Source: an uncultured Anaeromyxobacter sp.
Lineage (GTDB): Bacteria; Myxococcota; Myxococcia; Myxococcales; Anaeromyxobacteraceae
Length of the DNA: 64,000 bases
NCBI GenBank assembly: GCA_903904005.1
Contig: CAIVAR010000025.1
Coordinates: forward strand, 1-64,000
Direction of reading: 5' to 3'
Below the pieces are notes generated by a model, which worked only from the letters and a program-made list of their open reading frames with translations, was not told where the DNA came from and made no database searches. Positions 1 through 64,000 of this stretch are shown here, piece by piece (the first letter of the stretch is position 1; every line of letters begins with the position of its first letter). The translations under genes and the position numbers were made by a program.

Positions 1-801
1 CACGAAGACGAAGCCGGTCTGGATGGCGTTGTTCGACTGGGCGGCCACGATCTTGGCCAGGTGGCCGATGATCATGAGGCCGGCGGTGGCGCCGAAGGCG
101 TACTGGAACCAGAGCAGCCAGAAATCGGCGGTGCGGATCATGTCGCGCCAGGTGGCGTCTGGACTGGCCGCCTTGGCCGCCGCCGAGCCCGGTGCGGCCA
201 CGTTGAGCGGTCTCTCTGGATTGACGATGAACTGCGCGAGCACGAGCGTGACCACGAAGAAGGCGACGCCCAGCGCGCGGAACGAGAAGGCCACGCCGTG
301 GGTGGCCAGCAGCCACTTGGAGAGCGGGGCGATGTAGACCGGAGCCAGGCCGAAGCCAGCCACCACGAGCCCGGTGACGAGCCCCTTCTTCTGGGGCGGG
401 AACCACTTCACCGCGGCCGGGGTCGCCGCGGCGTACCCCAGGCCGAAGCCCGTGCCGGCGAGCAGGCCGAAGCCCACCGCTGCCGGCCAGGCGGCGGAAG
501 GGGAGGCGAAGCTCGCCACCACGAGGCCGATGCCGGTGAGCACGGCCCCGATGCTCGCGATGATCCGCGGCCCCAGCTTGTCCTGCAGCCGTCCGGCCGG
601 AACCATCATGATCGCGAAGCAGGCGATGGCGATGGTGTACGGCAGGGTGGCCTGCGTGCGCGTCCAGCCGAAGCCGCCGCGCGCCACCGGCTCGGTGAGC
701 TGCTTCGAGAAGATCGACCAGGCGTAGAGGATGCCGAGGGCGAGGTTCAGCCCGATGCCCGCCAGTGTGACGCCCCAGCCCTTCCTCGACGAAGACCCCA
801 T
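1..801 (-). CDS. OFA-type MFS transporter, C-terminus cut off by window edge
   Basis: Reading the minus strand from ATG at 801 gives 267 open codons that run off the left edge, so the C-terminal half is missing. The visible part has about seven hydrophobic segments. After the second one sits the MFS loop 2-3 signature (G-R-L-Q-D-K-L-G-P-R, near residues 60-70). The overall pattern resembles the oxalate/formate antiporter (OFA) branch, which exchanges small organic acids at the inner membrane. The substrate cannot be read from the sequence. A hydrophilic Ala/Pro-rich loop near residues 195-215 fits the central cytoplasmic loop between the six-helix halves. It diverges from the lipase-like gene at 969. 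Confidence 0.8.
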   Translation of the reverse strand, partial: MGSSSRKGWGVTLAGIGLNLALGILYAWSIFSKQLTEPVARGGFGWTRTQATLPYTIAIACFAIMMVPAGRLQDKLGPRIIASIGAVLTGIGLVVASFASPSAAWPAAVGFGLLAGTGFGLGYAAATPAAVKWFPPQKKGLVTGLVVAGFGLAPVYIAPLSKWLLATHGVAFSFRALGVAFFVVTLVLAQFIVNPERPLNVAAPGSAAAKAASPDATWRDMIRTADFWLLWFQYAFGATAGLMIIGHLAKIVAAQSNNAIQTGFVFV

Positions 802-956
802 TTCCGCCCCGCTTCCCGTTCCGGTGGAGAGGCGCGACCATACCGGACCGGCGCAGGGTCGCCGTGATCGGGCGCAAGAGGCCTGATCGGGTTCGCGACC
901 CGGCCGGGATCGATCGTGGGCCCCGAAGGTCGACATCCACGCGCTCCGCGACGCGA

Positions 957-962
957 TAGATT
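957..962 (+). promoter_or_regulatory. Candidate -10 element (TAGATT) for a leaderless start
   Basis: TAGATT ends exactly 6 bases before the GTG at 969, and no Shine-Dalgarno sequence lies between them. This spacing would put the transcription start on or next to the start codon. No convincing -35 box is visible. The call rests on position and on the same arrangement at other genes in the window. Confidence 0.4.
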
Positions 963-968
963 GATCCC

Positions 969-2090
969 GTGGGCCGACCGCACCACATCCTCCTCGTCCC
1001 GGGCTTCTTCGGCTTCGCCAACCTCGGCGACTTCACCTACTTCGGCCACGTCCGGAATTTCCTCGCCGAGAGGGGGCCGGCGCTCGGGATCGACGGCGAG
1101 GTCCGGGTGGCGCGGACCGAGCCCACCGCCTCGCTCACCCGGCGCGCGGCGCTCCTCTGCGAGGCGCTCGCCACGCTCCTCGACGAGTCGCCCGGGCACG
1201 TCACCCTGGTGGGCCACTCGAGCGGCGGGCTCGACGCCCGGCTGCTCGTCACCCCGGGTGCGGTGCTCCCCACGCCCGCCGACGTGGAGCGCTGCGCCCG
1301 CGCCGTGCGCACCGTGGTCACCGTCTCGACGCCGCACCGGGGAACGCCACTCGCGCAGTACTTCGGCGGGATGTTCGGGCAGCAGTTCCTGCGGCTGCTC
1401 TCGCTGGTCTCGATCTACACGCTCCGCACCGGCAAGCTCCCCATCACCGTGGGTCTCAAGCTGGCGCGGCTGCTGCGCAACCCGCGCTCCCGCCCCTCCG
1501 GTGCGGTCGACCAGATCTTCCTCGAGCTGCTCGGCGACTTCGAAGGGGAGCGACGGCGCGCCGTCGAGCAGTTCCTGGAGGGCGTCCGCAGCGACCAGGG
1601 GCTCGTCTCCCAGATCTCGCCGGCGGGGATGGAGGTCTTCAACGCCTCCACGCAGGACCGGCCCGGGCTCCGCTACGGGTCGGTGGTGACGCGGGCGCGT
1701 GCCCCCGGCCTCCGGTCGCTCTGGGGCGCCGGGCTCGACGCCTCGCACCAGGTGACCCACGCCCTCTTCGTGGCGCTCTACCGGCTCTCCTCGGCCACCC
1801 CGGATGGGTCGCTACCCCCGATAAACCGGGAGCACGCCGCCGTCCTCCGCCGGGCCTACGGACGGATCCCCGATGCCGCCGCCAACGACGGGATCGTGCC
1901 CACCCTCTCCCAGATCCACGGGGAATTGCTGGCGGCGGCCTGGGCCGACCACCACGACATCCTGGGCCACTACGACCAGCCCACCCACGTTCCTCCTCAT
2001 TTCGACTGGATGTCCTCCGGAACGGGCTTCGACTTGCAGGGGTTCGAGCGGGCCTGGAGGCGGGTGGCCATCTTCGCCGGGACGATCTAG
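969..2090 (+). CDS. Alpha/beta-hydrolase, triacylglycerol-lipase-like
   Basis: The 373-residue protein begins with a hydrophobic strand followed by P-G-F-F-G, the usual oxyanion-hole region of bacterial lipases. It carries the nucleophile elbow G-H-S-S-G, with S84 as the likely catalytic serine. A later V-S-T-P-H-R-G-T segment near residue 120 is typical of lipase-type hydrolases. The C-terminal H-F-D-W region could supply the catalytic histidine. There is no clear signal peptide, so the protein may be cytoplasmic or exported by another route. The GTG start is set by the -10-like hexamer just upstream and by the start of homology. The ester substrate is unknown. Confidence 0.8.
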   Translation: MGRPHHILLVPGFFGFANLGDFTYFGHVRNFLAERGPALGIDGEVRVARTEPTASLTRRAALLCEALATLLDESPGHVTLVGHSSGGLDARLLVTPGAVLPTPADVERCARAVRTVVTVSTPHRGTPLAQYFGGMFGQQFLRLLSLVSIYTLRTGKLPITVGLKLARLLRNPRSRPSGAVDQIFLELLGDFEGERRRAVEQFLEGVRSDQGLVSQISPAGMEVFNASTQDRPGLRYGSVVTRARAPGLRSLWGAGLDASHQVTHALFVALYRLSSATPDGSLPPINREHAAVLRRAYGRIPDAAANDGIVPTLSQIHGELLAAAWADHHDILGHYDQPTHVPPHFDWMSSGTGFDLQGFERAWRRVAIFAGTI

Positions 2091-2108
2091 GGTTTTCACA
2101 GGTGCACC

Positions 2109-3143
2109 ATGCGACCGCGTGTCGACGCACAGGTGGCCTCGGCCGTCATGGCCCGGGCCCATGCCGTTGCGGAGGCCGTCCTGGCTGGCACGCCCTCCCT
2201 GCGCGCGCGGAAGGAAGGGCAGCGCCACGCCTGCGAGGCCGAGTTCGCCGGCCACGCCCGGGCGCTGGCGGCGGCGGTCGACCTGAGATGCCCGGCGGTC
2301 TTCCGGGAGCACGCCCGGCTCGCCGCGAAGCTCCACGACGCGGCCGGCCTCCCCCACGAGTCGGTCGGCGCCTGCTTCCGCGCGCTGCTCGACCAGCAGG
2401 GGGAACTGGAGCTCGCGCCCGAGCTGCGGCGCTGCCTGATCGCCTCGCTCGAGGCGGGGGTCGCCGCCTCCGACGAACCGGTGGACGTCGAGCCGATCGA
2501 GCTGTGGGACGCGACCACCGCCGCGCTGCGGGGAAACCGGGCCGCCTACCTCGCCGCGGTGGAAGCGTGGCGCGAGGGGCGTGGCGCACGGGTGGCGCTG
2601 CTCGGGATCGCCGAGGTCCAGCGCCAGGTCGGGGAGGCCTGGATCCGCCACCAGGTCACCATCCTCGAGGAGCACCGGGCCTCGGCGCTCGCATCGATCG
2701 GACTTGCGTTGCTGGCGCCCGAGACCTGGGGAGTCCCGGGTGCGCGTCGGCGCGGGCAGGCGGTCCTGGCGGCCGCGCCCGGCGAGTTCCACACCGTCGG
2801 TCTCCAGATCGCCGCCAACCTCCTCGAGCTGGAAGGGTACGCGGTCGAGGTGCTGGGCGGCGACACGCCGGGGGTGCAGCTCGCGGTGGCCTGCGTGGAG
2901 CGGAAGCCGGCGCTGGTGGGGATCGCGGTCTCCATCCTCGACCACCTGCCGGCGGCGCGGGAGGCGATCGAGATGGTCCGCCACGCCGCGCCCCACTCCT
3001 GCATCGTCGCCGGGGGCGCAGCGGCCCGTACCGCCGGTGCGCCGGCCCTGGGTGCCGACGTGCTCGTCCCCGAGCACTTCGACGGGCGCCTGCCGACGCA
3101 CGCCGAGGATTCCTCGGGCGAGCAGGCCGACGCGGTGCGGTAG
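2109..3143 (+). CDS. Cobalamin-binding CarH-like light-sensor module without a MerR domain
   Basis: The 344-residue protein has an unassigned helical N-terminal region (about 1-150), a four-helix-bundle-like segment (about 150-205) and a Rossmann-type B12-binding domain (about 215-330). Residues W178 and E188-H189 form the W-x9-E-H motif known from CarH photoreceptors, where these residues pack over adenosylcobalamin. E226-F-H228-T-V-G231 matches the E-x-H-x-x-G motif whose histidine ligates cobalt. Canonical CarH/LitR proteins carry an N-terminal MerR DNA-binding domain; the sequence here shows no recognisable helix-turn-helix. It starts 18 bases after the lipase-like gene and is probably co-transcribed with it. 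A methyltransferase-type corrinoid carrier is the main alternative, but those usually have D-x-H-x-x-G and lack W-x9-E-H. Confidence 0.75.
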   Translation: MRPRVDAQVASAVMARAHAVAEAVLAGTPSLRARKEGQRHACEAEFAGHARALAAAVDLRCPAVFREHARLAAKLHDAAGLPHESVGACFRALLDQQGELELAPELRRCLIASLEAGVAASDEPVDVEPIELWDATTAALRGNRAAYLAAVEAWREGRGARVALLGIAEVQRQVGEAWIRHQVTILEEHRASALASIGLALLAPETWGVPGARRRGQAVLAAAPGEFHTVGLQIAANLLELEGYAVEVLGGDTPGVQLAVACVERKPALVGIAVSILDHLPAAREAIEMVRHAAPHSCIVAGGAAARTAGAPALGADVLVPEHFDGRLPTHAEDSSGEQADAVR

Positions 3144-3186
3144 GGCGCGATGGCCTCGCCCCGCACCGGGCGGCACCCCTGGCTCG

Positions 3187-4659
3187 TCAGCCGTTCGCCG
3201 TGACGGCCGCCGGCGTCGAGAGCCGCCGCATGACCGGGAGCATGGCGATGGCCACCAGCGTGCCCAGCGTCGCCACCCCGCCCAGGCCCAGGAACAGGTT
3301 CACGTACAGTGGAAGGGTCTCCACCGGGTTGGTGACGTTCACCGGCACGCTGGCGTAGTTCGCCACGTAGCTCCCCAGGTACTGGGAGATGCCGCTGGCC
3401 AGGAACCAGAGCCCCATCACGAAGCCGCGCTGCTTCGGGCCGACGTAGCGGGCCACCATGGCGAGGCCGAGCCCGCTGATGAGGAGTTCCCCCAGCGAGT
3501 AGAGCCCGTAGCCGCCGATCATCCACCACACCGACACCCGCCCGTCGTGGGCGAAGCGGCCGGAGAGCCCGAAGGCGAAGAAGCCGATGGCGAGCACCGC
3601 GAAGCCCATCGCGAACTTGGTGGCGATGGAGAAGTCGCCCCGTCCCCGCGCCAGCCGCCCGTAGCTCCAGGCCACGAGCGGGCCCAGCACGAAGATCCAG
3701 ATGGGGTTCAAGGCCTGCAGCTGCCCGGGGGGGATCTCGTAGCCGAAGAAGAAGTGGAGGTCGACGTTGCGCAGCGCGAAGAGGGTGAGCGACGTCGACA
3801 TCTGCTGGTAGAAGATGAAGAAGAGGACGCCCTGGGCGGTGAGCAGGAAGACCGCCACGAGCCCCTTGCGCTCCTCGGCCGTCCCGCGCGCGACCAGGAC
3901 GCCGAAGATCGCCAGCACCGCGATCCCCGCCACCCAGACCACGATGCGCGCGAGCCCCAGGTCCTGCACCACGACGGTGACGAAGACCACGGCGGCCGCC
4001 GCCCCGAGGAGCACGAGCAGGAGCTTGCGCCGGTCGAGCGGCGCGAAGTCCGGGGGCGACCCCACCTGGGCGAGGTGGCGCCGCATGAAGAAGTAGTTCA
4101 CCACCGAGAGGAGCATCCCCCCGGCGCAGACCGCGAAGGCGGTGTGCCAGCCCGCCCAGATGGCGATGAGCGGCGTCAGGATCTGGGAGAAGGTCGCCCC
4201 CACGTTCACCGCCATGTAGTAGAGCGTGAAGGCGCTGTCGATCTTCGACGGTTCCCCCTCGTAGACCTTGGAGACCAGGTTGGCCGGGTTGGCCTTGAAG
4301 AGGCCGTTGCCCACCGCGACCACGCCGAGCGCCGTGAAGAGCGGTCCGCCGGGGATGGCGAGGAGCACGTACCCGAGCGCGAGCACGAGCGCCCCGAGGA
4401 CCGTCATGCGCCGGCTGCCCAGCACCCGGTCGCCGATCCAGCCGCCCAGCGCCGGCGCCGCGTACACCAGCGCCGTGAAGGCGCCGAAGGTCAGGTTGGC
4501 CCGATCGTCGGTGTAGCCGAGCCGCTGCACCATGTAGAGCAGCACCACGGCGGTCATGCCGTAGTAGCCGAAGCGCTCCCACATCTCGACGAGGAACAGG
4601 GTGGTGAAGGCGATCTTGCGCTGCTTCGGGTCGGCGATCCCGGCCGGGGCGGTCGTCAT
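3187..4659 (-). CDS. POT/PTR-family proton-dependent peptide transporter
   Basis: This 490-residue membrane protein has the POT-family helix 1 signature E-M-W-E-R-F-G-Y-Y-G (residues 25-34), the proton-coupling E-x-x-E-R motif of di-/tripeptide symporters. Twelve to fourteen hydrophobic segments are visible. It also shows the G-G-W-I-G-D-R MFS loop motif and a later F-x-x-Y-x-Q-M segment. The likely role is uptake of small peptides or related solutes at the inner membrane. ATG at 4659 is preceded by a TAGAGT hexamer 8 bases upstream and no Shine-Dalgarno. Two further POT genes lie at 59.5-62.3 kb. Confidence 0.9.
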   Translation of the reverse strand: MTTAPAGIADPKQRKIAFTTLFLVEMWERFGYYGMTAVVLLYMVQRLGYTDDRANLTFGAFTALVYAAPALGGWIGDRVLGSRRMTVLGALVLALGYVLLAIPGGPLFTALGVVAVGNGLFKANPANLVSKVYEGEPSKIDSAFTLYYMAVNVGATFSQILTPLIAIWAGWHTAFAVCAGGMLLSVVNYFFMRRHLAQVGSPPDFAPLDRRKLLLVLLGAAAAVVFVTVVVQDLGLARIVVWVAGIAVLAIFGVLVARGTAEERKGLVAVFLLTAQGVLFFIFYQQMSTSLTLFALRNVDLHFFFGYEIPPGQLQALNPIWIFVLGPLVAWSYGRLARGRGDFSIATKFAMGFAVLAIGFFAFGLSGRFAHDGRVSVWWMIGGYGLYSLGELLISGLGLAMVARYVGPKQRGFVMGLWFLASGISQYLGSYVANYASVPVNVTNPVETLPLYVNLFLGLGGVATLGTLVAIAMLPVMRRLSTPAAVTANG

Positions 4660-4667
4660 GGCGCCGC

Positions 4668-4673
4668 ACTCTA
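4668..4673 (-). promoter_or_regulatory. Candidate -10 element (TAGAGT) before the POT transporter
   Basis: On the minus strand TAGAGT lies 8 bases before the ATG at 4659, with no ribosome-binding site in between. It sits back to back with the TATCAT element of the divergent gene, so the 46-base spacer would hold two leaderless promoters. No -35 box is obvious. Confidence 0.35.
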
Positions 4674-4693
4674 CCCGGACCCGGGCGCGGGCG

Positions 4694-4699
4694 TATCAT
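4694..4699 (+). promoter_or_regulatory. Candidate -10 element (TATCAT) for a leaderless start
   Basis: TATCAT ends 6 bases before the GTG at 4706 and no Shine-Dalgarno is present. The match to TATAAT is five of six. The spacing predicts transcription starting at the start codon. Confidence 0.45.
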
Positions 4700-4705
4700 C
4701 GCCCG

Positions 4706-5464
4706 GTGACGCCTTTCCTGGCCCGATTCCGGAAGGTCCTCGCCGCCGCCGGGCTGGCCACCGCGCTCGCCGCGGCGTCGCCGGTCCGCGGCGCCGACGT
4801 GGCCATCGCGTGGGATCCCGACCTGGCCCGCCCCGACGACCGGGCGGCCTACGAACGGACCCTGCGCGGGATGGTGCAGGACGCCCGCGCCCGGGTCGTG
4901 GCCGGACTGGGCATGGAGCCTGGCCCGGAACTCACCGTGAAGGTCCACTCCCGGGCCGGGTACGAGCGGGCTTTCGGCGCCGACGCCGCCCGGGAGGACG
5001 CGGCGCGCTTCGTGGGGGAGGTCGTCCACGTGAACGGCGGCGCCCGGCTCGACGACAGGCTGGCCGGCCTGCTGGTCCACGAGCTCACCCACGCCGCCCT
5101 CGACGCCGGTGGGAAGGCGCGCACGCTGCCCCGCTGGCTCGACGAGGGGCTGGCCGAGCGGCTCTCCTGGCAGCGGCGGGGGCAGGACGGCCCGACCCCC
5201 GGCCAGGCGGCGGAGCTCAAGCAGGCGCGGGAGCGGAAGGAGCTCGTGCCGCTCCCCGCCGACCGGGAGCTCGATCGGTCCGGGTACCTCAGGTCCTGGG
5301 CGGCGGTGGTCTTCCTCGAGCGCCGGTACGGCCGGGACCGGGTGATGGCGACGGTCCGGGCCACGCTCGGCGGGGAGCCGTTCGAGAAGGCGCTGCGGCG
5401 GGAGCTGTCGCTTTCGACCGGGGAGCTGGACCGGGACTTCGCTGCCTGGGTCGGGGGATTGTGA
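4706..5464 (+). CDS. Secreted peptidase-MA-like zinc metalloprotease
   Basis: The 252-residue protein starts with a basic stretch and a hydrophobic segment ending in A-S-P-V-R-G-A, which looks like a cleavable signal peptide of about 29 residues. The motif H-E-L-T-H (about residues 122-126) is an HExxH zinc-binding site. A downstream W-L-D-E-G-L-A-E segment supplies the glutamate expected of gluzincin-type peptidases of the peptidase MA family. A periplasmic or surface proteolytic role is likely, with unknown substrate. GTG at 4706 was chosen because it directly precedes the signal peptide and follows a -10-like hexamer at leaderless spacing. Confidence 0.75.
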   Translation: MTPFLARFRKVLAAAGLATALAAASPVRGADVAIAWDPDLARPDDRAAYERTLRGMVQDARARVVAGLGMEPGPELTVKVHSRAGYERAFGADAAREDAARFVGEVVHVNGGARLDDRLAGLLVHELTHAALDAGGKARTLPRWLDEGLAERLSWQRRGQDGPTPGQAAELKQARERKELVPLPADRELDRSGYLRSWAAVVFLERRYGRDRVMATVRATLGGEPFEKALRRELSLSTGELDRDFAAWVGGL

Positions 5465-5512
5465 GGATATGTCCTTGAAAAGTTCCTCCCCCGGGGCATA
5501 GCCTCCCGGACC

Positions 5513-6952
5513 ATGTCGCGCGAGGCATCGATGCTGGGGGCCAAGGTCCGTGCCCTGCGCAGGCAGAAGAGCGTGAGCCAGGTGCAGCTCGCCGAGCGGC
5601 TCGGCATCTCCCCCTCCTACCTGAACCTCATCGAGCACAACCGGCGCGCCATGCCGGCGCCGCTGCTCATCAAGATCGCCGAGATCTTCGAGCTCGACCT
5701 GAAGGCGCTCTCGACGGAGCAGGACGCGCGCACCGTCGCCGACCTCATGGAGCTCTTCGGCGATCCCATCTTCGAGCACGAGGACGTGACCACCGCCGAG
5801 GTGCGCGACCTGGCCGCCCATGCCCCCACCGCGGCGCGCGGGATCCTGAAGCTCTACCACCGGTTCCGCGAGGCCCGGGAGGCGGCCGACAACCTCGCCA
5901 TCAAGATCTCCGGGCGGAGCGACCTGACCGGCGTCGATTCGTCGCGGATGCCCACCGAGGAGGTCTCCGACCTCATCCAGCGCCACAACAACCACTTCCC
6001 CGAGATGGAGGAGGGGGCCGAGCAGCTCTGGCGGGAGGCGCGCCTGGGCGGCGACGACCTGCAGCAGGGGCTCGAGCACCAGCTCCAGCGCGTCCACGGG
6101 ATCCAGGTGAAGATCGAGCGCACCGCCGACATGGGGGACGCCATCCGGCGCTTCGACCCGGAGAAGAGGGTCCTCTACCTCTCCGAGGTGCTGCGCCGAG
6201 GATCGCGCAACTTCCACCTCGCCTACCAGGTCGGCCTGGAGACCCAGCACCCGGCGCTGGACCGCTACGCCGCCGACCCGCTCCTCACCAGCGACGCGGC
6301 CCGCGCGCTCGCCCGGGTGCTGCTCGCCAACTACTTCGCCTCGGCCGTGCTCATGCCCTACGGGCCGTTCCTGGAGGCGGCGCGGCAGGAGCGCTACGAC
6401 ATCGACCTGCTCGGCCACCGCTTCCGCACCAGCTACGAGCAGGTCTGCCACCGGCTCACCACCCTGCGGCGCCCCGGTGCCGAGGGCATCCCCATCCACT
6501 TCGTCCGTGTCGACATCGCCGGCAACATCTCCAAGCGCTTCTCGGCCTCGGGGCTGCGCTTCGCCCGCTTCTCCGGCGCCTGCCCGCGCTGGAACGTCTT
6601 CCAGGCCTTCCTGACGCCGGGGATGATCCGCACCCAGCTCTCCCAGATGCCCGACGGCACCACCTACTTCTGGGTTGCACGCTCCGTGTACAAGGAGGGG
6701 GGCGGCTTCCACGCGCCCCGCACCCCGCTGGCCATCGCCATCGGCTGCGAGGTCGGGCACGCCAAGAAGATGGTCTACGCCGACGGCATGAACCTCGACT
6801 CGCGCGAGGCGGTGGTGCCGGTGGGGCTCACCTGCCGGCTCTGCGAGCGCACCGACTGCGAGCAGCGCGCCTTCCCGCCCATCCAGCACCCCCTCCAGGT
6901 CCAGGAGAACGTGCGCGGCGTCAGCTTCTTCGCGCCGGTGGGCGAGCGGTAG
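5513..6952 (+). CDS. ScfR-type transcriptional regulator (XRE helix-turn-helix plus IrrE/DUF2083-like domain)
   Basis: The 479-residue protein has an N-terminal XRE helix-turn-helix (about residues 8-64, with S-Q-V-Q-L-A-E-R-L-G and S-Y-L-N-L-I-E-H-N-R-R). A long IrrE-like middle region follows, then a C-terminal domain with the Cys cluster C-x2-C-x4-C followed by E-Q-R-A-F-P-P. This is the architecture of short-chain fatty-acyl regulators such as RamB, MlrA-type and PrpC-activator proteins, which sense acyl-CoAs and control acetate, propionate or glyoxylate metabolism. Methylmalonyl-CoA epimerase lies 5 kb downstream, which would suit a propionyl-CoA role but is not proof of regulation. An alternative in-frame ATG exists six codons inside the chosen start. 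Confidence 0.85.
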   Translation: MSREASMLGAKVRALRRQKSVSQVQLAERLGISPSYLNLIEHNRRAMPAPLLIKIAEIFELDLKALSTEQDARTVADLMELFGDPIFEHEDVTTAEVRDLAAHAPTAARGILKLYHRFREAREAADNLAIKISGRSDLTGVDSSRMPTEEVSDLIQRHNNHFPEMEEGAEQLWREARLGGDDLQQGLEHQLQRVHGIQVKIERTADMGDAIRRFDPEKRVLYLSEVLRRGSRNFHLAYQVGLETQHPALDRYAADPLLTSDAARALARVLLANYFASAVLMPYGPFLEAARQERYDIDLLGHRFRTSYEQVCHRLTTLRRPGAEGIPIHFVRVDIAGNISKRFSASGLRFARFSGACPRWNVFQAFLTPGMIRTQLSQMPDGTTYFWVARSVYKEGGGFHAPRTPLAIAIGCEVGHAKKMVYADGMNLDSREAVVPVGLTCRLCERTDCEQRAFPPIQHPLQVQENVRGVSFFAPVGER

Positions 6953-6970
6953 GGGGACGCCGCGGCGCGG

Positions 6971-8557
6971 CTACCCGTGCCCGCCCTCGTCCGGCTCGGT
7001 CATCCAGGGCGCGAGCAGCATCAGCACGGCCACGAAGGCGTACCCCGCCGCGAAGGGCCAGGCCGGGCGGAGCGACATCACCGCGTCCTGCGGGGTCAGT
7101 CGCCAGGAGTGCATGAGCCCCGCCGCCGACAGCACCGCCCCGACGGCGAACCACCCTGCCGCCGCCCGGAAGCGCCGCTCGATGATCATCACCGTCGCCG
7201 CCGACAGGATCATCGCCGTGAAGATGAAGCCCTGGTCGAGCGCGAAGCCGCCCCGGATCCAGACGTCCGACCCGAGGAAGGCGTCGAGCACGCCGTCGCC
7301 GAGGGGCGGTCCCCCGGGAGCGCCCACGCCCGCCGCGCGCAGGCCGGAGCGCGCCATGAGGACCCCCCAGGCGGCGATCCCGGGCAGGATCCCCATCACC
7401 ACCGCGGGGGCGTGCGCGCGCTCCACCGCCTGGAACGCCTGCGCCGAGATGACGACGCCGATCCAGATCACGATGGCGAGCCCGGCGTCGATGGGCACCG
7501 CCCAGGCGATCCAGGAGAGCGTGCCGGTGAGCGCCACCCCGACCACGAAGAGCCCGTTCAGGACGGAGTACCCGGCGCGGGCGCCGAGCGCCTTCCAGCC
7601 CGGGTGGCCGATGTAGAGGGTGGTGGGAAAGCAGGAGCCCAGGCAGGCCGCCACCACGGTGGAGACGCCGTTCACCGTGAGGGAGGGCAAGGTGGGGTAG
7701 GCGTCGCCGGCGGCCTCGGCCGACTCGATGTTCTGGAGCGATCCCACCAGCGTGAAGAGCCCCATGGGAAGGATGACCGACAGGTAGGTCGAGAGGTGGT
7801 CGCCGCTCAGGGCCTCCCAGAGGGCGCCCACGGCCGGGATGGGCGGGGACCAGGTCGCCGCGACCGCGGGCGCGGCGCCCACCGGGGCGATGCCGGTGGC
7901 CCAGGCGAGGAACGTCCCGAGGACGACCGCCACGAAACCTCCCGGGACGCGCCCCCGGAAGCGGACCTGCCCGAAGTAGGTGAGGAGCACCACGCCGAGC
8001 GTGGCGAAGCCGACGACCGGGCGGGCGAAGGCGCGCAGGAGGAACCCCAGGGAGATGAAGCCGAGCGCGATGCCGGCCAGCGTGGAGAGCAGCGCCGCCC
8101 GGGGCGTGGCCCGGCGGATCCGTTCGGCCAGGAACGCGCCCCCGAGCTCGATGAGGCCGGCTCCCAGGCAGGCCACGAGCCCGGCCTGCCAGGCCACCCG
8201 GGCCGGGTCGGCGGCCCCGGCGGCCTGCGCCGCCAGCCTGGCCGGCAGCATGACCAGGAAGACGAAGGCGAAGAGCGAGACGGTGTTGATGCCGAAGGGC
8301 AGGGCGGTGACGTCGGTCCGCCCGGTGCGCCGGGCGAGGCGCATCGCCTGCCAGGAGTAGAAGAGGTTCCCCACCAGCACGGAGATCGCCGCGCCGGGGA
8401 GGATGGTCCCCCGCACCAGCTCGGCCGGGAACCCGAGCGCGTGGCGGCAGAGCGCGTCGATGACGAGCAGCTGGACCAGGTTGTCGAGGGCCAGGCCGAA
8501 GAACCCGTCGACGTCGCCGCGGACGAACCAGCGCAAGGTCGATCCTCCCCGGGCCAC
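6971..8557 (-). CDS. NCS2/xanthine-uracil-type permease-like membrane protein
   Basis: The 528-residue protein has 11-14 hydrophobic segments. Its start, [15 protein letters not shown], and the P-F-G-I-N-T segment near residue 87 recall the half-helix arrangement of nucleobase/ascorbate (NCS2, AzgA-like) transporters. Similarity is only family level; the purine or other substrate is not defined. GTG at 8557 is taken as start because the first conserved segment follows within ten residues, but a TTG seven codons further in is possible. It diverges from ybaK across a 56-base spacer. Confidence 0.6.
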
Positions 8558-8600
8558 CCTGGCCCGCGCGGCGCATGGTAGCGCAGGCCAGGGATTGGGC

Positions 8601-8606
8601 TACGAT
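8601..8606 (+). promoter_or_regulatory. Candidate -10 element (TACGAT) before ybaK
   Basis: TACGAT ends 7 bases before the ATG at 8614 and there is no Shine-Dalgarno between them. This is the same TAnnnT geometry seen at 957, 4694 and 54207. Confidence 0.4.
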
Positions 8607-8613
8607 CGGCGTC

Positions 8614-9096
8614 ATGGGAAAGGCGCCGTCGACCGCCGCCACGCGGCTGCTCCGGGAGAAGGGCGTGGCCTACACCGAGCACCTCTACCGCTACGAGGAG
8701 AAGGGCGGCACGGCCGTCTCCTCCCGGGAGCTCGGGGTGGACGAGCACGCGGTGGTGAAGACGCTCGTCATGGAGGACGACCAGGGGGAGCCGCTCGTCG
8801 TGCTCATGCACGGCGACCGGGAGGTCTCCACCAAGGCGCTGGCGCGCCAGCTCGGCCGCCGGTCGGTCCAGATCTGCAAGCCGGAGGCGGCCAACCGTCA
8901 CAGCGGGTACCAGGTGGGTGGGACGAGCCCCTTCGGCACGCGCAAGGCGATGCCGATCTGCGTGGAGCGGAGCATCCTCGACCTGCCGCGCATCTACCTG
9001 AACGGCGGGTCGCGCGGCTTCCTGGTGGGGATCGATCCGAAGGAGATCGTCCGCGTCCTGACGCCCACCCTGGTGGACGTGGGGCTCGAGCCCTAG
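8614..9096 (+). CDS. ybaK: Cys-tRNA(Pro)/Cys-tRNA(Cys) deacylase YbaK/EbsC
   Basis: The 160-residue protein matches the YbaK/EbsC family in length and pattern, including the V-V-K-T-L-V-M strand with the conserved lysine, the G-G-T-S-P-F-G loop and the C-terminal I-Y-L-N-G-G-S-R-G-F-L-V stretch. YbaK is a free-standing editing domain that hydrolyses Cys-tRNA(Pro) made in error by prolyl-tRNA synthetase, in the cytoplasm. ATG at 8614 fits the family start; an upstream in-frame ATG at 8575 would add 13 non-conserved residues. Its 3' end overlaps the convergent spmB by 4 bases. Confidence 0.9.
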   Translation: MGKAPSTAATRLLREKGVAYTEHLYRYEEKGGTAVSSRELGVDEHAVVKTLVMEDDQGEPLVVLMHGDREVSTKALARQLGRRSVQICKPEAANRHSGYQVGGTSPFGTRKAMPICVERSILDLPRIYLNGGSRGFLVGIDPKEIVRVLTPTLVDVGLEP

Positions 9097-9629
9097 CCGA
9101 AGAGGAGCCGGACGGCGACCACCGAGGCGGCGAATCCGGCCAGGTCGGCGAGCAGCGCCGCCGGGAGCGCCTGGCGGTAACGGGTGATGCCCACCGCGCC
9201 GAAGTAGACCGCGAGCACGTAGAAGGTGGTCTCGGTCGACCCGGCCATGACCGAGACGAGCCGGCCGGCGTACGAGTCGGGACCGTCGGATCGCAGCACG
9301 TCGGCCACCACCCCCAGCGCCGCGCCCCCGGAGAGGGGCCGGACGAGGACCATGGGGAGCACGCTGGCCGGGATGCCCACCGCATCGGTCACCGGGGCGA
9401 GCAGCGCGGCGAGCCCCTCCAGGGCACCCGACGCCCGCAGCATGCCGAGCGCCACCACCACCGCCACGAGCGGCGGGATGACCCGCACCGCGACCTGGAA
9501 CCCCTCCTTCGCCCCCTCCACGAAGACCGGGTAGACCTTCACCTTGCGTGTGAGGGCCCAGGCCGGGATCCCGGCCACGAGGAGCGGGATGGCCCAGGTC
9601 GAGAGGGCCTCCAGGGCGCCCTTAAGCAC
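9093..9629 (-). CDS. spmB: Spore maturation protein B (nucleoside-recognition Gate domain)
   Basis: The 178-residue membrane protein matches SpmB: repeated hydrophobic helices, A-L-L-A-P-V-T-D-A-V-G and the L-V-R-P-L-S-G-G-A Gate-domain motif, then E-T-T-F-Y-V-L-A-V-Y-F-G-A. In Bacillus, SpmA and SpmB are needed for spore core dehydration; homologues also occur in many non-sporulating Gram-negatives, where their role is unclear. The start overlaps the end of spmA by 8 bases, indicating translational coupling. In a myxobacterium a link to myxospore maturation is possible but unproven. Confidence 0.85.
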   Translation of the reverse strand: MLKGALEALSTWAIPLLVAGIPAWALTRKVKVYPVFVEGAKEGFQVAVRVIPPLVAVVVALGMLRASGALEGLAALLAPVTDAVGIPASVLPMVLVRPLSGGAALGVVADVLRSDGPDSYAGRLVSVMAGSTETTFYVLAVYFGAVGITRYRQALPAALLADLAGFAASVVAVRLLFG

Positions 9630-10224
9630 CGGCGCCCCCGGGGGGAGGCGGGGGGAAGAGGCGCCGCAGCGCCCAGGCCGCGGTCACCGCGGCGACGGTG
9701 GCGCAGGTGGAGGCGAGGAGGGTCGCCGCCAGGATGTCGGCGGGCTGCCGCGCCCCGGCCGCGGCGCGCAGCGCGATGACGCTCGCGGGAACGAGCTGCA
9801 CGCTCGCGGTGTTGAGTGCGCAGAAGAGGGCCTGGGCGTCGGTGGCCGTCCCGGGCGTGGGGTTCACCCGTTCCAGCTCCTCCATGGCCTTGATGCCGAA
9901 GGGCGTGGCGGCGTTCCCGAGGCCGAGCATGTTCGCAGCGACGTTCAGCGTGATCGCCCCCATGGCGGGCGACTCCGGGGGGACCGACGGGAAGAGCCGC
10001 CGCAGGACGGGACGGGCGAACCGCCCCAGGGCCCGCACCAGCCCGGCCTCCTCGGCCACCTTCATGAGCCCCATCCAGAGCGAGAGCACCCCCACCAGAC
10101 CGAGCGAGAGGGTCACGGCCCGGCCGGCCGACTCGGCGATGGCGCCGGGGAGCGCCGGCATCCGGCCGGTGACGGCCGCCGTGACCACCGAGGCGACGAG
10201 GAGCAGCACCCAGAGGACGCTCAT
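9622..10224 (-). CDS. spmA: Spore maturation protein A (nucleoside-recognition Gate domain)
   Basis: The 200-residue membrane protein carries the SpmA features: W-M-G-L-M-K-V-A-E-E-A-G near residue 50, then N-V-A-A-N-M-L-G-L-G-N-A-A-T-P-F-G and the following A-M-E-E-L motif. It forms a two-gene unit with spmB through an 8-base overlap. Gate-domain proteins are thought to transport or bind small molecules in the inner membrane. In some lineages spmA and spmB are fused; here they are separate. The C-terminus ends in a Pro-rich tail overlapping the spmB start. Confidence 0.85.
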   Translation of the reverse strand: MSVLWVLLLVASVVTAAVTGRMPALPGAIAESAGRAVTLSLGLVGVLSLWMGLMKVAEEAGLVRALGRFARPVLRRLFPSVPPESPAMGAITLNVAANMLGLGNAATPFGIKAMEELERVNPTPGTATDAQALFCALNTASVQLVPASVIALRAAAGARQPADILAATLLASTCATVAAVTAAWALRRLFPPPPPGGAGA

Positions 10225-10285
10225 CGGCGGGGATCAGAGCCCGGAGGGGAGGGAATTGCCAGTTTCTGCTAAAGGATCGGCCGCG

Positions 10286-11785
10286 ATGACACCAAGGGCA
10301 TGGAAGCTCCTCGCCTCGGTCGTGCTGGCGTGCGCCGCATCGGCTGCGCCGGCCGCACCGCCCGCCGCCCCCCAGGCCCCCGCGCCGGACCGCCACTGCC
10401 GCCCCGGGGCGACCCTGCTCGACCTCCCGTCGCGCGCCGAGCCCGAGTGGTACGGGCTCTACGTCGGGGACAAGAAGGTGGGCTGGATGCGGACCTCGGC
10501 GGCCCTCGAGAAGCGGGACGGGAGGAGCGTCCGGGTCTCCCGGGAGGAGATGCTCATCGAGGCGCTGGTCGGGCAGCGGCAGGTGCGCCGCCAGGTGACC
10601 GAGGAGCGGACCTACGAGCCGGGCGCCCGCGGGAGGCTCCTCTCCCTGCAGAGCACCTTCTCGGGCGACGGGGGCGACCGGACCCTCCGCGTCACCTGCG
10701 CCCCCGCCACCTGCAAGGCGGAGATCGTGGCACCGGACGGGCGCCGCACCGTGGAGTTCCCGCACCCGGGCGAGACCGCCGAGGCCCTCGAGGCGGCCCG
10801 CCTCGCCGCCCTGACCTGCGGCACCGTGAGCGGTCCCCAGCTCCAGTCGGACGACCTGCGGGTGAAGCGGATGACGAGCCGTTATGCCGGCAGGTCGAAG
10901 GTGGGCGGGGCGGGCGTCGAGGTTCCGGTGTCGGTGGTGGAGGAGAAGGAGGAGGGGGACCGCGTGGCGCCCCGCGTGCTCGTCGCCGACGGCGGCCGGA
11001 TCCTCGAGACCCGGGTCGGGGACGGGATGGTCATCAAGGTCGAGCCGGCCGAGACCGCCCGCCGCCTCGATGTCGTCGACCTCTTCACCACGCTGCGCGT
11101 GCCGCTGCCGTCCCCGCTCCCCCGCGACGTCCCCATGGCCATCACCTTCGCCCTGCGCGGCCTGCCGAGCGGATTCGACCTCGACGACGACCGGCAACGG
11201 GCCGTCCCCGGGGCCCCGGGCGAGACCATCCTCACCGTCACCGCGCGTGAGTTCCGCGGACCGGACGTCCCGCGCGGCAAGCCTTCGCCCCGGGGGAACG
11301 GGGACCAGGCCGCCACCATCGAGATCGACTGGGAGGACCCGGGGATCCGCAAGCTCGCCGAGGCCACGGTGGGGAGCACGCCCACCGCCTGGGCCGCCGC
11401 GCGCCGGCTCCAGCGCGCCGTCCACGACCGGCTCGACAAGGTGTACGGCCAGAGCGCGGACCGGGCCAGCGACATCCTCCGCCAGGGCAAGGGGGACTGC
11501 ACCGAGCACACCCGCCTCTTCGTGGCGCTCTGCCGCGCCGCCGGGATCCCCGCCCGCGAGGTGAAGGGGCTCGTCTACGCCAGCTACGGGCAGGGCGGGC
11601 CCGGGCTCTACTGGCACGCCTGGGCCGAGGTGAAGGTGGGGGCCGCCTGGATCGCCGTCGACCCCACCTTCGGCCAGGACGTTGCCGACGCCACCCACGT
11701 GGCCCTGGGCCGGGGGACGAGCCAGGACGCGATGGTGCTCGTGGGCTCCCTGGCCGTCACCCGGGTCGAGGCGCGGAAACCTTGA
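10286..11785 (+). CDS. Exported transglutaminase-like (Cys-His-Asp) protein
   Basis: The 499-residue protein has a signal peptide of about 25 residues (W-K-L-L-A-S-V-V-L-A-C-A-A-S). A long beta-rich middle region follows, then a C-terminal transglutaminase-like core. The catalytic triad is visible as C405 in G-K-G-D-C-T-E-H, H444 in W-H-A-W and D459 in V-D-P-T-F. Such proteins act as periplasmic proteases, amidases or cross-linkers, and bacterial members are rarely characterised. ATG at 10286 is chosen because the signal peptide begins right after it; the open frame continues upstream without meaning. It is transcribed just before mce but a separate promoter precedes that gene. Confidence 0.75.
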   Translation: MTPRAWKLLASVVLACAASAAPAAPPAAPQAPAPDRHCRPGATLLDLPSRAEPEWYGLYVGDKKVGWMRTSAALEKRDGRSVRVSREEMLIEALVGQRQVRRQVTEERTYEPGARGRLLSLQSTFSGDGGDRTLRVTCAPATCKAEIVAPDGRRTVEFPHPGETAEALEAARLAALTCGTVSGPQLQSDDLRVKRMTSRYAGRSKVGGAGVEVPVSVVEEKEEGDRVAPRVLVADGGRILETRVGDGMVIKVEPAETARRLDVVDLFTTLRVPLPSPLPRDVPMAITFALRGLPSGFDLDDDRQRAVPGAPGETILTVTAREFRGPDVPRGKPSPRGNGDQAATIEIDWEDPGIRKLAEATVGSTPTAWAAARRLQRAVHDRLDKVYGQSADRASDILRQGKGDCTEHTRLFVALCRAAGIPAREVKGLVYASYGQGGPGLYWHAWAEVKVGAAWIAVDPTFGQDVADATHVALGRGTSQDAMVLVGSLAVTRVEARKP

Positions 11786-11795
11786 GACGCGCCAG

Positions 11796-11824
11796 TTGAC
11801 GCCGGCCACCCGAGGCCGTTTGAT
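11796..11824 (+). promoter_or_regulatory. Candidate sigma70-type promoter for mce
   Basis: TTGACG (11796-11801) is separated by exactly 17 bases from TTTGAT (11819-11824). The matches are five of six and four of six to the consensus. A leader of about 25 bases with a strong AAGGAGG (11843-11849) leads to the ATG at 11856. Confidence 0.5.
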
Positions 11825-11855
11825 CCATGCCCCCACCGCCTGAAGGAGGAACGCC

Positions 11856-12263
11856 ATGAAGGGGCTCGACCACGTCGCCATCCTCGTCTCCGACCTCGAC
11901 GCCGCGATCCGGCTCTACCGCGACGTCTACGGCCTCGAACTCGCCGAGATCGAGGAGGTCCCGTCCGAGAAGGTTCGGGTCGCCATCTTCGGGCACGGCA
12001 CCGGGCGCATCGAGCTCGTCTCCCCGAGCGGTCCCGACAGCCCCATGGCGAAGACCATCGAGAAGCGGGGCGAGGGGCTGCACCACATCTGCCTCGAGGT
12101 GCCGGACATCGAGAAGGCGATGGCCGCGCTCAAGGCGCAGGGAGCCCCGCTCCTCGACGAGAAGCCCCGCGCCGGCGCCGGAGGGGCACGGGTCGCGTTC
12201 GTCCACCCGAAGGGCAGCCGGGGCGTCCTCGTGGAACTCCGGCAGGGCCCCGGGAACGCTTGA
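11856..12263 (+). CDS. mce: Methylmalonyl-CoA epimerase
   Basis: The 135-residue vicinal-oxygen-chelate protein has the two beta-alpha-beta-beta-beta repeats of this family. Metal ligands are recognisable in L-D-H-V-A-I (H5), L-H-H-I-C-L-E-V and the terminal V-L-V-E-L. The enzyme interconverts (S)- and (R)-methylmalonyl-CoA in propionyl-CoA and branched-chain amino-acid breakdown. An ideal AAGGAGG lies 6 bases before the ATG, unlike most genes here. The mutase genes are not in the window. Assignment as epimerase rather than another glyoxalase-fold enzyme rests on length and the F-G-H-G-T-G-R-I-E-L-V pattern. Confidence 0.9.
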   Translation: MKGLDHVAILVSDLDAAIRLYRDVYGLELAEIEEVPSEKVRVAIFGHGTGRIELVSPSGPDSPMAKTIEKRGEGLHHICLEVPDIEKAMAALKAQGAPLLDEKPRAGAGGARVAFVHPKGSRGVLVELRQGPGNA

Positions 12264-12297
12264 CCCCAAGGGGAATCGCGTGGTTAGTGAGTCCCCC

Positions 12298-14163
12298 ATG
12301 ACGCGCCCTTTCGCCGCCCTTCTCGCGATCCCGCTGCTCATCGGCACGGCCCTCGCGCAATCGCCCGCCCTCTCTACCGCCGCGCCGGTGAAGCCCGACG
12401 CGCCGCCGGCGCTGGCGTCCCCCTCGACCGGCACGCTGACCCAGGCCGAGATCGACCAGCGGATCCAGGACGCGGTGCAGAAGGAGGTCGCCAAGGTCAA
12501 GGAGCAGCTGCGCGACGAGGTCCGGGCCGAGATCCAGGGCGCCCAGTCCGCCGCCGGGTTCCTGGGCGAGCAGGACCAGAAGAAGAAGCTGCACTTCCTC
12601 GAGCTGAACGGCTACTTCCGCTTCCGCTGGGACCTCTTCAACAACCTGAACGGCGGCCAGCCCGCCGATCCCATGGGCTGGTACCTCTGGGGCGGGAACA
12701 CCCGCCTCTCCACCAGCCCGCCGGGCGGGACGCAGACCAGCGGCAACATGCGGCTGCGCGTCGACCCGACCTTCAACGTGTCCGAGCAGGTCCGGGTGAA
12801 GGCCGAGATCGACTTCCTCGACAACGTGGTGCTGGGCTCCACGCCGGTCTGGAACGACTACAACATCTTCCCGGGCGTCACCTCGAGCAACCAGGTCTCC
12901 CCCATCGCCGGCCAGAACTGGTTCTGGGGCGCCGTCCAGGTGAAGCGCGCCTGGGGCGAGGTGCAGACGCCGGTGGGGCTCCTCAGCTTCGGCCGCATGC
13001 CCGCCGACTGGGGCGCCGGCATCTACTACAACGCCGGCGGCGGCATCGACCAGGACTTCGGCGACAACGTCGACCGCATCCAGTTCTCCATCCCGCTCGG
13101 CCAGTTCCTGGGCGGCCTGGCCGTCACCCCCTACTACGAGTGGTCCGGCTCCGGCGTGACCTACTCCAGCACCTTCAACACGGTGGGTATCGGGCAGCCG
13201 GTCAACTGGACGCAGGACGATGACGCCGGCGCCATCGGCATCATGGTGGCCCGGACCGATACGCCCGACCAGCTCCGGCGCAAGCTGGAGAAGGGCAGCA
13301 CCAGCCTCAGCTACGGGCTCCTCTTCAACTACAAGTCGCAGCGTCTCGCCCTCACCGACATGTCCGGGCAGACGCTGTACGTCCCGCCGAATGGGGTCAT
13401 GCCTCTTGGAATCGGCCCCACCATCACCCTGGTGAACCGCGACGCCAGCGCCGGCACGCTCGACCTCTTCATCCGCTGGGTGGGCAAGAAGTTCGAGATC
13501 GAGGCCGAGGGCATCGGCATCTTCGGCAGCATCGGCAACGTCGGGTGGGATCCCGCCGCCGCGGTCGCCATCCCGGCCACCATCCGCCAGGGCGCCGGCG
13601 TGCTGCGCGGGCACTACAAGATCGGCGACGCCAACCGCTTCATCCTCGGCGGCGAGGTCGGCATCGCCAGCGGCGACCAGGCCCCCGGCTTCGGCAACTT
13701 CCCGGGGCGCTGCAGCTACGCGACCAGCACGCCGGTCTGCGGCGCGATCGGCCCGGCCGGTTCGATCGACGGCAACCAGGTCGGCGCGACCAACGGCACG
13801 ATGAACAACTACCGCTTCAACCCGGCCTACCAGATCGACCTCATCCTCTGGCGCCGCGTCCTGGGGACGGTCACCGACGCCTGGTACCTGAAGCCCACCT
13901 TCAAGTGGGACGTGCTCGACGGACTCACCGTCGGCGCCCAGATCGTCTACTCGCAGGCCATCTTCGCGAGCTCGACCCCCTCGCAGACGAGCCGGCCGCT
14001 CGGCATCGAGCTCGACCTCGGCGTGAAGTACCAGTCGGACGACGGCTTCGTGTTCTTCCTCGACTACGGCCTGCTCCGGATGCTCTCCGGGTTCAACACG
14101 GCGACCAGCGGCGTGAGCGGCGTGGCCCAGAACATCCACGCCGGCCTGGGCATCGTCTTCTAG
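12298..14163 (+). CDS. Putative outer-membrane porin-like beta-barrel with N-terminal coiled coil
   Basis: The 621-residue protein starts with a signal peptide ending in G-T-A-L-A-Q (cleavage near residue 21). A charged helical segment (about residues 50-85, rich in Glu, Lys and Gln) resembles the periplasmic coiled coil of some porins. The rest is a series of amphipathic beta strands with many aromatic residues (F-R-F-R-W, W-Y-L-K-P-T-F-K-W). The chain ends in G-L-G-I-V-F, the terminal phenylalanine typical of proteins inserted by BamA. It is likely an outer-membrane channel of unknown substrate. ATG at 12298 is preferred over GTG at 12280 because the signal peptide follows it directly. Confidence 0.65.
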   Translation: MTRPFAALLAIPLLIGTALAQSPALSTAAPVKPDAPPALASPSTGTLTQAEIDQRIQDAVQKEVAKVKEQLRDEVRAEIQGAQSAAGFLGEQDQKKKLHFLELNGYFRFRWDLFNNLNGGQPADPMGWYLWGGNTRLSTSPPGGTQTSGNMRLRVDPTFNVSEQVRVKAEIDFLDNVVLGSTPVWNDYNIFPGVTSSNQVSPIAGQNWFWGAVQVKRAWGEVQTPVGLLSFGRMPADWGAGIYYNAGGGIDQDFGDNVDRIQFSIPLGQFLGGLAVTPYYEWSGSGVTYSSTFNTVGIGQPVNWTQDDDAGAIGIMVARTDTPDQLRRKLEKGSTSLSYGLLFNYKSQRLALTDMSGQTLYVPPNGVMPLGIGPTITLVNRDASAGTLDLFIRWVGKKFEIEAEGIGIFGSIGNVGWDPAAAVAIPATIRQGAGVLRGHYKIGDANRFILGGEVGIASGDQAPGFGNFPGRCSYATSTPVCGAIGPAGSIDGNQVGATNGTMNNYRFNPAYQIDLILWRRVLGTVTDAWYLKPTFKWDVLDGLTVGAQIVYSQAIFASSTPSQTSRPLGIELDLGVKYQSDDGFVFFLDYGLLRMLSGFNTATSGVSGVAQNIHAGLGIVF

Positions 14164-14585
14164 ACCTGGGCGGCTCCCGGGCCGGTCACCACGGTCCGGA
14201 CCTGGAAGGCGGGCTGGGCCTGGATGGCCCGCTTCACCGAGCACTGGTCGGCGACCCGGACCAGCGCCTCCCGGTACTTCTCCGGGAAGCTCTCCGGGAC
14301 CTCGATGTCGAGGTCCACGCCCACGAGCGCGCCGTCCTCGCCGTGGTGGAGTCGCTCCACGATGCGGATCCCCTCGGTGGAGAGGGTCCGCTTCTGGCAG
14401 AACCCGACCACGAAGATCCCCGCGCAGGTGGCCATCGAGGCCGCGAAGAGGGCGAAGGGGGTGGGGGCGCTGTCCTCGCCCCCGGCCTGCACCGGCTGGT
14501 CGGTGTGGATGACGTGCCCGCCGACCTGTGCGTCCACGCGCTTGCCGCCTGGGAACGTGACCACGATCTCCGACTCACCTGCCAT
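14160..14585 (-). CDS. OsmC/Ohr-family peroxidase-like protein
   Basis: The 141-residue protein has the two conserved cysteines of OsmC-fold proteins: C54 in S-M-A-T-C-A-G and C115 in V-A-D-Q-C-S-V. In the family they form a redox-active pair that reduces organic hydroperoxides. The T-P-F-A-L-F-A-A-S stretch before the first cysteine fits the YhfA/OsmC branch. It is cytoplasmic and a single gene, convergent with the porin-like gene, overlapping its stop by 4 bases. It could also be a structural OsmC homologue without peroxidase activity. Confidence 0.85.
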
Positions 14586-14680
14586 GGGGGACCTCCTGGG
14601 TTGGGCCCCGGATCCTGGGGCCGTCCCAGGGTGGGAGCCAAGGGCGCGGACGAGGATTCTTTGATAGCCTCCGCCATCGA

Positions 14681-16099
14681 ATGAGGAAGATGAAGCGAGC
14701 GTCCGCCCCCCGTCGGTCGAAGCCGGTCTCCCGCGCAGCCCTCTCCGGGGAGGCCGATCCCCGCCTGGTGCGCATGTCGGTCTCCATCCACGAGGACGCC
14801 GCGCTCCACCCCCAGGACATCCGGGGCAGCCAGGCCCACATCGCGATGCTCGCCGCCCAGGGGATCGTGCCGCCGGCCGCGGCCCGGGCCATCCGGCGCG
14901 GGCTCGACCAGGTGCTGCGCGAGTTCGGGGCCGGCGCGATCCGCCACGATCCGGCCCTCGAGGACGTCCACACCCACGCCGAGCGCCGGCTCGGGGAGAT
15001 CGTGGGGCGCGCCGCCGGCTACCTCCACGCCGGGCGGAGCCGCAACGACCAGGTGGCCCTCGACGAGCGGCTCTTCATCGTGGAGGCCTGCGACCGGGTC
15101 GGCGAGGCGGTGGACGGGCTCATGCGCGCGCTCCTCGGCCAGGCCTGCCGCCACGAGGGGACGCTGCTCCCCGGGTACACCCACCTCCAGCGGGCCCAGC
15201 CGGTGACGCTCGCCCACCACCTGCTCGCCTACGTGGAGATGCTGGGGCGCGACCGGGAGCGGCTCGCCGACGTGCGGCGCCGGGCGGCGGTCTCGCCGCT
15301 CGGGTCGGGGGCGCTGGCCGGCACCACCCTGAAGCTCGACCGGGAGCGCGTGGCGCGCGAGCTGGGGCTCGACGGCGTCACCCGCAACTCGCTCGACGCC
15401 GTCTCCGACCGCGATTCGGCCATCGAGCTCTGCTTCGCCTGCGCGCTCTGCGCGGTCCACCTCTCCCGCCTGGGGGAGGAGATCGTGCTCTGGACCACCC
15501 GCGAGTTCGGGTTCATGGAGCTCGACGACTCCTTCGCCACCGGCAGCTCGCTCATGCCGCAGAAGAAGAACTCCGACGTGGCCGAGCTGGCCCGGGGGAG
15601 GGCGGGCACCGCCATCGGGGACCTGGTGTCGCTGCTCGCCATCGTGAAGAGCCTGCCGCTCGCCTACAACCGCGACCTCCAGGAGGACAAGCGGCCGCTG
15701 CTCGGCGCGCCCCGCATGCTCGTCGAGACGCTCGACGCGCTGGCCGGCGCGGTGGAGACCGCCCGGTTCCAGCCGGAGCGGATGCGCGCCGCGCTCGAGG
15801 GGGGCGAGTCGCTCGCCACCGACGCCGCCGAGTGGCTGGTGGAGCGGGGCGTGCCCTTCCGGGAGGCCCACGAGGCCGTGGGCAAGGCCGCGGCCTTCGC
15901 GTCGTCGGCGGGCCGGCCGCTCTCCGGGCTGTCGGTGGCCGAATGGCGCCGCTTCCACCGTCGCTTCGACCGGGGCGTGCTCCGATGCTTCGACCCGGAA
16001 CGGAGCGTGGCCCGGCGCGACCTCCCCGGAGGCCCCGCGCCCCGGCGGGTGGCGGCCGAGCTGCGCCGGTGGGAGAAGCGGCTCGGGGGCGGGCGGTGA
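14681..16099 (+). CDS. argH: Argininosuccinate lyase
   Basis: The 472-residue protein carries the fumarase/aspartase-superfamily signature [12 protein letters not shown] near residue 290, and the H-A-G-R-S-R-N-D-Q and H-L-Q-R-A-Q-P motifs specific to ArgH. The enzyme cleaves argininosuccinate to arginine and fumarate, the last step of arginine synthesis. The first 20 residues are an Arg/Lys-rich extension not needed for the fold; an ATG three codons in is an alternative start. It heads an operon with lysA, dapA and dapB, and its stop overlaps the next GTG. No argG is nearby. Confidence 0.95.
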
Positions 16100-16278
16100 C
16101 GCCCCGCACGACGCTCCTCCTCGCCCTGGCGCTGGCCGGATGCGGGGTGAGGGCGGCCCCCCGTCCGGCGGCCTCCGCGGGCGTCGCGCCGGCGCCCGCC
16201 GGGACCGCATCGCCGGCCGCCCCGGCATCGCCCGCCGCCCCCTGCGACCCCGCCTCCGGAGGGAACTGCCCCCGATGA
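16096..16278 (+). CDS. Small lipoprotein between argH and lysA
   Basis: A 60-residue frame starts at GTG 16096 inside the argH stop (GTGA overlap) and ends overlapping the lysA ATG (ATGA overlap). It has a short basic N-terminus, a hydrophobic stretch and a perfect lipobox L-A-G-C with C19 or so as the lipidation site. An Ala/Pro-rich tail follows, with two further cysteines near the end. Its place just before lysA recalls the LptM (YifL) lipoprotein of Gammaproteobacteria, but the conserved G-x-K-G-P-L-Y segment of LptM is not seen, so it is left unnamed. The tight coupling on both sides argues it is really translated. Confidence 0.65.
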
Positions 16279-17558
16279 ACCACTTCCAGCGAAGGGACGG
16301 AGCGCTCCACGCCGAGGCGATCCCCCTCGACCGGCTGGCCCACGCCTACGGCACGCCGCTCTACGTCTACTCGGCGGCGACGCTGCGGCGGCACTGGAAG
16401 GTGCTCGACCGGTCGCTCTCCGGCCTGCGCCACCTGGTCTGCTACGCCACCAAGGCCAACGCCAACCTGGCCATCCTCGACCTGCTGGCCCGCATGGGCG
16501 CGGGCTTCGACATCGTCTCCGGCGGGGAGCTCTACCGGGTCCGCAAGGCCGGCGGCGACCCGCGCCGGGTGGTCTACAGCGGCGTGGGCAAGACCGACGA
16601 GGAGATCGCCTTCGCCCTTTCGCTCGGCGTGAAGTGCCTGAACGTCGAGAGCGGCCCCGAGCTGGCCCGGGTGTCGGTGGTGGCGCGGCGCCTCGGCGTG
16701 CGCGCGCCGGTGGCGCTGCGCGTGAATCCCGACGTCGATCCCCGGACCCACCCGTACATCGCCACGGGGCTCAAGAAGTCCAAGTTCGGGGTGTCGGTGG
16801 AGGACGCCCGCCGGCTCTACCAGCTCGCGGCCGGGGATCCGGCCCTCGACGTGCGGGGGGTGGCCTGCCACATCGGTTCCCAGATCACCACGGTGGTCCC
16901 GTTCCTCGACGCCATCGCCCGGGTGCGCAGGCTGGCCGCCGATCTCGGGCGGGCCGGGATCCCGATCCGCCACCTCGACATCGGCGGCGGGCTGGGGATC
17001 CAGTACGACGACGAGAATCCCCCGCACCCCGACGAGTATGGCGCGGCGGTGAAGCGGGCCATGAAGGGCTGGCGGGGCGAGGTGATCCTCGAGCCCGGCC
17101 GGGTGCTGGTGGGCAACGCCGGCATCCTCCTCACCCGGGTCCTCTACGTGAAGACGAGCGGCCGCAAGCGCTTCGTCGTCGTCGACGCCGGCATGAACGA
17201 CCTCATCCGGCCCAGCCTCTACGAGGCGCACCACCACATCGAGCCGGTCGGGGCCGAGCCCCGCCCGGAGGGCACGGTGGACGTGGTGGGGCCGGTCTGC
17301 GAGTCGTCCGACTTCCTGGCCCAGGGGAGGAAGATGCCCGTTCCCGAGGCCGGGGACCTGCTCTGCGTGCGCTCGGCCGGGGCCTACGGCTTCGCCATGT
17401 CCTCGAACTACAACACCCGGCCGCGCGCCGCCGAGGTCCTCGTGGAGGGGGACGTCGCCCGCCTGGTCCGCCGGCGGGAGACCTGGCCGGACCTCGTCCG
17501 CGGGGAGCGGGCCCGCCCGCCCGGACGCCGGTTCCCGGCGCGCCGCCGGATCGGCTAG
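16275..17558 (+). CDS. lysA: Diaminopimelate decarboxylase
   Basis: The 427-residue protein is a fold-type III PLP enzyme. K60 in C-Y-A-T-K-A-N is the PLP lysine, H-I-G-S-Q and D-I-G-G-G-L-G follow, and E-P-G-R-V-L-V-G plus G-P-V-C-E-S-S-D form the C-terminal active site, with the cysteine coming from the partner subunit. It converts meso-diaminopimelate to lysine. It lies just upstream of dapA and dapB. The last 30 residues are Arg/Pro-rich and extend past the usual end. The start overlaps the lipoprotein stop. Confidence 0.95.
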   Translation: MNHFQRRDGALHAEAIPLDRLAHAYGTPLYVYSAATLRRHWKVLDRSLSGLRHLVCYATKANANLAILDLLARMGAGFDIVSGGELYRVRKAGGDPRRVVYSGVGKTDEEIAFALSLGVKCLNVESGPELARVSVVARRLGVRAPVALRVNPDVDPRTHPYIATGLKKSKFGVSVEDARRLYQLAAGDPALDVRGVACHIGSQITTVVPFLDAIARVRRLAADLGRAGIPIRHLDIGGGLGIQYDDENPPHPDEYGAAVKRAMKGWRGEVILEPGRVLVGNAGILLTRVLYVKTSGRKRFVVVDAGMNDLIRPSLYEAHHHIEPVGAEPRPEGTVDVVGPVCESSDFLAQGRKMPVPEAGDLLCVRSAGAYGFAMSSNYNTRPRAAEVLVEGDVARLVRRRETWPDLVRGERARPPGRRFPARRRIG

Positions 17559-17590
17559 AGTCCAGGTCCCCCCTTTCGCGGAGGAACACC

Positions 17591-18478
17591 ATGAAGCTGC
17601 AGGGCGCGATGGTCGCCATCGTCACGCCGCTCCGGGACGGCGAGCTGGATCTCGCCTCGCTCCGCGAACTCGTGGAGTGGCAGATCCGCGAGGGCACGGA
17701 CGGCATCGTCCCGTGCGGCACCACCGGCGAGGGCGTCACGCTCACCCCGCGGGAGCGGGCCGACGTGATCCGCACCTGCGTCGAGGTGGCGCGCGGCCGG
17801 GTGAAGATCATCGCCGGCGCCGGGTCCAACGCCACCGCCGAGGCGGTGGAGGGCGTGAAGCTCGCGAAGCAGCTCGGCGCCGACGCCGCGCTGGTGGTGA
17901 CGCCCTACTACAACAAGCCCACCCAGGAAGGGCTCTACCGCCACTACATGAAGATCTGGGACTCGGTGGGCTTCCCGGTGGTGGCCTACAACGTTCCCAG
18001 CCGCACCTCGGTCGACATGATGCCCGAGACGGTGGAGCGGCTCGCCAGGGCCGGCGCCATCACCGGAATCAAGGAGGCCACCGCCAGCATGGACCGGCAG
18101 GTCCAGCTGGTGGAACGGTGCGGTCGCGACGCCATCTCCTACCTCTCCGGCGACGACTTCACGGTGCTCCCCTACATCGCCTGCGGCGGCCACGGCGTCA
18201 TCTCGGTCATCGGCAACGTCGCGCCCCGCGCCATGAAGGAGCTGGTCGTCGCCGCCGTGCGGGGCGACCACGCGGCGGCGCTGGCGAAGCAGGTGGCCAT
18301 GGCCGAGCTCAACCGCGTGATGTTCATCGAGACCAACCCGGGGCCGGTGAAGGCCGCGGTGGCGCTGCTCGGCAAGGCGGGGCCGGAGATCCGGCTTCCG
18401 CTCTGGCAGGTGTCCGACGCCAGCCTGGCCCGGATCCGCGACGCCATGGTCCGCTTCGGCCTGGTCGTGGCCGCCTGA
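17591..18478 (+). CDS. dapA: 4-hydroxy-tetrahydrodipicolinate synthase
   Basis: The 295-residue TIM-barrel protein has the Schiff-base lysine K161 in I-T-G-I-K-E-A, the catalytic tyrosine Y133 in V-A-Y-N-V-P, and the G-T-T-G-E-G substrate loop (residues 43-48). It condenses pyruvate with aspartate semialdehyde at the head of the diaminopimelate/lysine branch. A GGAGG-like site (C-G-G-A-G-G-A around 17579-17585) precedes the ATG. It sits between lysA and dapB in the operon, which suggests coordinated supply of DAP for peptidoglycan and lysine for protein. Confidence 0.95.
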
Positions 18479-18521
18479 TCCGCGGCCCGCCCCGGCGCCC
18501 ATCCCATCGGAGGTGAACGTG

Positions 18522-19334
18522 GTGAACGTGATCGTGACCGGGGTGGCCGGCCGCATGGGCGGGCAGATCCTGAGGATGATGCACGGTGCGGAGGGCCTTC
18601 GCCTGGTGGGCGCGCTGGAGCGGCCGGGCTGGTCCGGGCCGGGGGACGCGGGCGTGGCGGCCGGGATGGCGTCCATCGGGATCCCGGTGACCGACGACCT
18701 CGCCGGGCTGCTCGGCCGGGTGCAGGCCGACGCGATCGTCGACTTCACGAGCCACGAGGCCTCGGTGCGTCATGCCGTGACGGCCGCAGCGGCCGGGGTG
18801 GCGCTCGTGATCGGGTCGACCGGCTTCCACGCCGAGGGCAAGGCCCACGTCCGGGAGTGCGCGGCGCGGATCCCGATCGTCCTCTCGCCCAACATGAGCG
18901 TGGGGGTGAACGTGATGTTCGCGCTGGTGGCCCAGGCGGCCCGCGCGCTCGGCGACGCCTACGACGTCGAGATCGTCGAGATGCACCACGGCAAGAAGAA
19001 GGACGCGCCCAGCGGGACGGCGGTGCGGCTCGCCGAGGTGGCCGCCGACGCGCTCGGGCGCGACGCGGCGAAGGACGTGGTCTACGCCCGGCACGGGATG
19101 ATCGGCGAGCGAACCCCCCGGGAGATCGGGGTCATGACGCTGCGGGGCGGCGACGTGGTGGGGGAGCACACCGTCTTCTTCGCCGGGCAGGGGGAACGGC
19201 TCGAGGTCACCCACCGGGCCACCTCGCGCGACCAGTTCGCCCGGGGCGCGCTCCGTGCCGCACTCTGGGTGAAGGGGCGGAAGTCGGGCCTCTACGACAT
19301 GCACGACGTGCTCGGGCTCAAGGGGGCGCCATGA
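18522..19334 (+). CDS. dapB: 4-hydroxy-tetrahydrodipicolinate reductase
   Basis: The 270-residue protein has the N-terminal NAD(P) motif V-T-G-V-A-G-R-M-G and the DapB signature [15 protein letters not shown] near residues 150-164. It reduces the DapA product to tetrahydrodipicolinate. Several GTG codons lie in a row at 18513, 18519 and 18522. The one at 18522 is chosen because GGAGG at 18509-18513 then has an 8-base spacing and the protein starts directly with the Rossmann strand. The stop overlaps the next ATG. Confidence 0.95.
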
Positions 19335-20083
19335 GGACCTGCCGGTTCACCAGGGCGGGGCAGGAGCGTTACGGCGTCGTCGAGGGGAACGAGGTGCGCG
19401 CGCTCACCGCCGCGCCCTGGGAGGGCGGGCTCCCCGAGGGAGCGCGCCACCCCTTCTCGGAGGTCACGCTGCTCGCCCCGGTGCGCCCCACCAAGGTGGT
19501 CTGCGTCGGACGCAACTACCGGGCCCACGCCAAGGAGCTCGGCAACGAGGTGCCGAAGGAGCCGCTCCTCTTCATCAAGCCCTCCACCGCCATCATCGGG
19601 CCGATGGACGAGATCCGGATCCCCGAGGCGTCGAAGGAGGTCCACCACGAGGCCGAGCTGGCGGCGGTCATCGGGCGGACGCTCACCCGCGGCAGCGCGG
19701 TCGACGCGCGCGAGTCCATCTTCGGCTGGACCTGCCTGAACGACGTCTCGGCCCGCGACATCCAGCGCGCCGAGTCCCACTTCACCCGCGCCAAGTCCTA
19801 CGACACCTTCTGCCCCGTGGGGCCGGTGGTCGAGACCAACCTCGACCCCATGGACCAGGTGGTGATCTGCCGGGTGAACGGGGAGCAGCGGCAGCGCGGC
19901 TCCACCCGCGACATGGTGTTCGACCCGTACGCGCTCGTGGCCTTCATCTCCCAGGTGATGACGCTCCTGCCCGGCGATCTGGTCTCGACGGGGACGCCGG
20001 AGGGGGTCGGGCCCATCCGGCGCGGGGACTGGGTGGAGATCGAGGTGAGCGGCGTGGGCGTGCTGAAGAACCCGGTGGTCTGA
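19331..20083 (+). CDS. Fumarylacetoacetate hydrolase-family protein
   Basis: The 250-residue protein belongs to the FAH superfamily. It shows the [10 protein letters not shown] opening, the F-I-K-P-S-T-A stretch, metal ligands in H-H-E-A-E-L-A, and the G-T-P-E-G-V-G loop near the end. Members hydrolyse or decarboxylate 2-oxo acids such as acylpyruvates, oxaloacetate or 2-hydroxyhepta-dienoates. Its overlap with dapB by 4 bases places it in the lysine operon, perhaps as a metabolite-repair enzyme, for example oxaloacetate tautomerase or acylpyruvase. The exact substrate cannot be told. Confidence 0.85.
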
Positions 20084-20094
20084 GGGGAGAGCGG

Positions 20095-20583
20095 ATGCGC
20101 GCCTACGTCGCCGTCGGATCGAACCTGGGGGACCGCTGGGCCCGGCTGGCCCAGGCCGCCCGCGCGCTGCGCGCCGCACCCGGCGTGGCCGTGGTCCGGG
20201 GGTCCCGGGTCTGGGACGCCGCCCCGCTCGGCCCGCCCCAGCCGCGCTACCTGAACGCCGTGCTGGAGCTCGAGACCACCCGCACGCCCGCCTCGCTCCT
20301 CGCGCTCCTGCGCGCGACGGAGGGGGCCGCCGGCCGGACCCGGGAGGTCCACTGGGGGGCGCGGACGCTCGACCTCGATCTCCTGCTCGTGGGGGAGCTC
20401 GTGGTGCGGGAGCACGGCCTCACCGTGCCCCACCCGGAGCTGGCGTACCGCCGCTTCGTGCTCGCCCCGCTCGCCGAGCTGCATCCGGAGCTGGTCGTCC
20501 CGGGGCTGGGCGTGTCGGTGGGGCGGCTGCTCGAGGAGGCCCCGGAGCTGGATCTCTTGCCGGTGGGCGGATACCCGCTATAG
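20095..20583 (+). CDS. folK: 2-amino-4-hydroxy-6-hydroxymethyldihydropteridine diphosphokinase
   Basis: The 162-residue protein starts with A-Y-V-A-V-G-S-N-L-G-D-R, the HPPK opening. The signature H-W-G-A-R-T-L-D-L-D-L-L-L (near residues 85-97) binds the Mg-ATP. It transfers pyrophosphate from ATP to the pterin in folate synthesis. It follows the FAH-family gene by 11 bases in the same operon. No folP or folB lies nearby. Confidence 0.95.
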   Translation: MRAYVAVGSNLGDRWARLAQAARALRAAPGVAVVRGSRVWDAAPLGPPQPRYLNAVLELETTRTPASLLALLRATEGAAGRTREVHWGARTLDLDLLLVGELVVREHGLTVPHPELAYRRFVLAPLAELHPELVVPGLGVSVGRLLEEAPELDLLPVGGYPL

Positions 20584-20590
20584 GAGCGCC

Positions 20591-21184
20591 ATGCGCGCCC
20601 TCCTCCGACTGGGGCCGTACGCCCTGCTCGCCGCCGTCGCCGCCGCACTTGCGGCGAACTGGGACCGACTTCCTGCCCGCTACCCCGTCCACTGGGGAAT
20701 CCACGGCGCCGACCGGTGGGCCGACCTCTCGCCGCTGTCGGTGGGGGTGCCCCTGCTCACGGGAGCGGTCGCCCTGGCCTGGATCGGGCTCATCCGCCGC
20801 TTCCTGCTCGCCAACTCGTCGCCGGTGCCCGAGCCGGCCCGGGCCCGGCGGCTCACGGCCGCCATCACCATCGGGCTCCAGTGGTTCCTGGCGCTCCTCT
20901 TCGGCCTCGCCGCCGTGCCGCAGGAGAAGGGGCCGGGGCTCCTCCTCGTCGGCGTGGGGGCGGGACTCCTCTTCCTGCCCATCGCCCTCGTCACCACCTA
21001 CGCCGGCAAGCCGCCGCAGGCCCCGGAAGTCGAGCCGCCTCCACCGCCCGGGGGCTGGCTCTTCGTCCCCCGCGAGAACGGCACCGGTCTCCGGTTCGCC
21101 CCGGGCCATCCGAGGATCTGGCAGGCGGTGGCGCTCTTCGGCGCCGGCCTCGTGGCGATCATCGCCGCCGGGCTGGTGCGGTAG
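20591..21184 (+). CDS. DUF1648/DUF5808-type integral membrane protein
   Basis: The 197-residue protein has about five hydrophobic helices. The first is followed by W-D-R-L-P-A-R-Y-P-V-H-W-G, the hallmark of DUF1648, found in SdpI-like immunity and other membrane proteins. The part near residues 155-170 (F-V-P-R-E-N-G-T-G-L) resembles DUF5808. It ends the argH-folK operon, 7 bases after folK. Its function is unknown. Its 3' end overlaps the convergent aldolase gene by 26 bases. Confidence 0.65.
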   Translation: MRALLRLGPYALLAAVAAALAANWDRLPARYPVHWGIHGADRWADLSPLSVGVPLLTGAVALAWIGLIRRFLLANSSPVPEPARARRLTAAITIGLQWFLALLFGLAAVPQEKGPGLLLVGVGAGLLFLPIALVTTYAGKPPQAPEVEPPPPPGGWLFVPRENGTGLRFAPGHPRIWQAVALFGAGLVAIIAAGLVR

Positions 21185-21833
21185 CCGCCTCGGCGAGGGC
21201 CCGTCCGGCCTCGAGCACCTTCTGGACCGCCGCACCGGGCAAGGGCTCGCAGCGCCCCAGCGCGCGCGCGCGCGCCGCCACCTCGCACACCCGCTCGAGC
21301 GTCTCCATCCGGTCGAAGGCCTGGAAGAGGTCGGCCCCCAGGGCGAGCGCGCCGTGCCGCTCGAGCAGGAAGACCTGGTGCGCCCGCCACAGGACGGCGA
21401 GGGATCGGGGCACCTCGTCGGTCCCCGGGGTGGCGAAGTCGGCGACCCCGATCGGCCCCAGCACCAGCACCGCCTCGGGGAGCAGGTCGTCGGGCGGCGG
21501 GAGGCCGGCCACCGTGAAGGCCACCGCGGTCAGCGGATGGGCGTGCACCACCGCGCCCGCGTCGGGGCGTGCGGCGTAGGCGGCGAGGTGCATCGCGAGC
21601 TCGGTCGAGGGGCGCCCCCGGCCGCGGATCCGCTTCCCCGAGAGGTCGACGACGATCGGATCGGACGGGCGCAGGTAGCCCTTGTTCACGCCGGACGGCG
21701 TGACGAGGAGCCGGTCCCTGCCCAGGCGGCAGGAGACGTTGCCCTCGCCGGCGCCCACCAGGCGGCGCTCGTGCAGGCGGCGGCACACCTCCACGAGGTC
21801 GCGCCGCAGCCGGGATTCGGTTGCCTTCGCCAT
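21159..21833 (-). CDS. Class II aldolase/adducin-family protein
   Basis: The 224-residue protein has the family start [10 protein letters not shown], the T-P-S-G-V-N-K-G segment, the zinc site H-A-H-P (near residues 98-101) and a later E-R-H-G-A-L stretch with a third histidine. This fits L-fuculose-phosphate, rhamnulose or methylthioribulose-phosphate aldolase or dehydratase types; the sugar is not decidable. It begins 3 bases after the end of the KdsD-like gene and is likely co-transcribed, so a role in sugar-phosphate metabolism is reasonable. Confidence 0.85.
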
Positions 21834-21835
21834 GG

Positions 21836-22867
21836 CTAGAGGATGCGCGCCGCGAGCAGGTCCTGCACGTCGAGGAGGCCGACGGCGCGGCCGTTCGCGT
21901 CCACCACGGGCACCTGGTCGATGCGGGCCTCGCGCATCACCCGCGCCGCCTCGATGAGCCGCTCCTCGGGGCGCACGGTGCGCGGGTTCCGGGTCATCAC
22001 CGCCGAGACCGGGATGTCGAAGTCGACCTTCTGCTGCTCCACCAGCCGGCGCAAGTCACCGTCGGTGAAGACTCCGAGGAGCCGCCCGCGCCCGTCGACG
22101 ACGGTGGCCGCGCCCGGGCGTCCCGGGGTCCGGGTCATCACCGCCACCGCCTGCTTGAGCGGCGCGGTGGCCCGCACGAGCGGGTTGGCCTCGCCGCCGC
22201 GCATGAGCTCGTGCACCTTCATGAGGTGGCGGCCGAGCTTCCCGCCCGGGTGGTAGAGCGCGTACTCGTCGCGGCCGAAGGGGCGGTTCTCGAGCACCGC
22301 CATGGCGAGCGCATCGCCGACCGCGAGGAGGGCCGCGGTGCTGGTGGTGGGGGCGAGCCCCATGGGACAGGCCTCCTCCACGTCGCCGATGGCGACCACC
22401 AGGTCGGCGGCGCGGGCCAGCGGGTTCTCCTCGTCCCGGGTGATGGCCACGATCCGGGCGCCGATGCGCTTCACGGCGGGGAGCAGCCGGAGGATCTCCT
22501 CCGACTCGCCGCTGTTGGAGAGCGCCACGATCACGTCGGCGCGGGAGACGCGCCCCAGGTCGCCGTGGGCGGCCTCGGCGGGGTGCAGGTAGATGGAGTG
22601 GGTCCCGGTGGAGGCCAGCGTGGCCGAGATCTTCTGGGCCACGAAGCCCGGCTTGCCGATGCCGGTGAGCACCACCTGCCCCTTGCACCCGAGGATCCAC
22701 TCGACGGCGGTGGCGAAGGAGGCGTCGAGCCGCAGGCTTCCGATGGCGCGCGACTCGGTCTCGAGGACCATGCGCCCGTAGGCCACGAGCGCCTTCGACC
22801 GGGTGGAGGCGGGTCGCCGGGGGGCGGCCCCCGACCCGCGCCGGCGGGTGGATTTCCGGCTCGACAT
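21836..22867 (-). CDS. kdsD: D-arabinose-5-phosphate isomerase (KpsF/GutQ family)
   Basis: The 343-residue protein has an SIS sugar-isomerase domain (about residues 55-190, with G-I-G-K-P-G-F, S-T-G-T, and [10 protein letters not shown]) followed by two CBS domains (about 225-340). This is the full KdsD layout. It converts ribulose 5-phosphate to arabinose 5-phosphate, the precursor of KDO in lipopolysaccharide. The first 25 residues are a Ser/Arg/Lys-rich extension absent from most homologues. Its start lies 51 bases from the divergent transaldolase start. Confidence 0.9.
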
Positions 22868-22918
22868 GTCGGGGTCCGTATAGCACCTTGCCCCGGTACC
22901 CACCAATCCGGAGGCTGC

Positions 22919-23569
22919 GTGAAGTTCTTCATCGACACCGCCGACGTCGGCGAGATCCGCAAGGCCCTCGACCTGGGGCTCTGCGACGGCGTGACCACAA
23001 ACCCGTCGCTCGTCGCGAAGACCGGACGCCCCTTCGACGAGGTGCTGAAGGAGATCGTGGGGCTCGTGGACGGCCCGGTCTCGGCCGAGGTCACCGCCGT
23101 CGACTTCGAGGGGATGCTGCGCGAGGCCCACGTCTACGCCAAGGTCGCCCCCAACGTCGTCATCAAGGTCCCGCTCATCCTGGAGGGGCTGAAGGCGGTG
23201 AAGGCGCTCACCGGCGAGGGCATCCGCACCAACGTCACCCTCTGCTTCTCGCCGAGCCAGGCGCTCCTCGCCGCCAAGGCGGGCGCCACCTACGTCTCCC
23301 CCTTCGTCGGGCGGCTCGACGACGTCTCCGAGGACGGGATGGCGCTCATCGCCCAGATCCTGGAGATCTACCGGAACTACGACTTCTCCACGCAGGTGCT
23401 GGTCGCCTCGGTGCGCAACCCGCTCCACGTCGTGCAGGCCGCGCGCATGGGGGCCGACGTGGCCACCATCCCGTTCTCGGTGCTGGCCCAGCTGGCGAAG
23501 CACCCGCTCACCGACATCGGCCTCGCGAAGTTCCTCTCCGACTGGGAGAAGGTCCCGAAGGGAAGGTAG
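22919..23569 (+). CDS. Transaldolase/fructose-6-phosphate aldolase (small subfamily)
   Basis: The 216-residue protein matches the short transaldolase type: M-K-F-F-I-D-T-A start, T-T-N-P-S-L near residue 28, and the Schiff-base lysine in V-I-K-V-P-L (about residue 86). At this length, members are either fructose-6-phosphate aldolase or true transaldolase of the TalC/MipB class, and the sequence alone does not settle which. A GGAGG-like site precedes the GTG. A TATAGC hexamer in the 51-base divergent spacer is a possible -10. It links to the pentose-phosphate theme of the neighbouring kdsD. Confidence 0.9.
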
Positions 23570-23573
23570 GACG

Positions 23574-24386
23574 ATGGCGACGGTCCGCGCCCTCGCCGTC
23601 GCCGCCATGGCCTGCCTGCTCGCGGCCGGGGGGGCGCACGCCCAGGATGCCGACGTCGGTTCGTCGGCGATCGTCTCGCCCACCTCGAACGCGCTGGTCT
23701 CGATCCGGCGCTCCGAGCCCCACTCCGAGGTGGCGCTCCTGGTGGGCGGTGCGGTCGTCGACAGCTCCGCCGTGAGCGGCCTGGCGCGGGCGGTCGTCCA
23801 GCTCGAGGGCAGCTTCGCCCCGTCGCCGAGGTGGGAGATCTTCGCGACGGTGAACCCGCTCGCGTACCGGTGGGTGCAGCTCGCCGGCCAGACGAACACC
23901 CTGCTCGCCTTCGGGTCCACCACCGTCGGCGCCACCTGGGTCCCCATCTCGCTCCCGGGCGGGCGGCTCGATGGCGGGTTCTTCCTGCGCGCGCTCCTCC
24001 CCACCTCGGTCGAGGTGAAGGACACGTACGCGTTCGGCTTCCAGCCGGGGTTCACCTTCCGTGGAGTGGCCGCCCCGTGGCTGGCCTGGTTCGGCGGGGT
24101 CTCGTTCCGGCTGACGCGGGCCTGGGGGGCCGTGCTCACCGACACGCAGACCGGCGTCAGCGGGACGGTGGGGCTGGCGCTCGTCCCCGCGGCCTGGCTG
24201 CGGGTGGTGGCCCAGGCCTCCCTGAACGTCCCGTTCGCCGGCGGCTACGAGCAGGTCTCGCCTGGCGTGGGGGTCCGGATGATCGAGGGGCCCTTCGCCG
24301 CCGAGCTCGGCGCGGTGATGACGCTCGGCGCCCCGCTGCGCCCCTTCAGCGCGGTGGCCCGGGTCTCCTGGCGCTTCGGCCGGTAG
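23574..24386 (+). CDS. Putative outer-membrane beta-barrel protein
   Basis: The 270-residue protein has a signal peptide ending A-G-G-A-H-A-Q (about 23 residues). The rest alternates short hydrophobic and polar strands with a pattern such as W-E-I-F-A-T-V-N and A-V-A-R-V-S-W-R-F, consistent with a transmembrane barrel. No named family was recognised. It begins 4 bases after the transaldolase stop, so it is likely in the same transcript. A function cannot be proposed from sequence. Confidence 0.55.
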   Translation: MATVRALAVAAMACLLAAGGAHAQDADVGSSAIVSPTSNALVSIRRSEPHSEVALLVGGAVVDSSAVSGLARAVVQLEGSFAPSPRWEIFATVNPLAYRWVQLAGQTNTLLAFGSTTVGATWVPISLPGGRLDGGFFLRALLPTSVEVKDTYAFGFQPGFTFRGVAAPWLAWFGGVSFRLTRAWGAVLTDTQTGVSGTVGLALVPAAWLRVVAQASLNVPFAGGYEQVSPGVGVRMIEGPFAAELGAVMTLGAPLRPFSAVARVSWRFGR

Positions 24387-24394
24387 GCCGGGAG

Positions 24395-24844
24395 CTACCC
24401 CAGCGTCACCCGGAACAGGCGACGCTCGGCCAGATCGACGGCGTGGGCCATGTCGGGCCGGGTGAGCCGCGCCCCCTCCGCCCACTCCTTCAGGGCCAGG
24501 CACTCCTCCCCGACGTAGAGGGCGAGCAGGTGGAGCGCGGCCCGCTCGCCGGGCCCCTGGCAGATCGCCGGCGCCCGGTTGCGCATGACCTCCTCGTAGG
24601 CGTCGTGCTCGCGGAGCAGGTCGAGGCGGGCCAGCTCGAGCGCGAGCCGCAGCACCTCGTCCCGCGGGGGCGCCTCGAGCCCGGCGGCGTGGCGCGTCCG
24701 GAGATCCTCCGAGAGCCACTCGAGGTCGGCGGGAGGCCAGGCCCGCAGCCGCTCGGCGAGCTCGTCGGCGAAGCGGGAGAGGATGACCTCCTTCACCGGC
24801 TGCTTCTGGAGGTCGTACAGGTGATCCCACCTTCGGTTGCGCAC
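24395..24844 (-). CDS. Conserved-looking hypothetical protein, helical
   Basis: The 149-residue protein is charged and mostly helical, without signal peptide or membrane segment. It has a Leu-rich middle (L-R-L-A-L-E-L-A-R-L-D-L-L) and one cysteine in each of two helices. No family was recognised. Codon usage is like its neighbours and the frame is flanked tightly by the barrel gene and the aroF promoter region, so it is probably real. It could be a small regulatory or adaptor protein. Confidence 0.55.
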   Translation of the reverse strand: MRNRRWDHLYDLQKQPVKEVILSRFADELAERLRAWPPADLEWLSEDLRTRHAAGLEAPPRDEVLRLALELARLDLLREHDAYEEVMRNRAPAICQGPGERAALHLLALYVGEECLALKEWAEGARLTRPDMAHAVDLAERRLFRVTLG

Positions 24845-24968
24845 GCCCCGATACTAGCGGCCATCCGCCCTCCGGAGAAACCCAGGAATCCCGGGGGCAT
24901 CCCCGTTATTCGTCCCCGGCGCCGCCGGGTGTATCCTCGCGGCCCTTTCCGAGGAGGTTCGTCCCCGC

Positions 24969-25982
24969 ATGCTGGTCGTGATGAAGCCCAGCGCCACCGA
25001 GGCGCAGGTGGATGCCGTCGTGGAGAAGATCCGTTCGCTGGGGCTCTTGCCCCACGCCATCCCCGGCGCGCAGCGGACCGCCATCGGCATCACCGGGAAC
25101 AAGGGCGCGCTCGACCCGTCCCTCTTCGACGCCATGCCCGGCGTGCGGGAGGCCATCCGCGTCTCGCAGCCCTTCAAGCTGGTCTCCCGCGAGGTCAAGG
25201 CCGAGGACACCATCGTCGACGTCGCCGGGATCCCGCTCGGCGGCCCGGCCATCGTCGTCATGGCCGGCCCCTGCTCGGTCGAGTCCCGGGAGCAGGTCCT
25301 CGAGGCCGCACGGGAAGTGAAGGCGGCCGGCGCCACCCTGCTGCGCGGCGGCGCGTACAAGCCCCGAACCAGCCCCTACGAGTTCCAGGGGTTGGCCGAG
25401 GAGGGGCTGAAGATCCTGGCGCTGGCCCGGGAGGCGACCGGCCTGCGGGTGGTGACCGAGGCGATGGACGTGGAGACCCTCGCCATGGTCGCCGACTACG
25501 CCGACCTGGTGCAGATCGGGGCCCGGAACATGCAGAACTTCTCGCTCCTCAAGCAGCTCGGGAAGATCGGCAAGCCCGTGCTCCTGAAGCGCGGCCCCTC
25601 CTCCACCATCCGCGAGTGGCTCATGGCCGCCGAGTACGTGGTCGCCCACGGCAACCCGCGGGTGGCGCTGTGCGAGCGGGGCATCCGGACCTTCGAGAAC
25701 GCCACCCGCAACACCCTCGACCTGAACGCGGTCCCGGTGCTGAAGTCGCTCACCCACCTGCCGGTGGTGGTCGACCCGTCCCACGGGATCGGGATCCGGG
25801 CCCACGTGCCGGCCATGGCCCGCGCCGCGGTGGCGGCCGGCGCCGACGGCCTCATCGTCGAGGTCCACCCCTGTCCGGAGAAGGCGCTGTCCGACGGGCA
25901 GCAGTCGCTCACCCCGGGCGAGTTCGCCGGGCTGATGGCCCAGGTGAGGGTCATCGCCGGCGCCGTCGGCCGCCCCATCTAG
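24969..25982 (+). CDS. aroF: 3-deoxy-7-phosphoheptulonate (DAHP) synthase, first tandem copy
   Basis: The 337-residue protein is a type I-beta DAHP synthase with an N-terminal ferredoxin-like regulatory domain (residues 1-70, starting M-L-V-V-M-K). The barrel has [27 protein letters not shown] and D-P-S-H-G-I-G. It joins PEP and erythrose 4-phosphate at the entry of the shikimate pathway. The ferredoxin-like domain mediates feedback inhibition by aromatic amino acids in homologues such as Thermotoga. AGGAGG lies 11 bases before the ATG. A near-copy follows 36 bases downstream. Confidence 0.92.
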
Positions 25983-26018
25983 CCCCGCATCGCCGGCGCG
26001 CCGCGCCGAGGAGTTTCC

Positions 26019-27035
26019 ATGTTCATCGCCATGAAGCCCCACGCCACGCAGGCCGAGTTCGACGCCGTCGTCGAGAAGGTCCGGGCGCTCGGCCTCACCC
26101 CGCATCCCATCTCCGGCACCGAGCGGCGCGTCGTCGCGGTGGTCGGCAACACCGGCACGGTCGATCCCGACGACTTCGGCATGCTGCCCGGCGTGGCCGA
26201 GGCGCTCCGCGTCTCGCAGCCCTTCAAGCTCGTCTCCCGCGAGGTGAAGGAGGAGGGCACCATCATCGACGTGGGCGGCGTGCAGATCGGCGGGCGCGCC
26301 ATCACGGTCATGGCCGGTCCCTGCTCCGTGGAATCGCGGGAGCAGATCCTCGAGACCGCGCGCGCGGTGAAGGCGGCCGGGGCGAGCATCCTGCGCGGGG
26401 GGGCCTGGAAGCCCCGCACCAGCCCCTACGAGTTCCAGGGGCTGCGGGAGGAGGGCTTGAAGCTGCTCGCGCTCGCCCGCGAGGAGACGGGCCTGAAGAT
26501 CGTCACCGAGGTGATGTCCACCGACACGGTGCCGGTGGTGGCCGAGTACGCCGACATCCTCCAGGTGGGCGCGCGGAACATGCAGAACTACCCGCTGCTC
26601 GAGCGGCTCGGGCAGGTGAAGAAGCCGGTGATGCTGAAGCGGGCCCTCTCCGGCACCATCAAGGAGTGGCTCATGGCCGCCGAGTACATCGTGGCCAAGG
26701 GCAACCCCAACGTGATGCTCTGCGAGCGGGGCATCCGCACCTTCGAGACGGCGACCCGCAACACCCTCGACATCAACGCCATCCCGGTGCTGAAGAGCCT
26801 GACCCACCTGCCGGTCATCGTCGACCCGTCCCACGGCATCGGGATCCGCAAGCACGTGGCCGCCATCGCCCGGGCCGGGATCGCCGCCGGGGCCGACGGC
26901 ATCATGGTCGAGGTGCACCCGAACCCGGAGAAGGCGCTCTCCGACGGCCACCAGTCGCTCGCCATCCCGGAGTTCGCCGAGTTGATGCGCGAGGTGCGGG
27001 TCATCGCGCTCGCCATCGAGCGGCCGGTGATGTGA
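26019..27035 (+). CDS. aroF: 3-deoxy-7-phosphoheptulonate (DAHP) synthase, second tandem copy
   Basis: The 338-residue protein aligns with the first copy along its whole length, including the ferredoxin-like N-domain and all catalytic motifs ([34 protein letters not shown]). Differences cluster in the N-domain (residues 1-70) and in surface helices, the regions that would change feedback specificity. GAGGAG lies shortly before the ATG. The pair probably arose by tandem duplication and is co-transcribed, convergent with the XRE pair and trp operon. Confidence 0.92.
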
Positions 27036-27043
27036 GCCGGGCG

Positions 27044-27262
27044 CTACCCCTCAGCCTCCCACTGGAACACCTCGTCGAGCGGCTTGCCGAACACGGCCGC
27101 GATGCGGAAGGCGGCTTCCAGGGACGGGGAGTACTTGCCGGCCTCGATGGCGGCGATGGTCTGGCGGGTGACGCCGATCTTCTGGCCGAGATCCCCCTGG
27201 GTCATCTCGCCGTTGAGGAAGCGCAGGGTGCGGACCTGGTTCTTGAGCTTGCCGCCGGTCAT
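27044..27262 (-). CDS. Small XRE-family helix-turn-helix regulator
   Basis: The 72-residue protein is almost entirely one helix-turn-helix: M-T-Q-G-D-L-G-Q-K-I-G-V-T-R-Q-T-I-A-A-I-E is the typical two-helix core (residues 20-40), followed by P-L-D-E-V-F. It resembles YozG-type regulators paired with small membrane proteins. It overlaps the upstream membrane-protein gene by 4 bases (ATGA). The palindrome at 27717-27744 in front of the pair is a likely autoregulatory operator. Confidence 0.85.
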   Translation of the reverse strand: MTGGKLKNQVRTLRFLNGEMTQGDLGQKIGVTRQTIAAIEAGKYSPSLEAAFRIAAVFGKPLDEVFQWEAEG

Positions 27263-27687
27263 GTCACCCCCCGGCGGTAGCCCAGGACGATCGCGGCGTA
27301 GCTCACCGTCTCGGCGATGACCACCGAGGCGACCATGGAGTTGACGATGTGCCAGCCGGTGCTGATGAAGGGCATGACGCCGCCCACGTACAGCGCGAGG
27401 CCGATCAGGACGTAGTAGGCGACGCCCCTGGCGCGGCGGTCGATGGCCCGGTCGCGCTCGTCGGCGCTACCGCGCTCGTCTGGGGGCGTGTTCATCCGCA
27501 GCAGGAGCCGCCCCAGAAGCGTCCACACCGCGTTGCCCCCGGCCGCCGCGGCGAACAGGGCCATCAGCGGGAGGTTGGGCAGCGGTTGATCCAGCAGGGG
27601 GGAACGGTGGGTGAACGCGAAGTACGGGCCGTAGCAGACGGCCATGCCAACCAGGGACAACCAGGCGATCTTTTCACGATAGGGCAT
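27259..27687 (-). CDS. Small membrane protein paired with XRE regulator
   Basis: The 142-residue protein has four hydrophobic helices (about residues 8-28, 40-62, 90-108, 115-135) and a charged loop rich in Asp/Glu/Arg (near 68-88). This layout is seen in membrane partners encoded next to YozG-like regulators, whose function is poorly known. It is the first gene of the unit and reads directly from the promoter at 27720-27748. Base composition around its start is lower in GC than the rest, hinting at acquisition or a regulated promoter. Confidence 0.6.
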   Translation of the reverse strand: MPYREKIAWLSLVGMAVCYGPYFAFTHRSPLLDQPLPNLPLMALFAAAAGGNAVWTLLGRLLLRMNTPPDERGSADERDRAIDRRARGVAYYVLIGLALYVGGVMPFISTGWHIVNSMVASVVIAETVSYAAIVLGYRRGVT

Positions 27688-27716
27688 GGAGGGGTTCCGG
27701 TGTTCGTTTGTGTTGG

Positions 27717-27744
27717 CATGATGTAAAGTAAACAGAACATCATG
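27717..27744. promoter_or_regulatory. Operator-like inverted repeat before the XRE/membrane pair
   Basis: CATGATGT (27717-27724) and ACATCATG (27737-27744) are perfect reverse complements separated by 12 bases, so half-site centres are 20 bases apart, about two helical turns. The arms overlap both the -10 and the -35 hexamers of the minus-strand promoter. This is the layout expected for a repressor dimer site, most likely for the XRE protein encoded by the unit. Confidence 0.55.
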
Positions 27745-27748
27745 TCAA
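27720..27748 (-). promoter_or_regulatory. Promoter of the XRE/membrane unit (TTGACA-N17-TACATC)
   Basis: On the minus strand a perfect -35 TTGACA (27748-27743) is followed after 17 bases by TACATC (27725-27720), three of six to TATAAT. The spacer is AT-rich compared with the rest of the window. Transcription would start near 27713, leaving a leader of about 25 bases. Confidence 0.55.
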
Positions 27749-27793
27749 GAACAAGCGACTACCCGAGCCGCAGCCCCACCACGCCGGCCACGA

Positions 27794-28599
27794 TCAGCGC
27801 CTGAGGGCCTTCGCGAGGGAGGCCACGAACCGGCGCACCCGCTCGGCCCGCACCCTGCGCGTGCCCCCCTCGGCGATGCGCTGGACGATGGCGCTCCCCA
27901 CCACCACGCCGTCGGCGAGCTTCCCCACCGTGCGGGCCTGGGCCGGGGTGCCCACGCCGAAGCCCACCACGACGGGGACGGGGCTGCGGGCGCGCACCGC
28001 CTTCACCTTCGCGCCCAGGTCGGCCGGCAGCGACGTGCGGGCCCCGGTCACCCCGGTGACCGACACGAAGTAGAGGAAGCCGGTGGCGGCGTCGCAGGCG
28101 GCCGCCACCCGGTCGGGCGTCGAGGTGGGCGCGAGCAGGAAGACCAGCTTCACCCCCCGTGACACGGCCGCGGCCCGGAACCCCACCGCCTCCTCGGGCG
28201 GCAGGTCGGGAAGGATCACGGCGTCGACGCCGGAGGCGACGCAGGCGTCGAGGAAGCGCTCCTCGCCGAAGGAGAGCACCGGGTTCACGTAGCCCATGAG
28301 CGCGATGGCGGCCGGCGTGCGCTTGCGGACCTCGGCGGCGAGGCTAAGGCAGCCGGCCAGCGTGGTGCCGGCGCGCAGCGAGCGCTCGCCGGCGCCCTGG
28401 ATGGTCTTCCCGTCGGCGATGGGATCGGAGAAGGGCATCCCGATCTCCAGGATGTCGGCCCCGCCCGCCGCGCAGGCGAGCGCCATCTCCCGCGAGGTGG
28501 CGAGATCGGGGTCGCCGGCCATGACGTAGGTGACCAGAGCACTGCCGCCGCGATCCGCGGCGGCTGAAAACGCCGCCTGGATCCGATCGGGAACGGGGC

Positions 28600-28603
<4 letters not shown>
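27794..28603 (-). CDS. trpA: Tryptophan synthase alpha chain
   Basis: The 269-residue TIM barrel has the catalytic glutamate E53 in L-E-I-G-M-P-F-S-D and aspartate D64 in P-I-A-D-G, matching E49 and D60 of the enteric enzyme. G-F-G-V-G-T and a late G-S-A-I-V bind the phosphate. It cleaves indole-3-glycerol phosphate to indole and works as a complex with TrpB. It is the last gene of the operon; its ATG overlaps the trpB stop by 4 bases. Confidence 0.97.
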
Positions 28604-29858
<1,255 letters not shown>

Positions 29859-29862
<4 letters not shown>

Positions 29863-30482
29863 GGGATGCGAACCTCGCGGACGGCGGCGACGAAGCGGGC
29901 CATGCGGCCCGGGTTCTTCACCCCGGGGGAAGACTCGACGCCGCTGGCCACGTCGACGGCCCAGGGGCGGACGGCGCGGATCGCACCGGCGACGTTCTCC
30001 GGCGTGAGGCCGCCGGCCAGGATGACCGGCGCGACGTCGGAGACCCCCTCGGCGAGCGACCAGTCGAAGGGCTCGCCGCTGCCCCCGTACCCGCGGGAGG
30101 GGGTGTCGAGGAGGAAGGCCTGGACCTCGTAGGAGAGCAGCCTGGAGAGGGTCCGCACCTGGTCGACCGGGATGGCCTTCACCACGGGGAGCGGCAGGCG
30201 CGCGCAGAGCTCGGGCGGTTCGTCGCCGTGGAGCTGGAAGACCTGGATCCCGGTCTCGGAGGCGATGGCCCGCATCTCTCCCTCGGACTGGTTCACGAAG
30301 ACCCCCACCGGCGTCACGAAGGGCGGGAGGCGGGAGATGATCCGCCGGGCCGCGGCGGCGTCGAGGTGGCGCTTCGAGCCGGGCCAGAAGTTGAAGCCGA
30401 GCGCGTCCGCGCCCAGCCGGGCCGCCGCCAGCGCGTCCTCGAGCCGGGTCACGCCGCAGATCTTGATGCGCACCGTGTTCAT
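29859..30482 (-). CDS. trpF: Phosphoribosylanthranilate isomerase
   Basis: The 207-residue TIM barrel has the catalytic cysteine C9 in K-I-C-G-V-T and the aspartate in F-L-L-D-T-P, with Q-L-H-G-D-E in the middle and a G-L-T-P-E-N-V phosphate loop. It isomerises phosphoribosylanthranilate to the carboxyphenylamino-deoxyribulose phosphate used by TrpC. It overlaps trpC upstream and trpB downstream by 4 bases, showing strict coupling in the operon. Confidence 0.96.
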
Positions 30483-31264
30483 CGGGCCGCCGCCATGGCG
30501 GCGAGGAGCGCGCCCGGGTCGGACGCCCGGACGAGCGCCTCCCCCACGAGGAAGTTGGCCGCCCCGGCCCGGCGCAGCCGCGCCACGTCGGCGGGCGTGC
30601 GGACGCCGCTCTCGGCGATGCCGCGGACGCCGTCCGGGAGCGCCGGCAGCACCGCCTCGCTGGCCGCGAGGTCGACCCGGAAGGTGCGCAGGTCGCGGTT
30701 GTTCACCCCCACGATGCGCGCGCCGGTGCGGACGGCCACCTCGGCCTCGGAGAGGTCGTGCACCTCGACCAGCGCCGACAGACCGAGCGCCGCGCAGTCG
30801 TCGAGGCGCCGGCGCAACAGGTCGCCGGGGAGGGCCGAGACGATGAGCAGCGCCGCGTCGGCGCCCCGGACGCGCGCCTCGAGGAGCTGGTAGCGCTCGA
30901 GGATGAAGTCCTTGCGGAGCAGGGGGACCGTGACCCGCGCCCGCGCCGCGGCGAGGTCGTCGAGGGACCCACCGAAGCCGGGGCCGTCGGTGAGCACGGA
31001 GACCGCGGCCGCGCCGGCGGCGGCGTAGCGGGCGGCCTGGGCCGGTGCGTCGAGCGAGGCGTCGATGGCGCCGGCCGAGGGGCTGGCCCGCTTGACCTCG
31101 GCGACGATGCGCACCGGGCCTCCGCGGGGCGAGAGGGCCTCCTCGAGCCGCCGCGTCGGCGGCGCGTCCTCGGCGCGCGCCTCGAGCTCCCGCTCGGGGA
31201 CGAGGGCCCGGCGCTCCGCGACCTCGACGGCCTTGCGGGCCAGGATCTCGGCGAGGAAGGTCAT
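30479..31264 (-). CDS. trpC: Indole-3-glycerol phosphate synthase
   Basis: The 261-residue TIM barrel has [16 protein letters not shown] and V-G-V-N-N-R-D-L, the conserved Lys/Glu/Asn positions of TrpC. It closes the indole ring to form indole-3-glycerol phosphate. ATG at 31264 overlaps the trpD stop; the frame stays open far upstream inside trpD but without homology. It is separate from trpF, unlike the fused enteric enzyme. Confidence 0.96.
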
Positions 31265-32268
31265 CCGCCGCTCACGGCGGCCAGCCGCTCGAGCTTCCCG
31301 GCGGCCGCGCTCCGGTCGATCGATTCCGCGGCCAGCCGGACGCCGGTTCGTAGGTCGGGCGCCGCACCCGCGGCGACCAGCGCCGCCGCTGCGTTGGCGA
31401 GCACCGCGTCGCGGGGCGCGCCCCGGGAGCCGGAGAGGACCTCGCGGGTGATGCGGGCGTTCTCCGCGGCGTCGCCGCCGGCCAGCGCGGCAGCCGGCCA
31501 GCGCCCCACGCCGAGCTCCTCGGGCGTGACGTCGAAGGTCCGGACCACGCCGTCCTTCACCTCGGCCACGTGGGTGGTCCCGGTGACGGCGATCTCGTCC
31601 TGCCCCTCGCCGTGCACCACGAAGGCGTGCACCGCCCCGAGAGCGGCGAGCACCCCGCCGATGATCGGGACCCAGCGCGGCTCGTAGACGCCCATGACCT
31701 GGTGCCGGGCGCCGGCCGGGTTGGCGAGCGGGCCGAGCAGGTTGAAGACGGTGCGGATGGCGAGCTCGCGCCGGATGCCGGCCACCGCCTTGAAGGCGGG
31801 GTGGAGCTTCGGTGCGAAGAGGAAGCCGATGCCCACCTCGGCGATGCAGCGCTCCACCCGCTCCCGGGGGGCGTCGACGTCCACGCCGAGCGCCGCCAGG
31901 ACGTCGGCCGAGCCGCACTTCGAGGAGACCGAGCGGTTGCCGTGCTTGGCGACGGTGATGCCAGCGCCCGCCACCACGAAGGCGGCGGTGGTGGAGATGT
32001 TGAAGGTGTTCTGCCCGTCGCCGCCCGTCCCGCAGGTGTCGACGAAGACCTCCCGGTCGACGCGGACCCGCTCGGCCCGCCGGCGCATCACCTGGGCGGC
32101 GCCGGCGATCTCCTCGACCGTCTCCCCCTTGAGCCGGAGGGCAGCCAGGAATGCGCCCACCTGCGCGGGCGTGGCGCCGCCGTCGGCGACCTCCTCCATG
32201 AGCTCCACCATCTCGGCGCGGGAGAGGTCGTGGCCGGCGACGAGCCGCCCGATGGCCTGCACGATCAC
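31261..32268 (-). CDS. trpD: Anthranilate phosphoribosyltransferase
   Basis: The 335-residue protein shows C-G-T-G-G-D-G (PRPP loop, about residues 78-84), N-I-S-T-T-A-A, and [15 protein letters not shown], the substrate-binding core of TrpD. It transfers phosphoribose to anthranilate. The glutaminase domain is not fused here but is encoded by the upstream trpG, which overlaps it by 4 bases. Confidence 0.97.
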
Positions 32269-32854
32269 GGCTTCCTCCGGGCCCGCACGCGGTCGAGCCA
32301 GTTTCCGAGCAGCGCCTTGCCGTGGCCGGTGAGCACAGACTCGGGGTGGAACTGCACCCCCTCGACGTCGAGCGTCCGGTGGGAAAGACCCATGATCTCC
32401 CCCTCCCGCGTCCAGGAGGTCACGACGAGCGCGCGGGGCAGCGAGGCGCGTTCCACCACGAGGGAATGGTAGCGCCCGGCCTCGAAGGGGGAGGGGAGGC
32501 CGGCGTAGATGCCGGTTCCCCGGTGCAGCACCGGGCTCGCCTTGCCGTGGACGATGCGGGCGTTGCGGATCACCTTGCCGCCGAAGGCCTGGCCGATGGC
32601 CTGGTGCCCCAGGCAGACCCCCAGGATCGGCAGCGACCCCGCCAGCGCACGGATGGCGGCGAGGCTCACGCCCGCCTCGTCCGGCGTGCAGGGGCCCGGG
32701 GAGATCACGAGCGCGCGGGGGCGGAGCCGCCGGATCCCGGCCACGTCGATGGCGTCGTTGCGGAACACGCGGACGTCGGCGCCCAGCTCGCCCAGGTACT
32801 GGACCAGGTTCCAGGTGAAGGAGTCGTAGTTGTCGACGAGGACGACGCGGGTCT

Positions 32855-32858
<4 letters not shown>
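32265..32858 (-). CDS. trpG: Anthranilate synthase component II (glutamine amidotransferase)
   Basis: The 197-residue class I glutaminase has the nucleophile C82 in G-V-C-L-G-H, and the His/Glu of V-Q-F-H-P-E-S near residue 172. It supplies ammonia to TrpE and may also serve the folate enzyme PabB in organisms with one such subunit. ATG at 32858 overlaps the trpE stop by 4 bases. The N-terminal [10 protein letters not shown] motif is standard. Confidence 0.97.
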
Positions 32859-34372
<1,514 letters not shown>

Positions 34373-34396
34373 GGCGTCAGCGCCAAAGAAACACCG

Positions 34397-34792
34397 TCAT
34401 GCGACCACCCGCCTGGCCGGGCCGGCGACTTCGGCCACGTCCTTGGCGACCACCCGGTTCTTCGCGTCGACCAGCACCACGCGGGGAACGTGGGTGCGGG
34501 CCTCCGCCTCGTCCATCTCCGCGAAGGTCGCGAGGATGACCATGTCCCCGGGGCGGTTCAGGTGGGCCGCCGCCCCGTTGATGCAGATGATGCCGCTGCC
34601 CCGCTCGCCCTTGATGGCGTAGGTCTGGAGCCGCGTCCCGCGCGTGATGTTCCACACGTGGACCGCCTCGTACTCCCAGAAGCCCGAGGCGTCCATGAGG
34701 TCCTCGTCGATGGTGACCGATCCCTCATAATCGAGGTCGGCATGGGTCACCGTCGCACGGTGGATCTTGGACTTGAAGAAAGTCCGGCGCAT
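34397..34792 (-). CDS. panD: Aspartate 1-decarboxylase proenzyme
   Basis: The 131-residue protein has the self-cleavage site G24-S25 in Y-E-G-S-V-T-I-D, which generates the pyruvoyl group, and the start [12 protein letters not shown] typical of PanD. It decarboxylates aspartate to beta-alanine for pantothenate and CoA. It is the first gene of the trp operon; its TGA overlaps the ATG at 34400. The start is fixed by homology, yet there is no Shine-Dalgarno, and a promoter-like -10 lies only 8 bases before the ATG. Confidence 0.95.
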
Positions 34793-34800
34793 GATCGGGT

Positions 34801-34829
34801 TTTCTACCCGGAGGGAGGCTTCCGATCAA
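34801..34829 (-). promoter_or_regulatory. Candidate promoter of the panD-trp operon (TTGATC-N17-TAGAAA)
   Basis: On the minus strand TTGATC (34829-34824) and TAGAAA (34806-34801) are separated by exactly 17 bases, each four of six to consensus. The -10 ends 8 bases before the panD ATG, so the mRNA would have a leader of only a few bases and no ribosome-binding site. No room remains for a conventional trp attenuator upstream of panD. Confidence 0.45.
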
Positions 34830-34839
34830 GGTATCCGGT

Positions 34840-37485
34840 GTGAGGGAGGCAGGGGAGGCCCCGATCGCGGCCCGGCGGCTGCGCATCCTGGCCCTGGCCC
34901 AGGCGCAGGGAGAGCCCTTCCTGCGCCTCGATCCCGCGCGCCTGCGCTTCCAGCTCGGGACGTCCCACGCCGACCTCCGGGTCCCGGTGGAGCTGGCCGC
35001 CGACGCGGCCGCCATCGTCCGGGGTGCCGTGGATCAGCTGGGGCTGCTCCTCAGCATCCAGCACGGCCGGTTCCTCCCCGCCGCCGATCTCGACCGGCTC
35101 TACCTCCGGGAAGACTACGCCTCCCTTCCACCCGTGGCCGATCAGCTCGGCCTCGCCACCGGCGGCCCCGACCTCCGGGCGGCGGCCCGGCTGGCCCTCT
35201 CCGCCCACCCGGCCCTCCACGGCGGGCTGGTCACGGCCTGGATGGGCCCCGGCGGAAAGGGGCGGTCGCTGACCGCGCTCTGGATCGCCACCCTCCGGGG
35301 AGCGGCCGCCGAGATGGCCGCCTCTCCCCAGCGGGAGGAGACCCCGTTCCTCGTCACCCTCGCCCTCTCCGGCGCCCTGCAGGCGGCCACGGCCGGGCTG
35401 CGCGACGTCCTTCCCTCCGCGCCCCACGACCGACACCTCCGGTCCGCCGCCCTGACCGCCCTCTGGGTCTCCGCCCGCACCGGCCTCTCCCGCTTCGCGC
35501 GCGATGCCGCCCTGCGGGATGACGACCCCCTGCTGCTCCGGCTGGAGGCGGCGGTGAACGCCTCGGGCCTGGCCGGCGGGCGCGGCGGTCTCTCGGGCGG
35601 GGGCGCCACCCTCTACGGTCCCGAGCTCGCGGCCGGGATCCCCCGTGGCGAGGAGATCGGAGCGAAGCTCTCCGCGGGAGCGGAGCCCGATGCCGCCATC
35701 GGGGAGGTGGCCTCGGCCCTGGCTGGCGACGAGGAGGGCTCCCGGCGTGCCGAGTCGGCGGTGGCCCTCTGGAAGTTGCGGGAGATGCTCGTCGCCGCCG
35801 GGATCTCGGCCGAGGAGCGGAAGAACGGCGCGTCGGCCACCGAGCTCCGGGCGCTGCTCCTCGCCCCGGGAGGGCTCGCGCAGGCCGTCGCCGACGAGTC
35901 GGGGCGCAACGACCTCGCCGCCGCGCTCCAGCACGGGCTCTCGCTGGCCACCGCCGACGACGGCGCCGCCTCCCTAGAGCAGGCGATCCGGACGTTGCGC
36001 GCCTGGAAGCCCCGCGAGCCGGCCACCGCCGTCGGCATCCACCGCGACGAGGCGCGGGAGATCTACGGTCTGGCAGCGGCGGGCGTGCTCGCCGACCAGG
36101 CGCTGGAGCGGCTCCTCGCCCCTGCCCGGCGGGCGCTCGTCCCCGCGTCCGGCGCCGGCACCCAGGACGCCGAATGGGAGGCGGGCCGGCTCTACCGGAT
36201 CTCCTCCCGCCCCGCCCCCATCCTGGTGGCGGCCCGGGATCACCCCATCGCCCACCTCTTCGCCGACGTGAAGGACTTCACCCGACGGACGAGCCTGCTC
36301 GGGCCGGCCGCCATGGCCGAGTTCCTCCGGCGCGAGTTCTACCTGCCCATCCTGGCGGCCGCGAAGGCGGGCTTCACCGGGATGGAGCACCTGGCCGACC
36401 GTGGCGGCGTGTCGGTGAACAACCTGCTCGGGGACGCCATCTCGCTCTCCGGCGACATCGAGGCGCTCGTGTCGCTCGCCTCGGAGATCCGCCGGCTGCT
36501 CTCCGCTTACGAGGCGCGGCTGGAGCGGGAGGTCTCCACCACCGCCGTGTCGGGCCGGGTCTCGGCCCTCGAGAAGCGCTTCCGCGCCGAGATCGCCCGC
36601 TCGCACGCGGGCCGGGACGAGGCCCGCGCCGCCGCCGAGCGGTCGGCGCCCGGCAGCCCGGAGCGCGCCGAGGCGCTGCGCCGCGCCGCCTTGCACGCCG
36701 CCGCCGCCGCGCGCCTCTCCGCCGAGATGGACCGGGACGTGTCGCGGACGCGGGGCGAGGGGCTCGAGGCCGGGGTCTTCGTCTCCTTCGGGCCGGCGCC
36801 CCTCGTGGTCGCCATCGACGACGAGGTCTTCGGGCGCAACCGGGTGGCCATCGCCGAGAAGATCAACGAGTCGGCACGCGGGACGGCGCGCGCGGGGCCG
36901 GCCCGGGCCGGTGCCGACCAGCTGCTCGCGGCGGTACGCACGGCCCGCGGCAACCCCGGGCTCCGCCACGCCTGGAGCGTCTTCATCGGCCAGCCGCTCA
37001 CCCTCTCCATCCCGCCCGACGCCGCTGCCGAGGTCCTGAAGGCGGCCCGTGCCGGGGACATGACGGCGGCGATGCGGGCGGTGGCGAAGCCGGTGCGGCG
37101 GGCGCTCGAGGCCGCCGCGCGCGCCGAGGACGAGGGCTCCGGGGACGTCTACAACGCCGGCGCCGCCCTCTCCGAGGAGGCGCTGACCGCCTGGCTCGCC
37201 GCGGTGGGCGACCACCGCATCGTCCGCCGCGTCGAGATCGACCCGGCCGAGCTGCCCGCGTCGGTCTCCGAGAAGTGGTGGTTCGGCGCTGGCCACGCCA
37301 GCCTGGTCGTGACCTTCCACCCCGACGGCCGCCCCGCCGAGATGTTCCGGCACGTGGGGCGGGCCTGGTTCAAGGGGCTGGGCGACGTCCCCGTCTGGGA
37401 GATCGCCTCCGACACCGGGGGCCCGGCGGCGCTCTTCCAGGCCATGCGGGCGGCCTGGCTCGACGGCCGGCCCGCCGGCGACTGA
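34840..37485 (+). CDS. Large protein with a divergent class III nucleotidyl-cyclase-like domain
   Basis: The 881-residue protein has a long N-terminal region (1-465) of unknown family. At 472-545 it has H-L-F-A-D-V-K-D-F-T and N-N-L-L-G-D-A-I-S, matching the two metal-binding aspartate strands of class III adenylyl/guanylyl cyclases (D476, D532). At 665-685 I-A-E-K-I-N-E-S-A-R gives N676 and R680, the transition-state pair N-x3-R. Between D532 and N676 lie about 140 residues, including a charged helical insert (about 560-650). The C-terminal 200 residues are again unassigned. No membrane segments are seen. It starts with GTG 48 bases from the divergent panD-trp operon. It may make cAMP, cGMP or another nucleotide, or be an inactive sensor. 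Confidence 0.65.
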   Translation: MREAGEAPIAARRLRILALAQAQGEPFLRLDPARLRFQLGTSHADLRVPVELAADAAAIVRGAVDQLGLLLSIQHGRFLPAADLDRLYLREDYASLPPVADQLGLATGGPDLRAAARLALSAHPALHGGLVTAWMGPGGKGRSLTALWIATLRGAAAEMAASPQREETPFLVTLALSGALQAATAGLRDVLPSAPHDRHLRSAALTALWVSARTGLSRFARDAALRDDDPLLLRLEAAVNASGLAGGRGGLSGGGATLYGPELAAGIPRGEEIGAKLSAGAEPDAAIGEVASALAGDEEGSRRAESAVALWKLREMLVAAGISAEERKNGASATELRALLLAPGGLAQAVADESGRNDLAAALQHGLSLATADDGAASLEQAIRTLRAWKPREPATAVGIHRDEAREIYGLAAAGVLADQALERLLAPARRALVPASGAGTQDAEWEAGRLYRISSRPAPILVAARDHPIAHLFADVKDFTRRTSLLGPAAMAEFLRREFYLPILAAAKAGFTGMEHLADRGGVSVNNLLGDAISLSGDIEALVSLASEIRRLLSAYEARLEREVSTTAVSGRVSALEKRFRAEIARSHAGRDEARAAAERSAPGSPERAEALRRAALHAAAAARLSAEMDRDVSRTRGEGLEAGVFVSFGPAPLVVAIDDEVFGRNRVAIAEKINESARGTARAGPARAGADQLLAAVRTARGNPGLRHAWSVFIGQPLTLSIPPDAAAEVLKAARAGDMTAAMRAVAKPVRRALEAAARAEDEGSGDVYNAGAALSEEALTAWLAAVGDHRIVRRVEIDPAELPASVSEKWWFGAGHASLVVTFHPDGRPAEMFRHVGRAWFKGLGDVPVWEIASDTGGPAALFQAMRAAWLDGRPAGD

Positions 37486-37488
37486 TCG

Positions 37489-38937
37489 CTAGCCCTTCTG
37501 CGGATTCTTGACGTTGTCCTCGCAGATGCGCTCGTAGAAGGTGGCGTCCATCTTCACCCCGGCCTTGCGCAGGTCGGCGGCGCGCGAGAGCTGCTCGGCG
37601 ACCACCTTCTGGAAGGCGTCGAGCGGCTGGGCCCCCACCACGGCGCGGCAGTTCACGTAGAGTGTGGGCGTGCCCTGCGGGGCCACCTTGGCCCCGAGCT
37701 GTGCGTCCTCCTCGACGCGCTTGCGGGTGGCCGCCGATCCGCGGGCGGCCTTGAACTTCGCCACGTCGAGCCCGAGCTGCTTCGCCCAGGCGTCGAACTG
37801 GTCGGGGGAGAGCGTCCCCTGGTTCTGGAACATGAGGTCGTGCATCTCCCAGAACTTGCCCTGCTCGCGCGCCGCCTCGGCGGCCAGCGCCGCCGGCATC
37901 GCCTGCGGGTGCATGGCGAGGGGGAGGTTCTTCCAGACCACCCGGACGTCGTTCGGGTTGGCGGCGAGGAGCTGGGTGATCGTCGGCTCGACGTTCTTGC
38001 AGAACGGGCACTGGAAGTCGGAGAAGACCACCACCGTGACCGCGGGGTTGCGGGCGCCCTTCTGCGGGTCGTCGGGGCGGAACTCGACCTTCTGCACCTG
38101 GGGAGGGGGCGCCGCGGGTGCCGCGGCTGCGCCCGGAGCCGGCGGCGCGGCCTGGCCCGGGAGCATCACCGGCGCGGAGGAGCCCTTCTCGATGATGCGG
38201 GCGTAGACGTCCTTCGCGGGGACGCCCGTCTTCACGAGCGCCTCGGCCCGGGCGAGCTCCTCCTCGATGACGACCTTGAAGGTCTCGTAGGGCACCGCCC
38301 CCGGGATCTTCCGTCCGTTCACGAAGAAGCTCGGGGTGCCGTTCGCGCCCACGCCGGTGACGAGCGCCTGGTCGCGCCGGATGCGCGCCTCGTGCCGCTG
38401 CTCGTCGAGGGCCTTCCGGAAGGCGGCCATGTCGAGCCCGGCGGCCTGGGCGGCCGCCTCGAGGGCCGGGCGATCGAGCGCGGGGGCCGAGTCGAAGAGC
38501 CGGTCGTGCATCTCCCAGAACTTGGCCGGGCCGCCCTGGGCCCGTCCCTCCTCGGCGGCGATGGCGGCCGGCAAGGCCCGGGCGTGGAAGGGGAGCGGGT
38601 TGTGCTTGAAGACGAAGCGGACCTTGCCGCGGTAGTTCTCCTCGATCTGCTTCGTCGTCGGCCCCACGCGCTTGCAGTAGGGGCACTCGAAGTCGGAGGA
38701 TTCGACGATGGTCACGAGGGCGTCGGCGGGGCCGCGCACCGGGGAGTCGTCGACCGGAACGCGGTAGACGGCCTTGGGGTCCTCCTGGGGCCGGGCCGGC
38801 GGCCGCGGCTGGGCCTGCCCGTCGGGGGGGCGGGCCGCGGAGGGAGCGACGCGGGGGCCGCCTCCGGCCATGCGGTCTCCGACGACGCCCAGGACGAGCC
38901 CGACGACGAGTGCCAGGATCCAGCTCGTGTGTTTCAT
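37489..38937 (-). CDS. Tandem DsbA/thioredoxin-fold disulfide oxidoreductase
   Basis: The 482-residue protein has an N-terminal signal anchor (residues 5-22) and a Pro-rich linker (30-55). Two complete thioredoxin-fold DsbA-like domains follow: one with C85-P-Y-C88 and cis-Pro in N-G-T-P-S, the other with C310-P-F-C313 and cis-Pro in Q-G-T-P-T. A Pro/Ala linker (about 260-282) joins them. Each half has the F-W-E-M-H-D motif. It likely oxidises or isomerises disulfides in periplasmic proteins. The duplication in one chain suggests internal electron transfer or two substrates. A GAGGAG site precedes the ATG. Confidence 0.88.
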   Translation of the reverse strand: MKHTSWILALVVGLVLGVVGDRMAGGGPRVAPSAARPPDGQAQPRPPARPQEDPKAVYRVPVDDSPVRGPADALVTIVESSDFECPYCKRVGPTTKQIEENYRGKVRFVFKHNPLPFHARALPAAIAAEEGRAQGGPAKFWEMHDRLFDSAPALDRPALEAAAQAAGLDMAAFRKALDEQRHEARIRRDQALVTGVGANGTPSFFVNGRKIPGAVPYETFKVVIEEELARAEALVKTGVPAKDVYARIIEKGSSAPVMLPGQAAPPAPGAAAAPAAPPPQVQKVEFRPDDPQKGARNPAVTVVVFSDFQCPFCKNVEPTITQLLAANPNDVRVVWKNLPLAMHPQAMPAALAAEAAREQGKFWEMHDLMFQNQGTLSPDQFDAWAKQLGLDVAKFKAARGSAATRKRVEEDAQLGAKVAPQGTPTLYVNCRAVVGAQPLDAFQKVVAEQLSRAADLRKAGVKMDATFYERICEDNVKNPQKG

Positions 38938-38983
38938 GTGTTTCGCTCCTCGGATGTGCGGGACCGCCCGGGGCGGCCCGGTT

Positions 38984-39499
38984 CTAGAAACGGGCGAAGG
39001 CGCCGGCGCGGACGAGCAGCGGAACGCCGGCCCCGCCCGAGAGCGGGAAGCCGCTGTCGAACTCCGCCATGAAGCCCAGCGTGTCGGTGATCCGCAGCGA
39101 GGCGCCGGCCCCGAAGAGCATCCAGCGCCAGGCCAGGTACCCGACCTGCGTGGAGGCGTCGACGGCCGCGCGCAGGTAGAACGGGGTCTCGGGGATGAAC
39201 CACTCGATTCCGGGCCGGATCGCGAAGGAGGCGCCCGGCGCCATGCCGAGCACCATCGTCAGCTGGGGGGCGATCCCGAAGACGATGTCGTAGGCCACCC
39301 CGACCTCGAGCTCGAAGATGCCGGGAGGGTCGTAGGCCGATCCCGTGCCGAGCTGCCCGCCGCCGCCCAGGTCGGCCGAGACGATGAGCCCCATCGGCTT
39401 CGAGGAGGGGGGAGGGTCGGCAGGGCGGGCCGGGGCGGGGAGCGCGAGCAGCGCGGCGGCCAGGGCACCGAGGAGGGGTCGGGAAGAACGCTGTGACAT
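38984..39499 (-). CDS. Putative small outer-membrane beta-barrel protein
   Basis: The 171-residue protein starts with a signal peptide (L-L-G-A-L-A-A-A-L-L-A-L-P-A-P-A) and continues with regular amphipathic strands ending in A-F-A-R-F, the aromatic terminus of outer-membrane barrels. An upstream ATG at 39547 would add 16 Gly-rich residues before the signal peptide and is rejected. The family was not recognised. It lies downstream of no obvious partner; dsb-like protein is next in the same direction after 46 bases. Confidence 0.55.
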   Translation of the reverse strand: MSQRSSRPLLGALAAALLALPAPARPADPPPSSKPMGLIVSADLGGGGQLGTGSAYDPPGIFELEVGVAYDIVFGIAPQLTMVLGMAPGASFAIRPGIEWFIPETPFYLRAAVDASTQVGYLAWRWMLFGAGASLRITDTLGFMAEFDSGFPLSGGAGVPLLVRAGAFARF

Positions 39500-39591
39500 C
39501 GGGGTCGGGAAGTTACCGCCGCCTCCTCCTTTGGGCAAGGAACGCATGGTGCGGTTGCCCCCTTCCCCCCTTGGCGATAAACGGTGCGGCG

Positions 39592-39846
39592 ATGCCCGTG
39601 CTCGACCTGCCAGCGCCCGACCTCACCCTCGACACCTCGGGGCGGCTCTGCCCGTATCCGATCGTGGAGATCGCCCGCGCCATGAAGGGGCTGCCGGCGG
39701 GGGCGGTCGTGTGCCTCGTCGCCACCGATCCGGGGATCGTCACCGACATGCCGATGTGGTGCCGGGCCACGCGCCACGAGCACCTGGGTACCTTCCGGGA
39801 AGGACCGTCGTTCCGGAGCTGGGTGCGGAAGCGGCCGGCCCCGTGA
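39592..39846 (+). CDS. TusA/SirA-like sulfur carrier
   Basis: The 84-residue protein has the TusA signature L-C-P-Y-P-I with C20 as the persulfide-carrying cysteine, and the expected alternating beta-alpha-beta pattern. TusA proteins pass sulfur from cysteine desulfurase to thiolation enzymes. Its stop overlaps the start of the PP-loop gene by 3 bases (GTGA), tying the carrier to a tRNA-thiolation-type partner. ATG at 39592 leads directly into the family start. Confidence 0.85.
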   Translation: MPVLDLPAPDLTLDTSGRLCPYPIVEIARAMKGLPAGAVVCLVATDPGIVTDMPMWCRATRHEHLGTFREGPSFRSWVRKRPAP

Positions 39847-40895
39847 GCGCGCGCAAGGCCATCGCCATGATCTCGGGCGGGCTCGACTCGACGCTCGCGC
39901 TCGCCCTCGTGAAGCGGCAGGGCATCGAGGTGAAGGCCATCAACTTCTACACCGGCCTCTGCATCACCGAGACCCAGCGGCGCAAGGGCGGCCGGCCCGA
40001 CGGCACGATGCCGCAGAACGAGGCCCTGCGGGCCGCCGCCGACCTCGAGGTGGACATCGAGTACATCGACGTCTCCGAGCAGGGCTACCTCGATCTCATC
40101 GTGAACCCCCGCTACGGGTACGGCGCCAACGCCAACCCGTGCGTGGACTGCCGCATCTTCATGATGACGAAGGCGCGGGAGATCATGGAGCGGGAGGGGG
40201 CCTCCTTCGTCTTCACCGGCGAGGTGCTCGGCCAGCGCCCCAAGAGCCAGCGGCGCGACACGCTCCGCTCCGTGGAGAAGCAGAGCGGGCTCACCGGCCG
40301 GCTGGTGCGGCCGCTCTCGGCCCGGCTCCTCGAGCCCTCCATCCCCGAGAAGGAGGGGATCCTCGACCGCTCCCTGCTCCTCGACATCAACGGCCGCTCC
40401 CGGCAGCGCCAGATCCAGCTGGCCCGCGAGCTGGGCATCGCCGAGTGGCCGCAGCCGGCGGGCGGCTGCTGCTACCTCACCGACGAGTCCTTCTCGCGGA
40501 AGTTCTTCGACGTCCTCGACGCCCGCGAGCAGGCCGGGGAGGAGCGGCGCATCCGCCGGGAGGATCTCGTCCTGCTCTCCACCGGCCGCCACTTCCGTCT
40601 ATCACCCAAGGTGAAAATGGTGGTGGGCCGCTCCGAGATCGAGAACGTCGTCCTCGAGTCGTACGGCGAGGGGCGGGCCCGCCTGCTGGCCCGCGACCTG
40701 AACGGCCCGATGGCGCTCGTCGAGGGGACGCCCACCTGGGAGGAGCGGCAGCTGGCCGCCCGGATCGTGGCCCGCTACGGGAAGGGGAGGACCCTTCCCG
40801 AGGTGGGCGTGGACTGGATCGAGGACGGCGTGACCGAGACGCTCACCGTGGCGCCGGAGCAGGACGAGGCGCGCATCGAGTCGATGCGGATCTGA
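39843..40895 (+). CDS. PP-loop tRNA sulfurtransferase-like protein (ThiI/MnmA-like)
   Basis: The 350-residue protein begins with the PP-loop S-G-G-L-D-S (residues 11-16), which binds ATP. It has N-P-C-V-D-C near residue 100 and G-G-C-C-Y-L-T near 210, cysteines that could take sulfur or bind an Fe-S or zinc centre. It resembles ThiI/MnmA-type enzymes that thiolate tRNA uridines, but lacks the THUMP domain of ThiI. The overlap with tusA supports a sulfur-relay function. The modified position and tRNA cannot be told. GTG 39843 overlaps the tusA stop. Confidence 0.8.
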   Translation: MSARKAIAMISGGLDSTLALALVKRQGIEVKAINFYTGLCITETQRRKGGRPDGTMPQNEALRAAADLEVDIEYIDVSEQGYLDLIVNPRYGYGANANPCVDCRIFMMTKAREIMEREGASFVFTGEVLGQRPKSQRRDTLRSVEKQSGLTGRLVRPLSARLLEPSIPEKEGILDRSLLLDINGRSRQRQIQLARELGIAEWPQPAGGCCYLTDESFSRKFFDVLDAREQAGEERRIRREDLVLLSTGRHFRLSPKVKMVVGRSEIENVVLESYGEGRARLLARDLNGPMALVEGTPTWEERQLAARIVARYGKGRTLPEVGVDWIEDGVTETLTVAPEQDEARIESMRI

Positions 40896-41071
40896 CGCGC
40901 CCCCGGCGGGCCTGAAGCGGCGCGCCTTTTCCGCCTTTACAGCCGGAACCCCCCGTCGACACGGCTCATTGACAGCCGAGGGTATCCCTCGCCCAGGCGC
41001 GAGGCGTACCATCCGGATGCCGGTTCACGGCGCGCGCTCCCCGCGAGGGGGGCGGCGCGGGGGAGCACCCG

Positions 41072-43960
41072 ATGGCGAACAAGACGGGCGCGAAGCGGAC
41101 CTACTCCTTCGGCGGCGGCCGGGCCGAGGGGCACAAGGGCATGAAGGACCTGCTCGGCGGCAAGGGCGCGGGCCTGGCCGAGATGAGCAACATCGGCATC
41201 CCGGTTCCCCCGGGCTTCACCATCACCACCGAGGTCTGCACCGAGTTCTACGGGGCGGGGAAGCGGCTGCCCCGCGGGCTCGAGAAGGAGATCCGCGACG
41301 CCCTCTCCCGGGTGGAGGCGCTCACCGGGAAGGGCTTCGGCGACCCGGAAAATCCATTGCTCGTCTCGGTTCGCTCGGGCGCCCGGGTCTCGATGCCGGG
41401 GATGATGGACACGGTGCTGAACCTGGGGCTGAACGACCGGACGGTCGAGGGGCTGGCGCGCCGCTCCGGGAACGAGCGCTTCGCCTGGGACAGCTACCGC
41501 CGCTTCTGCGCGATGTTCGGCGACGTGGTGCTCGGCATGAAGCCCGAGCGCAAGGAGGACCGCGACCCCTTCGAGGAGCTCCTCGAGGCGAAGAAGAAGG
41601 TCCGCAAGGTCGCGCTCGACTCCGAGCTGCCGGTGGAGGCGCTGCGCGAGCTGGTGGCCGAGTTCAAGGCCGCCATCCGGGCGCGGCGGAAGCTCGAGCT
41701 CCCCGACGACCCGGTCGCGCAGCTGTCGATGGCCATCTCCGCCGTCTTCCGGAGCTGGGAGAACGACCGGGCCGACGCCTACCGCAAGCTGAACGGGATC
41801 CCCTCGACCTGGGGCACCGCCGTCTCGGTCCAGTCGATGGTCTTCGGCAACCTGGGCGAGAGCTCGGGCACCGGCGTCGCCTTCACCCGAAACGCCGCCA
41901 CCGGCGAGAACGAGTTCTACGGCGAGTTCCTGGTCAACGCCCAGGGCGAGGACGTGGTGGCCGGCACGCGCACGCCGCAGAAGATCGCCGAGATGGCCAG
42001 CCACTGGCCCGAGATGGCGCGCCAGCTCGAGGAGGTCCGCACCCGGCTGGAGCGCCACTACCGCGACATGCAGGACATCGAGTTCACGGTGGAGCGCGGC
42101 CGGCTCTACGTCCTGCAGACGCGAACCGGGAAGCGCACCGGCCTCGCGGCGGTGCGCATCGCCGTGGAGATGGCCGACGAGGGGATCATCGACCGCGAGG
42201 AGGCGGTCCTGCGGGTCGAGCCCGAGTCGCTCAACCACGTCCTGCGCCCCATCTTCGACGTCATCGCCAAGGAGACCGCCATCCGATCCGGCCGGCTCCT
42301 CGCCAAGGGGCTTCCGGCCGGCCCGGGCGCCGCCTGCGGCCGGGTGGTGTTCTTCGCCGAGGACGCGGTGTCCTGGAAGGCGCGGGGCGAGACGGTCGTC
42401 CTGGCCCGGCACGAGACCAGCCCGGAGGACATCCGGGGGATGGACGCTTCGGCCGGGTTCCTGACCGCCTTCGGCGGGATGACGAGCCACGCGGCGCTGG
42501 TGGCCCGGCAGATGGGCAAGGTGGCGGTGGTGGGATGCTCCGCGCTCTCCTTCGACTACCAGGCCCGGACCATGACGGTGGCCACCTCCCGGGGGCCGCG
42601 CCTGGTCCACGAGGGAGACTGGCTCTCCGTCGACGGCCTGCTCGGCGAGATCATCGACGGGCGGATCCCGACCCAGTCGTCCGAGGTGGTGGGGGTCCTC
42701 ATCGACAAGACGGTGCGGCCGGCCGACGCGCCGATGTACCGGCTCTTCACCCGGCTCCTCGGCTGGGCCGACGGCGTGCGCCGGCTCAAGGTCCGGGCCA
42801 ACGCCGACCAGCCCGACCAGGCCATCACGGCCCTCGCCTTCGGCGCCCAGGGCATCGGGCTGTGCCGCACCGAGCACATGTTCTTCGGCGAGGGGAAGAT
42901 CGGCCCGATGCGGGAGATGATCGTCGCCGAGAACCTGCAGGAGCGGCGTGCCGCGCTCGCCCGGCTCCTCCCGCTCCAGCGGGAGGACTTCGCCGGCCTG
43001 TTCCGGGCCATGGGCTCGCGGCCGGTCACCATCCGCACCATCGACCCGCCGCTCCACGAGTTCCTCCCGCAGGACCTGGCCGGCCAGCAGGAGCTGGCGC
43101 GCACCACCGGGCGAACGCTCGACCACGTGCAGTCGCGCATCGCCGACCTCGTGGAGTCGAACCCCATGCTGGGGAACCGCGGTTGCCGGCTCGGCATCAG
43201 CTACCCCGAGATCACCGAGATGCAGGCGCGCGCCATCTTCGAGGCGGCCTGCGACGTCGCCGCCGAGGGGTTGAAGCCGCATCCGGAGGTGATGATCCCG
43301 CTCGTCGGCCACCGCAAGGAGCTGGAGAACCAGGCCCGGGTGGTCCACGACGTGGCGGCCCGGGTCTTCGCCGAGCGGAAGCGGAAGGTGGCCTACCTGG
43401 TGGGGACGATGATCGAGGTCCCCCGCGGTGCCCTCACCGCCGGTGAGATCGCGCGGACCGCCGAGTTCTTCTCCTTCGGCACCAACGACCTGACCCAGAC
43501 CACCTTCGGGATCTCCCGCGACGACGTGGGAACGGTGCTGAACAATTACATCGAGAAGGAGATCTACTCGGTCGACCCGTTCGTCACCATCGACCGGGAG
43601 GGCGTCGGACGGCTGATGCGGATCGCCATCCAGGAGGGGAGCGCGGCCCGCCCGGGCATCAAGCTCGGCATCTGCGGCGAGCACGGCGGGGATCCGTCCT
43701 CGGTGGAATTCTGCAACGAGATCGGGCTCGACTACGTGTCCTGTTCCCCGTACCGTCTGCCCATCGCGCGCCTCGCGGCCGCGCAGGCCGTGCTGAAGCA
43801 GCGCAAGGGGGGTTCACCCATGGCGAAGAAGGCGACTCCGAAGAAGAAGGTCGCGAAGAAGAACGTCGCGAAGAAGAAGGGCCCGTCGGCGAGGAAGCTC
43901 GAGACGTCGGGCGTGCCCCGCCGCGGCTCCAAGCTCGGCACCTCCGGGGTCCCGAGGTAG
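41072..43960 (+). CDS. ppdK: Pyruvate, phosphate dikinase with lysine-rich C-terminal extension
   Basis: The 962-residue protein has the ATP-grasp domain (about 1-340), the phosphohistidine domain with H473 in G-M-T-S-H-A-A-L, and the PEP-binding barrel with C868 in L-G-I-C-G-E-H-G-G-D. It interconverts pyruvate, ATP and phosphate with PEP, AMP and diphosphate. Normal PPDK ends near residue 915. Here about 46 more residues follow, dense in Lys/Ala and ending with two T-S-G-V-P-R repeats. An internal ATG at 43820 after a purine-rich AAGGGGGG could allow separate translation of this tail. A strong terminator follows. Confidence 0.97.
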   Translation: MANKTGAKRTYSFGGGRAEGHKGMKDLLGGKGAGLAEMSNIGIPVPPGFTITTEVCTEFYGAGKRLPRGLEKEIRDALSRVEALTGKGFGDPENPLLVSVRSGARVSMPGMMDTVLNLGLNDRTVEGLARRSGNERFAWDSYRRFCAMFGDVVLGMKPERKEDRDPFEELLEAKKKVRKVALDSELPVEALRELVAEFKAAIRARRKLELPDDPVAQLSMAISAVFRSWENDRADAYRKLNGIPSTWGTAVSVQSMVFGNLGESSGTGVAFTRNAATGENEFYGEFLVNAQGEDVVAGTRTPQKIAEMASHWPEMARQLEEVRTRLERHYRDMQDIEFTVERGRLYVLQTRTGKRTGLAAVRIAVEMADEGIIDREEAVLRVEPESLNHVLRPIFDVIAKETAIRSGRLLAKGLPAGPGAACGRVVFFAEDAVSWKARGETVVLARHETSPEDIRGMDASAGFLTAFGGMTSHAALVARQMGKVAVVGCSALSFDYQARTMTVATSRGPRLVHEGDWLSVDGLLGEIIDGRIPTQSSEVVGVLIDKTVRPADAPMYRLFTRLLGWADGVRRLKVRANADQPDQAITALAFGAQGIGLCRTEHMFFGEGKIGPMREMIVAENLQERRAALARLLPLQREDFAGLFRAMGSRPVTIRTIDPPLHEFLPQDLAGQQELARTTGRTLDHVQSRIADLVESNPMLGNRGCRLGISYPEITEMQARAIFEAACDVAAEGLKPHPEVMIPLVGHRKELENQARVVHDVAARVFAERKRKVAYLVGTMIEVPRGALTAGEIARTAEFFSFGTNDLTQTTFGISRDDVGTVLNNYIEKEIYSVDPFVTIDREGVGRLMRIAIQEGSAARPGIKLGICGEHGGDPSSVEFCNEIGLDYVSCSPYRLPIARLAAAQAVLKQRKGGSPMAKKATPKKKVAKKNVAKKKGPSARKLETSGVPRRGSKLGTSGVPR

Positions 43961-43994
43961 GCGGATCGGGGCGCCACGCCCACCCGCGGATGGC

Positions 43995-44034
43995 AGGCGG
44001 AGCGCGATCTTCACCGCGCTCCGCTTCCCTTTTT
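43995..44034 (+). terminator. Rho-independent terminator after ppdK
   Basis: GCGGAGCGCG (43997-44006) and CGCGCTCCGC (44015-44024) form a perfect 10-bp stem with an 8-base loop, extendable by a G-T and an A-T pair. CCCTTTTT follows at 44027-44034. It is the only textbook intrinsic terminator seen in the window and lies 36 bases after the ppdK stop. Confidence 0.85.
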
Positions 44035-44073
44035 GACCGTGTGCCATCCTTCGACGACAATGGCGATATCGAC

Positions 44074-45381
44074 ATGACACGGCCCCGCATCGCTCCCTGG
44101 CTGCTCGCCGCCTTCGGGGCCTTCCTGATCCTCCTCGCCCTCCCGTGGCCCGCCCCGGCCTCGGGCATCGATGCCCCGGCGGGGGCGCTCGTCCTGGCCG
44201 GCCCGCCCGGGATGCCCGAGGTGGCCGCTCCCGTCGAGGCCGTCCGGGTCGAGCCGGTCCCGCCGCCGGTGGCCCCCTCCGAGCTGCGGCTCGCCGAGGC
44301 CACCCTCGACCGGGTCGCCAACCACTACGTCGCCCCGCTGGGAACCGGCCGCGCCGTGCTCACCACCGTTCCCCGGCTGCAGGAGCGCATCGAGAAGCTG
44401 CTCACCGACTACCGGGTCCCCTGGGCGGCCGCGGTGCTCCTCGACCCGGCCACCGGACGGGTGCTCGCCATGGCCGAGCACTCCCAGCGCGAGCCCGGCC
44501 GCCGCGGCCTCTCGCTCGAGGCCCGCGCGCCGGCGGCCAGCGTCTTCAAGATCGTCACCAGCTCCGCGCTGCTCCGCCGGGGCTTCGAGCCCGGGGCCGA
44601 GGTCTGCTACCACGGCGGCCAGCACCGGGTGAAGCAGTCGCTCCTCGTCGACGACCCCCGGCGCGACCTGCGCTGCCTCTCGCTCTCGTCGGCGCTCGGC
44701 AAGAGCGCCAACGTGGTCTTCGCGAAGCTCGCCGACCGGGCGCTCAACGCCACGCTGCTGCGGGCCGAGGCCGACCGCTTCCTCTTCAACCAGACCATCC
44801 CGTTCGCGCAGGTGGTCGAGACCTCCCGCGCCGACATCCCCGAGGAGTCGTTCGCGCTCGCCACCACCGCCGCGGGCTTCGGCCCGGTCCGCCTGTCGCC
44901 GCTGCACGGCGCCGTGATGGCGTCCATCGTGGCCAACGGGGGGATCTTCGTGCCGCCCGACGTGGTCGCCTCCTCCACCGGGGCCGTGCCCATGCCCGCC
45001 GAGGCGCCGCGGCGCGTGCTCGACGCGCGGGTCGCCGCCGAGCTCGCCGCCATGATGCGGACCACGGTCACCGAGGGCACGGGTCGCCGCGCCTTCAAGG
45101 CGCCGCGCTCCCGACTGTCGTCGATGCAGGGGCTCACGGTGGCCGGCAAGACCGGCTCCCTCTCCGAGCCCGATCCGTTTCGCGACTACTCCTGGTTCAT
45201 CGGCTTCGCCCCCGCAGAGAACCCGCGCGTGGCCTTCGCGGTGGTGGTGGTGAACGACCGCAACTGGCGGGTGAAGGCGCCCTTCGTGGCGCGCGCCGCC
45301 GTCGAGGCCTGGGCCGACTGGGAAGGGGGCAAGCCGGAGGTGGTCGCCGCCGCGCCCCGGGCCCGGGCCCGCCGCAAGTAG
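44074..45381 (+). CDS. Penicillin-binding transpeptidase-domain protein
   Basis: The 435-residue protein has an N-terminal membrane anchor (residues 8-28) and a penicillin-binding transpeptidase domain with all three motifs: S156-V-F-K159, S211-A-N213 and K359-T-G-S. It lacks the glycosyltransferase and PASTA regions and the long pedestal of PBP2/FtsI, so it is a short class B-like enzyme, or a class D beta-lactamase-like relative. It acts on peptidoglycan in the periplasm. The C-terminus is Arg-rich. ATG at 44074 was chosen as it starts the anchor. The terminator upstream separates it from ppdK. Confidence 0.85.
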   Translation: MTRPRIAPWLLAAFGAFLILLALPWPAPASGIDAPAGALVLAGPPGMPEVAAPVEAVRVEPVPPPVAPSELRLAEATLDRVANHYVAPLGTGRAVLTTVPRLQERIEKLLTDYRVPWAAAVLLDPATGRVLAMAEHSQREPGRRGLSLEARAPAASVFKIVTSSALLRRGFEPGAEVCYHGGQHRVKQSLLVDDPRRDLRCLSLSSALGKSANVVFAKLADRALNATLLRAEADRFLFNQTIPFAQVVETSRADIPEESFALATTAAGFGPVRLSPLHGAVMASIVANGGIFVPPDVVASSTGAVPMPAEAPRRVLDARVAAELAAMMRTTVTEGTGRRAFKAPRSRLSSMQGLTVAGKTGSLSEPDPFRDYSWFIGFAPAENPRVAFAVVVVNDRNWRVKAPFVARAAVEAWADWEGGKPEVVAAAPRARARRK

Positions 45382-45395
45382 GGTCGCGGGCGCGG

Positions 45396-46586
45396 TCAGG
45401 CCGCGCGAAGCTCGACGACGCCGCGATCGACGAAGCCGCGGAACGCCTTCAGCACGTCCAGCTCGTCGAGCGGGGCCACCTGCGCGATCTGTCCCAGCGC
45501 GCGCCGTCCGTCGCAGCGCGACAGCAAGTATTTCTGGGAGGCGTCGAGCCCGAGCGCGGCGATCTCTCCCGACGAGAGCCGGACCACCGGCACCGCGCGC
45601 CGGTCGAGCGAGGCGCGGAGCGAGGCCCCCAGCGCCTCGCGGGCCACCGCCAGGGCCTGGCGGGCCTCGTCGGAGGAAGGGGAGGCGCCCAGGGCGCGCA
45701 GGGCCGCCATCTCCGCGTCGCCCGGTCGACCCTCGGCGAGCAGCCGGGCCGAGTCCCCGAGCGCGGTGTTCACCTGCCCGGCGTCCTCCGTGGCGGGCTC
45801 CTCGACGATCTCGATCTCGGCGGCCGTCACCGCCCCCTGGCGGGCCAGCGCGTAGAGTCGCTGGTAGAGGTGGAACTCGGTGGCGTGGAGGGCGAGGCCG
45901 ATCTCGTCGATGGTCCGGCCGTGGGCGGCCAGCATGAGCAGCTTCCCGTCGATGGTCCCCTCGCCGGCGGAGGCCGGGATCTTCGAGTCGTCGACGAGCA
46001 GCGTGGCGCCGCTCGACGGGAACTGGGACAGGAAGGCGTCCCACGCCGTGGCGCGGAACTCGGCCTCCTTGAGGATGTCGGCGAGCGGAACCGACACGGC
46101 GAGCTCGTCGTCGGAGAGGGTCGGGGGATCCTCCTCGATGCGGAAGACGCCCGACTCCCAGCGGAAGACGTCGAGCAGCGTCTCGCGGATCTTGATGGAG
46201 AGCACGTCGCGGAGCACGCGCGGCTGGACGAGCCCCACCATGGCGAGGACCTTGCCGAGCCGGATCCGCGTCTCCTGCTGGGTGCGGAAGGCCTTGGCGA
46301 GCTGCTCCTCGTCGATGTGGCCGAAGTTGATGAGCAGCTGGCCGAGGAACTCGCGCGGGTCGGTGGACGCGGCGCCCACGGCGTTGCCGTCGCGCAGGTA
46401 GACGGTCTTGCGGACGGCGCCCCGCTCGCAGGTGAGGGAGCCCGTCGCGGCGTGGCGTGCCAGGAACTCGACGAGTTCCGGGAGCGGCATGAACGAGAAG
46501 CTTCCAGCGAGGCCGCGCACGGCCGGAGTGTCCCCGGAAAGACCCGTGGCGGCAAGGAACCGGTCGTTGTATGACCGGCGGCGCAT
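45396..46586 (-). CDS. DUF4388 (PATAN)-domain protein
   Basis: The 396-residue protein starts after about 25 residues with G-L-A-G-S-F-S-F-M-P-L-P-E-L-V-E-F-L, the DUF4388/PATAN domain typical of delta-proteobacterial and cyanobacterial signalling proteins. There it appears in gliding and two-component contexts. The middle is helical with I-K-I-R-E-T-L-L-D-V-F-R-W-E-S-G-V-F, and a second similar module follows near 320-396. No receiver domain is fused. The ATG at 46586 shares CATG with the divergent gene; a GTG at 46520, just before the domain, is a plausible alternative start. Confidence 0.8.
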   Translation of the reverse strand: MRRRSYNDRFLAATGLSGDTPAVRGLAGSFSFMPLPELVEFLARHAATGSLTCERGAVRKTVYLRDGNAVGAASTDPREFLGQLLINFGHIDEEQLAKAFRTQQETRIRLGKVLAMVGLVQPRVLRDVLSIKIRETLLDVFRWESGVFRIEEDPPTLSDDELAVSVPLADILKEAEFRATAWDAFLSQFPSSGATLLVDDSKIPASAGEGTIDGKLLMLAAHGRTIDEIGLALHATEFHLYQRLYALARQGAVTAAEIEIVEEPATEDAGQVNTALGDSARLLAEGRPGDAEMAALRALGASPSSDEARQALAVAREALGASLRASLDRRAVPVVRLSSGEIAALGLDASQKYLLSRCDGRRALGQIAQVAPLDELDVLKAFRGFVDRGVVELRAA

Positions 46587-47256
46587 GGAAACGCCCGAGC
46601 CAGCCCGCACGCCGTCGAGCGGCGGGAGCGGAAAGGTCGCGGTCACCGCGGCCGTCATCCTCTTCGTCGTCGCCGCCGCCGGATGGACGGTGTGGCAACT
46701 CCGGATCGAGGAGGACCGCCTCGCCGACGGGCGTGGGATCGCGTCCCGCCAGTCGGCGGTCGCCCGGGAGAAGTCCTTCGACGTGACGCAGGTGGCCCGG
46801 CCGATCCCGGCGCCGCCGGTGCTCGGCTGGGACCAGGCGGGCAAGCCCTTCGACGTCGCCGCCGCGCGCGGACAGGTCGTCTTCGTGAACTTCTGGGCGA
46901 CCTGGTGCCCCCCATGCCGGGACGAGATGCCGTCCATGCTCCAGCTGGGGCAGGAGCTCTCGGCGCGCCACCCGGGAAAGTTCCGGATGGTGGCCGTCTC
47001 GGTCGACGACGGGTGGCCCGAGGTCCTCAAGTTCTTCGACGGAAAGCTCCCGCCCGGGGTGGAGTGGCTCAGGGACCCCGACCAGGCGGTGACGAAGGCC
47101 TACTACTGCTCGGCACGGGGCGGGTGTCCGGAATCCTTCAAGTTCCCGGAGACCTACGTCATCGACCCGTCCGGGAGGCTGGTCTCCTTCGTGGTGGGGC
47201 CCCGCGACTGGAGCGACCCGGCGGCCCGGGCCTTCCTCGAGCGGCTGATTCCCTAG
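46585..47256 (+). CDS. TlpA/ResA-type membrane-anchored thioredoxin-like protein
   Basis: The 223-residue protein has a short cytoplasmic Pro/Ser segment, one transmembrane helix (residues 17-37) and a periplasmic thioredoxin fold with W107-C108-P-P-C111 and the cis-Pro in F-P-E-T-Y. It fits TlpA/ResA/CcmG reductases that keep cytochrome c or other cysteines reduced. An extra C-S-A-R-G-G-C pair near residue 178 is unusual. The ATG overlaps the divergent gene's ATG. A TTG at 46567 with AAGGA 8 bases upstream is a good alternative start. Confidence 0.82.
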   Translation: METPEPARTPSSGGSGKVAVTAAVILFVVAAAGWTVWQLRIEEDRLADGRGIASRQSAVAREKSFDVTQVARPIPAPPVLGWDQAGKPFDVAAARGQVVFVNFWATWCPPCRDEMPSMLQLGQELSARHPGKFRMVAVSVDDGWPEVLKFFDGKLPPGVEWLRDPDQAVTKAYYCSARGGCPESFKFPETYVIDPSGRLVSFVVGPRDWSDPAARAFLERLIP

Positions 47257-47363
47257 GGACATCGCCGCAAATGGGCGTTCGACCGTCCGGCGACCCAGAA
47301 GGGTCTGTAGGGCGGGCAACCCATTCATAAACTCCCGTAATTAGAAACAAAAGAAGACTGCTC

Positions 47364-47379
47364 GCCCTGCCTGCAGGGC
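47364..47379. repeat. Short GC-rich hairpin in intergenic region
   Basis: GCCCTGC (47364-47370) and GCAGGGC (47373-47379) are perfect reverse complements with two bases between, containing a PstI-like CTGCAG centre. No T-run follows, so it is not a clear terminator. It sits upstream of the promoter at 47397. Confidence 0.45.
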
Positions 47380-47396
47380 TCGCGGTGGGGATCCTG

Positions 47397-47426
47397 TTGA
47401 AGGCTTTTGGAGGGATGCCATATAAC
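47397..47426 (+). promoter_or_regulatory. Promoter for the DapB-like/MaoC operon (TTGAAG-N18-TATAAC)
   Basis: TTGAAG (47397-47402) and TATAAC (47421-47426) are 18 bases apart, with four and five of six consensus matches. The surrounding intergenic DNA is unusually AT-rich. Transcription would start near 47433, inside the palindrome at 47429-47451, about 50 bases before the TTG start codon. Confidence 0.6.
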
Positions 47427-47428
47427 TA

Positions 47429-47451
47429 CCGAGATTTCCGTGAAATCTCGG
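47429..47451. promoter_or_regulatory. Operator-like perfect palindrome at the transcription start
   Basis: Ten-base arms CCGAGATTTC and GAAATCTCGG flank a 3-base centre CGT. The element covers the predicted transcription start and lies directly after the -10. Such a position suits a dimeric repressor. As RNA it would form a 10-bp hairpin at the very 5' end. No T-run follows. Confidence 0.6.
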
Positions 47452-47481
47452 CACTCCGCCCCGGCGGACCGCGGAGGGTAC

Positions 47482-48468
47482 TTGGCAAGCGAGGCGACGG
47501 GCATCCCGGTCGTGGTGGCAGGTCTCGGCGACGTCGGCCGAGCCATCGTGCGCGCCGTGCTCTCCTCCGCCGACCTCCGACTGGCCGGCGCGATCGACCC
47601 GGCGTTCGCGAAGCAGTCGCTCGACGCCCTTGCCGGGATCCCCACCGGCATCGAGGTCGAAGCCGACCCGGCGCGCGCACTTCGCGCGGCGCGCGGCGGC
47701 GTGCTCCTCGTCGCGACGTCCTCCCGGTTCCTCGAGATCCTTCCCCTCGTCGAGCAGGCGGTGCGGGCGGGGCTCTCGGTCGTCTCCACCTGCGAGGAGC
47801 TCGCCTACCCGTGGCTCGCCCACGAGGAGGAGGCGGACGCCCTCGACGCCCTCTGCGAGAAGAACGACGTGGCCGTCGTGGCCGCCGGGGTGAACCCCGG
47901 CCTGGCGCTCGACCGGCTCCCCGCCCTGCTCTCGCAGGGCACGGGCGAGGTGCGGCGGCTCGAGGCGCGGCGCGTGGTCGACCTCGCGTCGCGGCGCGAG
48001 TCGCTCTGGCGCAAGGCCGGCGTCGGGCTCCTGCCCGACGAGTTCCAGCGCGCCGTGGAGGTGGAGGCCATCGGACACGTCGGGCTGGCCGAGTCGGCGA
48101 CGCTCGCGGCGCTCGGCTGCGGCCTCGACCTCGACGAGCTCGAGGAGGAGGCCGAGCCGGTGCTGGCGGGGCGGGACCTGGCCGGGCCGGTGCTGGTCCA
48201 GAAGGGCGGGATCGCAGGCATCCGCCAGGTGGCCCGCGGCTTCCAGGGTGGCCGGGAGGTGGTCCGGCTCGAGGTGGTGCTGGCGGTGGGGGCCGAGGAG
48301 CCGCGCGACGAGGTGCTCCTCGAGGCCGACCCACCGCTCCGGCTGGTCGTTCCCGGCGGGTTCCCCGGCGAGGCCTCGACCGCGTGGTCGGTGGTGCACG
48401 CCGCGGCCGCCATCCCCATGCTGCAAGGGCTCGTCACGGTGCTCGACCTCCCCCCCGGGCGGTCCTGA
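47482..48468 (+). CDS. DapB-like NAD(P)-dependent dehydrogenase
   Basis: The 328-residue protein begins with I-P-V-V-V-A-G-L-G-D-V-G-R, a Rossmann nucleotide-binding motif. It resembles the dihydrodipicolinate-reductase N-domain proteins related to 2,4-diaminopentanoate dehydrogenase, including S-T-C-E-E-L-A-Y-P and V-A-A-G-V-N-P-G near residues 95-140. It lacks DapB's own K-x-D-A-P-S-G-T motif, so it is not a second DapB. Substrate unknown. TTG at 47482 with GGAGGG just upstream is chosen; the frame is open further up across the promoter palindrome and that part is taken as non-coding. Confidence 0.65.
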   Translation: MASEATGIPVVVAGLGDVGRAIVRAVLSSADLRLAGAIDPAFAKQSLDALAGIPTGIEVEADPARALRAARGGVLLVATSSRFLEILPLVEQAVRAGLSVVSTCEELAYPWLAHEEEADALDALCEKNDVAVVAAGVNPGLALDRLPALLSQGTGEVRRLEARRVVDLASRRESLWRKAGVGLLPDEFQRAVEVEAIGHVGLAESATLAALGCGLDLDELEEEAEPVLAGRDLAGPVLVQKGGIAGIRQVARGFQGGREVVRLEVVLAVGAEEPRDEVLLEADPPLRLVVPGGFPGEASTAWSVVHAAAAIPMLQGLVTVLDLPPGRS

Positions 48469-48479
48469 GCGAGGCACGA

Positions 48480-48917
48480 ATGCTCGACAAGACCCTCATC
48501 GGACGGGAGAGCGAGACCACCGTGGTGGAGGTGGAGAAGGGGGCCATCCGGCGGCTCGCCGACGCCATCGGCGACGGCAACCCCGCCCACTCCGACGAGG
48601 CGTCGGCCCGGTCGGCCGGGTACGCCTCGCTGGTGGCGCCGCTCACCTTCCCCGCCGTGCTCTCGCTGAACGAGCGGTTCCGACACTCCCTCGACCTGGG
48701 CACCCGGTCGCTCCTCCTCGGCGAGGAGTCGATCGAGTACGGGCGTCCCATCGTCGCCGGCGATCAACTGACGGTGAAGAGCAAGGTGGCCGACGTCCAG
48801 GAGCGCGCCGGGACCAGCGGCGCCACCGACGTCCTCATCCTCGAGACCGAGGGGCGCGGGGCCGAAGGCGAGTTCGTCTTCCGCACGCGCGAGACCTACA
48901 TCCTCCGGCGCGGCTAG
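48480..48917 (+). CDS. MaoC-like dehydratase, N-terminal (HadA-like) type
   Basis: The 145-residue hot-dog protein has the FAS1-type dehydratase start G-R-E-S-E-T-T-V-V-E-V and the hydratase motif G-D-G-N-P-A-H with D32 and H37. Such proteins pair with a second MaoC subunit, as HadA with HadB, to hydrate or dehydrate acyl thioesters. The downstream gene is the expected partner. It starts 11 bases after the DapB-like gene, so all three are co-transcribed. Confidence 0.82.
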   Translation: MLDKTLIGRESETTVVEVEKGAIRRLADAIGDGNPAHSDEASARSAGYASLVAPLTFPAVLSLNERFRHSLDLGTRSLLLGEESIEYGRPIVAGDQLTVKSKVADVQERAGTSGATDVLILETEGRGAEGEFVFRTRETYILRRG

Positions 48918-48930
48918 GGAGGGAGACCCG

Positions 48931-49755
48931 GTGCTCCTGGCACGGCAGCTCTACTTCGAGGCGGTGAAGGTCGGCGACGAGCTCCCCCCGCTCGTCAAGC
49001 CCCCGGTGGACCGGTCCCAGGTCGCGCGCTTCGCGGGCGCGGCCGGCGACTACGGCCCGCTCCACGTCGACGAGCCCTTCGCCCGGAACGCCGGGTTCCC
49101 GAGCGTGCTCGTGCCCGGCATGCTCGCCATGGGTTTCCTCGGCGAGCTGGTGACCGACTGGCTGCGCGGCGCCCGGGTCCGCCGCTTCGGCGCGCGCTTC
49201 GTGAAGATCGTCTGGCCCGGCGACGTGGTGACGGTCCGCGGGCGGGTGGCCGATCGGCGCTTCGAGGCGGCCGGCCGCTACGCCGCCGACATCGAGGTCT
49301 GGGGCGAGAACCAGCGCGGCGAGCTGGTGGTGCGGGGCGCGGTGACGGCCCAGCTCTACTACAGCGCCGAGGACGAGACGCGCCAGCGCGGCGGACAGCC
49401 TCCACTGGTGGTGACGCCGGCCGAGGAGGAGGAGCGGCTCGCCAAGCTCTCCCGCAGCACCGCGCCGGCCCGGCCGGCGGTGGGAACGCGTCCGGCGGTG
49501 GCTTCGGTGAAGCCTGCCGCCTCGCCGACCAAGGGCGCTCCGGCCCCCGCGCCCCGGCCCCCGGCGGGCAAGGCGCCCGTTCCGCCGCCCGCGACGAAGG
49601 CGGCCCCGCCGAAGCCCGGTGCCGCGAAACCCGCTGCCGCGAAACCCGCGGCGAAACCTGCGCCGAAGCCCGCTTCGAAGAAGGGCGCGCCGGCCAGGCC
49701 CGCTCCGGCGAAGCCGTCCCGGCCCGCGCCGAAGAAGGCCGGCAAGCGGCGCTGA
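48931..49755 (+). CDS. MaoC-like dehydratase with long Lys/Pro/Ala-rich tail
   Basis: Residues 1-145 form a hot-dog domain with A-G-D-Y-G-P-L-H (D40, H45), the catalytic pair of R-specific hydratases. From about residue 165 to 274 the protein is a low-complexity tail of Ala, Pro and Lys in A-A-K-P-like units, similar to histone H1-like tails. Such tails can bind DNA, RNA or polyphosphate or simply be disordered. The start is GTG after GGGAGG. The A of the stop overlaps the next ATG. Confidence 0.8.
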   Translation: MLLARQLYFEAVKVGDELPPLVKPPVDRSQVARFAGAAGDYGPLHVDEPFARNAGFPSVLVPGMLAMGFLGELVTDWLRGARVRRFGARFVKIVWPGDVVTVRGRVADRRFEAAGRYAADIEVWGENQRGELVVRGAVTAQLYYSAEDETRQRGGQPPLVVTPAEEEERLAKLSRSTAPARPAVGTRPAVASVKPAASPTKGAPAPAPRPPAGKAPVPPPATKAAPPKPGAAKPAAAKPAAKPAPKPASKKGAPARPAPAKPSRPAPKKAGKRR

Positions 49756-50573
49756 TGCTGCTCCTCGCCCTCGCCCTGCTCGGCGCGACGGCGGCGCCCG
49801 CACCCCAGCGGCCCCAGGCACCCGGCGCCCGCGCCGCCCAGGTCGCCCGCGGCGACCGGGCCTTCGCGGAGCGCGGCGACCCCGACCGTCTCGCCGAGGC
49901 GATCGAGGCCTGGAGCGCGGCCGCGGCCCACCCACCCGAGGACCCGGCGGTCGAGCTCCGCCTGGCCCGGGCGGAGGCCTTCCGCGCCCTCTCGGACCCC
50001 GCCGCGGCGCGCACCGCGTGGCTGGCCTCGTCCCGCGCCGCCGAGGGGGCCCTGCGCCGTCTCTCGCCGGCCTGGGCGACGGCGGTGGAGGCGGGGGACC
50101 TGAAGGGCGCGGCCGCCCGCGTGGGGCCGGAGGGGGCCGAGGCGCTCTACTGGCTGGCGCTCGCCACCTGGTCCTCGGCGCGCGAGAAGGGGCTCGCCGC
50201 CCTCCTCGCCGTGAAGGATCCCGCACTCTCCGCGATGGAGCGGGCCGCCTTCCTCGACGGGGCGCTCGACTGCGGGGGTCCGCACCGGGCTCTCGGCGCG
50301 TGGGCCGCGGCGCTGCCCGCAGCGGTGGGCGGGGGCGTGGCCCGCTCCCGCCGCCATTTCGAGCAGGCCCGCGCGCTCGGCCCGGGATGCCTGCTCACTC
50401 CGGCGGCCGAGGCCGGGTCGCTCCTCGTGCTGCTCCAGGACCGGGGCGCGTTCGAGCGGTCGCTCGCCGCGGTGGAGGGGGCGGGGGACGCCGACCCGCA
50501 CTTCGCGCCCGAGAACGAGGTGGCGCGGCGGATGGCAAGGGACCTCCGGGCGCGCGCCGCCCGGCTATTCTGA
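49755..50573 (+). CDS. TatT-like exported helical-repeat protein
   Basis: The 272-residue protein has a short signal peptide (residues 1-14) and then pairs of Ala-rich helices. The segment A-L-Y-W-L-A-L-A-T-W and the later G-G-P-H-R-A-L-G-A-W with H-F-E-Q-A resemble TatT, the TRAP-transporter-associated repeat protein. No lipobox is visible. TRAP membrane subunits are not nearby, so a transport role is open. It overlaps the MaoC stop by one base. Confidence 0.5.
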   Translation: MLLLALALLGATAAPAPQRPQAPGARAAQVARGDRAFAERGDPDRLAEAIEAWSAAAAHPPEDPAVELRLARAEAFRALSDPAAARTAWLASSRAAEGALRRLSPAWATAVEAGDLKGAAARVGPEGAEALYWLALATWSSAREKGLAALLAVKDPALSAMERAAFLDGALDCGGPHRALGAWAAALPAAVGGGVARSRRHFEQARALGPGCLLTPAAEAGSLLVLLQDRGAFERSLAAVEGAGDADPHFAPENEVARRMARDLRARAARLF

Positions 50574-50593
50574 TTCCACGAAGGGGAGGACAC

Positions 50594-50971
50594 ATGGCCG
50601 ACCAGGGAAAACAGGGCAACGCGGGTCCGGCCTCCGTGCCGGCGACGCCGGCGGGGGCGGAGAAGGGGCGCCTGGGAAGCGCGATGGCGTGGATGTTCGT
50701 CCTCTCCCTCCTGCTCTTCTGGCTGCCGGTGCTGGGGATGTTCATCGCCGGGCTGGTCGGCGGCCGGAAGGCCGGCACGGTGGGCACGGCCATCGGCGCG
50801 GTCCTCCTGCCCGGCGCCGTCGTGGCCGTGATGATGTTCTTCCTCGCCTCGGTCCTCACCGGGATGCCGATCCTGGGTGCCCTCGCCGGGCTCGGCGCCG
50901 GGGTGTTCGTGATCGCGAACGTGGTGCCGCTGCTCGCCGGGGCGGTCGTCGGCGGCATTCTGGCGCCATGA
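50594..50971 (+). CDS. Small integral membrane protein
   Basis: The 125-residue protein has a polar N-terminus of about 25 residues, then three or four hydrophobic helices separated by G-G-R-K and Gly-rich turns. No family was recognised. A clear AAGGGGAGG Shine-Dalgarno precedes the ATG. It lies between the TatT-like gene and the trans-sulfuration enzyme and overlaps the latter by 4 bases, so it is translationally coupled to it. Confidence 0.55.
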   Translation: MADQGKQGNAGPASVPATPAGAEKGRLGSAMAWMFVLSLLLFWLPVLGMFIAGLVGGRKAGTVGTAIGAVLLPGAVVAVMMFFLASVLTGMPILGALAGLGAGVFVIANVVPLLAGAVVGGILAP

Positions 50972-52143
50972 ACGAGCCGAAGCTGGGGACGCTCGCGGTG
51001 CACGCCGGCGAGGGCGAGACCCTCTCCGTTCCGTCCACAACGACCCCCGTCTACCAGGCCACCACGTACCGGTTCGAGAGCGCCGCCGAGGCCGCGGCCT
51101 ACCTCGACGCGCCCGAGGGGCGCTGGCTCTACGCGCGGCTCGAGAACCCCACCGTCGTCGCCGCCGAGAAGAAGATCGCCGCGCTCGAGGGGGCGGAGGC
51201 GGCTGCCTGCTTCGCGTCGGGGATGGCGGCGATGACCGCGGCGCTGCTCGCCTCGCTGCGGGCCGGCGACGCGCTGCTGCTCTGCGACACCCTCTACGGA
51301 CAGACCACCCGGCTGGCGCGGGACGTCCTCGAGCGCTTCGGCGTCGAGGTCCGGGTGGTCCCCTTCGACGGCCTGGCCGGCGCAGTGGCCGCGGCGCCCG
51401 CCAACGCCCGCGCGCTGGTCTTCGAGAGCCCCACCAACCCCACGCTGCGCGTCGCCGACGTCCCGGCCGTCGCGGCGGCCTGCCGGGCCCGGTCCATCCG
51501 GAGCGTCTTCGACGCCACCTTCGCCTCGCCGGTGAACCTCCGCGCCCTGCCCATGGGCGTGGACCTGGTCGTCCACAGCGCCACCAAGTTCCTGAACGGC
51601 CACTCCGACCACCTGGGCGGCGCGGTGGCCGGGTCGCGGGCCCTGGTCGACGCCGTCCTCGCCGTGCGCAGGTCCACGGGCGGGACCATGGACGCCGCCG
51701 TGGCCTACGACCTGCTCCGCGGGATGAAGACGCTGGAGGTCCGGGTGCTGCGGCAGAACGACACCGCGCTCCGCCTGGCCCGCGCGCTGGAGGGGCACCC
51801 GAAGGTCGAGCAGGTCCGCCACCCCTTCCTCCCGAGCCACCCCGACCACGCCATCGCCCGCCGGCTGCTCCACGGAGGGGGTGGCGTCCTCTCCTTCACC
51901 GTCCGTGGAGGGTACGCGGCGGTGGCCCGGGTGCACGACGCGCTCCGCCTGGTGTCGCGGGCCAGCTCGCTCGGCGGGGTGGAGAGCCTGGCCTCCATCC
52001 CGGTCATCTCCTCCCACCGCAACGCCACCGACGCCGAGCTGGCCGTGCAGGGGATCGGCCGGGGCACGCTCCGGGTCTCGGTGGGGCTCGAGGATCCCGC
52101 CGACCTGGAGGCCGATCTCCTCCAGGCGCTGGAGAGGGCCTGA
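50968..52143 (+). CDS. PLP-dependent trans-sulfuration enzyme (Cys/Met metabolism family)
   Basis: The 391-residue protein has the family start T-L-A-V-H-A-G-E, the P-V-Y-Q-A-T-T-Y segment, Y-x-R-x-x-N-P-T at residues 55-62, and K207 in H-S-A-T-K-F-L-N-G-H as PLP lysine. It could be cystathionine gamma-synthase, gamma-lyase or methionine gamma-lyase; the motifs do not decide between them. It overlaps the membrane-protein gene upstream and the lipoprotein downstream. Confidence 0.88.
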   Translation: MNEPKLGTLAVHAGEGETLSVPSTTTPVYQATTYRFESAAEAAAYLDAPEGRWLYARLENPTVVAAEKKIAALEGAEAAACFASGMAAMTAALLASLRAGDALLLCDTLYGQTTRLARDVLERFGVEVRVVPFDGLAGAVAAAPANARALVFESPTNPTLRVADVPAVAAACRARSIRSVFDATFASPVNLRALPMGVDLVVHSATKFLNGHSDHLGGAVAGSRALVDAVLAVRRSTGGTMDAAVAYDLLRGMKTLEVRVLRQNDTALRLARALEGHPKVEQVRHPFLPSHPDHAIARRLLHGGGGVLSFTVRGGYAAVARVHDALRLVSRASSLGGVESLASIPVISSHRNATDAELAVQGIGRGTLRVSVGLEDPADLEADLLQALERA

Positions 52144-52958
52144 TGGCGAGACGCCTCGCCGCGCTCCTCCTCGCGGCGGCGGCCGGATGCGTCCGGGCCC
52201 CGCCGCCGGACCTGTCCCGCAACCCGGCGGCGCTGCTCGCCCAGGTCCGCGAGGCCCAGGCGATCGTCGGCTCCTGCCGGGGGTCGGCGCGGCTCGGGCT
52301 CTCGACGCCCGACCTCGGGGGCTCGCTCGACGCCTGGGTGGCCGCCGAGCGCTCCGGGCGGCTCCGCGTGGAGGTCTTCGACTTCTTCGGCAACCCGGCG
52401 GCGGTGCTCGTGGCCGGCGGCGGGCGCTTCGCGCTGCTCGACGCGCGGGCCGGGACGCTCTACCGCGGCGAGGACCGCCCGGAGAACCTCTCGCGGCTGC
52501 TCCCGGTGCCGCTCGGCGCCCGCGAGCTCGCCCAGGTGGTCTGCGGAAGCGCGCCGCTCCTCGAGGGGAAGGCCGTGGCGGCGGAGCCGGGCGACGGCGT
52601 GGTGCTGCTCGAGATCGCCGGGAAAGGTGGGCGGCAGGTCGTCGCGGTGGGGGAGGGTGGCTCGGTCCGGTCGGCGAGCTTCCTTCCCGTGGCCGGGGGC
52701 GGGACCGGCTGGAAGGCCGACTTCTCCGTCTTCCGCCATCCCGGCGGCCGCCTCTTCCCCACCGAGGTGGACCTGCGCGGGGGAGGGTCCGAGCTCTCGC
52801 TCCGCTGGAAGGACGACCTCGAGCTGAACGTTGCACCGGAGGATGCCCTCTTCGAGCTCGCCGCGCCCAAGGGCGTCCGGGTGGTCGACCTGGAGCCCGG
52901 GTCGGCTCCACCGGCCCTGGACCTGCCGATCCGTCCCGCAACCCCGACCCGCCCGTGA
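52143..52958 (+). CDS. LolA/LolB-fold-like outer-membrane lipoprotein
   Basis: The 271-residue protein has a lipobox A-A-G-C near residue 16 and then a beta-rich domain. The pattern L-R-V-E-V-F-D-F-F-G-N-P and the repeated long strands fit the half-barrel of LolA/LolB or DUF4292 lipoproteins. It may help move or anchor lipoproteins or glycolipids in the periplasm. The ATG overlaps the previous stop. It sits before the ExbB/ExbD genes but a separate promoter lies between. Confidence 0.6.
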   Translation: MARRLAALLLAAAAGCVRAPPPDLSRNPAALLAQVREAQAIVGSCRGSARLGLSTPDLGGSLDAWVAAERSGRLRVEVFDFFGNPAAVLVAGGGRFALLDARAGTLYRGEDRPENLSRLLPVPLGARELAQVVCGSAPLLEGKAVAAEPGDGVVLLEIAGKGGRQVVAVGEGGSVRSASFLPVAGGGTGWKADFSVFRHPGGRLFPTEVDLRGGGSELSLRWKDDLELNVAPEDALFELAAPKGVRVVDLEPGSAPPALDLPIRPATPTRP

Positions 52959-52998
52959 CCCGGCTCGTCGTCGGTCCCGTTCGGGGGGTCGGTTCGGC

Positions 52999-53026
52999 TT
53001 GAATCCCCCTGGAAATCGGCTAGCTT
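52999..53026 (+). promoter_or_regulatory. Candidate promoter for exbB/exbD
   Basis: TTGAAT (52999-53004) and TAGCTT (53021-53026) are 16 bases apart, a moderate match. A leader of about 30 bases with GAAAGG leads to the GTG/ATG starts at 53061/53067. Confidence 0.35.
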
Positions 53027-53060
53027 CTCCCCTCCCCGGATCCCCGAAAGGCGCGAAGAC

Positions 53061-53720
53061 GTGAACATGGAACTCCTCACGGTCCTGAAGACCGGTGGTG
53101 TCGCGATGTGGATCATCGCGCTCTTCTCGGTCCTCGCCGTCGCCGTGGCGGTCGAACGGGTCCTCGTGCTCTGGAGGTTCACCGACCGCGCCCGCAGCCT
53201 CGCCGACGCCGTGACCCGTTCGTTGCTCCGCGGCGACGTCGAGGACGCCCGCGCCCAGGCCGAGCGGTCCACCTCCCCGGCGGCCGAGGTCTTCCTGGCG
53301 GCGCTCGTCCCCACCCCGCCCGGGAAGCGTGCGCCCACCGACGCCCGGATCGAGGCCGCGGTCGAGCGGCAGCGGGCCGAGGCGAACCAGAAGATCCGGG
53401 CCCGTCTCTGGATCCTCGGCACCATCGGGGCCACCGCCCCCTTCATCGGCCTCTTCGGCACCGTGGTCGGCATCATGCGCGCCTTCCACCAGATGGGTGT
53501 CACCGGCCAGGGCGGCTTCAGCGTCGTGGCCGCCGGCATCTCGGAGGCCCTCATCACCACGGCGGGCGGCATCGCGGTGGCCATCGAGGCGGTCATCCTC
53601 TACAACATGCTGAACGTCCTCGCCGGCCGGCTCCAGCTCCAGCTCAAGCTCCTCACCGAGGAGTTCCTGGAGATCGTGAAGGAAGTCCGTGCCTCGCCCG
53701 GTGGCACCCAGGAGCCCTGA
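53061..53720 (+). CDS. exbB: MotA/TolQ/ExbB proton-channel protein
   Basis: The 219-residue protein has three membrane helices (about residues 14-34, 118-140, 158-182), with the long cytoplasmic loop between helix 1 and 2. The segment G-L-F-G-T-V-V-G-I-M and A-I-S-E-A-L-I-T-T-A-style helix mark the ExbB/TolQ family. With ExbD it uses proton motive force to drive TonB-dependent uptake or TolA-like cell-envelope work. GTG at 53061 or the ATG two codons later may start it. Two bases separate it from exbD. Confidence 0.92.
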   Translation: MNMELLTVLKTGGVAMWIIALFSVLAVAVAVERVLVLWRFTDRARSLADAVTRSLLRGDVEDARAQAERSTSPAAEVFLAALVPTPPGKRAPTDARIEAAVERQRAEANQKIRARLWILGTIGATAPFIGLFGTVVGIMRAFHQMGVTGQGGFSVVAAGISEALITTAGGIAVAIEAVILYNMLNVLAGRLQLQLKLLTEEFLEIVKEVRASPGGTQEP

Positions 53721-53721
53721 C

Positions 53722-54171
53722 ATGTCGATGAGCACACCCGACGACGAGGGCGGAACGGGCACCGGCGGCGGCATCTTCGCCGACATCAACATCACGCCGC
53801 TCACCGACATCTTCCTCGTCCTCCTCATCATCTTCATGGTGACCACCACGGCCATCGCCGAGGCGGGCGGCCAGAACGGCGGCATCAAGGTCAGCTTGCC
53901 CAAGGGCGGGCAGGCCAACGCCGTGAAGGAGGTCCACGACCTCGCCATCGCCGTGCTCTCCGACGGGCGGGTGGTGGTGCAGGGCAAGGTGGTCGACCAG
54001 GACGGCCTGAAGAAGGTGCTCGAGAAGGCCCGCGCCGAGAATCCGGAGACGCTCGTCCTCGTGCAGGCCGACGAGGGCGTTGCGCACGGCAAGGTCGTGG
54101 CGGTGATGGACATGGCACGCCGGGAAGGTCTTCCGCGCCTCGCCATCGCCACCCGGGCGGACTCCCCGTAG
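53722..54171 (+). CDS. exbD: ExbD/TolR biopolymer-transport protein
   Basis: The 149-residue protein has a Gly/Asp-rich N-terminus, one membrane helix (about residues 30-50) with D-I-N-I-T-P-L-T-D in which the second aspartate is the proton-carrying residue, and a periplasmic domain. It forms the stator with ExbB. No tonB-like gene is in the window, so the pair may serve a TonB elsewhere or a Tol/Agl-type system. In myxobacteria such pairs also occur as gliding-motor parts. Confidence 0.92.
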   Translation: MSMSTPDDEGGTGTGGGIFADINITPLTDIFLVLLIIFMVTTTAIAEAGGQNGGIKVSLPKGGQANAVKEVHDLAIAVLSDGRVVVQGKVVDQDGLKKVLEKARAENPETLVLVQADEGVAHGKVVAVMDMARREGLPRLAIATRADSP

Positions 54172-54183
54172 GGGGAGGCCTCC

Positions 54184-54212
54184 TCGACCCGGACCGTGGG
54201 TCCAGATACAGT
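54184..54212 (+). promoter_or_regulatory. Candidate promoter (TCGACC-N17-TACAGT) for a leaderless start
   Basis: TCGACC (54184-54189) and TACAGT (54207-54212) are exactly 17 bases apart, each four of six to consensus. TACAGT ends 6 bases before the GTG at 54219, and there is no ribosome-binding site. Confidence 0.45.
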
Positions 54213-54218
54213 CCGGAC

Positions 54219-55211
54219 GTGGCCAGCCCCCCCAGGAAGCGCCTCGGCGAGATCCTCCTCGAGGCCGGCATCATCGACGGAACCCAGCTGCAGGCGGCTC
54301 TCGGCCACCAGCGGCGCTGGGGCGGGCGCATCGGCCAGGCCCTCATCGACCTCAAGATGGCCAGCGAGGAGCAGATCGTCTCCACCCTGGCGACGAAGCT
54401 CGGCTTCGAGCGCGTGCCGGTCGAGACGGTGGAGTACGGGCCCGGGCTCGAGCTCGCCCTTCGCCTCGTTCCCCACGAGTTCGCCGAGCGCAACCAGCTC
54501 CTCCCCTACGCCGCCGACACCGCCCACCTCTGGGTGGCCATGGCCGACCCCACCAACATGGGGGTCATCGACGAGCTGGCCTTCCGGACCGGACGGAACG
54601 TGAAGCTGTCCATCGCCGGAGACCGGGAGATCGCCCGCGCCATCCGGCGTCTCTACCTCGGCGACAAGAAGGGCGTGGAGGCCATCGCGCTCGACGAGCA
54701 GGACGACGGGCCCGTCGAGATGGTCGGGCCGCTCGACCCCGGATACACGCAGGGGCTCGACGAATACTTCACGCGCCAGCCCGGGAGCGCTGCCGCGGCG
54801 CCACCGCCCGCCGCCGCGCCTCCCCCCCCCGCGGCACAGGCCCCGGCTGGCCCGCCGCCGCCGCTGCCCACCCGCCCCACCTCCGGCCCGGAGGCGCGTC
54901 TCGCGGCCGCCGTCCGCACCCTGCGAAAGGCGGACGATCCCCCGCCGCCGGCATTCCCGTCCGCCGCCGCCCCGGCCGAGCTCGTCGTCGAGGTCGATCC
55001 CGAGGGGACCTTCTCCTTCGGTCCGCGCGTCGAGGCCATCCTCGACGGGCTCCAGCGGATCGGCGGGTCGGAGGGCTGCCCACCCGAGCTGGGGCGCCTG
55101 GCCCGCTTCTCGTCGGCCATGGTGAAGCTGCTCGTGCAGAAGGGGTTCGTCTCCGAGGACGAGCTCGCGGCGGCCTACGTCCAGGCCGAGCGCGGCGCCT
55201 CCAGGCGGTAG
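54219..55211 (+). CDS. Orphan MshEN (GspE N-terminal)-domain protein
   Basis: The 330-residue protein begins with R-L-G-E-I-L-L-E-A-G-I-I and L-Q-A-A-L-G-H-Q, followed by a second R-I-G-Q-A-L-I-D unit. This is the two-part motif of MshEN domains, which bind cyclic di-GMP in type II secretion and type IV pilus ATPases. The domain covers residues 5-150. A Pro/Ala-rich linker (190-225) and a C-terminal helical part (250-330) with a second R-L-x-x-like helix pair follow. No Walker motifs are present, so it is not an ATPase. It could be a c-di-GMP adaptor. The last Q of the second motif is replaced by Lys. Confidence 0.75.
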   Translation: MASPPRKRLGEILLEAGIIDGTQLQAALGHQRRWGGRIGQALIDLKMASEEQIVSTLATKLGFERVPVETVEYGPGLELALRLVPHEFAERNQLLPYAADTAHLWVAMADPTNMGVIDELAFRTGRNVKLSIAGDREIARAIRRLYLGDKKGVEAIALDEQDDGPVEMVGPLDPGYTQGLDEYFTRQPGSAAAAPPPAAAPPPPAAQAPAGPPPPLPTRPTSGPEARLAAAVRTLRKADDPPPPAFPSAAAPAELVVEVDPEGTFSFGPRVEAILDGLQRIGGSEGCPPELGRLARFSSAMVKLLVQKGFVSEDELAAAYVQAERGASRR

Positions 55212-55217
55212 GACCGT

Positions 55218-55601
55218 TCAGTTCAGCGCGGCCGGCACGGCCAGCGCGAACGGGGCGATCTCCGCCTGGAAGGTCTTCCCGTCGTCCCGCAACATCGTGT
55301 AGGTGCCCCGCATCTGCCCGAGCGGGGTGCGCAGCACGCAGAAGCTCGTGTACTGGAACGACTGGCCCGGTGCGAGGTGGGGCTGCTGGCCGACCACGCC
55401 ATCGCCGACCACCTCCTCCCGCTCGCCGCGGGCGTCGGTGATGATCCAGTGACGGGAGAGGAGCCGGGCGCTGGCGGTTCCGCCGTTCTGGATGCGGACC
55501 GTGTAAGTGAACAGGTAGCGCGCCTGCGCCGGGGCGGAGCGGTCCGGGCGGTACTCGCCCTGGACGGCGACCTCGATGCCATCTGTGATCGCGGTGGACA
55601 C
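55218..55601 (-). CDS. apaG: ApaG (DUF525) protein
   Basis: The 127-residue protein has the all-beta fibronectin-like ApaG pattern: Y-L-F-T-Y-T-V-R-I-Q-N, L-L-S-R-H-W-I-I-T-D, and G-Q-S-F-Q-Y-T-S with M-R-G-T-Y-T-M at the end. ApaG binds nucleotides or protein partners; its role is unclear, though it is linked to diadenosine tetraphosphate and cobalt/magnesium sensitivity in enterics. It is a single gene, divergent from the sirtuin gene. Confidence 0.93.
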   Translation of the reverse strand: MSTAITDGIEVAVQGEYRPDRSAPAQARYLFTYTVRIQNGGTASARLLSRHWIITDARGEREEVVGDGVVGQQPHLAPGQSFQYTSFCVLRTPLGQMRGTYTMLRDDGKTFQAEIAPFALAVPAALN

Positions 55602-55610
55602 GGTACGGGG

Positions 55611-55640
55611 TTAACCGCGAGGGGGGCCCCGTGCCACAAT
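55611..55640 (+). promoter_or_regulatory. Candidate promoter for the sirtuin gene (TTAACC-N18-CACAAT)
   Basis: TTAACC (55611-55616) and CACAAT (55635-55640) are 18 bases apart, each four of six to consensus. CACAAT ends 6 bases before the ATG at 55647, again with no Shine-Dalgarno. Confidence 0.4.
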
Positions 55641-55646
55641 GGTCGG

Positions 55647-56474
55647 ATGGAACTCGAGCCCCGCCTCCGCGAGATCCTGGAGGAGGTCCGTGCTGCCCGT
55701 GGACGCGTGGTGGCCCTCACCGGCGCCGGCATCTCGGCCGAGAGTGGCATCCCCACCTTCCGCGGCAAGGAGGGGTACTGGGTCGTGGGCTCCCGGAACC
55801 ACATGCCCCAGGAGATGGCCACCCACGCCATGTTCCTGATGGAGCCGGCGGAGGTGTGGCGCTGGTACCTGTACCGGTTCGGCGTCGTCCGCCACGCCCA
55901 GCCCAACGAGGGGCACGCGGCGCTGGTGCGGCTCGAGCGTGCGCTCGGCGACCGCTTCACCCTCGTGACCCAGAACATCGACGGCCTCCACCGCCGGGCC
56001 GGGGCCTCTGCCGAGCGGACCTGGTGCATCCACGGCGACGCCGCCTGGATCCGCTGCGCCCACGACTGCGGCGTGGGGCTCCTGCCGCTCCCCGACCTGG
56101 GCCCCCGCGACGCCCGGACGCCGCTCTCCGGCGAGGACCGCGCCCGGCTCACCTGCCCGCGGTGCCGCGGCTGGCTGCGCCCCCATGTCCTCTGGTTCGA
56201 CGAGTGCTACGACGAGGAGAACTACCGGTTCGACTCCACGCGGCGGGCGGCCAGCGAGGCCGACCTGCTCCTCGTGGTGGGGACGAGCGGGGCGACCAAC
56301 CTTCCCATGCAGGTGGGGCAGCTCTGCTTCACGAACGGTTCGGCGCTCGTGGACGTGAACCCGGAGGAGAACCCCTTCTCCGAGCTCGCCGAGCGCAGCC
56401 GGAGGGGCTTCTTCGCCCGCGGCTCGGCGACCGCGAGGCTGCCCGCGATCGTGGCGGCGCTCGCCGCCCCGTAG
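55647..56474 (+). CDS. cobB: Sir2-family NAD-dependent protein deacylase
   Basis: The 275-residue protein has G-A-G-I-S (residues 27-31), T-Q-N-I-D-G-L-H (108-115), catalytic H129 in W-C-I-H-G, and zinc cysteines C137, C141, C170 and C173. It removes acyl groups from lysines using NAD. In Anaeromyxobacter-like genomes it may control acyl-CoA synthetases. A tyrosine/arginine pair Y-x-x-R of class III desuccinylases appears as Y-L-Y-R near residue 76, hinting at a preference for acidic acyl groups, though this needs testing. Confidence 0.93.
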   Translation: MELEPRLREILEEVRAARGRVVALTGAGISAESGIPTFRGKEGYWVVGSRNHMPQEMATHAMFLMEPAEVWRWYLYRFGVVRHAQPNEGHAALVRLERALGDRFTLVTQNIDGLHRRAGASAERTWCIHGDAAWIRCAHDCGVGLLPLPDLGPRDARTPLSGEDRARLTCPRCRGWLRPHVLWFDECYDEENYRFDSTRRAASEADLLLVVGTSGATNLPMQVGQLCFTNGSALVDVNPEENPFSELAERSRRGFFARGSATARLPAIVAALAAP

Positions 56475-56478
56475 CCGC

Positions 56479-57003
56479 TCAGGGGCGAAGCGCCTCGAGG
56501 CGGGCGATCCAGCCCGGCGAGAGCCCGGAGGCGCGCGCGCCGCGCAGGAGCACGTCGAGGTAGGCCGGCGCGGGCGGCCCGTCGGCGGGGAGACGCCGCG
56601 CCGCCGCCACCCGGAAGGCGAGCGCAGGCAACGGACCTTCGGCGGTCTCGAGCGTCACCTCCAGCGGCTCGTAGAGGCCCGAGACCGCGCCCTCCTTGTG
56701 GTCCACGAGCCCCCTTGCCCCCGCGGGCATGGGGAGGGCCAGCCCCTCCACCGCGTCGTCCGGGGCCGCGGAGAGGCTCGCCACCGGGCCTCCCCACATC
56801 CGGCTCGGCGCGTCGAACGAGAGGCGCCAGCCGGGAAGGCGCGCCGGGCGGGCCGACGAGAAGTCGGGCACGCGGTACCCGTGGTCGCGCGCCCATGCGC
56901 CGAAGGCCTCCCGGTCGAGCGAGGAGCCGTAGACGAACCAGGTGAAGGCGGGGCCGGGGCCGGCCTCGTGGGCGCGGCCGACGACGTTCAGGGGATTGGC
57001 CAT
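56479..57003 (-). CDS. Gamma-glutamylcyclotransferase-like protein
   Basis: The 174-residue protein has F-V-Y-G-S-S-L (residues 22-29), the substrate loop of the GGCT/AIG2 fold, and the catalytic glutamate in H-K-E-G-A-V near residue 103. Such enzymes release 5-oxoproline from gamma-glutamyl amides. It lies convergent with the sirtuin gene and upstream of it is the metallophosphoesterase on the same strand, so it may be the downstream partner. Substrate unknown. Confidence 0.75.
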   Translation of the reverse strand: MANPLNVVGRAHEAGPGPAFTWFVYGSSLDREAFGAWARDHGYRVPDFSSARPARLPGWRLSFDAPSRMWGGPVASLSAAPDDAVEGLALPMPAGARGLVDHKEGAVSGLYEPLEVTLETAEGPLPALAFRVAAARRLPADGPPAPAYLDVLLRGARASGLSPGWIARLEALRP

Positions 57004-57028
57004 GGGAGCTCCCGGCGCGAGGCGCCGA

Positions 57029-58228
57029 TCAGGTGAGCACGACGCGGGCGATCTCGGGAGGGCTCCCGAGCCGCATGGGAGGACCCCAGTACCCGGTGCC
57101 GCGGGAGACGAAGATCTGCGAGCCGTTGCCGTCCCGCACCCCGTAGAGGCCGTGGAGGTACGGGTAGACGAGGGCGGTGGCGAGCGTGAACGGGAAGATC
57201 TGGCCGCCGTGGGTGTGGCCGGAGATCTGGAGCTCCACGCCGGCGTGCGCGCCCTCCTCGACGCCGCGCGGCTGGTGGGCGAGGAGCACGAGCGAGCGAT
57301 CGGGGTCTCGCCCGGCGACCGCCGCGCCCAGGTCGGGTCCGTGCCCGGGGAGCATGCCGGCCGAGCGCCAGTCGTCGATCCCGGCCAGGTCGATGGACGC
57401 GCCCGGGTCGCCGATCGTCACCCGCTCGTTCCGGAGCACGCGGATGCCCAGCTTGCGCAGGTGCTCCACCCAGGCGGCCGCGCCCGAGTAGTACTCGTGG
57501 TTGCCGGTCACGAAGTAGACGCCGTAGCGGGCCTGGAGCGCCGCGAGCGGCGCGACCGCTCGCTCCAGCATGCGGACGCTGCCGTCGACGAGGTCGCCGG
57601 TGATGGCCACCACGTCGGGGCGGAGCCGGTTGGTGGCCGCCACCACGCGCCGCACCTCCTCCTCGCCGATGGTGCGGCCCACGTGCAGGTCGGTGATCTG
57701 GGCGATGGAGAGTCCGGAGAGCTGCCGCGGCAGGCGCGCCAGCTTCACCGGGACCTCGTGGATCTCGGGCTCGCCGAGCGCGCTCGTCACCGAGAAGGCG
57801 GCGGCCCCACCCGCCGCGAGCACCGCACCCCCGGCCACGGCGCGGGCCACGAGCCGGCGCCGCTCCGGGTCGGCCGGGGCCTCGGGTGCGTGGCGGAGCC
57901 AGTCGGTGAGCGAAGCGATGCCGGAGGCGGCGAGCCGCGCCAGGTCGACCACCACGAGAGAGGTGAGCAGGAGGAAGGCGACGCCCATCCAGAGCATGGC
58001 CCCGAAGACGAAGCCGTCGGCGAGCGCCCCGGCGCGGGCGCGCATCGCCAGGAAGGCGACCGGCACCGCCACCGCCGCCGCGACGATCCCGATGGTGAGC
58101 AGCCTTCGCCAGGGCTCGGCGACGTCGGTGTCGCGGACCAGGCGTGTCCAGATGTAGTAGTGCATGCCGCCCACGATGGAGAGGGCGACGCCGAAGAAGA
58201 CGACGAAGGAGAGCAGGGGGCGCGACAC
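57029..58228 (-). CDS. Membrane-anchored metallophosphoesterase
   Basis: The 399-residue protein has four to five N-terminal membrane helices (about residues 5-100 and 130-150) and a calcineurin-like phosphoesterase domain from about 170. The five metal motifs are seen: T-D-L-H-V-G, G-D-L-V-D-G, G-N-H-E-Y-Y, and S-G-H-T-H-G-G-Q. This is the YkuE/YaeI layout, whose members cleave UDP-diacylglucosamine-like lipids or related phosphoesters at the membrane. Substrate unproven. ATG at 58228 directly precedes the first helix. Confidence 0.85.
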   Translation of the reverse strand: MSRPLLSFVVFFGVALSIVGGMHYYIWTRLVRDTDVAEPWRRLLTIGIVAAAVAVPVAFLAMRARAGALADGFVFGAMLWMGVAFLLLTSLVVVDLARLAASGIASLTDWLRHAPEAPADPERRRLVARAVAGGAVLAAGGAAAFSVTSALGEPEIHEVPVKLARLPRQLSGLSIAQITDLHVGRTIGEEEVRRVVAATNRLRPDVVAITGDLVDGSVRMLERAVAPLAALQARYGVYFVTGNHEYYSGAAAWVEHLRKLGIRVLRNERVTIGDPGASIDLAGIDDWRSAGMLPGHGPDLGAAVAGRDPDRSLVLLAHQPRGVEEGAHAGVELQISGHTHGGQIFPFTLATALVYPYLHGLYGVRDGNGSQIFVSRGTGYWGPPMRLGSPPEIARVVLT

Positions 58229-58281
58229 GATGGAGAGCTAACCGGAAAGGAAGCCCGCCGCCACGGACCGGCGGAGGGTCC

Positions 58282-58623
58282 TCAGCCCGGCAACGCTCCC
58301 GGAAGGAGGTCGATCTTCGCCGCCAGGATGAAGTCGTTCTCGGTGAGGCCGCCGGCGGCGTGGGTCCAGATCTCCACGTCCACGTTCGCGTAGTGGACCG
58401 AGAAGTCGGGGTGGTGCCCCTCGGTCTCGGCGAGCTCCGCCATGGCGTTCACGAAGGCCATCGCGGCGCGGAAGTCGACGAAGCGGAGGTGACGGCGGAT
58501 GCGGACGGCGTCGCCGGTGAGCTGCCAGCCCGGCACCGACGCGAGCAGCGCCGCGCGCTCCGCCCCCTCGACGCGGGGAACGCCCCCCTCGCAGGGGACG
58601 CACTTCTTCCGGGTGAGGTCCAT
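58282..58623 (-). CDS. phhB: Pterin-4a-carbinolamine dehydratase
   Basis: The 113-residue protein has E-G-H-H-P-D-F-S-V-H-Y, the conserved histidines of PCD, followed by N-V-D-V-E-I-W-T-H and a late G-G-L-T-E-N-D-F. It dehydrates 4a-hydroxytetrahydropterins and also acts as a side gene in pterin-dependent hydroxylation. The first 18 residues include two cysteines (C-V-P-C) not required in the family. No phenylalanine hydroxylase is nearby. Confidence 0.92.
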   Translation of the reverse strand: MDLTRKKCVPCEGGVPRVEGAERAALLASVPGWQLTGDAVRIRRHLRFVDFRAAMAFVNAMAELAETEGHHPDFSVHYANVDVEIWTHAAGGLTENDFILAAKIDLLPGALPG

Positions 58624-58683
58624 GGCCCCTCCCTAACCGAACCGGCGGCGCGTCGCCGCCGTCGCCGCTATGCTCCGCGGACC

Positions 58684-59052
58684 ATGGAAAGGACTTTTTT
58701 CGCGCTGGGAGCGATCTCGGCCTGCATCGCGGTGGGAACCGGCGCCTTCGGTGCCCACGGCCTGAAGGCGCGGGTCACGCCCGAGATGGTGGCCGTCTTC
58801 GACACCGGCGCGCGCTACCAGATGTACCACGCGCTCGCGCTCCTCGCGGCCGGGTGGGCGGCGGCGCGATGGCCCGGACCGGCGGTGAACTGGGCGGGCT
58901 GGCTCTTCGTCGCCGGGACGATCGTCTTCTCGGGCAGCCTCTACGCGCTCGTGCTGACAGGCGTGAAGGGGCTCGGCGCGGTGACGCCGGTGGGCGGACT
59001 GCTCTTCCTGGCCGGCTGGCTGGCGCTGGCCTGGGGTGCGCTGCGCGGCTGA
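58684..59052 (+). CDS. DUF423 (YgdD-type) membrane protein
   Basis: The 122-residue protein has four membrane helices and the DUF423 motifs G-A-F-G-A-H-G-L-K and Y-Q-M-Y-H-A-L-A. It is a widespread small inner-membrane protein of unknown function. A TATGCT hexamer ends 9 bases before the ATG and no Shine-Dalgarno is visible. Confidence 0.9.
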   Translation: MERTFFALGAISACIAVGTGAFGAHGLKARVTPEMVAVFDTGARYQMYHALALLAAGWAAARWPGPAVNWAGWLFVAGTIVFSGSLYALVLTGVKGLGAVTPVGGLLFLAGWLALAWGALRG

Positions 59053-59077
59053 TCGGTGCCGCGGCCGACCGGCGCGA

Positions 59078-59401
59078 CTACCCCTGCTCGATGGGGAGCC
59101 CGGCGTCGGTCCAGGCGACCACCCCGCCGTCGAGGCTGTAGGCCCGCTCGCAGCCGCGCTGCGAGGCCGCCGCGGCCGCGGTCAGGCTGCGGATCCCGTG
59201 GGCGCAGACGAAGATGGCCCGCTCGCGCCCGCGGCGCAGGCCGCCCTGCGGATCGCGCAGCAGCGACCCGAGCGGCAGGTGGCGCGCGCCCGGGATGTGC
59301 CCCTCGGCCCACTCGTGGGGCTCGCGGACGTCGACGAGGTCGACGTCGTCGTGGGCCAGGAGGTGGACGGCTTCCTCGGGGGTGATGCGGTGGATCGGCA
59401 T
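59078..59401 (-). CDS. Rhodanese-like domain protein
   Basis: The 107-residue protein is a single rhodanese domain with D-V-R-E-P-H-E-W-A-E-G-H-I-P-G-A (residues 24-39) and the active-site C66 in F-V-C-A-H-G-I-R-S. It may carry a persulfide or act as a sulfurtransferase. ATG at 59401 starts the domain; an upstream ATG would add 42 unrelated residues. It is convergent with the DUF423 gene. Confidence 0.85.
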   Translation of the reverse strand: MPIHRITPEEAVHLLAHDDVDLVDVREPHEWAEGHIPGARHLPLGSLLRDPQGGLRRGRERAIFVCAHGIRSLTAAAAASQRGCERAYSLDGGVVAWTDAGLPIEQG

Positions 59402-59486
59402 GAGGCGGTTCCTTAACGGGGGACCCGCGCGCCCTCCCGCGAATCTGCGGCGCGGACGCCCATCCGGGCTAGACTGTGCCCCTCCC

Positions 59487-60872
59487 ATGGCCCGACCGTC
59501 CCAGAGCCGCTTCCCCCCCCAGATCAAGTACCTGGCCTGGAACGAGGGGTGCGAGCGCTTCTCGTTCTACGGGATGACCTCCATCCTCACCATCTACATG
59601 GTGAAGTTCCTGGGGGTCCGGGAACCGGACGCCGAGGCGAACTACCACTTCTTCGTCTTCGCCGTGTACCTGACCCCGCTCGTGGGGGCCTGGATCGCCG
59701 ACCGCTTCCTGGGGCGCTACCGGGTCATCCTCTGGCTCTCCCTCGGCTACGTCTTCGGCCACGCCGCCATCGCCATCTGGGACTCGCCGGCCGGGCTCGT
59801 GCTCGGCCTCGCGCTCATCGCCATCGGCGCGGGCGGGATCAAGCCCACCGCCGCGGCCTACGTGGGCGACCAGTTCGACGGGAAGAGCCAGCACCTGCTC
59901 GAGAAGGTCTACGACCTCTACTACTGGATGATCAACCTGGGCTCGTTCACGTCCATGCTCGTCATCCCCGAGCTGCTGGCCCGCTTCGGCCCGTGGGTGG
60001 CCTTCTCGGTCCCCGGCGTGCTCATGGCCTTCGCGCTCGTCATCTTCTGGCGGGGGCGCAAGCTCTACGTGAACGTGCCGCCCACCGGCCCCAACCCGAA
60101 CGGCTTCTTCCGGGTGGTCCGGATCGCCCTCCAGAAGCTCGGGACGAGCCGCCCCGGCGAGCACTGGCTCGACACGGCCCGGACCCGCTTCCCGGCCGAG
60201 GCGGTCGACGGGGCCAAGGCGGTCTTCCGCATCCTCGGGGTCTTCGCGCCCATCGCCGCCTTCTGGGCCCTCTTCTTCCAGTACGGGTCCTCCTGGGTTC
60301 TGCAGGCCGAGCGCATGAACCGCGAGGTGCTCGGCTACACGGTGAAGGCCTCGCAGATGGGCTCGCTGAACGCCATCTTCGTCCTCACCACCATCCCGGT
60401 CTTCTCCGGGCTCGTCTACCCGGCCCTCCAGAGACGGGGGGTGAAGACGCTGGCCCTCCAGAAGATGCAGATCGGGATGTTCGTCACGGTGCTCTCCTTC
60501 CTCTGGGTGATGGGCGTGCAGATCGCCCTCGACGCCGGGCTCACGCCGCACGTGGCCTGGCAGGTCCCCGCCTACCTCTTCCTCTCCATCGGCGAGGTGC
60601 TGGTGTCGGTGACTGCGCTCGAGTTCGCCTACACCCAGGCGCCGCCCTCGATGAAGAGCGTCATCATGAGCCTCTGGTACGTGACCATCGCGGCGGGCAG
60701 CCTGCTCACCGCCGGCGTGGCCAAGCTGAACCGCTTCCACGGCGTCTGGTACTTCGCCTTCTTCGCCGCGCTCATGGTGATCGGCGCGATGGCCTTCGCC
60801 TGGGTGGCGCGCCGTTACCAGCCCACCTCGTTCGCGGTCGCGCCCGGACCGGCGCCAGAGGGAACCCCGTGA
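59487..60872 (+). CDS. POT/PTR-family transporter, first of tandem pair
   Basis: The 461-residue membrane protein has E-G-C-E-R-F-S-F-Y-G (residues 20-29), the E-x-x-E-R motif of proton/peptide symporters. The A-W-I-A-D-R-F-L-G-R-Y segment and a G-A-G-G-I-K-P helix are typical of the family. It likely imports di- or tripeptides. Its stop overlaps the next gene's GTG by 4 bases. The related gene at 3187-4659 is more distant. Confidence 0.92.
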   Translation: MARPSQSRFPPQIKYLAWNEGCERFSFYGMTSILTIYMVKFLGVREPDAEANYHFFVFAVYLTPLVGAWIADRFLGRYRVILWLSLGYVFGHAAIAIWDSPAGLVLGLALIAIGAGGIKPTAAAYVGDQFDGKSQHLLEKVYDLYYWMINLGSFTSMLVIPELLARFGPWVAFSVPGVLMAFALVIFWRGRKLYVNVPPTGPNPNGFFRVVRIALQKLGTSRPGEHWLDTARTRFPAEAVDGAKAVFRILGVFAPIAAFWALFFQYGSSWVLQAERMNREVLGYTVKASQMGSLNAIFVLTTIPVFSGLVYPALQRRGVKTLALQKMQIGMFVTVLSFLWVMGVQIALDAGLTPHVAWQVPAYLFLSIGEVLVSVTALEFAYTQAPPSMKSVIMSLWYVTIAAGSLLTAGVAKLNRFHGVWYFAFFAALMVIGAMAFAWVARRYQPTSFAVAPGPAPEGTP

Positions 60873-62275
60873 GCGGTGCGGTGGTCGCCGCGACGGCTCG
60901 CCAGAAGTTCCCGCCGCAGATCTCCTACATCATGGCCTCCGAGGGGGCGGAGCGCTTCTCGTTCTACGGGATGCGCAACATCCTCGTCATCTACATGGTG
61001 CAGTACCTGCTGGTGTCGGCGGCGGACTCCAAGGCCAGCTACCACTACTTCGTGATGGCGAACTACCTCATGCCGCTCGTGGGCGGGTGGCTCGCCGACC
61101 GGTTCCTGGGGCGCTACAAGGTCATCCTCTTCCTCTCCTTCGGATACGTGATCGGTCACGTGGTGGTGGCCGCCGTGGAGACGCGGATGGGGCTGCTCGC
61201 CGGGTGCGCGCTCATCGCCATCGGGGCCGGCGGCATCAAGCCCTGCGTCTCCGCCTTCGTGGGAGACCAGTTCGCCCCCGACCAGAAGCACCTGCTCGCC
61301 AAGGTCTACGGCCTCTTCTACTGGATGGTGAACCTGGGGAGCGCCACCGCCTCGCTGCTCATCCCCTGGCTCCTCAAGGCATACGGCCCCGCCATCGCCT
61401 TCGGCGTGCCCGGCCTGCTCATGGCGCTGGCGCTGGTCTTCTTCGTGGCCGGCCGTGGCAAGTACGTCTACGTCCCGCCCACGGGCCCGAACCCGGATTC
61501 GTTCGTCAAGGTTGTGGCCAGCGCGATCCGGCGCCGCAAGGAGCGCCCGGCCGGCTCCGACTGGCTCGAGCCCGCCTGCGCTGTCCACCCCGTCGCGGCC
61601 GTCGACGGCGTCCGGGCCGTGCTGCGGATCTCGGCGGTCTTCGCGATGGTGGCTGGCTTCTGGGCCCTCTTCGACCAGAAGGGGGCGGCCTTCATCCTCC
61701 AGGCCAAGCAGATGAACCTGGACGTGGGGGCGGTGGAGTTCCTGGGCGTGAAGCTGGGCGGCTTCCGGCTCGCCGAGTCCCAGATGAACGCCGTGAACCC
61801 CTTCTTCGTGCTGATGATCGTGCCGCTCTTCCAGGGGGTGGTCTACCCGGGGCTCGTGCGGATGGGGGTGAAGGTGACCGCGCTCGGCCGGATGAGCGTG
61901 GGCATGTTCCTCACCATGTTCTCCTTCGTGGTCATGGCGGCCATCCAGGCCGTCATCGACGGCGGGGCGCGGCCGCACGTCTTCTGGCAGGTCATCCCGA
62001 TCCTCATCCTCACCGTCGGCGAGGTGATGATCTCGGTGACCGGCCTGGAGTTCGCCTTCACCCAGGCGCCGAAGACCATGAAGAGCACCGTGATGAGCTT
62101 CTGGCTGCTCACCTCGGCGATCGGCAACTTCGTGGCCGCGGTGGTGAGCCAGTGGAACCGCTTCCAGGGCGCGGCCTACTTCCTCTTCTTCGCCGGGCTG
62201 ATGCTGGTCTGCGCGGTGGCCTTCGTGATCCTCGCGAAGCGGTACCGGCCGGTGGCGTCGGTCGTCGGGGGCTGA
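60869..62275 (+). CDS. POT/PTR-family transporter, second of tandem pair
   Basis: The 468-residue membrane protein shows E-G-A-E-R-F-S-F-Y-G, W-L-A-D-R-F-L-G-R-Y and I-G-A-G-G-I-K-P, nearly the same motifs as the preceding copy. Differences lie in the loop around residues 210-290, which includes a hydrophilic insert before helix 7. Both share the C-terminal G-E-V-M-I-S-V-T helix. It likely has a different substrate range from its twin. It is translated from a GTG that overlaps the previous stop. Confidence 0.92.
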   Translation: MSGAVVAATARQKFPPQISYIMASEGAERFSFYGMRNILVIYMVQYLLVSAADSKASYHYFVMANYLMPLVGGWLADRFLGRYKVILFLSFGYVIGHVVVAAVETRMGLLAGCALIAIGAGGIKPCVSAFVGDQFAPDQKHLLAKVYGLFYWMVNLGSATASLLIPWLLKAYGPAIAFGVPGLLMALALVFFVAGRGKYVYVPPTGPNPDSFVKVVASAIRRRKERPAGSDWLEPACAVHPVAAVDGVRAVLRISAVFAMVAGFWALFDQKGAAFILQAKQMNLDVGAVEFLGVKLGGFRLAESQMNAVNPFFVLMIVPLFQGVVYPGLVRMGVKVTALGRMSVGMFLTMFSFVVMAAIQAVIDGGARPHVFWQVIPILILTVGEVMISVTGLEFAFTQAPKTMKSTVMSFWLLTSAIGNFVAAVVSQWNRFQGAAYFLFFAGLMLVCAVAFVILAKRYRPVASVVGG

Positions 62276-62292
62276 GGCAGCGGAGGGGCGCC

Positions 62293-63414
62293 ATGAAGCC
62301 GCAGACGGCGAAGAAGCTGCTCGCGGGCGTCGTGACGGGGCTCGTCGGCGCCGTCGTGGGGGTGGCCCTGGCCAGGCTGGGCGGAGGGGAGGCACCCCGG
62401 GGCGCGAACCTCTCCGCGGGCGAGAAGATCGCCCGGGTCCTCCTGGGCGGATTCGGGATCTGGCTCGCGCTCGCCGTCCATGAGGCCGGGCACCTCGCCG
62501 GCGGCCTCTCGCAGGGGTTCCGCTTCGTCTTCCTCGCGGCCGGGGCCCTGTGGGTGGAGCGCGGGGAGCGCGGGATCGCGCTCCGGTTCAACCGGACCCT
62601 GCAGACCTGGGGCGGGATGGCCGCCGCGATGCCGCCGGACGATCGGGACCTCCGGCGCCGCTTCTCGGTCATGGTGGCGGGCGGTCCGCTGGCGAGCCTG
62701 CTCCTCGCGCTCGCCGGCTGGGCGGCATGGGCCATGCTGCCCCTCGGGCTCCCTCGCTTCCTCGCCGGGGTGACCGCGATCGCCTCGACCGGGTTCTTCC
62801 TGGCCACCGCGCAGCCGTTCGGTGCGGGCGGCGGCTTCGCCTCGGACGGCGGGCGGCTCCTGCGGCTGTGGCGGAAGGGTCCCGTCGGCGAACGGGAGGT
62901 GGCCATGCTGGCCCTGACCGCGGCCAGCGCTGGCGGCGCACGTCCCCGGGACTGGGCGCCGGCCATCGTCGACGCGGCGCTGCTCCCCGCCGACGGTTCG
63001 GTCATGGAACTGGTCGCCCACGTCTACGCGTCGTCGCGGGCGTCGGACACCGGCGACGCGGCGACGGCCGAGGTCCACCTCGCGAGGGCCATCGAGCTGG
63101 GGCGTGACCTGAGCCCGATGCTCCGTTCGCTCGTCGCCGCCGAGGCCGCCTGGCTCCGCGCCTCGAGAGGGGACGTGGAGGGTGCGCGGGCGCTGCTCGC
63201 CGAGGCCGACGGGCCGTTCGTGGAGCGCCATGCCCTGCACCGGGCCCGGGCGGCGGTGCTGCGGGCCGAGGGGGATCTCGCCGGCGCGCGTGCGGAGGCG
63301 GAGGCGGGGCTGGCGGCCCTCGGGAAGACCCGCTTCGGCAAGGCGTCGGCGCGGGACCGGGAGCTGCTCGAGGAACTGCGCGGGGACGTGGCGGCGGGCA
63401 TTCACGTTCCGTGA
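62293..63414 (+). CDS. M50-like (site-2 protease-type) membrane protein with helical repeats
   Basis: The 373-residue protein has a first membrane helix, then H63-E-A-G-H67 inside the second, the zinc site of M50 metalloproteases. Further helices follow to about residue 175. The last half (220-373) is soluble and made of TPR-like Ala/Leu-rich helices. The second M50 motif (N/D-P-x-x-D-G) appears only as A-S-D-G-G-R-L. It may cleave membrane proteins or act as a sensor. It starts 18 bases after the POT pair and may be co-transcribed. Confidence 0.65.
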   Translation: MKPQTAKKLLAGVVTGLVGAVVGVALARLGGGEAPRGANLSAGEKIARVLLGGFGIWLALAVHEAGHLAGGLSQGFRFVFLAAGALWVERGERGIALRFNRTLQTWGGMAAAMPPDDRDLRRRFSVMVAGGPLASLLLALAGWAAWAMLPLGLPRFLAGVTAIASTGFFLATAQPFGAGGGFASDGGRLLRLWRKGPVGEREVAMLALTAASAGGARPRDWAPAIVDAALLPADGSVMELVAHVYASSRASDTGDAATAEVHLARAIELGRDLSPMLRSLVAAEAAWLRASRGDVEGARALLAEADGPFVERHALHRARAAVLRAEGDLAGARAEAEAGLAALGKTRFGKASARDRELLEELRGDVAAGIHVP

Positions 63415-63666
63415 CGAAAGGTGCCGGCCGTTCCGCGGACCCAGCGGCCAGATGGGGCGTAAGCAAACGCTGTATTGACGCCAATTCCGTGTCGATCGCC
63501 TGCGGCGGCGAAGGCGTCGCGAGAAGGGTGTCGCCGCATCGCAGCGGCCCCGCTGGCGCGCTCCCGTGACGTCCGGCGAGGTTCGCGATCCCCGCGCGGG
63601 AAATCGTGCTGGAGGCCGATCTCGTGCGTTCCACGAGGCCGGAAATTCGCGTGAGACACTCTCCCC

Positions 63667-64000
63667 ATGCGCGACGACACCCTCCTCGAGGCCCGAACCT
63701 TCCACGCCCGGCTCGTCGTCCTCCTCCGGGCCGAGTTCACCTGCCTCGCCGATTTCCTCGTGGCCCTGGCCGAGTTCGACCGGCGAAGGCTCTTTCGACA
63801 CCTGGGGCACGCCGACCTCTTCTCCTACCTCCACCAGGGCTTGAAGCTCTCCCGCGCGGCGGCCCATCACCGTCGCGCCGCAGCCTGGCTCGTGGAGCGA
63901 TTCCCCGAGGTGCTGGTTCCGATCCGGGAGGGGAAGCTGTGCTTCACCACGGCGGCGGTGCTGGCTTCCGTGGCGACGGAGGAGAACCTGGTCACGGTGC
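63667..64000 (+). CDS. N-terminal part of an HNH-endonuclease-type protein (cut by window edge)
   Basis: From ATG at 63667, 111 codons are open to the right edge. The sequence (F-H-A-R-L-V-V-L-L, then L-R-x-L-G-H-A-D-L-F-S-Y-L and A-A-A-H-H-R-R-A-A-A-W-L-V-E) matches the DUF222-like N-terminal helical region of myxobacterial HNH endonuclease-domain proteins. The HNH motif itself would lie beyond the edge, so the nuclease part is inferred. Such genes are often repeated in Anaeromyxobacter genomes. The 252-base gap before it shows no gene. Confidence 0.6.
   Translation, partial: MRDDTLLEARTFHARLVVLLRAEFTCLADFLVALAEFDRRRLFRHLGHADLFSYLHQGLKLSRAAAHHRRAAAWLVERFPEVLVPIREGKLCFTTAAVLASVATEENLVTV

Follow-up and report, generated by a model that had tools for sequence, protein, structure and literature searches.

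The window analysed here is the whole 64,000-nucleotide stretch of a contig from an uncultured Anaeromyxobacter sp., whose genome assembly comprises 4.56 Mb and is 98% complete. The open reading frame at 2109..3143 on the forward strand and the 18-bp gap that separates it from an upstream lipase-like reading frame were both confirmed as initially annotated. The features of the two genes, with residues numbered from the start of the downstream protein (hereafter the window protein), are as follows, CBD denoting the cobalamin-binding domain.

969..2090, + strand: lipase-like alpha/beta hydrolase (PGAP1-like match, 1.4e-5; GHSSGG motif), ending 18 bp before the sensor ATG
2109..3143, + strand: globin-CBD protein, putative stand-alone photocobilin-type sensor, ATG to TAG, 344 aa plus stop
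2109..2471, + strand: globin-like domain, residues 1-121 (globin about 5-121), from PDB profile search and AF2 with Foldseek
2232..2243, + strand: C42-E43-A44-E45, column of the CXRD/CXQD motif in the alignment with SasPcob
2319..2321, + strand: L71, column of SasPcob Trp296 in the alignment
2472..2507, + strand: linker joining globin to CBD, residues 122-133, from secondary structure of the AF2 model
2508..2726, + strand: four-helix-bundle half of the CarH-type CBD, residues 134-206, with helices 134-140, 144-158, 160-179 and 185-206 in the AF2 model
2631..2642, + strand: G175-E-A-W178 (GxxW), from sequence; signature of PMC11796333
2670..2675, + strand: E188-H189 (EH of Wx9EH), from sequence; invariant in the alignment of relatives
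2748..3068, + strand: Rossmann half of the CBD, residues 214-320 (PF02310), from Pfam match and AF2 model
2781..2792, + strand: G225-E226-F227-H228 (GxxH; lower axial His), from sequence and PDB matches
2856..2870, + strand: G250-G-D-T-P254 (GxxxP), from sequence; signature of PMC11796333
3069..3140, + strand: C-terminal tail, residues 321-344, predicted disordered (pLDDT <50 from residue 324) and fast-evolving (dN/dS 0.4-1.5)

A Pfam scan of the window protein returned the B12-binding family PF02310 as the sole match (1.7e-13), and the closest NCBIfam model was CarH (2.2e-10), at 40.3 bits against an equivalog cut-off of 400. The W178-x9-E188-H189 and E226-x-H228-x-x-G231 sets were found where the initial annotation had placed them. 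Light-responsive cobalamin domains have a published signature of GxxW, EH, GxxH and GxxxP (PMC11796333), and all four elements are present in the window protein. W178 corresponds to the Trp stacked against the adenosyl group (GxxW element, PMC11796333), and W178, E188, H189 and H228 are invariant among the aligned relatives. The Pfam match, the rank of the CarH model and this invariance indicated that the signature is not a chance occurrence. In addition, the four-helix-bundle half matched 8jbs, SasPcob and CarH; the nearest solved relatives found with the single sequence in the PDB were the photocobilin AbDPcob, CtMerR, TtCarH and SasPcob (entries including 8j2y and 8jbs), and a profile built from four sequences, the window protein plus three homologues, gave SasPcob as its best PDB match (9.9e-20). 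The C-terminal half thus has every residue of the signature and is a predicted CarH-type photosensor domain that binds AdoCbl.

Weak matches to the MtbC and pyl_corrinoid models (1e-7 and 9e-7) raised the alternative of a corrinoid methyl carrier resembling MtaC/MtbC instead of a sensor. This is extremely improbable: the CarH model scored higher, the MtaC/MtbC/MtgC carrier models reached 18-32 bits against cut-offs of 310-450, Wx9EH is present, the N-terminal half is a globin (see below), and no methyltransferase family was recognised among the neighbouring genes scanned. A grouping with corrinoid methyltransferase carriers, which the initial annotation had named as evidence against its own reading, was likewise not indicated by the profile scores.

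The Wx9EH / ExH AdoCbl pocket is shared with CarH (TtCarH, MxCarH), whereas the MerR helix-turn-helix (HTH) is missing and two further positions differ. F227 occupies the place of the TtCarH dimer salt-bridge Arg (Arg176), which is Trp in SasPcob and AbPcob, and TtCarH His132 corresponds to Ile179, so that the bis-His light state of CarH is not expected. Between members of the genus, dN/dS was 0.18 for the CBD, 0.30-0.44 for the globin, 0.4-1.5 for the tail and 0.11 for the upstream lipase. Both domains are under purifying selection, and the globin is less constrained than the CBD.

The N-terminal half, previously described as an unassigned helical domain, could now be assigned as a globin. 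A Pfam scan of residues 1-131 gave no match and no HTH, even at E = 10. When the four-sequence profile described above was run against all PDB sequences, SasPcob was matched twice, with the domain order opposite: its CBD aligned with the C-terminal half of the window protein, and its C-terminal bilin-binding globin aligned without gaps with residues 46-99 (i-E 0.023). A profile of the N-domain only (8 sequences) found six matches in 177,635 PDB sequences, namely SasPcob (two entries, E=0.004), phycocyanin (0.019), allophycocyanin, nitric oxide dioxygenase and THB11, all of which we read as globin-fold proteins. As the CBD dominated the full-length Foldseek search, the N-domain was modelled alone. 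The AF2 model of residues 1-131 (pLDDT 79.5; the AF2 models were built on shallow alignments of 11 and 7 rows) contained seven predicted helices (5-14, 17-27, 29-35, 39-59, 62-78, 84-95 and 104-121), and Foldseek ranked SasPcob first, followed by allophycocyanin, the DosC globin and phycobilisome proteins, with probabilities near 1.00, TM about 0.59-0.7 for most, and a globin E of 0.015. Hence, two independent routes into the PDB, sequence profile and structure, both put the SasPcob globin first. The N-terminal half is very probably a globin of the photoglobin/BBAG (bilin-binding) type, kin to phycobiliproteins, with modest E-values. A globin-like fold also carries the bile pigments of cyanobacterial antennae.

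An N-terminal HTH, sought by Pfam, profile and fold, was rejected, given the empty Pfam scan of residues 1-131 and the recovery of globins, not HTH proteins, by profile and fold; the earlier view that no MerR HTH is present therefore held. A heme-based globin sensor was also considered and retains a small probability: although several relatives conserve His49, matches of the DosC/BpeGReg type ranked below the bilin globins.

These results changed the placement of the window protein. The W-EH/ExH set had been taken to define CarH; it also defines photocobilins and many HTH-less sensors. Since other sensors share this residue set and a globin can be recognised in the N-terminal half, the window protein belongs with the globin-coupled B12 sensors. 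The assignment of a CarH-type B12 photosensor domain stood, on its signature, but the description of a CarH merely deprived of its output part did not, in view of the N-terminal globin and of the CBD tree, in which the protein falls apart from the MerR CarH group. The fusion of a CBD to a photoglobin or globin-like domain, which is the mark of photocobilins, was found by profile, fold and alignment. Because the N-domain is a globin and SasPcob ranked first, we regard the protein as a photocobilin-type globin and B12 sensor in reversed order, not as a headless CarH.

The bilin pocket was compared column by column with SasPcob. The mapping was anchored on Asp270, which is His in AbPcob, and on Trp296, which touches the bilin D ring (chain residues 264 and 290, the PDB chain numbering being 6 below that of the paper); as the first anchor predicts, the AbPcob row has His in the mapped Asp270 column. 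The CXRD motif of phycobiliproteins, the CXQD motif of photoglobins and the Asp270/His position are described in PMC10151467 and PMC10979010. The Asp270 column is Glu45 in the window protein and its genus. The Trp296 column holds Trp in 15 of the 17 aligned globins, both genus relatives included, and is Leu71 in the window protein and Gly in L015. The Arg of 'RG' is Ala79, and AAGLP is read where BBAG-2 has its RGMC motif. Judged from these replacements (Asp to Glu45, Trp to Leu71, Arg to Ala79), the bilin pocket looks degraded, the change to Glu45 being a conservative one.

Heme oxygenase (PF01126) was found neither in this genome nor in any of 24 Anaeromyxobacteraceae genomes; this absence is weak evidence for the less complete MAGs, and several of the family genomes are 98-100% complete. 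The enzyme was present in all four checked myxobacteria bearing globin and CBD, and none was found in four MAGs with anaerobe-type globin-CBD fusions. From gene content, the host bacterium appears unable to make bile pigment, and any biliverdin (BV) might come from the surroundings or from an enzyme that does not belong to PF01126. A photocobilin with two chromophores, in which such biliverdin would fill the globin and red light would also trigger Co-C cleavage, would agree with the globin fold, the column-by-column match to SasPcob, the conservative Glu45, Cys42 in the CXQD column and the Trp kept at position 71 in two genus relatives. This is unlikely, however, given the 24 family genomes, the loss of Trp71 and Arg79 in the window protein itself, and AbPcob, where His in place of Asp270 already goes with weak BV binding at an occupancy of about 20%, as reported in PMC10979010. 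Taken together, Glu45, Leu71 and Ala79 and the missing heme oxygenase suggest that the globin is probably bilin-free; most likely it would act without biliverdin, as a structural relay.

Relatives of the two domains were found in several arrangements. In other Myxococcales, a stand-alone CBD gene is adjoined on the same strand by a gene of 237-257 aa encoding a tandem globin (L022, L023, L025-L031, L034-L037), which the N-domain profile recognised twice in tandem (E 1e-10 to 1e-4); several of these carry RGMC/RGMS, the BBAG-2 mark. Globin and CBD are therefore partners in split form too. A Myxococcales globin has been linked to a B12-binding protein, and bilin binding was shown for BBAG-2 (PMC10151467). 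Like the BBAG-2 and B12 protein pairs (e.g., L022, L023 and L028), the locus of the window protein combines homologous globin and CBD, linked there by gene order; unlike them, it has one fused gene in place of two, a single globin in place of a tandem globin with RGM[CS], no RGMC and no heme oxygenase. By sequence, the window protein is the fused, single-globin counterpart of the split BBAG and B12 pair. Furthermore, four MAGs, from Elusimicrobia, Sporomusaceae, Synergistaceae and Riflebacteria (L054, L062, L071, L072), encode globin-CBD fusions with intact W-EH and show no heme oxygenase; the bilin Asp column holds Asn in three of them and Asp in L054. L081 is an Acidimicrobiaceae locus with a CBD and a C-terminal photoglobin; an N in the contig precedes the globin, which is read in a different frame because of an assembly gap or a frameshift.

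In a CBD tree of 47 sequences, the clade of the genus is placed with HTH-less and globin-associated domains, and a fork with support of 96/99 sets these apart from the MerR CarH group (Thermus and the genome's own CarH, L098); support is weak for the inner forks around the query. The MetH outgroup was misplaced as a long branch inside the HTH group and is unreliable, so the methyltransferase question rests on the profile scores and not on the tree.

The order of lipase and sensor and the gap between them are kept in G028 and G026, that is, in three genomes with the window, and the two genes are likely co-transcribed, as judged from this arrangement. The genus has three other genomes, of which two carry close relatives of the sensor (78-79% identity), and no match to the sensor gene was found in the other Anaeromyxobacteraceae genomes searched outside it. 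An alcohol-dehydrogenase gene follows the sensor in G026 and G028. In G027 of the same genus (L105), the alcohol-dehydrogenase gene comes next after the lipase, with about 73 bp between them and the 1-kb sensor missing; compared with G026 and G028, this empty site indicates that a single position either carries the whole sensor gene or lacks it altogether. The conserved spacing and order in three genomes would suit a photosensor-hydrolase pair, with the lipase regulated by direct contact. We consider such a pair quite improbable, because genomes across the order that lack the sensor, G027 among them, still have the lipase, which makes the latter a weak partner candidate and does not indicate a dedicated functional pair; a lipase-specific regulator was accordingly ruled down as the leading view. 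The neighbours scanned with Pfam were the lipase, a transporter and a regulator. Window positions 5513-6952 encode a regulator of the XRE type that carries IrrE-like and ScfR domains, the latter named for a short-chain acyl-CoA regulator. A scan for sigma-70 promoters and terminators found nothing and is uninformative at 73% GC, and no relatives of the sensor were found in the viral contigs searched.

The genome encodes a PduO adenosyltransferase, so AdoCbl can be made; CobA/BtuR was not found in it. It also encodes two further CarH-type HTH and CBD proteins. One (L098; G000:C43:952-1878) combines MerR_1 and CBD with the full Wx9EH/ExH, as in true CarH, adjoins a ComEC-like gene and sits in a genome without phytoene synthase. 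The other (L099:2134-2928, - strand; G000:C94), a second HTH and CBD protein of photosensor type, is divergent from a cyclopropane-fatty-acid-synthase-like gene (CMAS 1.5e-37). In Anaeromyxobacter dehalogenans, no CarH or carotenoid genes were found (PMC9304148).

No phytoene synthase, photolyase or phytochrome was found in the window genome, which makes it less evident what light sensing would bring and leaves room for a dark B12 or redox sensor. Cultured members of Anaeromyxobacter are facultative anaerobes, which would also suit a light-independent sensor of AdoCbl (or of B12 state or redox), whose CarH-type pocket would detect the coenzyme while the globin signals to a partner. We treat this as a serious rival, albeit a fairly unlikely one: all light-signature residues are kept, and in a published comparison all four signature-bearing proteins tested were photoactive and the one without the signature was not (PMC11796333).

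The explanation that we favour, with somewhat better than even confidence, is that the window protein may be a stand-alone photocobilin-type B12 photosensor with globin-CBD order, in which AdoCbl would serve as the light switch, the bilin-free globin as a relay, and a protein partner as the recipient of the signal. Each step is drawn by analogy with CarH and photocobilins as described in PMC10979010 and PMC11796333. In the dark, AdoCbl would be bound at the interface of the four-helix bundle, with W178 and E188-H189, and the Rossmann fold, with His228 as ligand, and would stabilise a dimer of the head-to-tail kind known from photocobilins. Light in the green or at shorter wavelengths would break the Co-C bond, whereupon the four-helix bundle with its EH helix would move and the dimer or the packing of globin against CBD would change. 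The altered surface would be read in trans by the partner protein, with the bilin-free globin acting as a structural relay. Without a bilin, the response would be limited to the absorption of AdoCbl itself, about 570 nm and below. As the window protein has no output domain, the signal must pass to a partner, and the earlier idea that one would be needed is reasonable. Stand-alone photosensors working by protein contact are known from SasPcob (PMC10979010) and AerR (PMC9144470), and in vitro, photocobilins of the stand-alone kind control an enzyme in trans (PMC10979010).

Among known systems, SasPcob (the Saccharothrix syringae photocobilin, PDB 8J2W/8J2X) is a stand-alone CarH-type CBD with a bilin-type globin and no output domain and was the best profile match to both halves of the window protein. 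In contrast to SasPcob, the globin comes first here, Asp270 and Trp296 are replaced by Glu45 and Leu71, and the genome has no heme oxygenase. Photocobilins with a C-terminal AdoCbl domain have the same order, as predicted structures in PMC10979010 indicate; the main text of that paper makes no statement whether any of them is from Anaeromyxobacteraceae. The globin-CBD order and signalling by protein contact are thus already described in the literature. CtMerR (8JBS) shares the CBD signature and fold but has an HTH and forms a light-sensitive tetramer. AerR (7TE2) is also an HTH-less B12 sensor, working via a partner transcription factor, but has a different N-terminus and gave a weak match (0.012).

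The window protein is therefore best filed as a photocobilin-like variant whose second chromophore was probably lost, and not as a CarH without its DNA-binding part. Judged from its residues and domains, it is a probable green-light sensor in which a B12 domain is fused to a globin-like domain in place of a DNA-binding domain. Tentatively, and with some doubt, we speculated that it may represent a class of single-chromophore, bilin-free globin-CBD photosensors in lineages lacking heme oxygenase, in which the globin changed from antenna to pure relay; the proposed class would include this Anaeromyxobacteraceae genus and the fusion-bearing Sporomusaceae, Synergistaceae, Riflebacteria and Elusimicrobia MAGs. 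Photocobilins are very recent, with two characterised in the literature surveyed. If true, an eroded bilin pocket in organisms that lack heme oxygenase would allow the two proposed roles of the globin, red-light antenna and structural relay, to be told apart, and the window protein would offer a compact green-light switch without a DNA-binding part. It would also bring lineages that have neither phytoene synthase nor photolyase into B12 photobiology.
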